DNA of 35,158 nucleotides, taken from contig JAUIHP010000036.1 of NCBI GenBank assembly GCA_030431975.1, positions 1 through 35,158 on the forward strand, written 5' to 3'. Below, in pieces: positions 1 through 35,158 of this stretch. The DNA comes from a bacterium (GTDB lineage: Bacteria; Eisenbacteria; RBG-16-71-46; CAIMUX01). The notes under the pieces are model-generated. The model worked only from the letters and a program-made list of their open reading frames with translations. It had not been told where the DNA came from and did not search any database. How positions within the stretch are numbered: the stretch's first letter is position 1; every line of letters starts with the position of its first letter. The translations under genes were made by a program, and so were the position numbers.

Positions 1-837
1 TGCCAGGGTGACTACCAGGGTGACGGCACGGTCTGCGATCCGAATCCGTGTCCGCAGCCGGACGGCGCTTGCTGCTTCTCTGATGGAAGCTGCCAGGTCC
101 TGACCGCTGGGGACTGCGACACCGCCGGTGGCATGTACCAGGGCGACGACACGGTTTGCGATCCGAACCCGTGTGATCAGCCGATGGGCGCCTGCTGTAT
201 GGCCGACGGAAGCTGCATGGTGACCACGGCTGGCGACTGCCAGGGTGACTACCAGGGCGACGGTACGGTCTGCGATCCGAACCCGTGCGATGTCGAGATG
301 ACCGGTGCTTGCTGCGCCGATATCGGCTTCTGCTCGATCACGACTGAGCAGGAGTGTCTCGACCTGGGTCGAGATTACCTGGGCGACGGTACGGACTGTG
401 ATCCGGATCCGTGTCCGAAGCCGGGCGCTTGCTGCGTTGGCGAGGAATGTACGATCGAGCTTCAGCGCGACTGCGACGATCTCGGTGGTGACTTCCAGGG
501 TGAGGAAACCTCTTGCGATCCGAACCCGTGCCTGCCGGCGATGGGCGCTTGCTGCTTCGCAGACGGCTCTTGCCAGATGCTGAACGAAAACGACTGCGAC
601 AATGCCATGGGTACCTACCAGGGTGACGGTACGGTCTGTGACCCGAATCCGTGCCCGCAGCCCCCGACCGGAGCTTGCTGCTTCTCGGACGAGAGCTGTC
701 AGATCCTGACGCAGGTCGACTGCGAGGACGCTGGTGGTCTGTATCAGGGCGACGATGAGCCTTGTGACCCGAACCCGTGCGAGATCGTTCCGACGGTCGA
801 GAGCACGTGGGGTCAGATCAAGAACATCTATCGCTAG
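1..837 (+). CDS. Secreted GACC six-cysteine repeat protein, 5'-truncated
   Basis: The frame is open from the first base, so the gene starts outside the window; 278 residues are visible. They are one partial and six full units of about 36-40 residues. Each full unit has six cysteines arranged as GACC, then SC, then DC or EC, a GG/YQGD stretch, and a final CDPNPC. The even cysteine count suggests disulfide-bonded extracellular modules. The protein ends in PTVESTWGQIKNIYR. The last four units match, in order, the last four units of the paralogue at 1125-2381, so the two genes arose by duplication. The missing N-terminus probably holds a signal peptide and perhaps a globular domain, as in the paralogue. 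Similar repeats are known in proteins of FCB and planctomycete-like bacteria, but their function is not known to me. An ATG at 133 is internal, because coding clearly continues upstream. Confidence 0.9.
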   Translation, partial: CQGDYQGDGTVCDPNPCPQPDGACCFSDGSCQVLTAGDCDTAGGMYQGDDTVCDPNPCDQPMGACCMADGSCMVTTAGDCQGDYQGDGTVCDPNPCDVEMTGACCADIGFCSITTEQECLDLGRDYLGDGTDCDPDPCPKPGACCVGEECTIELQRDCDDLGGDFQGEETSCDPNPCLPAMGACCFADGSCQMLNENDCDNAMGTYQGDGTVCDPNPCPQPPTGACCFSDESCQILTQVDCEDAGGLYQGDDEPCDPNPCEIVPTVESTWGQIKNIYR

Positions 838-850
838 TCGAACTGCCCGT

Positions 851-874
851 TGAGGGAACGACATCGTTCCCTCA
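851..874 (+). other. Perfect hairpin after the first GACC gene
   Basis: A 10-bp perfect stem (TGAGGGAACG / CGTTCCCTCA) with an ACAT loop lies 14 bases after the stop codon and 16 bases before the stronger terminator hairpin. It has no T-tract. It could protect the mRNA 3' end or act as the first half of a tandem terminator. Confidence 0.5.
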
Positions 875-890
875 GCTCTGAACAACGAGC

Positions 891-920
891 GCCCCGGCCT
901 GTCACCAGGCCGGGGCGTTT
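891..920 (+). terminator. Intrinsic terminator after first GACC gene
   Basis: An 11-bp perfect GC-rich stem (GCCCCGGCCTG / CAGGCCGGGGC) with a TCAC loop is followed by GTTT. It separates the first GACC gene from the promoter of the second, so the paralogues are separate transcription units. Confidence 0.75.
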
Positions 921-1014
921 CGCTTCACCGGAACACCCGGTGTGGGCGGGGCGATCGCGGAGAGGCCCTGAAGAACCTGAAGGTTTCCGATCACTTACGA
1001 ATTCCGCGAAACCA

Positions 1015-1043
1015 TTGACCCCGTCCCCTCCTCGTGGTTAAAT
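1015..1043 (+). promoter_or_regulatory. Sigma70-like promoter of the second GACC gene
   Basis: TTGACC at 1015-1020 and TTAAAT at 1038-1043 are separated by exactly 17 bp. This predicts a start near 1050 and a leader of about 75 nt before the ATG at 1125. The call is from pattern matching only. Confidence 0.5.
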
Positions 1044-1124
1044 CCCGGAGCCGCGAAAATTAAGGGATTTCAGACCTTCCAGCGATTCGACATCGCGGGA
1101 GCACCACGATGGGAGGGGGCGAGG

Positions 1125-2381
1125 ATGCTCAGGCACGCCACCGTTTCGACCCTAACCGGGTCGATCGCTCTGATGAGCGTGGCCGCGGTTGTACACGGCG
1201 ATACTCTCGAGTACACCGACGACATTTCACTGATGACCACGAACTGGAGCGGCATGATGTCGTTTCCGCAGTTCGATCCCGCACTGGGGACGCTGAACAG
1301 CGTTACGGTCGAGCTTGGAGGGCACGTCGAAGGTGACGCCAAGTTCGAGAGCCTTGACGCAGAGCCGGCAACGGTCGTCATGAACCTGGCTGCAGAGATT
1401 GAACTTCAGCGACCGGACAACAGTCCTCTTGCCGTGGTCGTACCGCTTGTCGAGACCACCGACAACGTGACGGCCTTTGACGGCACGATCGACTTCCTCG
1501 GGGACTCCGGCCGTACCTATGAAGGTCTCTCCGGGGACGATATGGAGACGGAGATGACGACCCTTCCGTCTGATCTGGCCCTCTTCACCGGCACTGGCAA
1601 TATTGATCTTCCGGCGGTTGCCAGTGGTGCGTCCACCGGTTCCGGTGCTGGAAACCTGATCCTCCAGTTCGCGACATCTGCTTCGTCCAATGCGAAGGTC
1701 ATCTACGACTTCACTCCGGCGCCGTTGGGTGCATGCTGCTACGAAGATGGCAGTTGTATGGTCCTGACCGAAGCGGAGTGCGGTGACAGCGGTGGCACCT
1801 ACCAGGGTGACGACACCGGATGCGACCCGAACCCGTGCGAAGCCGTCGGTGCCTGCTGTAGCGATCTCGGTTCCTGTTCGATCCGGACTGAGCAGGAGTG
1901 CCTGGATGCCGGCAGCGAGTACTTCGGTGACAACACGGACTGCGATCCGGATCCGTGCCCGAAGCCGGGTGCGTGCTGCGTCGGCGAAGAGTGCACGATC
2001 GAGGTTCCGGCCGACTGTGACCGTCTGGGCGGTGAGTTCCAGGGTGAAGAGACGTCTTGCGATCCGAACCCGTGCCTGCCGGCCATGGGCGCCTGCTGCT
2101 TTGCAGACGGTTCCTGCCAGATGCTGAACGAGAACGACTGTGACAACGCCATGGGCACGTACCAGGGCGATGACACGACGTGTGATCCGAACCCGTGTCC
2201 GCAGCCGCCTGCCGGTGCCTGCTGCTTCTCTGACGAGAGCTGCCAGGTCCTGACCCAGGTCGAGTGTGAGGATGCAGGTGGGGTCTATCAGGGCGACGAC
2301 GAGCCTTGCGATCCGAACCCGTGCGAGATCGTTCCGACGGTCGAGAGCACGTGGGGCCAGATCAAGAACATCTACCGTTAG
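1125..2381 (+). CDS. Secreted choice-of-anchor-E-like protein with five GACC repeats
   Basis: The 418-residue protein has three parts. Residues 1-25 are a signal peptide with a likely cut after VHG. Residues about 26-198 form a beta-rich domain resembling the choice-of-anchor E family, with FDPALGTLNSVTVEL near its start and a TGTGNIDLP stretch near its end. Residues about 202-400 are five six-cysteine GACC units, and the tail is PTVESTWGQIKNIYR. The ATG is preceded by a GGGAGGGGG ribosome-binding site. The gene has its own promoter and terminator. The last four repeats and the tail match the upstream paralogue in order and almost in sequence. The protein is probably exported to the cell surface or released. 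The choice-of-anchor name implies that C-terminal sorting signals vary across the family, which fits the unusual tail. Binding partner and role are unknown. Confidence 0.88.
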   Translation: MLRHATVSTLTGSIALMSVAAVVHGDTLEYTDDISLMTTNWSGMMSFPQFDPALGTLNSVTVELGGHVEGDAKFESLDAEPATVVMNLAAEIELQRPDNSPLAVVVPLVETTDNVTAFDGTIDFLGDSGRTYEGLSGDDMETEMTTLPSDLALFTGTGNIDLPAVASGASTGSGAGNLILQFATSASSNAKVIYDFTPAPLGACCYEDGSCMVLTEAECGDSGGTYQGDDTGCDPNPCEAVGACCSDLGSCSIRTEQECLDAGSEYFGDNTDCDPDPCPKPGACCVGEECTIEVPADCDRLGGEFQGEETSCDPNPCLPAMGACCFADGSCQMLNENDCDNAMGTYQGDDTTCDPNPCPQPPAGACCFSDESCQVLTQVECEDAGGVYQGDDEPCDPNPCEIVPTVESTWGQIKNIYR

Positions 2382-2428
2382 GCTTCGTTCGAGACGGCGA
2401 GCGTGAAACGCTCTGCCCGTGAATCAGG

Positions 2429-2465
2429 AAACCCCCTGTTCCAGTTTCGGGACAGGGGGTTTTCG
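2429..2465 (+). terminator. Intrinsic terminator after second GACC gene
   Basis: The stem AAACCCCCTGT / ACAGGGGGTTT is extended by a G-U and two G-C pairs around an AGTTTC loop, followed by TTC. It lies between the convergent genes ending at 2381 and 2499 and may serve both strands. Confidence 0.7.
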
Positions 2466-2498
2466 TATCAGCGAGCTCCGAGTCAGCGAGCAGCCGGA

Positions 2499-5400
2499 CT
2501 ACCGAATGACGAGCACTTCCCGTTGCTTCGACGCGCCGCGGGACTCGAGCTGCAGGTAGTACCGTCCCGCGGCGACCTCGTTCCCTCCAGCGTCACGCCC
2601 GTCCCAAACCAGGTTGAACTCACCCGGTTCGACCTCATCGTGGAAGAGGGTGCGCAGACGCCGTCCGGCGACGTTGTAGAGACTCAGTTTCACTGTTCCC
2701 GATTCGGGAACCGCAAAGTTGATGGACACGGGGCCGGTCACCGGATTAGGCCGGGGCGCCGCCAGGTAGAGACTGGACGGGGCGGTTCTCGGACCGCCTT
2801 TTCCGGAGTCCTCCCAACGAACCGTTACCGATCCACTTTGGATGGCCACGTTGTCCGGGTTGCGCAACTCGAACTCTAGGCTTCCGTCCTGAACAGGTGA
2901 AGGGCCGTCGGCCGTCTGCACGAGCCGGAAAACGGCGAGATCTCCGGATCCTGAGACAGCGGGATTGCCCGGAGCGAGGCGGCTGATCCCGATTTCGTGG
3001 TAGTCCGGCCCGCTCACAGGGAGGGGGAGGACCTGTCCGTCACTTCCCCTCAGGAAGTCTTCCGCTTCGGCCTCGACAAAGGAAAAGTCGCCGGCGCCGA
3101 ACGAGAGCCGCAGCAGAGCGCCGGAGACGTTCGTCACGTCTTCCAGTCTGACCCGAACCTCCAGACCATTCGGTAGTTCATCAACGATCACGGAGACCGC
3201 GCTCGCCGATTTCGCCAAACGAGCCTGCCGTTCTTCTGCGACCAGGGAAGCCACGCCGGTCACGTCCGCGGCGGTGATCCGTGGCTCGTTCGAGGACAGA
3301 GAACCGGCGTCGAAGATCCGACCGGCGGAGTTCCAACCGGCATCCGCGAAGTAGGAGAACTGCGAAGTGAAGACGAGGATGTCGTCGACATTCCACTGCG
3401 CGTCGGGAACCGGCCACAGATTGGGACTGTCTTGCGTCGCCGGTCCCATGTCCGCGATCCGATCGCGAACGAAGTCGACACCGTTCCAACCCAAAGTGAA
3501 TGCCATCTGGTCGTCGAAGTCGATGCGCCCATCGGGTCGCGGTTGCAGCGCAGGAAGGGTGCCTTCTGTGCCGGTCCCGGTCGTGGCGATGTCGCCGAGA
3601 TAGGCGATGCGAATGTTGCAGTCGCGGGTCGTCCACGATTCCGGCTCGCCTCCGTCGACATCGACGATCTCGCACCGTGTGGCGTCAAGGGCGAGGGTTC
3701 CGTCCTTGAAACGTTCCGTGGCGGAGATTGCGTTGGCTCGGGCTCTCAGGCGAAGAATGGCAACATCGTAGGGGCCCGATCCGCTGAGGCCGGACGGTGC
3801 GTCCTGTGCCGTCGAACTGACCTGAAAGACCCCGGCAGTACTGTCGACGAAAGCGTTGAAGAGAACATCGGTGTAGCCCGTTCCGTCCCAAACGGTACCG
3901 CGAGTGATCCCAAGGATCTGAACCAGAGTCGGGTCGTACGTTCCGTGGAAGCCGACACCGATCACGCTGTCCGGATAGATCAATTCCAGTTTGACGTCCC
4001 GGACGAGACCATTCTGAAGATACAGAGTCTGATCTCCGTCGATGGCGTCGGTGAGTTGCAGTGCCGGGATCAGGTTCGGATCAATACAGATCCGGTTCGG
4101 TTCGATCGTTTCATCCCACGCGACTTCCGAGCCCGAGGCGTCCTTGAGGCGTGCGAACAGATGGTACTCGCCCGCGCCAGGGTTGCCGCCCGGTGTGGCG
4201 TCGAAGTCCCAGTAGGCCGACGTTGCCGTCGGCGCGACCGTTCCCGCAGCGATGGCCAGTTTCGCTGTCGAAGGATCGTAGGTCGCCTTGGTGTCGTAGT
4301 AGAAGTCGACCCAGCCGCCGAGCGGTGGGTACGTCGTCGTGAAACGGATCGGATAACCGCTGCTGGGTGGGAAACACGCAGGCAACGCGCTTTCGCCCGT
4401 GAAGAGAAGCGTGATCGTCGGCGTCGGACCTTCTTCGTACTTGGCGACGATGCTCCGACTCTCGTCAGCGACGTAGAGATCGAGATCACCACCGTTGTCA
4501 AGAAACGCGACCCCGACCGGAGTGACGAAGTTTCCGGCTTGGTTTCCGAGTTGCCCAATCGCCGCGTCGAAAACACCCACCGATGGGTCCGGCTGTGCTG
4601 CGTCCGGATCACGATAGATGACGACACGATGGTTTCCGGGGTCGCTTACGGCAACGTAGACCGTACCGTCACCGTCGACGGCGGCTTCCAGGTCCTGCGG
4701 ATAGGCGAGTTCGGGCGCTCCGGCTGTTTCGGCCTTCCAGGAGATGACCGATTCGACGAGATGCCCGCGTCCGAGCGTCGTGTCGGCAGGTGAGAAACCG
4801 ATCTTCTGGATGCGCCGGTTCGCGCTGTCCGAAACGTAGACGTCGAAGCGGCCCAAGGTCGAGTTCCACAAACCCGAAACACCGCGTGGGGAGGCGAAGC
4901 GGCCTGCACCGGTTCCGGAAGAGCCATATCGAACGAGGTCCGCAGATACGGCGTAGTCGAACTCGAAGTCGGTCGATGCCGGAGGCAGGGCTCCGTGGAT
5001 CGAGTCACCGAACCGAACCATGCCCGTCTCCCAGTTGACCTGAAAGACGGAGTCTTCGGGCGCTGCGGTCGTGATGTCATCGACCCGCTGCCAGATCGAA
5101 CCGGTTCCATCCGGGTCAAAAGTAATGGTTCGCAAGGAACCTTCGACCAGCGGAGCAGTCAGGGTCCAGGTCGTCCAGTCTTCCGGCACCGTCGAAGGGG
5201 TCATGGGGCGGTAGTCTTCATCGGCTGCCGCGCCGACGGTTCCCGCGCCCGTGGGCTGGACGACGACGCTTCGGGGATCCTCCGGCAACCAGTCACCCGA
5301 CCAGTTGCTTCCCGCCGCCGTCGTCCCGCTGGGCAGCCCGGCGATTTTCAATCGGTCATTGCCGGTGTCGGCGATGACGAGGAAACGTCCCGGATAGGCC

Positions 5401-6722
5401 GCGCTTGTGTGCACCGTGGTCGTTCCGTCGCCCCAAGGGCCTCCATTCAGCGCGAGACTGAGTCCCGGGATGCCCAGGAAGGGATCGGCGAAGGCGGCTT
5501 CCGCCGCGGCGTCAACAAGGACACGTCCCGTGGTCAGATCGGTGATCGTGACCACGCCGGTTGCGACCGTCACTTCATAGTCGTGTCCTGTCACCTGATT
5601 GGCATCGGTGACGAAGGGGTAGCCGGTCTTGTCGAACGGGCCCGTGTTGGCGTCGACCCAGGCGCTGGCTCCGGCTCCGGAGTCCAAGTCGAGGACGGTG
5701 GCGTCGTAGGGGCCGTTCAGTTCGTCCCCGTAGGCTTCGCCGACGGTGACGTTCCCGTCGAGATCGATGAAGTAGGAGAAGATCTGCTCGTGGGTCAAAG
5801 AGCTTTGGTCTGCTGCATCGACGACGAAGAGGTGGTCGACATCGCTGTCGGCGACGGAGGGAACGACGAAGATGCTCTTCACTTCCTCCCACGCGGTCGG
5901 GCCTCCCGACAACTCGTCGATCTGAACTTTGACCGGGGTGGTTCCGGCGTTGCGAACCCCGTAGTCGACGTCACCGATTCCGAAGACTTCCGTGCCTCCG
6001 CCGACGTCCTGAAGATTCGAAAGAACGTAGCGGACTTCGAGAACGCTCTCCGCGTCGAGGGAGCCCGCAGGGAACTCGAACTGAGGCTGGTCGGCCGTGG
6101 CCGCGAAGTCCACGGTGTAGACATAGTCGGTGGAGCTGTAGCCGGTCAGGCTCTCGACCCATCGCCAGGCGATTCCGTCGATGTAGACCGCTTCCGACAT
6201 CGGCACGATCCACTGCGTCGGGACGGCCTGGTACTCCGGCACCCGAAGAATCTGATCGCTGAACTCGCCGGCAACAGGGGCGCCGGCGGAATAGCTCAGG
6301 TCATCCTGGCTCAAAGTGGCGAAGGTCGCGTTGACCTCGAAGGCTTGGATGCGATTGTTTCCACTGTCGGCGACATAAACGACGTCCCTGCCGGTGTGGG
6401 AGCGAACCGCGATCGAGCGCGGTTGCTGAAAGGGGAGTTCGACGACGGGTGAGTCCGTTTCCAGAAGAACTCCCTGCGCCTGGAACGGAGCGAAGTAGGG
6501 ACCATTCCATTCGAGGACCGGTTCGTAGCGAAGATCGGCTTCCGAATCTGTAACGGCAATGGTGAGCAGAGCCGTTCCGAGCGCAAGCGCACGGGTTGCG
6601 ATTGCGCCTCGGGTTCGAGAGGAGCTCGGGGTGATCCCTCGCGGCTGATTGGGATCGTGGGCCAGTCCAATGTCTTGAAGGCGGGCCGACGTCCGATCCA
6701 TCGGAACGTGGTACGGGTGCAT
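2499..6722 (-). CDS. Giant exported NHL-propeller/cohesin-like protein with FlgD-type tail
   Basis: The protein has 1407 residues. I chose the ATG at 6722 because a strong GGGGGGAG site lies 7-8 nt upstream and an export signal follows (hydrophobic core about 43-57). The frame stays open to 7424 but that extension is low-complexity and unlike protein. The N-terminal two thirds hold at least five NHL-like propeller blades with motifs such as VYVADSGNNRIQ, IADTGNDRL, VYVSDSANRRIQ and SDPGNHRVVIY. Two cohesin-like beta domains follow (roughly 905-1060 and 1165-1315), with a dockerin-like stretch between them containing PDGRIDFDDQ and WNVDD. The last ~90 residues are a FlgD/T9SS-type domain starting at PRPNPVTG and ending REVLVIR. 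It is probably a surface or secreted adhesion or scaffold protein. The role is inferred; the domain calls are by motif only. Confidence 0.85.
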   Translation of the reverse strand: MHPYHVPMDRTSARLQDIGLAHDPNQPRGITPSSSRTRGAIATRALALGTALLTIAVTDSEADLRYEPVLEWNGPYFAPFQAQGVLLETDSPVVELPFQQPRSIAVRSHTGRDVVYVADSGNNRIQAFEVNATFATLSQDDLSYSAGAPVAGEFSDQILRVPEYQAVPTQWIVPMSEAVYIDGIAWRWVESLTGYSSTDYVYTVDFAATADQPQFEFPAGSLDAESVLEVRYVLSNLQDVGGGTEVFGIGDVDYGVRNAGTTPVKVQIDELSGGPTAWEEVKSIFVVPSVADSDVDHLFVVDAADQSSLTHEQIFSYFIDLDGNVTVGEAYGDELNGPYDATVLDLDSGAGASAWVDANTGPFDKTGYPFVTDANQVTGHDYEVTVATGVVTITDLTTGRVLVDAAAEAAFADPFLGIPGLSLALNGGPWGDGTTTVHTSAAYPGRFLVIADTGNDRLKIAGLPSGTTAAGSNWSGDWLPEDPRSVVVQPTGAGTVGAAADEDYRPMTPSTVPEDWTTWTLTAPLVEGSLRTITFDPDGTGSIWQRVDDITTAAPEDSVFQVNWETGMVRFGDSIHGALPPASTDFEFDYAVSADLVRYGSSGTGAGRFASPRGVSGLWNSTLGRFDVYVSDSANRRIQKIGFSPADTTLGRGHLVESVISWKAETAGAPELAYPQDLEAAVDGDGTVYVAVSDPGNHRVVIYRDPDAAQPDPSVGVFDAAIGQLGNQAGNFVTPVGVAFLDNGGDLDLYVADESRSIVAKYEEGPTPTITLLFTGESALPACFPPSSGYPIRFTTTYPPLGGWVDFYYDTKATYDPSTAKLAIAAGTVAPTATSAYWDFDATPGGNPGAGEYHLFARLKDASGSEVAWDETIEPNRICIDPNLIPALQLTDAIDGDQTLYLQNGLVRDVKLELIYPDSVIGVGFHGTYDPTLVQILGITRGTVWDGTGYTDVLFNAFVDSTAGVFQVSSTAQDAPSGLSGSGPYDVAILRLRARANAISATERFKDGTLALDATRCEIVDVDGGEPESWTTRDCNIRIAYLGDIATTGTGTEGTLPALQPRPDGRIDFDDQMAFTLGWNGVDFVRDRIADMGPATQDSPNLWPVPDAQWNVDDILVFTSQFSYFADAGWNSAGRIFDAGSLSSNEPRITAADVTGVASLVAEERQARLAKSASAVSVIVDELPNGLEVRVRLEDVTNVSGALLRLSFGAGDFSFVEAEAEDFLRGSDGQVLPLPVSGPDYHEIGISRLAPGNPAVSGSGDLAVFRLVQTADGPSPVQDGSLEFELRNPDNVAIQSGSVTVRWEDSGKGGPRTAPSSLYLAAPRPNPVTGPVSINFAVPESGTVKLSLYNVAGRRLRTLFHDEVEPGEFNLVWDGRDAGGNEVAAGRYYLQLESRGASKQREVLVIR

Positions 6723-7058
6723 TTCAGAACTCCCCCCGGAGATGTTTGCGATGTGGCGCCTCGAATGAGGTTTGACCGACAAACTCGTGCAGGTTTCGCG
6801 CCATCCGAGTGGGAAAGGATGGGGGTGGTCCCTAACGGCTTCCGCGACTGCGAGATGTTCGTGCAGTCGGTAGTCGCGCCATTTCGCGCGAGGGCGGAAA
6901 GTCGTGCAATTCGCCCGGCGCGACTTCTGGATGCACGCTGGCGCGGCTCGACCGCCCGAAGGCGGCACGAGTTTTCCACTGTGCGGAAGATGACACAGAC
7001 CGTTTCGTGGAACGCTCCGCGCTTTAAGGTGTTCACGTCTGACGCCGATTCCAGACGT
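6723..7058. other. Divergent intergenic region with inverted repeats
   Basis: No convincing gene is present between the giant minus-strand protein and the protease-like gene. Three inverted repeats are visible: GTTTG/CAAAC at 6770-6784, CGACTGC/GCAGTCG at 6845-6869, and CCGCC/GGCGG at 6952-6965. The region must hold at least the leader and promoter of the giant gene, but I see no clear -35/-10 pair on either strand. Confidence 0.5.
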
Positions 7059-7679
7059 ATGAACTGGGAAGCGGAAGATCTGAGAGACAGCCACTGGGCT
7101 CCGATTGCCGTCGTTGCTCTTGGGGATCCGACGCGCCGGGACGAAGGGCTTCCTCTTCGCGTCATCGGCCGTGTACGGACGCTGATCGGTGAGATCGGCT
7201 GCTCCCGGTCGTCCCTGGGCGCCGAGAACGAAGCCCTCGCGGCGAATGCACCCGCGGTGCAGGGTTCTCTGGCCTTGGATGTTCCGTCCTTCGGTGGCGA
7301 ACTCGTGCAATGGATCGAAGGCGGAGCCGAGACGGATCGGCTGGATCCGTGGCTTGAGGATCGCAGGCGTGTCGTCCTTCTCGATGCGGTCGACATGGGA
7401 CGCAAACCCGGGACCGTCGTCCATTGGAGTCTGTCACCGGGGCGTCATGGTCTGACGTACCTTCAGCACTACGGACGACCCGGAGAACTGGGCTTCGAAC
7501 ATCTGGCCTTCTGGCTCGAAGACGACCTGCCGCCTTCAGGGCTCGATCTCATCGCCGTACAACCGAGCGTGACCAGCGAGGGACTCGGCTTCTCCAACGC
7601 CATTGAACGTCGCTTCTCCACGATTTGCTCGCAGGTGACCGCTCTCGTCTTTCGAATCCTCGTCGAGGAAGGCTGGTAG
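7059..7679 (+). CDS. Hydrogenase maturation protease-like protein (HyaD/HycI family)
   Basis: The 206-residue product resembles the endopeptidases that trim the C-terminus of [NiFe]-hydrogenase large subunits after nickel insertion. The N-terminal VVALGDPTRRDEG matches the family's GxGNxxxxDEG element, with Glu29 at the nickel-binding glutamate position. VVLLDAVD supplies the central aspartate, and histidines follow in RHGLTYLQHYG. The C-terminal IAVQPSVTSEGLGFS also fits the family. No hydrogenase structural or accessory gene is present in the window, so the partner is elsewhere or the protein has a different job. The ATG at 7059 gives a family-like length, but its ribosome-binding site is weak. 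An ATG at 6990 is possible, and the frame stays open to 6657 without protein-like sequence. The reading frame is good; the exact start is uncertain. Confidence 0.7.
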   Translation: MNWEAEDLRDSHWAPIAVVALGDPTRRDEGLPLRVIGRVRTLIGEIGCSRSSLGAENEALAANAPAVQGSLALDVPSFGGELVQWIEGGAETDRLDPWLEDRRRVVLLDAVDMGRKPGTVVHWSLSPGRHGLTYLQHYGRPGELGFEHLAFWLEDDLPPSGLDLIAVQPSVTSEGLGFSNAIERRFSTICSQVTALVFRILVEEGW

Positions 7680-7744
7680 TCCCACGCCTACTGGACCTCG
7701 CCGATCGTATCGGCGACACTCCACTCTTTACGACTTCACGACAA

Positions 7745-7842
7745 ACGCCAGGCAAAGTGCCAAGCCGGCGCCAAGCCAAGCGCTATGCCAAGCGCCAAGC
7801 CGGGCGCCAAGCCAGGCGCCAAGCCAGGCGCCAAGCCAGGCG
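7745..7842. repeat. 12-bp tandem repeat in spacer
   Basis: Units related to GGCGCCAAGCCA run head to tail, perfect for about four copies at the 3' side and degenerate upstream. Each unit contains the palindrome GGCGCC. The repeat lies in the 292-bp spacer 7680-7971 between the protease-like gene and the acyl-CoA cassette. The same spacer has hairpins at 7698-7716 (TCGCCGAT/ATCGGCGA) and 7919-7940 (GCCACCG/CGGTGGC). No gene is supported there. Confidence 0.8.
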
Positions 7843-7971
7843 GATCCCGCGTGACACGGTATCGTCGTCCGTCGGGTTGCCGCCGTTTGGAATCTGGCTC
7901 GGAGCACCCATCCGAAGTGCCACCGTGTTCTTGCGGTGGCGTGTGTTGTAGGAAGTCGTCGAGGAGGTTCC

Positions 7972-8730
7972 GTGGCTCAGTATGTGACCGTCCGGCGCGA
8001 AGAGCGTCTTGCCTGCGTACGTTTGGACCGTCCGGAGAAGAGGAATGCGCTCGATCAGGAGATGATCGATCAGCTGCACGCTGCTCTCGACGAAATCGAA
8101 GGAGCGACCGACGTCGAGTTCGTCATCTTCGAAAGCGGGTTGGACAAGGCCTTTGTTTCGGGCGCCGACATCGCACAGCTGCGCGATCGTGGGGCCATCG
8201 CGTCACTGGCGCGGATTAACGCCCGACTCTTCGACCGCATCGAATCGTTGCCCATGCCGACGCTGGCCGCCGTCCGTGGTTTCGCCTTGGGTGGAGGGTG
8301 CGAGTTCGCCCTCGCCTGCGACTTTCGTGTGGCCGGTCGTTCGTCCCGATTCGGCCAACCCGAAGTTTCGCTCGGCATCATGCCGGCGGCCGGGGGGACG
8401 CAACGCCTTCCCAAAATCGTTGGCCTGGGTAGAGCGAAAGACCTGGTGCTGACCGGGCGAATCATCGACGCCGAGGAAGCAGAACGGATGGGGCTCGTCC
8501 TTGAGGTCGTCGATGATGACGACTTGGACGCAGCGGCCCGACATTGGGCTGCGCGTGTCATGGCCAACGGCTCTTTGGCCGTTCGCATGGCGAAGATGGC
8601 GCTCAACGCTTCCTTCGAAGGTGGGGCGGTCGGCCATCAGCTCGAGTCGGTGGGGCAGGCCGTCCTTTTCGAGTCGGAAGACAAGCACCGACGGATGACG
8701 GAGTTTCTGGAACGAAAGAAGAAGCGGTAG
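7972..8730 (+). CDS. Enoyl-CoA hydratase (crotonase family)
   Basis: The 252-residue enzyme adds water across the 2,3-double bond of enoyl-CoA in beta-oxidation-type pathways in the cytoplasm. The oxyanion-hole motifs are present: FVSGADIAQL and GFALGGGCEFALACD. Both catalytic glutamates of true hydratases are visible, in GGGCE and FGQPEVSLG, followed by GIMPAAGGTQRLP. The length is close to the usual ~258. I chose the GTG at 7972 because GAGGAGG lies just upstream and the family N-terminus follows; the frame stays open to a GTG at 7936. It is the first gene of a cassette with a 3-hydroxyacyl-CoA dehydrogenase 66 bp downstream, so the two likely catalyse consecutive steps. The natural chain length or pathway is not clear. 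Confidence 0.93.
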   Translation: MAQYVTVRREERLACVRLDRPEKRNALDQEMIDQLHAALDEIEGATDVEFVIFESGLDKAFVSGADIAQLRDRGAIASLARINARLFDRIESLPMPTLAAVRGFALGGGCEFALACDFRVAGRSSRFGQPEVSLGIMPAAGGTQRLPKIVGLGRAKDLVLTGRIIDAEEAERMGLVLEVVDDDDLDAAARHWAARVMANGSLAVRMAKMALNASFEGGAVGHQLESVGQAVLFESEDKHRRMTEFLERKKKR

Positions 8731-8796
8731 CGTGGCTCCGGTCGCCCTCACGAAACAGAAGCCGCATCAAAGGGAACGAGAGAAGAGGAGAGCTGC

Positions 8797-9657
8797 GTGA
8801 GTATCGCAAGAATCACCGTCATCGGGGCCGGAACCATGGGCGCCGGAATCGCACAGGTCGCGGCCATGTCCGGGTACCAGACGTACCTGCAGGATGTTTC
8901 CGAGGCTCAGCTCGAAAAGGCGCGGGCGACGATCGATCGGATGCTGGAGAAGGGTGTCGCAAGGGGCAAGGTCACGTCCGAGCAGGTTGCCGCAGTCCAC
9001 AAAGCGTTGACCTTGGGTTCAGACGTGGCAGCCGCGGTGTCGGACTCGGATCTCGTCATTGAAGCCGTTCCCGAAAAGCCGGACCTCAAGAAGGAAGTAT
9101 TCGCGGAAGTCGAGCGGCACTGCGGCGACGAGGCGCTGATCGCTTCCAACACGTCGTCGATCAGTATCGGACAACTCGCAGGGTTCACGACGCGTCCCGA
9201 CCGATTCGTCGGGATGCACTTCTTCAACCCGGTTCCGATCATGAAGCTGCTCGAACTTGTGGTGGGTGAGGCCACGGACCCCGCGACCGTGGCCGCGGCG
9301 CAATCCGTCGGTGAGCGCATGGGGAAGTCCGTCATCGTCGTCAAGGATTCGCCGGGATTCGCCACCAGCCGATTGGGTTTGGCGATCGGCTTGGAAGCGA
9401 TGCGCATGTTTGAAGAAGGCGTCGCTTCGGCGGAGGACATCGATACCGCCATGACCTTGGGTTACGGGCACCCGATGGGCCCCCTGAAGCTCACGGACCT
9501 CGTCGGTCTGGACGTACGGCTTCAGATTGCAGAGTACCTACGCGACGCCTTCAATGACCCCAGGTTCGAACCGCCACAGGTCCTGCGCGACCTTGTTTCT
9601 CAGGGCAAGCTGGGAAAGAAGAGTGGAAGAGGCTTCTATGACTGGACCGACGGCTGA
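8797..9657 (+). CDS. 3-hydroxyacyl-CoA (3-hydroxybutyryl-CoA) dehydrogenase
   Basis: The 286-residue protein is typical for the single-domain Hbd/PaaH family (about 280-290). It oxidises 3-hydroxyacyl-CoA to 3-oxoacyl-CoA with NAD+, or works in reverse. The Rossmann motif is GAGTMGAGIAQ at residues about 9-19. The substrate region has SNTSSISI and the catalytic-histidine segment GMHFFNPVPIMKLLELV. The C-terminal domain has GYGHPMGPLKLTDLVGLD and ends with the family-like GKLGKKSGRGFYDW. The GTG start has a good AGAGGAGAG site. The preceding gene makes its substrate, and the next gene begins 20 nt before this stop, so translation of the two is probably coupled. Confidence 0.94.
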   Translation: MSIARITVIGAGTMGAGIAQVAAMSGYQTYLQDVSEAQLEKARATIDRMLEKGVARGKVTSEQVAAVHKALTLGSDVAAAVSDSDLVIEAVPEKPDLKKEVFAEVERHCGDEALIASNTSSISIGQLAGFTTRPDRFVGMHFFNPVPIMKLLELVVGEATDPATVAAAQSVGERMGKSVIVVKDSPGFATSRLGLAIGLEAMRMFEEGVASAEDIDTAMTLGYGHPMGPLKLTDLVGLDVRLQIAEYLRDAFNDPRFEPPQVLRDLVSQGKLGKKSGRGFYDWTDG

Positions 9658-11041
9658 CGCAGACGCGCGTGGCGCGAGTTCGGACTCCGACGAAAGAACG
9701 CCTCGACCTCTGGAAGGGATTCGCGTTGTCGAGTTGGGACAGATTCTGGCCGGGCCGCTTGCCTCTTCTCTTCTGGCCTGGTTCGGCGCCGAGGTCATCA
9801 AAGTCGAACCTCCCGGTACCGGAGATCCGATTCGCACTTGGCGGGTGCTCGAAGACGGAACCTCGCTCTGGTGGCGAAGCCTTTCCCGCAACAAGAAACT
9901 CGTTTCCATCGATCTTCGGAAGGAAGAAGGCCGGCAGCTCGTTCGGGAACTGATCCTTCAGTCCGATGTCCTGATCGAGAACTTTCGACCCGGAACTTTG
10001 GAACGATGGAATCTGGACCCGGCCGAGCTGAGGCGATTGCGGCCGGACCTGGTTGTCACGCGAATCAGCGGGTATGGCCAGACGGGTCCGTACCGGGAGC
10101 AGGGCGGCTTCGCGTCTGTCTGCGAGGCCTTTGGCGGGTTGCGTTTCATCACCGGTCACCCCGGCGAAGCACCGGTGCGTTCCAACGCCAGCATTGGAGA
10201 CAGCCTCGCGGCGTTTCAGGCTGTCATCGGAACTCTGGTCGCGCTCTTTCGACGTGAGCGGACCAAGGAGGGGACGCCGCAACGCGAGTGGGAGGGCAGA
10301 CCGGAAACGGAAGCCGAAGGCGAGCGGGGACGCGAACGAGGACGCGAACGTGGACGCGAATGCGAATGCGAATGCGAATGCGAACGCGAATGCGAACGGG
10401 GGCGCGGGGACGTTGTCGACGTTGCCATCTATGAAGCCGTTCTTAGCGTGCTGGAGGGGGCCATCCCGGAGTTCCAGCGCTGCGGCGTGATCCGAGAACC
10501 TTCCGGGTCGACGATCACCGGCATCGTCCCCAGTGATGCGTATCGGTGCGCTGACGGGCAGCATGTCGTCATCGGGGCCAACTCCGATTCGTCGTTCCGA
10601 CGACTGATGGTCGAGATCGGACGAAAGGATCTGGGAGAGAACCCCGGCCTGGCGACCAACGAACTGCGGGTGCAACGACGGGCCGAGATCGACCAAGCCA
10701 TTTCGACGTGGACGACGACCCTGTCTTCGAGAGACGTCCTCACCCGACTGGCCGCCGCTGCAGTTCCTGCCGGACCGGTAAACACGATCAAAGATGTGAT
10801 GGAAGATCCGCACGTCGCAGAGCGAAAGGTCTGGGAAGAGGTGGAGTCGGAACGAGGATCCTTCTTCATGCCGCGCCACGGACCGCTCCTGGAGGAAGCG
10901 CCGGGAAGAACGACGTCACTGGGCGGAGACATCGGCGAGCACACGCGGGAAGTTCTACAGGAACGGCTGGGTTTGGAGGCCGAGGAGGTCGATGCCCTGG
11001 AGAAGCGAGGAACCATTCAAACGCGGCCGAGTGTCAGATGA
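9638..11041 (+). CDS. Family III CoA-transferase (CaiB/BaiF type) with repeat-encoded insert
   Basis: The 467-residue protein moves CoA between organic acids by a covalent aspartyl mechanism; the likely nucleophile is Asp188 in SIGDSLAAFQ. Family motifs include GIRVVELGQILAGPLASSLLAWFGAEVIKVE, split here as an N-terminal LGQILAGP and GAEVIKVEPP pair, then NKKLVSIDLR, ENFRPGTLERW and ISGYGQTGPY. The GDVVDVAIYEAVL segment continues the fold. The protein is longer than usual (about 400) because a charged insert, residues about 206-259, sits in the loop before GDVVDVA; part of it is a Glu/Arg/Cys run encoded by a hexanucleotide repeat. The ATG at 9638 follows GTGGAAGAGG and overlaps the dehydrogenase gene. 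It probably activates or recycles an acid for the neighbouring hydratase and dehydrogenase. The substrate is unknown. Confidence 0.88.
   Translation: MTGPTADADARGASSDSDERTPRPLEGIRVVELGQILAGPLASSLLAWFGAEVIKVEPPGTGDPIRTWRVLEDGTSLWWRSLSRNKKLVSIDLRKEEGRQLVRELILQSDVLIENFRPGTLERWNLDPAELRRLRPDLVVTRISGYGQTGPYREQGGFASVCEAFGGLRFITGHPGEAPVRSNASIGDSLAAFQAVIGTLVALFRRERTKEGTPQREWEGRPETEAEGERGRERGRERGRECECECECERECERGRGDVVDVAIYEAVLSVLEGAIPEFQRCGVIREPSGSTITGIVPSDAYRCADGQHVVIGANSDSSFRRLMVEIGRKDLGENPGLATNELRVQRRAEIDQAISTWTTTLSSRDVLTRLAAAAVPAGPVNTIKDVMEDPHVAERKVWEEVESERGSFFMPRHGPLLEEAPGRTTSLGGDIGEHTREVLQERLGLEAEEVDALEKRGTIQTRPSVR
10327..10410 (+). repeat. In-frame hexanucleotide tandem repeat in CoA-transferase gene
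   Basis: Alternating units of GGACGC/GAACGA type pass into a run of GAATGC units, all in phase with codons. They encode Arg/Gly/Glu and then Glu-Cys dipeptides. Gain or loss of a 6-bp unit would keep the frame, so the loop length can vary without inactivating the enzyme. Confidence 0.85.
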
Positions 11042-11042
11042 G

Positions 11043-11810
11043 TTACCCGAGCCAGTTGAGGACTTCGTCGGTGAAGGCGTTCCGACGCAGGCTGTCGATC
11101 TGCAGAACGTGAGTCGCGCTTGGAACCACCCAAAGGGCCGAGCCTGCGATCCGTTCGTACATGAGCATCGCGTCGGTCAAAGGAACCAAAGGGTCCCGAT
11201 CGCCGCAGACAACGAGCGCAGGGGACTGTATCCGGTCGAGGTCGTCTTCGCTCACCAGAACCTTCTTCTCGCTCTTGACCATGTCGATGACGCGACGCGT
11301 CACCTGCTGCCACGCCTCCGGGCCGCCTTGGGGTTCGTGCTGTTGTCGCATGAACGTTTCCAATCCCCAGGCTCGCCAGGTTTCCGGATCCGTCATAGCG
11401 TCTAGGGCGCGACCCATCGAGGAATCGGAACGGAAGTTGGTTCGGTAGAGAACAAGTTTGTCGACCCTCTCCGGCGCGGTCAGCGCGATGTAGGCCGCGG
11501 TTGCACCGCCCATCGACGAACCCAGGAAATGGGATCGCTCGATATCTAGGCTGTCGAGTAGCTCGATGACCGCTTCGCTCATCGCTTGAAAGGAGAGGGT
11601 TTCGACGGACGGGCTGGCTCCATGACCGAGAGCCGTGGGTGTGATGACGAAGTACTTCTCCGAAAACGGCTTCGTGAACTTCTGCCACTCGAGGTAGGTC
11701 ATGCCGCCGGCGTGAAGAAGAGTCAGCGCCGGCCGGCTTCGATCCCCGAACGTTCGGAAGTCGAGCCGATCCGGCGAAACTGCACCCTTCTGCGAGGTCG
11801 ACGAAGACAC
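11043..11810 (-). CDS. Alpha/beta-hydrolase fold protein
   Basis: The 255-residue enzyme has the full alpha/beta-hydrolase triad: Ser99 in the nucleophile elbow GSSMGG, an aspartate in VVCGDRDPLVP, and a histidine in PSATHVLQID. The oxyanion side is LLHAGGM near residue 33. It belongs with the esterase, lactonase or thioesterase-like group; the substrate cannot be read from sequence. There is no signal peptide, so it is cytoplasmic. The GTG start lies 3 nt after the stop of the DUF4412-like gene, so the two are co-transcribed and probably translationally coupled. The gene ends one base from the stop of the convergent CoA-transferase, with no room for a terminator between them. Confidence 0.88.
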   Translation of the reverse strand: MSSSTSQKGAVSPDRLDFRTFGDRSRPALTLLHAGGMTYLEWQKFTKPFSEKYFVITPTALGHGASPSVETLSFQAMSEAVIELLDSLDIERSHFLGSSMGGATAAYIALTAPERVDKLVLYRTNFRSDSSMGRALDAMTDPETWRAWGLETFMRQQHEPQGGPEAWQQVTRRVIDMVKSEKKVLVSEDDLDRIQSPALVVCGDRDPLVPLTDAMLMYERIAGSALWVVPSATHVLQIDSLRRNAFTDEVLNWLG

Positions 11811-11813
11811 AGA

Positions 11814-12614
11814 CTAGTTGCCGCCCATGCCGGCCATCGGGTCCTTCTTGGTCAGGCCCTCGTGGGCCTTGAAGACCTTGGAGTCGATCTTGTCGTTACT
11901 GACATTGGTGATGAGCATGACGCCGTCGCCGTCGACCATCTTCACCGGGACGCCGAGGAAACCATCGCTCTTCGGGTCCATCATGTCGAACTGATTGAAC
12001 TCCATTCCCATCTGCGAGGGCATCGTCTTCATGAACGTGACGAAGTGATGGAAGACCTCCATGTCCTTCGACTGGATCCCAACATCCTTGGGAGAAGCGA
12101 CCCAGGCCTGACCGCCTTCAGCGCCGCCCTTCATGATCTTGTAGCCCTTGCAGGAGTGGCCGTTGATCTTTTCCGTCTTGTTCAGCGGAATGTACTGGGG
12201 CGCCGCGTCCTGCAGTGCGGCCGCCGCTCCGGCACTTTGCGGAATCTTCATGTGCTTCTCGACCATGGCGCGCTGTTCCGGCGTCATATTCTTCATCTGC
12301 TCTTTCATCATCTCCTGGGCCTGCGCCATGGCGTCGCCGTACTGCGCCATCGCGCCCGAGGCCATCTGGCCGAACTTCTCGAGGTCGGCTTTGGTGATCT
12401 CGTAGTAGGTTTCACCCTCGATGACTCGGAGTACGTTGGCCTTTGCATCGAAGATCACGGCGCCGCCCTGGGCGTCGTCCATGCGCAGGTTCTCCGGCGT
12501 GATATAGATCTTTCCGACGACACCGTCGTCGTCCACCGTCACCGTCGAGTCTGCGGCGGCGGTGGCCGCGAGGACGAGAGTGGATACGGCTGCGAAGCCA
12601 AGAATGCGTTTCAT
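11814..12614 (-). CDS. DUF4412-like secreted, methionine-rich protein
   Basis: The 266-residue protein has a clear signal peptide (1-21, cut after AAA) and an excellent AAAGGAG site before its ATG. The mature part starts with a DUF4412-like beta pattern: GKIYITPENLRMDD, then VIFDAKANVLRVIEGETYYEI. A helical, methionine-rich middle (about 80-125, including MMKEQMKNMTPEQRAM) follows, then a second beta region with NGHSCKGYKIMKGG and a C-terminus rich in Met and Gly. It is probably periplasmic or lipid-facing. DUF4412 proteins have no established activity; the fold is often likened to LolA-type beta sheets, but I cannot confirm that here. It is the first gene of a two-gene operon with the alpha/beta hydrolase. 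Confidence 0.82.
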   Translation of the reverse strand: MKRILGFAAVSTLVLAATAAADSTVTVDDDGVVGKIYITPENLRMDDAQGGAVIFDAKANVLRVIEGETYYEITKADLEKFGQMASGAMAQYGDAMAQAQEMMKEQMKNMTPEQRAMVEKHMKIPQSAGAAAALQDAAPQYIPLNKTEKINGHSCKGYKIMKGGAEGGQAWVASPKDVGIQSKDMEVFHHFVTFMKTMPSQMGMEFNQFDMMDPKSDGFLGVPVKMVDGDGVMLITNVSNDKIDSKVFKAHEGLTKKDPMAGMGGN

Positions 12615-12800
12615 CTAGTTCGACTCCTTTGGCGAATCACTAAACGGGCCCAGCTGGATAGTCTGACAGGTCCTTCCGGCGGACTCAATAATATCGGCAG
12701 GAGCCACCAGCCCCTTGATGATGCTCCAGAGGTCGGGGAGCCGGCATGTGGCTCGGGAGCCGAGGGTGGTAGTCCGCAGTTGTCTCGGGAGCGGGGAGCC

Positions 12801-12900
12801 GGTAGTCGGCAGTTGGAAGTCGGAAGTCGGAAGTCGGAAGTCGGCAGTCGACAGTCGACAGTCGGAAGTCGGAAGTCCGCGGCGTCGGCAGTCGACAATC
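12801..12900. repeat. 7-bp tandem repeat array upstream of mutM-like gene
   Basis: Eleven contiguous heptamers (mostly GGAAGTC, with GGCAGTC and GACAGTC variants) occupy 12801-12877. After a 9-bp break, two more lie at 12887-12900. The array ends four bases before the ribosome-binding site of the gene at 12920. The 305-bp spacer 12615-12919 has no supported gene. The rest of it must carry the divergent promoters of the DUF4412-like and mutM-like genes, but no clear -35/-10 pair was found. Confidence 0.92.
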
Positions 12901-12919
12901 GTAAAAGAGGAGTGAGGCT

Positions 12920-13723
12920 GTGCCTGAACTGGCGGAGGTCGAACGAAATCGCAGAGTTTGGTCGGACGGCCACAGCTCCAAAGTACGGGAAGTGTTCTTG
13001 CGAGGTGAGAAGCGCGTGTTTCGTGGCCTCGACGCCCGTCGCGTTCCAATCGAACTGACGGGACGTGTGCTTCGAGCGTCGGAGTCCCACGGTAAACAGA
13101 TGATGTTCTGCTTCGGAGGGCAGGTGTTCCTTGGTGTGCATCTCGGAATGACCGGTTCGTTGCGGACTGAGTCTCCGGACTACCGACCGGAGCGCCACGA
13201 TCACATTGTTCTCTTTCAGGCGAAGCGCGCTCTTGTCTTCAACGACCCCCGGCTCTTCGGACGGATTCTTTTCAGCGTCGGCGAGGCTCCGGAGTCGTGG
13301 CGCGATCGGGCTCCTGCTGTCCTCAGTGCGGAGTTCACGACGAGGTACGTCGGGTCTCACTTGAAGCGACGGGCGCGGTCTCCCCTCAAGGCGGTGTTGC
13401 TCGATCAGGCGATCTTTCCGGGTGTCGGGAACTGGATGGCCGACGAAATCCTTTGGCGCGCGGAGCTTCATCCGAGCCGTCCGGCGGGCGGTTTGACGCC
13501 CGAAGAACTACGCCGAATTCGGAAGGAGTCTCGTTGGGTCTGCCGGGAGGCGATCCGACGAATCGCGGATCGGGGTGTCGACCCTCCCAAGTCGTGGCTT
13601 TTCCCTCATCGTTGGAGCGACGGTGGGATTTGTCCCAGGACAGGAGCGGCCCTGGTTCGCGAGCCGATCGGCGGTCGTACAACGTGTTGGTCGCCTGGAA
13701 GACAGCCGATTCACTTCACTTGA
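12920..13723 (+). CDS. mutM: Formamidopyrimidine-DNA glycosylase-like protein with degenerate zinc finger
   Basis: The 267-residue protein belongs to the Fpg/Nei base-excision family, which removes oxidised bases and nicks the DNA backbone. It starts MPELAEVE, keeping the catalytic Pro2 and Glu3, and has Lys59 in ESHGKQMMF at the conserved lysine position. HLGMTGSL, FNDPRLFGRI and the helix-two-turn-helix FPGVGNWMADEILWRAELHP are all present. The C-terminal finger is abnormal: of the four zinc cysteines, only the first in ICPRTG is clearly kept. The second is replaced by Thr, and the last pair reads as SPGR rather than CPxC. The enzyme may use a zincless finger, as in NEIL1 or plant FPG, or may have weaker activity. 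The GTG start has an AGAGGAGTGAG site. The gene overlaps the convergent sirtuin gene by 13 bp. Confidence 0.82.
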   Translation: MPELAEVERNRRVWSDGHSSKVREVFLRGEKRVFRGLDARRVPIELTGRVLRASESHGKQMMFCFGGQVFLGVHLGMTGSLRTESPDYRPERHDHIVLFQAKRALVFNDPRLFGRILFSVGEAPESWRDRAPAVLSAEFTTRYVGSHLKRRARSPLKAVLLDQAIFPGVGNWMADEILWRAELHPSRPAGGLTPEELRRIRKESRWVCREAIRRIADRGVDPPKSWLFPHRWSDGGICPRTGAALVREPIGGRTTCWSPGRQPIHFT

Positions 13724-14430
13724 CGCGCCCACCACTGTGGCAGCGCTTCGGCGGCGGGCCCTCGAACGGACTCGTGTACGAATGGGGTGAGTGGCGTGTC
13801 CTCGATGTTGAACTCGACAACGTGGGCTCCGCGTCGCAGCGCTGTTTCGGGCAAGGCAGCAGCAGGGTATACAAGAGAAGAGGTGCCGACGACAAGTACG
13901 GTGCCCGCACCCTCCGCAGCGTCCACACTGCGACGTAGCGTTCCGGCGTTCAGGCTTTCGCCGAACCAGACCACGCCGGGCCGAAGCGTGCCCTTGCAAC
14001 TTCGGCAAGTCGGAGGAAGTCGTTTGAGCGGGGCCGATCGATCCACGCCCGACCACCCACACTTGATGCACTGCACTTCCCAAATGGAGCCGTGTATACG
14101 TTCCATGCGCTCCGAACCCGCCAGCTCGTGCAAGCCGTCCACGTTTTGTGTCACCAACAAGAACGAGTCGGGGTCTTCATCCGCCACGTGGGACTCGATC
14201 TCGACGATCGATCGATGGGCTGCGTTCGGCGTGCACTTGGCGATTTCACGGCGACGCCAGTCGTACCACTCCCAGACGAGCTTCGGATCCGCGGCAAACG
14301 CTTCCGGAGTCGCCAGTTCCTCGGCGCGATAGTTTCTCCACAATCCGTCGACGCCCCGGAAGGTGGGGACGCCGCTTTCGGCGGAGATTCCGGCGCCGGT
14401 AAGCACAAGTAGGGGGAGTCGAAGGCTCAT
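13711..14430 (-). CDS. cobB: Class III sirtuin, NAD-dependent protein deacylase (CobB/SIRT5 type)
   Basis: The 239-residue enzyme removes acyl groups from lysines using NAD+. Motifs in order are TGAGISAESGVPTFRG (NAD binding, 11-26), WYDWRR with Tyr56 and Arg59, TQNVDGLH, catalytic His113 in RIHGS, four zinc cysteines (CIKC and CRSC), and VVGTSSLVYPAA. The YxxR pair is the known signature of sirtuins that prefer succinyl- or malonyl-lysine over acetyl-lysine. The ribosome-binding site is weak. The gene ends inside the last codons of the convergent mutM-like gene and is divergent from the ATP synthase operon. It may correct acyl-lysine damage produced by acyl-CoA metabolism; that link is an inference from the neighbouring cassette. 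Confidence 0.92.
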   Translation of the reverse strand: MSLRLPLLVLTGAGISAESGVPTFRGVDGLWRNYRAEELATPEAFAADPKLVWEWYDWRRREIAKCTPNAAHRSIVEIESHVADEDPDSFLLVTQNVDGLHELAGSERMERIHGSIWEVQCIKCGWSGVDRSAPLKRLPPTCRSCKGTLRPGVVWFGESLNAGTLRRSVDAAEGAGTVLVVGTSSLVYPAAALPETALRRGAHVVEFNIEDTPLTPFVHESVRGPAAEALPQWWARQVK

Positions 14431-14921
14431 GTCGTCAGTCTAGGCCTGTCCGGTGGTTTCTTCGATTTCACGGCGCCATTTTTTCATGTCCGGTATCAGG
14501 GATGCTTCACACCAAGGCGAACCGCACGGTGAGTCGTGCTTCAGATCCTCGCGGACCGGGGCGATGTCAGGGGGCCGCTCGGGCCCCGGAAGAGACTGCC
14601 TCGGAGTCAGGCTAAAGGGTTGATATGTAATCGGTTAAGACTCTCTTTCGGTGGGGCTGTCCGTCCGGCTGGACTTTGCCCCTGGCCATAGCGCCCTTTG
14701 ATCTGGAGCTTCAGAGATACTGAACCTTCATCGGTACATCCATGTCAGGGATTCTAATCCAACCGGAATATGTGAAACGGTGGAACAAGGTAGGGTTGAC
14801 AGGTATCAACCGCCTACGGATAATCCCGAGCCTGTTGGGTAGGGAGCCGATCGTAGCGGATTCACCGTGTGTGATGCCGCATGCCCGACGATAGCGCCGT
14901 CACCGACCTGAGGGTGAGCCG
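14431..14921. other. Sirtuin-atp divergent intergenic region
   Basis: This 491-bp stretch has no supported gene. It holds the ATP synthase promoter near its 3' end, a GC-rich hairpin at 14571-14587 (GGGGCC/GGCCCC) and an AT-richer middle around 14620-14790. The predicted atp leader runs about 90 nt from near 14831 to the first start codon. Confidence 0.6.
14796..14824 (+). promoter_or_regulatory. Near-consensus sigma70 promoter of the ATP synthase operon
   Basis: TTGACA at 14796-14801 and GATAAT at 14819-14824 are spaced by exactly 17 bp. A six-bp inverted repeat, GGTTGA (14794-14799) and TCAACC (14806-14811), covers the -35 box and could be an operator. The only genes downstream on this strand are the atp genes. 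Confidence 0.75.
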
Positions 14922-15161
14922 GTGTCCGAAAGTCCAGAAGAGCGAGCCCAAAGGATGCGGGTCGTCGGTGCCTTGGCGGGTATTCCGACGACCATGGCTG
15001 CGGGTGCGGTCGTTGGATTCCTGATCGGACGATGGCTGGACGGCCGCTTCGGCACGGATCCCTGGCTCCAACTGATTTTCTTGTTTCTGGGTTTCGCCGC
15101 TTCGATTCGAAGTGCCCGACGCCTGATGAAGCGAGCAGCGGAAGAGACGGACAAACTCTGA
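14922..15161 (+). CDS. atpZ: AtpZ/AtpI-type small membrane protein
   Basis: The 79-residue protein has two membrane helices (about 14-36 and 46-63) with the AtpZ-like glycine-rich GAVVGFLIGRWLDGRFGTDPW between them; I split that motif as GFLIGRWLD and GTDPW for reference. AtpZ and AtpI proteins are small companions of F1Fo ATP synthases that help assemble the c-ring or import magnesium or calcium. It is the first gene of the atp operon. The start is a GTG with a weak GGGTG site; no ATG is available. The next gene starts 34 bp later. Confidence 0.82.
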   Translation: MSESPEERAQRMRVVGALAGIPTTMAAGAVVGFLIGRWLDGRFGTDPWLQLIFLFLGFAASIRSARRLMKRAAEETDKL

Positions 15162-15195
15162 ACTCGGACGATCGGTGCGAGGCGGGGAGGGTTTG

Positions 15196-16818
15196 GTGGA
15201 CACACACTCGAAGAGTTTCGATCTCGCCTTCCTGGGACGGGTTCGGAACGCCACGATTCTGCTCGGCATCTTCGGCTCACTCTTCGTGTTCTCCTTCGTC
15301 GGGACGCAATCTGGTCTCGGCTGGTGCGCCGGCGCTGCGGTCTCCCTCGTAAACTTCGTTCTCCTGCAGTGGATTCTCACTCGCATCTTCCGTCCGCAAC
15401 CGATGCTCGGTCCGATCGTGGCCTTGGCCTTTCTCGTCAAGATTCCACTGCTTCTTGTTTCGGTCTGGCTTTCCGTCGGTGTCTTCGGGCTTCCCGTTCT
15501 TTGGTTTTCTCTGGGCTTCTTCCTCCTCTTCGCCGTCATCATTCTGAAGACACTGGGACGGCTCCTCGTCCAACGGAGCGGACTGCAAGTGTCCGACCCG
15601 CGAAACGGTGCTGCTTTCCGTATGGGTACTCGCGGAGCCTCGGGGGACAACGATTCGGGGGATAAGGGGACGCCCTCGCCTGGAAGTCGCCTGGACTCGA
15701 ACGGCGACTCGACGAAGTCCGGACTCGGCAAGGCGAGCCTGAAGGCGCCGGGACTGAAAACGTCCCTGGGAGCTCTTCTCCTCTTCTTCCTGCTTGGGCT
15801 TGGTTGGCCGCTTCTTCCGACCCTCACCGCCGAACGCCCCGACTCCCAGTGGACGACGACAATCGATCTCGAGACCGTTCACGGTGTGGCTCTGGCCCAG
15901 ACCGGTCATGACGACCACAGCCATGACGGCGACGACCACTCTCACGACGACCACTCCGGTCACGATCACGACGCTGCTCATGGCGGGGACGCGCACGGGG
16001 ATCACGGTGACGGCCACGGCGATCATGGCGCCCACGACGACCACGGTCCGGTCAAACACTTTCCGCACCTGCTCAACTACGTCGAGTGGGTTCTGGAGAA
16101 AGTCGGCGCACCGACGTCCTGGATGGCCCCGATCTTCAAATACGAGAATGCTTTCTTCTCGATCCTGGTCGGACTGCTTCTCGGTGGCGCCGCTGCGGTG
16201 GCGTCCTCCCGCCGCGAAATGATTCCAGGTCGACTTCAGGCCGCCGTCGAACTTGCCGTCGAAACGTTCTACAACTTCATTCGCGGGATCCTCGGTGAGC
16301 ATACGCGCACGTATCTGCCGTTTCTCGGGACCCTCTTCTTCTACATCTGGGGCATGAACTGGCTGGGGCTCATCCCGGGTGGAAAGTCCCCGACGGCCTA
16401 TCTCAACACGACGCTCACGCTCGCCGTGATTGTCTTTCTCGTCGTACAGATCACCGGTCTCATTCGTCTGGGGCCCGGCGGCTGGCTTCATCACCTTGCC
16501 GGCAGCCCGAAGGACCCGGTCGGTTGGGCTCTCGTACCGCTGATGCTCCCCTTGGAGTTGGTCGGTGAGATCGCAAAACCGGTTTCGCTCTCGTTGCGCC
16601 TTTTCGGAAACATCATGGGTGAGGACACTCTGCTGGCCCTCTTCGCCGTCCTACTCACGATTTCCGTCCCAGCGCTCGGCGCCGTCGGTGTTCCGTTGCA
16701 TGTTCCGTTCATTTTCCTGGCCTTGCTGGCGAGTTCGATCCAAGCCCTGGTGTTTACGCTGCTGGCGACGATCTACATTTCGCAGATGCTGCCTCACGGT
16801 CACGAAGAGGAGCACTAG
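15196..16818 (+). CDS. atpB: AtpI-AtpB fusion: assembly domain joined to ATP synthase subunit a
   Basis: One 540-residue frame joins two proteins that are normally separate. Residues about 18-125 form four membrane helices like ATP synthase subunit I (AtpI). A polar linker (126-188) and a fifth hydrophobic helix (190-210) follow. Residues 238-291 hold 17 histidines among Asp and Gly. Residues about 292-540 are subunit a, with the essential Arg468 in KPVSLSLRLFGN and the C-terminal helices that face the c-ring. Subunit a carries protons across the membrane. In some FCB bacteria subunit a has a signal peptide plus a His-rich segment, which matches 190-291; here AtpI is added in front. The start is GTG at 15196, after GGGGAGGG. 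No stop or good internal start separates the halves (the ATG near residue 143 lacks a ribosome-binding site), but internal translation or processing cannot be excluded. Confidence 0.88.
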   Translation: MDTHSKSFDLAFLGRVRNATILLGIFGSLFVFSFVGTQSGLGWCAGAAVSLVNFVLLQWILTRIFRPQPMLGPIVALAFLVKIPLLLVSVWLSVGVFGLPVLWFSLGFFLLFAVIILKTLGRLLVQRSGLQVSDPRNGAAFRMGTRGASGDNDSGDKGTPSPGSRLDSNGDSTKSGLGKASLKAPGLKTSLGALLLFFLLGLGWPLLPTLTAERPDSQWTTTIDLETVHGVALAQTGHDDHSHDGDDHSHDDHSGHDHDAAHGGDAHGDHGDGHGDHGAHDDHGPVKHFPHLLNYVEWVLEKVGAPTSWMAPIFKYENAFFSILVGLLLGGAAAVASSRREMIPGRLQAAVELAVETFYNFIRGILGEHTRTYLPFLGTLFFYIWGMNWLGLIPGGKSPTAYLNTTLTLAVIVFLVVQITGLIRLGPGGWLHHLAGSPKDPVGWALVPLMLPLELVGEIAKPVSLSLRLFGNIMGEDTLLALFAVLLTISVPALGAVGVPLHVPFIFLALLASSIQALVFTLLATIYISQMLPHGHEEEH

Positions 16819-16830
16819 GCCTAGGCTATT

Positions 16831-16973
16831 ACCGCGCGTCGTTCGACGGAGCGCGGTTGTTTGTGGTGTCCATTCCCGTCTCGGTCATCAGGGAATGGAG
16901 TGGAGGGCGCGCCGCCCGTCGGCGCGAATCGTGCGCTGCAAGACGGCGCAAGTAAGCGCCGCCACGGTGCGGC
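16831..16973 (+). promoter_or_regulatory. Hairpin array between atpB and atpE
   Basis: Four successive stems lie in 175 noncoding bases. ACCGCGC/GCGCGGT at 16831-16857 contains an inner GTCG/CGAC and is followed by TTGTTTGT. TCCATTCCC/GGGAATGGA spans 16869-16899, CGCGCCG/CGGCGCG 16908-16926, and CGGCGC/GCGCCG 16944-16961. A further GCCGC/GCGGC (16958-16973) would compete with the last. The array ends just before the AGAAGGAG site of atpE. It could be a partial terminator, a processing and stability element, or a translational enhancer that raises c-subunit output. Confidence 0.6.
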
Positions 16974-16993
16974 TCTAAGAAGGAGTACGAAAG

Positions 16994-17221
16994 ATGGAGA
17001 TGAATCTTCTGGGAATCGGTCTTCCGGTTGGCCTGGGTCTCGCCGCCCTCGGATCGGGTATCGGTCTTGGAAACGCGGTCAGTTCCGCCATGAGCGCCAT
17101 GGCCCGTCAGCCGGAAGCGATCGGTAAGATCCAGACCAACATGATCATCGGTCTCGCGTTCATCGAGGCTCTGACCATCTACGCGTTCGTTACCGTCTTC
17201 ATTCTTCAGGGCAAGCTCTAG
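16994..17221 (+). CDS. atpE: ATP synthase subunit c
   Basis: The 75-residue hairpin protein forms the rotating c-ring in the membrane. The first helix has the glycine-rich GLGLAALGSGIGLGNA, the polar loop is ARQPEAIGKIQ, and the second helix carries the ion-binding Glu58 in LAFIEALTIYAF. The sodium signature (a Gln in helix one and Ser or Thr after the Glu) is missing: Leu and Ala stand there. The ring therefore most likely carries protons. The ATG has a strong AGAAGGAG site, and a hairpin-rich leader separates it from atpB. Confidence 0.97.
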   Translation: MEMNLLGIGLPVGLGLAALGSGIGLGNAVSSAMSAMARQPEAIGKIQTNMIIGLAFIEALTIYAFVTVFILQGKL

Positions 17222-17301
17222 ATCAGTCTTTCCGGAAGGAATGAGCACTCGCTCCGCGGCCGAATGGTCGCGGCGGTAGGTGTTTGAGACGGGGGTAAAG
17301 G

Positions 17302-17802
17302 ATGCATCAACTCGATCTCGGACAAATCATCTCGCAGGTCGTGGGTTTCGGCATCGTTCTGCTCATTTTGCGGCAGTTCGCATGGGGACCGATTCTCGCG
17401 CTGCTCGATGAACGTCGCGACAAGATCAAGGGTGAGTTCGATGAGATCGAAAACCAGCGCCAGTCGGTGACGGCCGACCGGGCCCAGCTGGACGAGCGTT
17501 TGAGCGGAATCGAGCAGGAGGCCCGGGAGAAGATCCAGGCCGGCGTCGCCGAAGGCGAGAAAGTCGGTAACGAGATCAAGACCAAGGCCCGGCAGGAAGC
17601 GCAAGGCATTCTCCAACGCGCCGAGGAACAGGTGCAGCGGGATCGCGAGAAGGCCCAGGTGGCCCTTCGCAACGAGACCGTCTCGATGGTTCTCGCAGCG
17701 ACGGAGAAGTTGCTCCAGGAAAAGCTCGATCCGGAAGCGCACAAGGGACGGGTCGAGTCCTTCATCGACTCGCTGGACAAAGTTCAGGGAGCTAAGTCGT
17801 GA
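17302..17802 (+). CDS. atpF: ATP synthase subunit b
   Basis: The 166-residue protein is the peripheral stalk of Fo. One N-terminal membrane helix (about 7-25, IISQVVGFGIVLLILRQF) is followed by WGPILALLDERRDKI and a long charged coiled coil (about 36-140) that reaches up to subunit delta. The length is normal. Its stop overlaps the next start by 4 nt (GTGA), coupling b and delta translation. The 80-bp gap after atpE has a small CCGCG/CGCGG inverted repeat. Confidence 0.95.
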   Translation: MHQLDLGQIISQVVGFGIVLLILRQFAWGPILALLDERRDKIKGEFDEIENQRQSVTADRAQLDERLSGIEQEAREKIQAGVAEGEKVGNEIKTKARQEAQGILQRAEEQVQRDREKAQVALRNETVSMVLAATEKLLQEKLDPEAHKGRVESFIDSLDKVQGAKS

Positions 17803-18359
17803 TTCGCGATCGCGGAGTAGCCAATCGCTATGCCAATGCGCTCTTCGGCGCAGCGGAGTCGCGTGGAGCTTCTGAGGCCGTTCTGGCCGACCTCGAGTCT
17901 CTCGCTGAGCTCGAAGAGAAGGGCACTGCGTCTCTGCAGAACTTTCTCGAGTCGCCGTCGGTCGTCGAGAAACGGAAGGAAGAGGTCGTCGACAAAGTCC
18001 TGAAGGGCAAAGCCGATCCTCTGACCGTTCACCTCGTCGATCTGATGTTGCGGAAGAAGCGTATTCAGCACCTGCCTTTGGTGCTGGCTCCGTTTCGGAG
18101 GCTCGTCGAAGCCAAGCTCGGCACCGAGCGTGCAGAAGTGCAGAGTGCGGTACCACTGGACGCGTCGCAAATCGAGCGACTGCGCGCCGGTCTGGCCCGG
18201 GTTACGGGCAAGAAGATCAAGATCGTAACGGAAATCAACCCGGCAATCCTGGGTGGCGTCGTCGTGACGGTCGGGGGACAGATCCTCGACTCCAGTCTGC
18301 GAACGCGGCTGGCTACGATGCGTGAGCAACTTCTTGCCACGCGTGTGGTCGGGCGGTAA
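17799..18359 (+). CDS. atpH: ATP synthase subunit delta
   Basis: The 186-residue protein links the peripheral stalk to the top of F1. It has the family-like N-terminus [16 protein letters not shown], a helical domain of about 110 residues, and the C-terminal signature [22 protein letters not shown], which I note as [11 protein letters not shown] plus [10 protein letters not shown]. The GTG start overlaps the atpF stop. The length is typical (about 180). Confidence 0.95.
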
Positions 18360-18370
18360 GGGAGAACGGC

Positions 18371-19885
18371 ATGGCCTTCAAGCCTGAGGAAGTGAGCTCG
18401 ATCCTCCAGCAGGAACTCGAGCGGTTCGACACCAGTTTGGAGATGAAAGAGGTCGGCTCCGTCCTCATGGTGGGTGATGGTATCGCCCGCGTGTGGGGTC
18501 TGGAGAACTGCATGTCCGGCGAGCTCCTCAAGTTTCCCAACGACGTCATGGGAATGGTTCTCAACCTGGAAGAGGACAACGTCGGCGCCGTTCTTTTCGG
18601 CTCTACCGAGCTGGTCAAGGAAGGCGACCCGGTTCACCTGACCGGACGCGTTGCTCAGGTTCCGGTAGGTCCGGCCATGCTTGGCCGTGTCGTCAATCCG
18701 CTCGGTGAGCCGATCGACGGCAAGGGTCCCATCGTGACCGACCACTACTATCCGATCGAAGGTAGCGTGCCCAACGTCGTGCAGCGCCAGCCGGTGACCG
18801 AGCCGGTTCAGACGGGAATCAAGGCCATTGACGCCATGATCCCGATCGGGCGCGGACAACGCGAGCTCATCATTGGTGACCGCCAGACCGGAAAGACCGC
18901 AGTCGCCATCGATGCCATCATCAACCAAAAGGGCAAGGACCTGATCTGCGTCTACGTTGCGGTCGGTCAGAAGGAATCGACCGTCGCCCGAGTCGTGCAG
19001 ACCCTGGCCGATCACGGCGCCATGGAATACACCATCGTCGTTTCGGCCTCGGCTTCCGACCCTGCACCGCTGCAGTACCTGGCTCCCTACGCCGGTTGCT
19101 CGATGGGCGAATGGTTCCGCGACAACAGCAAGCATGCGCTTTGCGTTTACGATGACCTTTCCAAGCAGGCGGTGGCCTACCGCGAGTTGTCCCTCCTGCT
19201 CCGCCGCCCGCCGGGTCGTGAGGCCTATCCGGGAGACGTGTTCTACCTCCACAGCCGTCTGCTGGAGCGTGCGGCCAAGCTCAGTGATGAAATGGGAGGG
19301 GGCAGCCTCACGGCGTTGCCGATCATCGAGACGCAGGCCGGTGACGTTTCCGCCTATATCCCGACGAACGTGATCTCGATTACGGACGGGCAGATCTTCC
19401 TCGAAACGGACCTCTTCTACTCGGGTGTGCGTCCGGCCATCAATGCCGGTATCTCCGTCAGTCGAGTCGGTGGTAACGCCCAGACCAAGGCTATGAAGTC
19501 GGTCGCCGGTAAGCTTCGTCTCGACTTGGCCCAGTACCGCGAACTCGCGGCGTTTGCGCAGTTCGGTTCCGACCTCGATGCCGCCACACAGGCGCAGCTG
19601 ACTCGTGGTGAGCGCATGGTTGAAGTACTGAAGCAGGGCCAGTACGCGCCGATGGAAGTCCAGGATCAGGTCATGTTCATTTTCGCGGGTTCCAATGGTT
19701 ACCTCGACAAACTTCCGGTCGACGCCATCGGAAAGTTCGAGAAGGAATTCCTGGTCTTCATGTCAGAGGAGTACCCGGACGTCGGCCACTCCATCCGCAA
19801 CGAAGGCAAGATGACCGAAGAGACGCAGAACAAGTTGCACAAAGCCCTTCAGTCCTTCGTCGACCGATTCAAGAAGAGCCTGTAA
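18371..19885 (+). CDS. atpA: ATP synthase subunit alpha
   Basis: The 504-residue F1 subunit binds nucleotide at noncatalytic sites. The P-loop is GDRQTGKT at residues 169-176. Other family blocks are [36 protein letters not shown] (listed as [18 protein letters not shown]), [20 protein letters not shown], and [14 protein letters not shown]. The ATG has a GGGAGAACGG site 11 nt after atpH. Length and motif order are standard, and I see no anomaly. Confidence 0.98.
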
Positions 19886-19935
19886 GTCCCGGGATCTGAT
19901 CCCACTTCTCTGACCAATGCTCTGAAAGGAAACCT

Positions 19936-20790
19936 GTGTCGACTCTGAAACAACTGCGGCGGCGAATCCGCTCGATCAAGAACACGCAGCAGATCACCAA
20001 AGCCATGGAGATGGTGGCGGCGGCAAAACTGCGGCGTGCGCAGAATCGGGCTTTGGCTTCGCGTCCCTACTCTGAGAAGACGACAGAGATGCTCCAGAGC
20101 CTCGCGGCCGCTGCGAGTTCGCTCACGCATCCGCTTTTCGAACAGAGAGACGTCGAGAATCGCTCTCTCGGGATCATCGCGTCGGACAAGGGGCTGTGCG
20201 GATCGTTCAATATGAACGTGTTCCGTCACGTGGAGCGCAGTTTTCCGGCCTCCGAACGCTCCGACATCTCGCTGTATCCCATTGGCCGGCGAGCCAACAT
20301 GTATTTCGGCAAGCGCGACTGGACGATCGGCGGGGGCGTGGAACTCCTCGGTGATCAGATTCAGTTCCAGCTCGCCAAGGAAATGGCGTCCGAATTCACC
20401 CGCGCGTTTACCGCGGGGGAGACGGACAAGGTCCAACTCGTCTATACCAAGTTCCGCACCGTAGCATCCAGGGAGGTGGTGATTGAGGACTTGCTCCCGA
20501 TCGTCCCCAGGGAGGATGCGGAAGGTGCGGGCGGTGACTACATTTTCGAACCGAGCCCGGAGAAGATCTTTGACACGCTTCTCCCTCGGTACGTCATGAA
20601 TCGTGTGCTTCAAGCGATGGCCGAGTCGATTGCTTCCGAACACGCCGCCCGAATGCTGGCCATGGGCGCGGCGACGAAGAATGCGAAGGAAGTCCTGGAC
20701 AACTTGACGCTGACCGCGAACCGGCTGCGGCAGGCGGCGATCACCAAGGAAATCCTCGACATCGTCGGAGGCGCAGAGGCTCTGAAGTAG
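19936..20790 (+). CDS. atpG: ATP synthase subunit gamma
   Basis: The 284-residue central rotor shaft starts with the family signature LRRRIRSIKNTQQITKAMEM (split here between LRRRIRS and KNTQQITKAMEMVAAAKL) and has SDKGLCGSFN in the middle. It ends with SEHAARMLAMGAATKNAKE and the C-terminal helix that sits inside the alpha-beta ring. The start is GTG after AAAGGAAA. The 160-bp gap before atpD has a CGTCATC/GATGACG hairpin at about 20815-20835 and a TTGACA with no matching -10 box. Confidence 0.97.
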   Translation: MSTLKQLRRRIRSIKNTQQITKAMEMVAAAKLRRAQNRALASRPYSEKTTEMLQSLAAAASSLTHPLFEQRDVENRSLGIIASDKGLCGSFNMNVFRHVERSFPASERSDISLYPIGRRANMYFGKRDWTIGGGVELLGDQIQFQLAKEMASEFTRAFTAGETDKVQLVYTKFRTVASREVVIEDLLPIVPREDAEGAGGDYIFEPSPEKIFDTLLPRYVMNRVLQAMAESIASEHAARMLAMGAATKNAKEVLDNLTLTANRLRQAAITKEILDIVGGAEALK

Positions 20791-20887
20791 GCCTCCGGTT
20801 GTTTGACACAGGGACGTCATCGGGGCGCGATGACGACACCCGGACGCGCTGCCCGCGAGCGTGAAGTTTTCTGAAACGAACGCGTGA

Positions 20888-22366
<1,479 letters not shown>

Positions 22367-22459
22367 GCAGCCAAGGAAGAGGGGAGCGGAGCCGCCGGCG
22401 AATCGTCGCGCTAGGTCTTCACTCCCTCGACCGCAATCTCGAAGGCAGGACGCTCGCTC

Positions 22460-22861
22460 ATGGCCACGTTCCATCTGTCCGTCATTACCCCGACCAAGAC
22501 GTTGCTCGACAAGGAAGTGGCGTCGATCATCGTGCCGGGTGTCGAGGGATACCTCGGTGTGATGGCAAATCACGCTCCGCTGATTGCGGCCCTCGGTCCG
22601 GGAGTTTTTTCCGTCCGGGACGAGCCCAACGGTGACGCTGTCGAGTACCTTCTGGGTGGCGGTTTCCTCGAGGTCTCGAACAACAAAGCCATTCTGCTCG
22701 CCGACTCGATGGAGATGGCCGGCGAGGTTGACGTAGAGAGAGCACGGGCTTCGGAGGATCGCGCCAAAAAGCGGCTCGCCGAGGGTTCGTCGCAGTGGGA
22801 CATTCCGCGGGCCGAGGACTCGTTGGCTCGGGCACAGAATCGCCTCAAGCACTCTCGTTAG
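22460..22861 (+). CDS. atpC: ATP synthase subunit epsilon
   Basis: The 133-residue protein sits on the rotor base and inhibits ATP hydrolysis. The N-terminal beta domain has VITPTKTLLDKEV, IIVPGVEGYLGVMANHAPLIAAL (listed as VEGYLGVMANHAPL) and GGGFLEVSNN. The C-terminal helical hairpin (about 88-130) follows. It is the last atp gene; no clear terminator follows it. The ribosome-binding site (AAGGCAGG) is weak and distant. Confidence 0.96.
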   Translation: MATFHLSVITPTKTLLDKEVASIIVPGVEGYLGVMANHAPLIAALGPGVFSVRDEPNGDAVEYLLGGGFLEVSNNKAILLADSMEMAGEVDVERARASEDRAKKRLAEGSSQWDIPRAEDSLARAQNRLKHSR

Positions 22862-23007
22862 ACGCCTGCGAAACCATCGGGCGCTTTGGTGGGACGCTTC
22901 TCTGCTTCGGCCGGGGAGCGTTTCTCGTTGCGGCCGATTCGCCCGACGCGCCGGATTCCGTCCCGTCCTGCATCGAGTTCGGTTTCCCTCGATTCTGCCG
23001 GGGTTGG

Positions 23008-23036
23008 TTGTACGGAGTCTTGGAGTTCGGTAGAGT
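23008..23036 (+). promoter_or_regulatory. Candidate promoter of the lipoprotein gene
   Basis: TTGTAC at 23008-23013 and TAGAGT at 23031-23036 are 17 bp apart, predicting a leader of about 30 nt. It lies in the 212-bp spacer after atpC, where no terminator is obvious, so readthrough from the atp operon is also possible. Confidence 0.4.
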
Positions 23037-23073
23037 GGTAAAAGCTCGGGGTTGCATCCGTGAGGATACGCAG

Positions 23074-24459
23074 ATGAGTCTCGTACCGAACCTATGCGGA
23101 GCAGACCGGCGACCCTCCTCTCCAAGTCGCCGATTGTTCAAAGAATCAGAGTCCGTTTCTCCGATCGTCGCTCTAGGCGGCTGGCTACTTGTGGGCGTGG
23201 GCCTTACGGTTCTCGCCGGATGCGGGGAAGACTCGCAACCTTCTCAGACCGAGCCGCCCATCCAGGTGGAACCCACGTTCTGCGAACATGACGTGGACCT
23301 GACCAGTTCCTACGCCTTCGATGCGGTTGGAATCCACTACGAGATTCCGGCCGGAAAAACTCCGACCGTTCCCGGCGGAACCTCGGTCGCCTTCGACTGG
23401 GTCGGAATGGCGTGTACCGGCACCGACGCAAACGGCGCGGACATTGCCCGAAGCCCTGCGGGATTTCGATACCGCCTCCTGCCTCTCGAAACCACGTGGC
23501 GAAGCTTGGCGCCGAGCGTAATGAGCGTGACCTACCCTGCGGCCCAGCTTGACAACGAGGCCTACCGCTTCGAGGTGGCGGCGATCAACGCCAGGGAGGC
23601 GTTCGGCCCGATCGTGGTCCGGGAGTTCGAGTGGAATGCACCACCCGAGACACAGTTTTCTCAGTTTGTCTTTCCAGGCGAGACGGAGTCGCAGTCCGTG
23701 TTCTTTGCCGCCGGAGAACAAGGTCTGCCGATTGAAGAGTATGAGCCGGTGCGATCCGGGGACACGCTGAGTGTTACGGCGCAGGGCGTTTCGCTGTGGG
23801 CCCTCCCCACGGGGAATGACCCGGACGGCGAGCCTGGGGATGACGGGATCGCGGCCATGCAGGTGCGGCTGTTGGACGGTCCCGGACTGTGGGAAGACGT
23901 CACGGTCGGACAGCCCTTCGCGAAAGACAACATCTATACGGAAGAGGGTCAGGACGGCTACATCCTGACCGCGCGGGCGGTGGACAAGTACGGGCGCGCA
24001 GATGCGACGCCGGACACGGTGCTTTTCTTCGTAAACCGTGCTCCCCGATTTCGAGTTCAAGGAGTCGTTGGAGGGCAACCATTCTCGCAGAGTCCCGCCC
24101 CGGGTGATGTTCTGTCGCTGAAGTCACTGCCATCGTCGACGGAGCTCGAAGCAAGGTTTCTCGGTTTCGACCCGGATGCCCTCAATGCGAGCCGACAGTT
24201 GCTCGAGTTCTCCTATCGCTTCGCGAAGTACCCCGGGCCGGACGGAAAGCCGAGCGACAAATCCTACTTTTCCGACTGGCAGGCCGGGAACCCCACGACC
24301 GGCGCCTGGGAAACAACGCTTTCCATCGAGGACGGGCAGCGCGAGTTCTTGGCGGGAGACTTCGAGCTCCTGGTTCGTGTCCGTGAGAATCGCTCGTCGA
24401 GCCTCGAACGATTGGGACGACGTGTGACGGAGCAGCGGATCCCGTTTCGTATCGAGTGA
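23074..24459 (+). CDS. Lipoprotein of unknown function
   Basis: The 461-residue product has a long polar N-terminus, a hydrophobic segment (30-47) and a lipobox LAGC with Cys50, so it is probably a lipid-anchored envelope protein. The mature region is beta-rich with Ig/fibronectin-like spacing and aspartate-rich turns (for example NDPDGEPGDDG), and the part about 230-330 has aromatic-rich segments such as LTARAVDKYGRAD. I recognise no specific family. The ATG at 23074 follows a GAGGA site, and the frame stays open upstream to 22795 inside atpC without protein-like sequence. The n-region before the lipobox is longer than usual (about 29 residues), so a later start is possible. A terminator follows at 24546. 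Confidence 0.78.
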   Translation: MSLVPNLCGADRRPSSPSRRLFKESESVSPIVALGGWLLVGVGLTVLAGCGEDSQPSQTEPPIQVEPTFCEHDVDLTSSYAFDAVGIHYEIPAGKTPTVPGGTSVAFDWVGMACTGTDANGADIARSPAGFRYRLLPLETTWRSLAPSVMSVTYPAAQLDNEAYRFEVAAINAREAFGPIVVREFEWNAPPETQFSQFVFPGETESQSVFFAAGEQGLPIEEYEPVRSGDTLSVTAQGVSLWALPTGNDPDGEPGDDGIAAMQVRLLDGPGLWEDVTVGQPFAKDNIYTEEGQDGYILTARAVDKYGRADATPDTVLFFVNRAPRFRVQGVVGGQPFSQSPAPGDVLSLKSLPSSTELEARFLGFDPDALNASRQLLEFSYRFAKYPGPDGKPSDKSYFSDWQAGNPTTGAWETTLSIEDGQREFLAGDFELLVRVRENRSSSLERLGRRVTEQRIPFRIE

Positions 24460-24545
24460 CCCATCGGAGTGTCGAACAGTATGTGTCCGGTCGGGTAGGG
24501 GACGCGCTCGGGCGCGGCGAACGGTTGGAGCCGTCAGAGAACAAG

Positions 24546-24571
24546 AAGGCGCGCCCTTTCGGACGCGCCTT
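24546..24571. terminator. Bidirectional terminator between convergent genes
   Basis: An 8-bp perfect stem, AAGGCGCG and CGCGCCTT, with a 10-nt loop is flanked by TTC on the plus strand and TTCTTG on the minus strand. It lies between the stops of the lipoprotein gene (24459) and the GAF gene (24619). Confidence 0.65.
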
Positions 24572-24618
24572 TCAAGTCTTCCGTAGCGCCGCCAGAGTGC
24601 CGCGATTCCGCGGATCGC

Positions 24619-26727
24619 CTACGACGCGAGGAGGATGAACCTCCGCGCTGCGGCTGCCGCGTAGTCACCAAGTCGTTCGCCGATCTCGACCTCGTGATCG
24701 CGATCGGCCGGCTTGGAGTCGACGCAGAATGCCGTGATGGTTCCGATGAGCGAGTCGCCCGACATCATGGGGACACAGAGCGCGGTCTTGACGTCTGCGT
24801 TCTCCATCATCGTCCTCATCTCGTGCTCGGGGAGATCGATGTCCCGCCGAGGCTCGGCCGAAACGATGACGTGGTCGATGAGCTGCTCCTCCAGAAGCGT
24901 CATCGGGTGGTTGCTCTCCGGCGGAGAGATTCCGTGCGTGGCTTCCAGATCGAGATCCGAAGTCTTCATCGCCGGACGCGCGACCGAATGGTTGGCGAGG
25001 CGAACCAGCGCGATGTCACACTCCAGGAGAGTGACGGCGCAGTAGGCGGTGAGCTTGGCGAAGCTCGATGAGTCTGGGGACTCGGTCATGGCGAGCCCGA
25101 TTTCGCTGAGAGCGGAGAGGACCGTCATCTTCCGCTTCGACTCACCCTGCGCTGTGGCGTCCCGGATGACGTGGGCGACGGCGCCCGCGATCGAGATCCC
25201 GAGGTCGCGAAGGGCAGTCACGTCTTCCTTGCCGGAAGTGTCCTCCATCACGATGACACCGAGAGAGTCGTCCCGGTGGCTGATCGGAACGCCGATCGTC
25301 GAGATGCAGGGCGCCTCCTGACGATCATCATCAAAGCGGCCGGTCAGCGTGACTGGGGTACCATGTTGCGCAACCCAGCCGGGAACTCCGACACCGAAAG
25401 GAACGGAGACATTCGGCTTGGACGACACCTGCATTCCCGAACATGCGGCCAGTTTGAGCATCTGCTTTTCGTCGTCGACGAGGTAGATGCTGCAGGTGTC
25501 GACATCGAGAAGACGCTCGACCGGCTTCAGCACCTGCTCCAGCTTGGCATCGAGTCCGTCCTTGGAGAAGGCGACCGACTCGATCTCGGCCCGGATCGTC
25601 AGCTGCTCCGAGCGACGCTTCATGGCCTGGAACTGGCGGGAGTGACGCAGGATGCGCCCGAGCTGCGAGGCGAACCCGGCGGTCTTGTCGCGGACACCTT
25701 CGTCGAACGGGGGCGCCGTCGGCGAAGAGTTGATATTGAGAACTCCCAGCACCTGCTGGTCGGCCTTGATCGGTACACAGACGGATGAACTGACCTCGTC
25801 ACGGCCGCCCGTTCCGCGGAAGCGGCTGTCACCGACACGTCCCCCGAGCAGAAGTGGCTCACCGGTCTCTGCGACCTTGCCGGCGATTCCTTCACCGATG
25901 GTCTGACGTGTCTTGTGAACGATGGGGCTACTGAGCCCGCGCGAAGCGACGATCTGCAGTTCGCGTCCGTTCTCGTGGGTCAGCATGAGACTTCCGCTGA
26001 TGCCCTGCGAAATGTCGAGAGCCATCGCCAGAAGCTTGTTGCAGAGAGCATCGAAGTTCGTAATCAGATTCAGGGAGTCGATGAGGGACTGCAGCTGTTG
26101 TGAGGCGACGCTTGGGTCCATCTCCATCGGATTGGTTTCGGAGTGCGCGGAGAATCCTGCCGTTGGGACGAGCTTGGGGCCTGTCACTTCTGTCTGCGGG
26201 GCTTGGTGATTTGGATGACCATCCGTCGTCGCATTCGTGTCCGCGTTCGACGCCCCCTCTTCACCCCTCTTTACCCAAAGAAGAATCTGAGGCTGCGGTT
26301 CCTTGGGGGACTGGCGCCTCTTCGCCTGAACGGAGAAGCACTCCGAGGAATCGTGTCCCGGAAGCTGGCAGTGAACGTCGGCCGCCGGCAGACGTACTCC
26401 GGTGCGCAACGTGTCCTGTAGCGCCTCGGCCACCGTGCGAGTCGATCCATCCACCGTGACCGTGGCTTCGACCAGGGGATGGCCGGCCAAAGACGGCTTC
26501 GGCTGGACCATGTCGATCCCAAGCAACTTGCGGAAGGATGGATTGGCATTCCGAATCGTCAGGTCCGGGTCGACGACGGCGACCCCTTCCTGAATCATCT
26601 CGAAGACTTCCTCACTCATCGATGCCGATTGGGAATCGGAGAAGTCGTCGGCCGAATGATTGGCCTGCCCCTCGTTCCCGTCGAAGGGTCCGGACATATG
26701 GCCGCCCCCGTTGTTCTCGTCGCTCAT
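24619..26727 (-). CDS. PAS and triple-GAF domain protein without output domain
   Basis: The 702-residue cytoplasmic protein starts at the ATG at 26727, 6 nt after GGAGG; an in-frame TTG at 26739 is less likely. A PAS-like domain (about 38-90) contains MIQEGVAVVDPDLTIRNANP, noted as GVAVVDPDLTIRNAN. After a low-complexity linker (about 145-200) come three GAF-like domains, roughly 210-365, 385-530 and 540-700. Their motifs include IGEGIAGKVAETGEP with SSSVCVPI in the first, FGVGVPGWVAQHGTPV with STIGVPI in the second, and KTALCVPMMSGDSLIGTI in the third. No kinase, cyclase, EAL, HD, phosphatase or DNA-binding domain is visible, and the protein ends shortly after the third GAF. It probably binds small ligands and acts through a partner. 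Neither the ligand nor the partner is known. Confidence 0.85.
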   Translation of the reverse strand: MSDENNGGGHMSGPFDGNEGQANHSADDFSDSQSASMSEEVFEMIQEGVAVVDPDLTIRNANPSFRKLLGIDMVQPKPSLAGHPLVEATVTVDGSTRTVAEALQDTLRTGVRLPAADVHCQLPGHDSSECFSVQAKRRQSPKEPQPQILLWVKRGEEGASNADTNATTDGHPNHQAPQTEVTGPKLVPTAGFSAHSETNPMEMDPSVASQQLQSLIDSLNLITNFDALCNKLLAMALDISQGISGSLMLTHENGRELQIVASRGLSSPIVHKTRQTIGEGIAGKVAETGEPLLLGGRVGDSRFRGTGGRDEVSSSVCVPIKADQQVLGVLNINSSPTAPPFDEGVRDKTAGFASQLGRILRHSRQFQAMKRRSEQLTIRAEIESVAFSKDGLDAKLEQVLKPVERLLDVDTCSIYLVDDEKQMLKLAACSGMQVSSKPNVSVPFGVGVPGWVAQHGTPVTLTGRFDDDRQEAPCISTIGVPISHRDDSLGVIVMEDTSGKEDVTALRDLGISIAGAVAHVIRDATAQGESKRKMTVLSALSEIGLAMTESPDSSSFAKLTAYCAVTLLECDIALVRLANHSVARPAMKTSDLDLEATHGISPPESNHPMTLLEEQLIDHVIVSAEPRRDIDLPEHEMRTMMENADVKTALCVPMMSGDSLIGTITAFCVDSKPADRDHEVEIGERLGDYAAAAARRFILLAS

Positions 26728-26803
26728 GCCGCCCTCCAAGTGACTACGGTAATCTCCATAGGTGGAATCGACGAGAAGGGGAAGGATCTTCAGGAGGAAA
26801 GAA

Positions 26804-26833
26804 ACCCGGCTCGAGACGGAGCTCGAACCGGGT
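26804..26833 (-). terminator. Intrinsic terminator of the beta-helix gene
   Basis: ACCCGG-C-TCGAG pairs with CTCGA-A-CCGGGT, with one mismatch and an ACGGAG loop. On the minus strand the stem is followed by TTTCTTTCC, as expected for a terminator of the gene ending at 26880. It lies 77 bp upstream of the next minus-strand gene. Confidence 0.7.
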
Positions 26834-26879
26834 GAAATGACGCATCAAGGAACGAGGGCGGTGTCCTCGAGGAGGGGGC

Positions 26880-29069
26880 CTAACGGTCTATGACGACCGA
26901 TCGCGTGGCCGAGCCCTCGGCCGTCCGAACACGAATGAAGTACATTCCGTTGCTGACCTCGCGTCCAGCCTCGTCCTTTCCGTCCCACCGCAACTCCCGG
27001 GGTCCGGCAGAAAGTTCTCCGCTGTACACCAGTCGGACCGAGCGGCCAGCTACGTCAAAGACCTGCGCATCCAGCTCCGAAGACTCCTGGAGGTCGATGG
27101 CCAGAGTCACCATGTCGCGAGCCGGATTCGGACGCGGAGTGCCGATCGAAGCGATCTCGAACCGAGGATTCCCGGCCGTCGCCGGCGAACACTCTCCCGG
27201 AGGACAGGCGCTTCCGTCTCCCAGAAAACCGCCGCCGAACGGATCGCAGAGGCTCGCTACCGTCATGAAGCACTCTCCCGTATCCAAACAGCATGCGCCG
27301 GTCGGGATCTGCGGGAACGGGCAGCGGATCCACAGGGGACCGAGGAGGCTCTCGCATGGAGAGTTCACAGGAAGCGCCGGTGAGTCCTCGGACAGGTGGT
27401 AGTTCCCCAAGGTCGTGGGTGCGTCAAGACATGACGCCGTGTCGCAGAACAGAGGATCTTCGAACACCTGGTCGCCCAGGTAGGTGACTGGACCCGAGAC
27501 GCCGGTGGCATCGATCGCGCTGCAGGACAACGTCACGTCTGCGCTGCTGCCCGCGTGAATCTCCGGTCCGGTGGCCGCGCAGTTGCCCCGGATGATGCTG
27601 CGCTCGACGATGACTTCGGCTGCGCCCTGTGCCCAGATGGCACCTCCAAAGCCGGTAACGTTGTTGGATGCCAGGGACGACGTCAGAATCGTGGCCGAAG
27701 ACGTCGGATCGACCGCGATCGCGCCGCCGTTCATGGCCTTGGCGCCCGAAAGGAGAGACCCCTCCAGGGCAAGCGTTGAACCGGCCAGGAGTCGAATGTG
27801 TCCACCGCCGCCCGCGCTGTTGTCACTGCCACGGAACTCGCAGTCTTTGATGGTGGCACTGCTGCTTTCCAGAAGGATCGCGCCGCCGTTCGAACCTTCG
27901 AAGTCAACATCTACGAGTAGGACGGAGCCGTCCGTCGCCTTCAGGCCGCCGCCTTCTGAATCTGCGTCGGATGCGCAGTCGAGAATTCGTGTGCCCTCGA
28001 TCTGTATGCCTCCGCCCACGACTTCGAAAGCACCGCCACTGTTGGCGACGCAGTCCTCGATGACGCAGTCGCGGATCGTCGGCGACGAACCATTCTCGAC
28101 CAGAATGGCGCCGCCCTTGCCGTTCTGACCGAGAACGGCGCCGTTGCGGATCGTGAACCCTTCGATGATGGCCGTCGAGGGTTCACCACTCTCGAAGTGG
28201 AAGGCTCGTCCGTTGTTCTCGCAGTTGATGAAAGTGACGGCCGGCCCGCCCTCTGCTTTGAGAACGATGTCCTTGCCTTGGAAGTCGAGACGCTTGTTCC
28301 CGATGCCCTTGTACTCTCCGGGCGGTACGAGGACCGTTTCGCCGTTCTGGGCCAAGGCGATCATTCCTTGAAGCGTCGTGGGCGGCGGGGGAGTGAAGTC
28401 CTCAATGACCACGGCTCCGATCCCCAGCGCCTGTGTTTCGCCCCATGGGATCGACACATCGTTCCAGCCCGAGGGGTAGCCACCGACTCCCGGCGCGATG
28501 TTGGTCATGGTTCCGCCGCGGGTCGGGCCGTCGGTATCGGCTCCGATGAAGAAGCCGTTGACCTGATCCGGCCAGTTTCCCCAATACCCGACCCACCAGT
28601 CGCCGGTGGGGTCGTCCTGGCTGGTGAAACAGCCTCCGATGGGAAGCTCGTGTCGGCTCACTGACGGCCAGAAAGCGATTTCACCCGGGTGGACGTCCGT
28701 GTCTACGCAGTTGACCGCTCCGGGAACGCCGTCGTTGTCGTCCCAGACGTAGGTATCCAGCGTCTGCCCGACGAAGCTCCCGATCTGGGAAAGGTCGAGC
28801 ACGACGGATACAACCTGGGCGGTCCCGGAGTAGCGTTCCGCAAAAGCACCGTAGTAGGGAGGAGCGACGCCGCCGGTCCGCCAGGCATAGCCGTTCTCGT
28901 ACGAGCCGTCTGAATTCATGAAGAGCGTGTCCGATCCTCTTTCGGCGTCGGCTTGCAGCACCCCTGGGCCTGGGCCGGTCGAGGCGGTTGGCTCTGCTTG
29001 GGCTTCCGAAGCGAAGAGAATCGCAATTCCCGCAAGCAGGCCGAACGAGAAGGTCCGTGTCGCGGTCAT
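26880..29069 (-). CDS. Secreted right-handed beta-helix protein with one GACC unit and FlgD-type tail
   Basis: The 729-residue protein has a signal peptide (1-25, cut after AQA). Its N-terminal third is beta-rich. A parallel beta-helix of the pectin-lyase or Omp-repeat type follows (about 235-560), with repeating motifs such as GGAILVENGSSPTIRDCVI, GGAILLESSSATIKDCEF, GGAIAVDPTSSATI and GGAIWAQGAAEVIVERSII. A single six-cysteine GACC unit lies at 590-628 and a FlgD/T9SS-type sorting-like domain at 645-729 (PRPNPARD, ending SVVIDR). The ATG at 29069 has an AAAGGAG site, and the frame stays open to 29312 as low-complexity sequence. The protein is likely attached to or released from the cell surface. 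Polysaccharide binding or cleavage is typical of the fold, but no catalytic residues can be named. Confidence 0.85.
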   Translation of the reverse strand: MTATRTFSFGLLAGIAILFASEAQAEPTASTGPGPGVLQADAERGSDTLFMNSDGSYENGYAWRTGGVAPPYYGAFAERYSGTAQVVSVVLDLSQIGSFVGQTLDTYVWDDNDGVPGAVNCVDTDVHPGEIAFWPSVSRHELPIGGCFTSQDDPTGDWWVGYWGNWPDQVNGFFIGADTDGPTRGGTMTNIAPGVGGYPSGWNDVSIPWGETQALGIGAVVIEDFTPPPPTTLQGMIALAQNGETVLVPPGEYKGIGNKRLDFQGKDIVLKAEGGPAVTFINCENNGRAFHFESGEPSTAIIEGFTIRNGAVLGQNGKGGAILVENGSSPTIRDCVIEDCVANSGGAFEVVGGGIQIEGTRILDCASDADSEGGGLKATDGSVLLVDVDFEGSNGGAILLESSSATIKDCEFRGSDNSAGGGGHIRLLAGSTLALEGSLLSGAKAMNGGAIAVDPTSSATILTSSLASNNVTGFGGAIWAQGAAEVIVERSIIRGNCAATGPEIHAGSSADVTLSCSAIDATGVSGPVTYLGDQVFEDPLFCDTASCLDAPTTLGNYHLSEDSPALPVNSPCESLLGPLWIRCPFPQIPTGACCLDTGECFMTVASLCDPFGGGFLGDGSACPPGECSPATAGNPRFEIASIGTPRPNPARDMVTLAIDLQESSELDAQVFDVAGRSVRLVYSGELSAGPRELRWDGKDEAGREVSNGMYFIRVRTAEGSATRSVVIDR

Positions 29070-29084
29070 TCTGAGAACTCCTTT

Positions 29085-29099
29085 CTGCGCGTTGCGCAG
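29085..29099 (-). promoter_or_regulatory. Hairpin abutting a ribosome-binding site
   Basis: CTGCGC and GCGCAG with a 3-nt loop form a perfect 6-bp stem ending directly at the AAAGGAG site of the beta-helix gene. A stem in this position could shield or expose the ribosome-binding site, for example with temperature, or stabilise the leader. Confidence 0.35.
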
Positions 29100-29260
29100 A
29101 GATGAGAGGGAGTATTTTCTGACGCGATGAAGAGCTACGGCAGTCGATCCCGTTGCACATAGGACTTTAGCACTGGTCCCGCCGACCACGGGAAACTTCC
29201 TCAAGTTCCGGGCCTGGAGGAGGGGAGGGGCCCGCCGTCCGCCCCACAAGCGAGAGCCCC

Positions 29261-29368
29261 GCGGGTAGACACCTGCGGGCAGGCACCCTGCGGGCAAGCG
29301 CCCTGCCGGCAATCACCCCGCCGGCAAGCACCCCTGCGGGCAAGCCCCCCTGCGGGCAAGCCCCTTTG
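29261..29368. repeat. 14-16-bp GC-rich tandem repeat in spacer
   Basis: About seven imperfect copies of a unit like GCGGGCAAGCACCCCT occupy this part of the 558-bp divergent spacer 29070-29627. The frame is open across the repeat on the minus strand, but the translation is low-complexity (LPAG/ARR repeats). The rest of the spacer holds the AT-richer promoter region of the gene at 29628, and no other gene is supported. Confidence 0.8.
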
Positions 29369-29477
29369 CCGCTTCTGCCTCCAAGCCCCGTGCCTCGATC
29401 GTATCTGTCCGGTCGTTCGGGAATTCCGTCCGGATCTGTGAGATCCATAAGAAAAACGTCAGATCTGAACCATTTAC

Positions 29478-29506
29478 TTGAAATGAAATCGGCAGAATTT
29501 TACTAT
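29478..29506 (+). promoter_or_regulatory. Sigma70-like promoter of the SdrD-like secreted protein
   Basis: TTGAAA at 29478-29483 and TACTAT at 29501-29506 are 17 bp apart in an AT-rich patch. The predicted leader is about 115 nt and contains ATCAGC/GCTGAT. Confidence 0.6.
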
Positions 29507-29627
29507 CTCCGCGCCCTCTTTCACTAGGTCGTGTGCAAGGGAGGGGGGCGGTGGTTCGACGACGACGAGGTGATAAACCCATCAGCCCCATGGATTTGGC
29601 GCTGATCCCGCAACCTGGAGACTCCTG

Positions 29628-30350
29628 ATGAAGATCCTGAAACTGGTAGGTACGACCTGCCTTCTCAGCGCATGCTTTTCCGCTGCTGCCTTCGCCGCTC
29701 CTTCGATCTCCATTGACGTGGCTCCCGAACTCCCCGGTTTCGTGGAGTTGCCTGGCGGCCAGTTCACGGGCGTATGTACGGTCAATCCGGACGGTACGGA
29801 TCCGGCGCTTCTTGTAGTTGAAGTCTTCGACGCCGAAGGAATGCAGGTCGTCTACCAAAGCCTCCCGGAGGAGACCTTTTACGAGCTTCTCTATATTCCA
29901 GCGGCCAATGCTGTTTCCGGCCTGTACTCCTACAAGGTGACGTACTTCGCCGAGGGTGGTGAGACGGCGGAGGTCGAAGCTAACTTCCTGGTCGCGGGTG
30001 GCAGCACCCTCTGCGCAATGAATTTCATCGACAACAACGAGAATGGTACGTTCGACGCGGGCGATGAACTCGGTGACGGTTGGGAGTTCTGTGTCACCGG
30101 CGCCGGGGACCTGGGTTGCCAGACCACGGGCGGCGACGGATTGGTTTGCTGGTTCGATGTCGACGACGGTGTCTACACGGTCTGTGAGACGGCCCAGGAA
30201 GGTTATGAGAGCACCACAGGCGGGCTCTGTCAGAACGCGGCCGTCGACGGCGGCGTTCGTATACTCCTCTTCGGAAATGTGGAAGTCGACGATCCGCCGG
30301 TCCCGACGCTCGAGTCCAGCTGGGGCGAGATCAAAGGCATCTATCGCTAA
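29628..30350 (+). CDS. Small secreted protein with SdrD-B-like domain and WG-IK-IYR tail
   Basis: The 240-residue protein has an N-terminal export signal (about 1-23). It can be read as a normal signal cut after AFA or as a lipoprotein signal with Cys16 (LSAC), and I cannot decide between them. An Ig-like beta region (about 25-125) is followed by an SdrD-B or prealbumin-like region (about 128-220) with FIDNNENGTFDAGDELGDGW and GVYTVCETAQEGY. It ends PTLESSWGEIKGIYR, nearly the same as the tail of the two GACC proteins but without any GACC repeat. It has a candidate promoter upstream and a hairpin downstream. The shared tail on a different body suggests a transferable C-terminal tag. Confidence 0.85.
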   Translation: MKILKLVGTTCLLSACFSAAAFAAPSISIDVAPELPGFVELPGGQFTGVCTVNPDGTDPALLVVEVFDAEGMQVVYQSLPEETFYELLYIPAANAVSGLYSYKVTYFAEGGETAEVEANFLVAGGSTLCAMNFIDNNENGTFDAGDELGDGWEFCVTGAGDLGCQTTGGDGLVCWFDVDDGVYTVCETAQEGYESTTGGLCQNAAVDGGVRILLFGNVEVDDPPVPTLESSWGEIKGIYR

Positions 30351-30404
30351 GTGATCGCGACACCGGGTGTCGCCGAACCCGGAGGGTTCCGGATGTCCCG
30401 AGAT

Positions 30405-30427
30405 GAGACCCCGACTTTCGGGGTCTC
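30405..30427 (+). terminator. Hairpin after the SdrD-like gene
   Basis: A perfect 10-bp stem GAGACCCCGA/TCGGGGTCTC with a CTT loop lies 55 bp after the stop. The following bases are not T-rich, so termination efficiency is uncertain. Smaller hairpins (GACAC/GTGTC and GAACC/GGTTC) precede it. Confidence 0.5.
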
Positions 30428-30582
30428 GTCATGTCCGGACGATTCGGTGGGAAAGTGAGACCTGAGAGTCCATCGAATTCCCAAGTCCTAGCAAAACACC
30501 AGGACCGATCTCGGGCCGGAGTGTCCCGGGAATAACGAGTCGCCGAACGAACTTTGCTTTGCAACAAAGAGGTAGGAACGGA

Positions 30583-32229
30583 ATGCCGACCCACTCGTCC
30601 GCTTTCGACGAGTCGACTTTGGTTTCCCAAGTCGACCCACTCTGCAACAAGCCCGCGTCCGATTCTATTCGGTTCGCCCTCGCCGCGGCCTTCTGTCTCG
30701 TCGGTTCTCCCACTCTCGCCCAGACGGGAGACATGGAGCGTGTCTTCTCCTGCCATCCGGGGGATGGAGGCACTTTGACCGGCGGCTCCATTCTCATGGA
30801 GCAACCGGAGCCGCGGGGCGGAACGATTCCTGCCGAGGTCACTACGATTGTCAGCAGCGGTGAGCCATCGAATCGGGTCGATCTCGTCTTCGTCGGTGAC
30901 GGCTACAACGGCATCCTTCTCCAGACCTACGCGACCCACGTCGACAACGCAGTTGACGCGCTCTTCGCGGAGGAGCCGTTCCGGACGTACCAGAAGTTCT
31001 TCAACGTCCATCGGGTCGAGGTCACGTCGAACGAAGTCGGGGTCGACAATGATCCCGTCCCCGGGATCGAAAAGGACACGGCGTTGGATATGGCGTTTTG
31101 GTGCTCCGGTGTGGAGCGTCGACTTTGTATCGATACGGCGAAGGCCTGGCAGTACGCAAGCAACGCGCCCGAGGTCGATCAGATATGGGCCGTCGCCAAC
31201 TCGACGAAGTACGGCGGAGCAGGCTACTCCGTTTCCGAACTGGCTACGTTTGCCGGGGCCAATGGATCCTCGCGCGAGATTGCGATCCACGAAATCGGTC
31301 ACACTCTCGGAAACCTCGAGGATGAGTACATGGGTGACGGGTTCTACTGGGGCTCGGAGCCACCCGAGTACAACGTGTCGATTCAGGACGATACGGGGAT
31401 GCGGCAGACCGGCACGAAGTGGGCGAACTGGTTGGGACACGAGGACAACAACTACGGCGGTACGGTCAGTACCTTCGTCGGGGCGATGGGCTTCGATACG
31501 GGAGTGCATCGTCCGACTTTCGACTCCAAGATGCGAACCCTCGGCCAGCCGTTCAACCTTCCGTCGATCGAAGGTCTCATTCTCGAGATGTACGAGTTTG
31601 TGGACCTCATCGATTCATCAACGCCGACGGACATTCCTCTGACAGGCAATGAGACGATCGCCGTTCGCCACGTACTCCCCAACAACGGAAACCTGGAGAT
31701 TCAGTGGTACCTCGACGGCAATCCGTTGGCGGCGTCGGCGCAGGGTTCAATCAACGAAGCGCGGATCAACATCAGTCCGCTGGCACTTCTTCCCGGTGAC
31801 CACGAACTCGCCTGCCGGGTGACGGATCAGACTCCTTTCGTGCGCAACGAACTGCGTCGACAGGAATCGATGACCGATTGGCGTTACTGGACGCTGAATA
31901 TCGAAGCCGGCCGCGCGGCGGACGTCGAGGATCCTATGCAGGATAGCCTCGAAGACGCAGCAATGGGTGAGCGTGCCGAGATGAGCGTGTTTCCGAACCC
32001 TGCGTCTTCAAGCGCGAGCGTGGCGTTTACTTTGCCGGAGGCTTCAACCGTACAGGTTCGCCTTTACGATGCGGACGGCCGGTTTGTTCAAAGCCTTGCC
32101 GAAGGAATGCACGGCGCCGGAAACTACGACGTCAGCGTGGATACCGACGGGTTGAGCGTCGGCATGTACTTCGTACACATGACGAGCCGGTTCGGCAAGT
32201 CGACGGCGAAGTTCCTGCGCGTCAAGTAG
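30583..32229 (+). CDS. M64-type zinc metallopeptidase with FlgD-type tail
   Basis: The 548-residue secreted protein resembles M64 (IgA-specific) peptidases. NRVDLVFVGDGY at 97-108 is the usual start of the catalytic domain, and HEIGHTLGNLEDEY at 236-249 provides His236, Glu237 and His240 for zinc binding and catalysis. A beta domain (about 350-460) and a FlgD/T9SS-type tail (about 475-548: SVFPNPASSS to AKFLRVK) follow. The signal peptide is about 26-47, after an unusually long, polar n-region; an alternative start lies upstream at 30559. The ATG at 30583 follows GAGGTAGGAACGG. It is probably surface-displayed or released, but the substrate is unknown, and the IgA name should not be taken as evidence of animal association. 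Confidence 0.87.
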   Translation: MPTHSSAFDESTLVSQVDPLCNKPASDSIRFALAAAFCLVGSPTLAQTGDMERVFSCHPGDGGTLTGGSILMEQPEPRGGTIPAEVTTIVSSGEPSNRVDLVFVGDGYNGILLQTYATHVDNAVDALFAEEPFRTYQKFFNVHRVEVTSNEVGVDNDPVPGIEKDTALDMAFWCSGVERRLCIDTAKAWQYASNAPEVDQIWAVANSTKYGGAGYSVSELATFAGANGSSREIAIHEIGHTLGNLEDEYMGDGFYWGSEPPEYNVSIQDDTGMRQTGTKWANWLGHEDNNYGGTVSTFVGAMGFDTGVHRPTFDSKMRTLGQPFNLPSIEGLILEMYEFVDLIDSSTPTDIPLTGNETIAVRHVLPNNGNLEIQWYLDGNPLAASAQGSINEARINISPLALLPGDHELACRVTDQTPFVRNELRRQESMTDWRYWTLNIEAGRAADVEDPMQDSLEDAAMGERAEMSVFPNPASSSASVAFTLPEASTVQVRLYDADGRFVQSLAEGMHGAGNYDVSVDTDGLSVGMYFVHMTSRFGKSTAKFLRVK

Positions 32230-32269
32230 ACCTGTACTTCCAGACCTGAACTTCTAGGCCTGCGCTTCG
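32228..32269. repeat. Three 14-bp tandem repeats overlapping the M64 stop
   Basis: AGACCTGTACTTCC, AGACCTGAACTTCT and AGGCCTGCGCTTCG follow head to tail. The first begins in the TAG stop codon of the metallopeptidase gene. Confidence 0.8.
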
Positions 32270-32286
32270 GGGTTGCGACCGAAGCG
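32263..32286. terminator. Possible terminator between convergent genes
   Basis: CGCTTCGG and CCGAAGCG form an 8-bp perfect stem with an 8-nt loop, followed by TGGTCTCTTTG. It lies between the convergent stops at 32229 and 32314; the T-tract is poor. Confidence 0.35.
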
Positions 32287-32313
32287 TGGTCTCTTTGTAG
32301 GTTCGGTTATGCG

Positions 32314-32958
32314 CTACCGCTGCAGAACGATCTTTGTGTGATCAGAGAAGCTTCCGGAAACAAGACGGGCGAAGTAGACGCCGGAAGCGACTCGGTCTCC
32401 CCGATCCGATCTGCCGTCCCAAATCAATTCGTGAGCTCCGGCGTCGATGTCCCCTTTGTAGAGCACCCGAATCCGTCGACCCGCGGCGTCGAACACTTCG
32501 ACCGACGTGTCCGCGGAACTCGCCAGACGAAAACGTACGGTCGTCGACGACTGGAAGGGATTCGGGAAACTGCTGTTAAGGACGTTGAAGAGTTCTGCCG
32601 GTTGAGTGTCGACATCTGCGGGGTCCGGTGATCCGAGCTTCTTCTTGGCGATGAAGCCCGGATGAAGGACGAAGTTTCCACCGGTTGCCTCCAGCGGTCG
32701 TGCGATGGCTTCGCCGAGCGAGGTCAGGCTCCGGAAGTTGCCCCCCGAGATCTGCCTTCCCGACGAATTGATGACGCTGTTCTCGAGCACGATACTATCG
32801 GCCAAGGACGCCGTGGCCAGGATAGCAACCGATAGACTTGCGCCGAGTAGCAGCCACCTTTGTCGCAGCGTCCGGCTGCCCGTCGAACGGTAGCCGGCGT
32901 GGCTGCGAGGTGAGGTCGCCCTCGTAGTGGCGGAGTGGGGTGTGTCCCGGTTTGTCAT
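32314..32958 (-). CDS. Small secreted protein with FlgD-type tail
   Basis: The 214-residue protein has a hydrophobic export segment (about 35-54, WLLLGASLSVAILATASLAD) after a polar n-region. A short region, about 60-105, reads ISGGNFRSLTSLGEAIARP then GGNFVLHPGFIAKKKL. This SLG-then-GF pattern is common in proteins that carry the same sorting-type tail. The last ~85 residues (SFPNPFQSSTTVRF to TKIVLQR) form a FlgD/T9SS-like domain. The ATG at 32958 is 10 nt after the stop of the collagen-like gene, so the two form an operon; an upstream frame reaches 33075 but overlaps that gene. It may be a surface partner or adaptor for the collagen-like protein. That is inferred only from the operon. Confidence 0.78.
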   Translation of the reverse strand: MTNRDTPHSATTRATSPRSHAGYRSTGSRTLRQRWLLLGASLSVAILATASLADSIVLENSVINSSGRQISGGNFRSLTSLGEAIARPLEATGGNFVLHPGFIAKKKLGSPDPADVDTQPAELFNVLNSSFPNPFQSSTTVRFRLASSADTSVEVFDAAGRRIRVLYKGDIDAGAHELIWDGRSDRGDRVASGVYFARLVSGSFSDHTKIVLQR

Positions 32959-32968
32959 CGTTCTGCCT

Positions 32969-35158
32969 CTACTGCAGTGTGACCAGCACTCGGATGACTC
33001 CGAGTCCCCGATCCAGCGAACCCAAAGCCTTGCCGATGACCGTTCCCGTCTTGGGATCATCCGCGCGCATTGCATGGCCCGGTGTCGACGAGGTGACCAA
33101 CAGGTCGCCTGGGCGGATCGGTCCGTTCTTCGCCGTGACCTTGCACGGAACGATTCCGACGACTGCCATCGGGATCTCTCCGAAACGAGCCGCCATGTCG
33201 TTGAGCGTCAGCGCTGAACTCTCTCCGTCGACTTCTTCATCCCAGTCGCGCTCGGAACCGACGAAGCCAGGCTCCGTGCTGAAGATTCCGGCGACCAGGG
33301 TCGAATGGGCTGTCGTTGACTTGACGACCGACCGCGGGTTGTTTGGATCGATAACCAGAACGTCGCCGGCTTCGACGGTGGCTGCTCCGGAGCTGACTCG
33401 AATCATCTCCGCGAAGTCGGCCGGGCCGGTGTAGCTCCCGTCCGCGAAAACGTTACCGTCCGCGTTGACACGGAACTTGGTGTCGTTGGTGTCCCACTGT
33501 AACTCGAGGAACTGGGCGGTCGCCTGCGATGTGCTCGGTATGTTGAGCTCCACAAGGTCCGATCCCGGCAGAAGAGCGTTTGTACATTCGATCAGATTTC
33601 CCGCTCCCGCAGCGAATGCGTGAGTCGAGTAGAACGCGCGCGTGACGGGATTTGTACCCACTGCGTAGACACCAGCCTGGGTGTGCCCCAAAGCGCCGAT
33701 GAGTCCGTTCGTGGATTCACCATAGACGGCGGCGTCGGTGCCGCCGATGTAGCCGGACCGGCCGCTGGATCCGGTTCCGTGGAGTGCAAATCCTCCCGCC
33801 AACGTGTTCTCCGAGCGGAGTCCGAAGGCCAGGGCCGATGTCAGATCGAACCGGGTGTCCGCGGCCACACTTCCCGTTCCGAGGGCGAGGTTGGTTCCGT
33901 TGTTGAGGAACGTACTCGTCCCGACCCAGCCGGCACCATCATATCGGGCCGTCTGATCGAGGATGCCGCCCGTGATACCGGGAGGACCGGTCGGTCCGGT
34001 AGTTCCTGCAGGTCCGGTTGGACCGGCGGTGCCCGTCGGTCCGGTAGTACCTGCGGGGCCTGTCGGTCCCTGTGTCCCTGTCGGACCCGAATCACCCTGA
34101 GGCCCAACGGGGCCGGTAGTGCCTGCGGGTCCGGTTACTCCGGTCGGTCCCTGGGCGCCGGTCGGGCCTGCGTCACCTTGTGGTCCAGCGGGTCCAGTTG
34201 CGCCTGCGGGTCCAGTGGTTCCGGTCGGGCCTTGTGCACCGGTGGGTCCTGCGTCGCCTTGTGGTCCAGCAGGTCCAGTTGCGCCAGCAGGTCCGGTCGG
34301 TCCCTGCGCACCGGTGGGTCCAGCGTCGCCTTGCGGTCCAGCAGGTCCAGTTGCGCCGGCGGGTCCGGTCGCTCCGGTCGGGCCTTGGGCACCGGTGGGC
34401 CCTGCGTCGCCTTGCGGTCCAGCAGGTCCGGTTGCGCCTGCGGGTCCAGTGGTTCCGGTCGGGCCTTGGGCACCGGTGGGCCCTGCGTCGCCTTGCGGTC
34501 CAGCAGGTCCAGTTGCGCCAGCAGGTCCCGTGGCTCCGGTCGGTCCCTGTGCGCCGGTGGGTCCTGCGTCACCCTGCGGCCCGGCAGGTCCGGTTGCGCC
34601 TACGGGGCCGGTCGTCCCGGTCGGGCCTTGTGCGCCGGTGGGTCCTGCGTCGCCTTGCGGTCCAGCAGGTCCAGTTGCGCCGGCGGGTCCAGTGGTTCCG
34701 GTCGGGCCTTGGGCACCGGTGGGCCCTGCGTCGCCTTGCGGTCCAGCGGGTCCGGTTGCGCCTGCGGGGCCGGTCGGTCCCTGTGCGCCGGTGGGTCCTG
34801 CGTCACCTTGTGGTCCAGCAGGTCCGGTTGCGCCTGCGGGTCCAGTGGTTCCGGTCGGGCCTTGTGCGCCGGTGGGTCCTGCGTCGCCCTGTGGTCCGGC
34901 GGGTCCAGTTGCGCCAGCAGGTCCGGTCGTTCCGGTCGGTCCCTGAGCCCCGGTGGGCCCTGCGTCGCCTTGCGGTCCAGCGGGTCCGGTTGCGCCGGCG
35001 GGTCCAGTGTCTCCGGTCGGGCCTTGGGCACCGGTGGGTCCTGCGTCGCCTTGTGGTCCAGCGGGGCCAGTTGCGCCTTCGGGGCCGGTTGCTCCGGTCG
35101 GCCCTTGGGCACCGGTGGGTCCTGCGTCGCCTTGCGGTCCAGCGGGTCCGGTTGCGCC
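32969..35158 (-). CDS. Collagen-like protein with tail-fibre-like C-terminal domain, 5'-truncated
   Basis: The frame is continuously open on the minus strand from the window edge to the stop at 32969, giving 729 visible residues. About 130 Gly-X-Y triplets, rich in [12 protein letters not shown] and GDA, fill the region encoded by about 33977-35158. The non-repetitive C-terminal part (about 335 residues) follows, with [18 protein letters not shown], a Gly/Ala-rich beta region and [20 protein letters not shown]. Its end has [32 protein letters not shown] and a [14 protein letters not shown] segment, like conserved C-terminal domains of tail-fibre-like proteins. No ATG occurs in the triplet region, so the start lies outside the window. 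The protein probably trimerises into a surface fibre. It heads a two-gene operon with the small FlgD-tailed protein. Confidence 0.88.
34110..35158. repeat. 81-bp higher-order tandem repeats coding for Gly-X-Y triplets
   Basis: Thirteen copies of an approximately 81-bp unit (nine Gly-X-Y triplets) are visible, spotted by the recurring GCGTCGCC or GCGTCACC near each unit. Two spacings are 72 bp, exactly one triplet shorter. Copies differ mainly at synonymous positions. The array runs past the window end. Confidence 0.9.

Follow-up and report, generated by a model that had tools for sequence, protein, structure and literature searches.

The atp operon and its fused gene

We found that the window, the whole stretch of 35,158 nucleotides analyzed here from a 6.19 Mb genome of the phylum Candidatus Eisenbacteria, contains a complete atp operon on the plus strand, in the order atpZ, a fused atpI-atpB gene, atpE, atpF, atpH, atpA, atpG, atpD and atpC. 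The small gene atpZ (14922-15161), which precedes atpI, matches the Pfam ATPase_gene1 profile (PF09527) with E 1.6e-16, and the genes from atpE to atpC (16994-22861) were read from their translations. Between them lies a single frame (15196-16818) that opens with a GTG preceded at 5 nt by GGAGG, is free of stops up to its terminal codon at 16816-16818 and encodes a chain of 540 amino acids. This chain begins with an AtpI domain of four helices and ends with a complete subunit a; between them come a polar linker, a short fifth helix and a histidine-rich stretch, in that order.

Several other features mark the window. A Sir2-family deacylase gene (13711-14430, minus strand; E 6e-47) lies just upstream of the atp operon, and eleven copies of the 7-base repeat CGGAAGT (12800-12877) adjoin a formamidopyrimidine-DNA glycosylase gene. 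Two minus-strand genes (2499-7424 and 32314-33075) end in a FlgD Ig-like domain, and in the second a secretion sorting tail was also matched, weakly and below the cut-off. An array that runs from 34121 to 35158, the end of the window, consists of around 13 repeats of 81 bases each (84% matches). It lies inside a long minus-strand frame (32969-35158), which may encode a collagen-like Gly-x-y protein, judging from its pattern of G+C-rich triplets.

The AtpI domain and the subunit a core

The AtpI domain spans residues 1-127 (15196-15576), with transmembrane helices at residues 10-35, 40-65, 72-97 and 101-127. Its match to the ATP-synt_I profile (PF03899) at residues 21-109 is weak: the isolated domain scores 22.0 bits, just short of the 25.1 cut-off. 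The same profile is matched at E 0.01 or better by 26 of 30 aligned homologues, and the domain itself matches the separate AtpI proteins of relatives with split genes (E 1.6e-9 in G028 and 1.5e-9 in G005), so that the assignment is firmer through these relatives than through its own Pfam score. AlphaFold returned four confident helices, mostly with pLDDT over 90, and searches of PDB sequences and folds found no relative of the domain among solved structures. Both the four transmembrane helices and the position just before atpB in the operon are traits of the AtpI family. The signature residues of that family, namely an N-terminal Arg, a Gly and an Asn in helix 2, a Gly in helix 4 and a Lys after helix 4, are largely kept in the fusions, which argues that the domain is not merely a decayed leader; across the wider fused group, Gly often stands in for the Lys of helix 3, which the window's protein retains. 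In one genome (G011, locus L120), around 45 extra residues break the AtpI domain of the fused gene between its two halves. In other bacteria, AtpI is an assembly helper of the c-ring (PMC4154653, PMC8904574), and by analogy we predict the same function for the fused domain.

The subunit a core (residues 292-540; 16069-16815) is unambiguous: residues 320-529 match the ATP-synt_A profile (PF00119) with E 3e-55, AlphaFold models this part confidently, the core has relatives among solved structures, and Arg468, in an LRLFGN motif, is invariant across 31 sequences. Three genomes contain a second, divergent subunit a gene elsewhere that lacks AtpI (L154 in G007, L155 in G002 and L156 in G020).

Distribution of the fusion across Candidatus Eisenbacteria

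We surveyed 47 genomes of the phylum, scoring as fused those with AtpI and AtpB in one stop-free frame. The state could be decided in 39 of these, the other eight comprising four with a contig end at the gene and four without a subunit a match. Of the decidable genomes, 28 are fused, and these are independent assemblies from species that have diverged; the other 11 are split. The state is constant within each family: the fused families are f1 (that of the window, with three genera), f5, f7 and f10, and separate atpI and atpB genes are found in f2, f3, f4, f9 and f11. All three genomes of the window's own family are fused. The atpZ gene is found upstream in 26 of the 28 fused and 9 of the 11 split genomes, the upstream sequence being short in the remaining four.

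An earlier note on this DNA had read AtpI and subunit a in a single frame and proposed looking for the same fusion in related genomes; with 28 of 39 fused, the frame proves to be one gene with no hidden stop that is kept in relatives. The window's genome was found to have one AtpI and one AtpB and no second copy of either. No second AtpI was found in the other fused genomes except G040, where it lies on another contig, in an assembly with 5% estimated contamination. An assembly or sequencing error hiding a stop or frameshift between two genes might be entertained for a draft genome, the more so as a single stop or frame change is all that splits some relatives. However, the same fused frame recurs in 28 genomes of four families in a family-consistent pattern, and this conservation rules out such an error, to which we assign practically no weight.

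A tree of AtpI and AtpB requires at least four changes between the fused and split states, one of them in Omnitrophota, yet grouping the fused Eisenbacteria in one clade is not rejected (AU p 0.128). In the Omnitrophota genome (L012, 3464-4762), a single frame likewise encodes AtpI and AtpB, with no His-rich tail, and its closest neighbors in the tree have split genes. We found no report of an AtpI-subunit a fusion in the literature searched, which left out most subscription journals. The fusion is real, conserved and undescribed in the papers searched, a new arrangement of known parts.

The linker, the fifth helix and the His-rich tail

Between the two conserved domains lie three further elements. 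The polar linker (residues 128-189; 15577-15762) is predicted to be cytoplasmic and disordered, with low pLDDT, and is net positive before the fifth helix. AlphaFold places this short helix at residues 190-206 (15763-15813), followed by disorder through the histidine region. The His-rich stretch occupies residues 238-291 (15907-16068), where an exact count bears out the 17 histidines in 54 residues given in the earlier note. In most genomes with split genes, AtpB starts with positive charge, a hydrophobic stretch, a small-x-Ala site and a tail of variable length that is often His-rich; in the split families f9 and f11, the tails are short and the signals weaker. In the fusions, these elements recur in that order between the two conserved domains, and for this reason the fifth helix is best read as the core of the former signal peptide of AtpB, now internal. 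Similarly, His-rich tails occur at the N-terminus of split AtpB proteins in the same phylum and on subunit a of other phyla (e.g., L009 and L016). The stretch, which had been taken as part of the joint between the two proteins, is hence best read not as a fusion linker but as subunit a's own tail, predicted to be periplasmic. In 27 of the 28 fused proteins, the charge before the fifth helix exceeds that after it, as expected if the tail is exported. The metal-binding or pH-sensing patch that the earlier note suggested would be one possible role for this tail.

Fate of the fused chain

The single frame ensures that AtpI and subunit a are synthesized 1:1, as the earlier note had supposed; its further proposal, a lasting covalent link, is doubtful, given a fifth helix resembling a signal peptide and, in most relatives, a signal-peptidase-like site after it; in this genome the sites are weak, leaving room for such a link. 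Within around 20 residues after the fifth helix, the motif [AVSTGIL]xA[QEDS] is present in 21 of the 28 fused proteins compared to 13.4 in shuffled sequences, and xAQ in 11 of 28 compared to 3.2; both the motif and the region were picked after viewing the sequences, and these figures are accordingly descriptive. In the 22 residues that follow this region, the 28 fused proteins show no enrichment of the motif. Plain AxA after the helix is not enriched over shuffled sequence either, a test made uninformative by the Ala-rich tails. The xA/Q form is credible as a site since substrates of signal peptidase I in Bacteroidetes typically have Gln after the cut (PMC5837995); according to that paper, the rule does not hold across the FCB group as a whole.

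The traits of signal peptidase I substrates (a charged n-region, a hydrophobic core and small residues at -3 and -1 near the core) are found in most fused relatives and are atypical in the window's protein; no clear cleavage site was found in G011. Two candidate sites are present in the window's protein. TLTA/E (A212/E213; 15820-15834) lies at a good distance from the helix but has Leu at -3, which is uncommon. VALA/Q (A234/Q235; 15886-15900) fits the motif of the group but is 27 residues from the helix. We compared these sites with 38 exported proteins, a rough sample drawn from around 400 kb of the window's genome, in which position -3 is mostly Ala or Val, distances are mostly short and Gln at +1 is absent. 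The genome contains a signal peptidase I gene. Judged from these motifs, processing by signal peptidase I is somewhat probable for the fused group, and for the window's own protein the chances are about equal either way.

If the chain remained uncut, AtpI would stay on subunit a in the mature ATP synthase, as a fixed stator-side part beside the c-ring, and the fifth helix would be an ordinary membrane anchor. The single frame with the sole AtpI of the genome, a topology that also works uncut, the atypical cleavage sites of the window's protein and the retained AtpI residues all speak for such a tether. Nevertheless, the correspondence of the fifth helix to the signal peptide of split relatives and the enrichment of cleavage-like motifs after it across the group speak against it, making it a minority option that we consider rather unlikely. 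Should the window's family in particular be uncut, which is likewise possible but doubtful, AtpI would belong to the mature enzyme permanently and in fixed stoichiometry, sitting where subunit a meets the c-ring, and a His-rich patch would lie on the periplasmic side where protons enter.

Subunit a could alternatively be made alone as well, mostly AtpI-free, from a start in the linker. The candidates are a GTG at 15589 with GGAG at 10 nt and an ATG at 15622 with a weak ribosome site. Across the group, however, a start with even a four-base ribosome site is found in only 6 of 27 fused genomes, and about half of the fused genomes have no ATG at all in the linker region. This count rules out internal initiation as a conserved feature, and the reading as such is quite improbable.

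The atpI-atpB fusion is a true one, and we modestly favor the reading that the export signal of subunit a has become internal in it, giving a joint precursor that is probably cut in most relatives; this is more likely than a permanent 1:1 tether. AtpI would insert as four helices with both its N- and C-terminal ends in the cytoplasm, where the linker would also stay. The fifth helix, the former signal peptide, would then export the His-rich tail to the periplasm, with subunit a inserting in its usual orientation. AtpI and subunit a would thus arise together, in equal numbers and in one place. Signal peptidase I would probably cut just after the fifth helix in most relatives, to release a five-helix AtpI and, as mature subunit a, a chain whose periplasmic tail is free.

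Comparison with known systems and implications

The N-terminal half resembles AtpI/UncI (PF03899) in its four-helix domain, signature residues and place between atpZ and atpB, but AtpI is normally a separate small protein and here forms part of the subunit a gene. Likewise, the C-terminal half is an F-type subunit a (AtpB, PF00119), with a complete core that includes the essential Arg, and the atp operon around it is complete; the difference lies in what is added at the N-terminus, namely AtpI, a former signal peptide that is now internal, and a His-rich tail. Yeast Atp6 is a subunit a precursor with a removable leader that is cut by Atp23 (PMC8877559). The fused protein would similarly be a precursor of subunit a that loses its N-terminal part, except that here signal peptidase I would do the cutting and an entire assembly helper would be cut off. 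Ice worm ATP6 is described as having a His-rich C-terminal extension, which reportedly increases ATP synthesis on transfer to E. coli (PMC12796488). Both are cases of subunit a with a His-rich extension, C-terminal there and N-terminal and predicted to be periplasmic here.

The place of AtpI in the ATP synthase is poorly known. Its natural fusion suggests that AtpI works beside subunit a in a 1:1 ratio, and makes this idea testable. If cleavage takes place, a subunit of a bacterial ATP synthase would come from a precursor shared with its assembly helper. With fused and split sister families in one phylum, Candidatus Eisenbacteria offers a natural experiment on the effect of this link.
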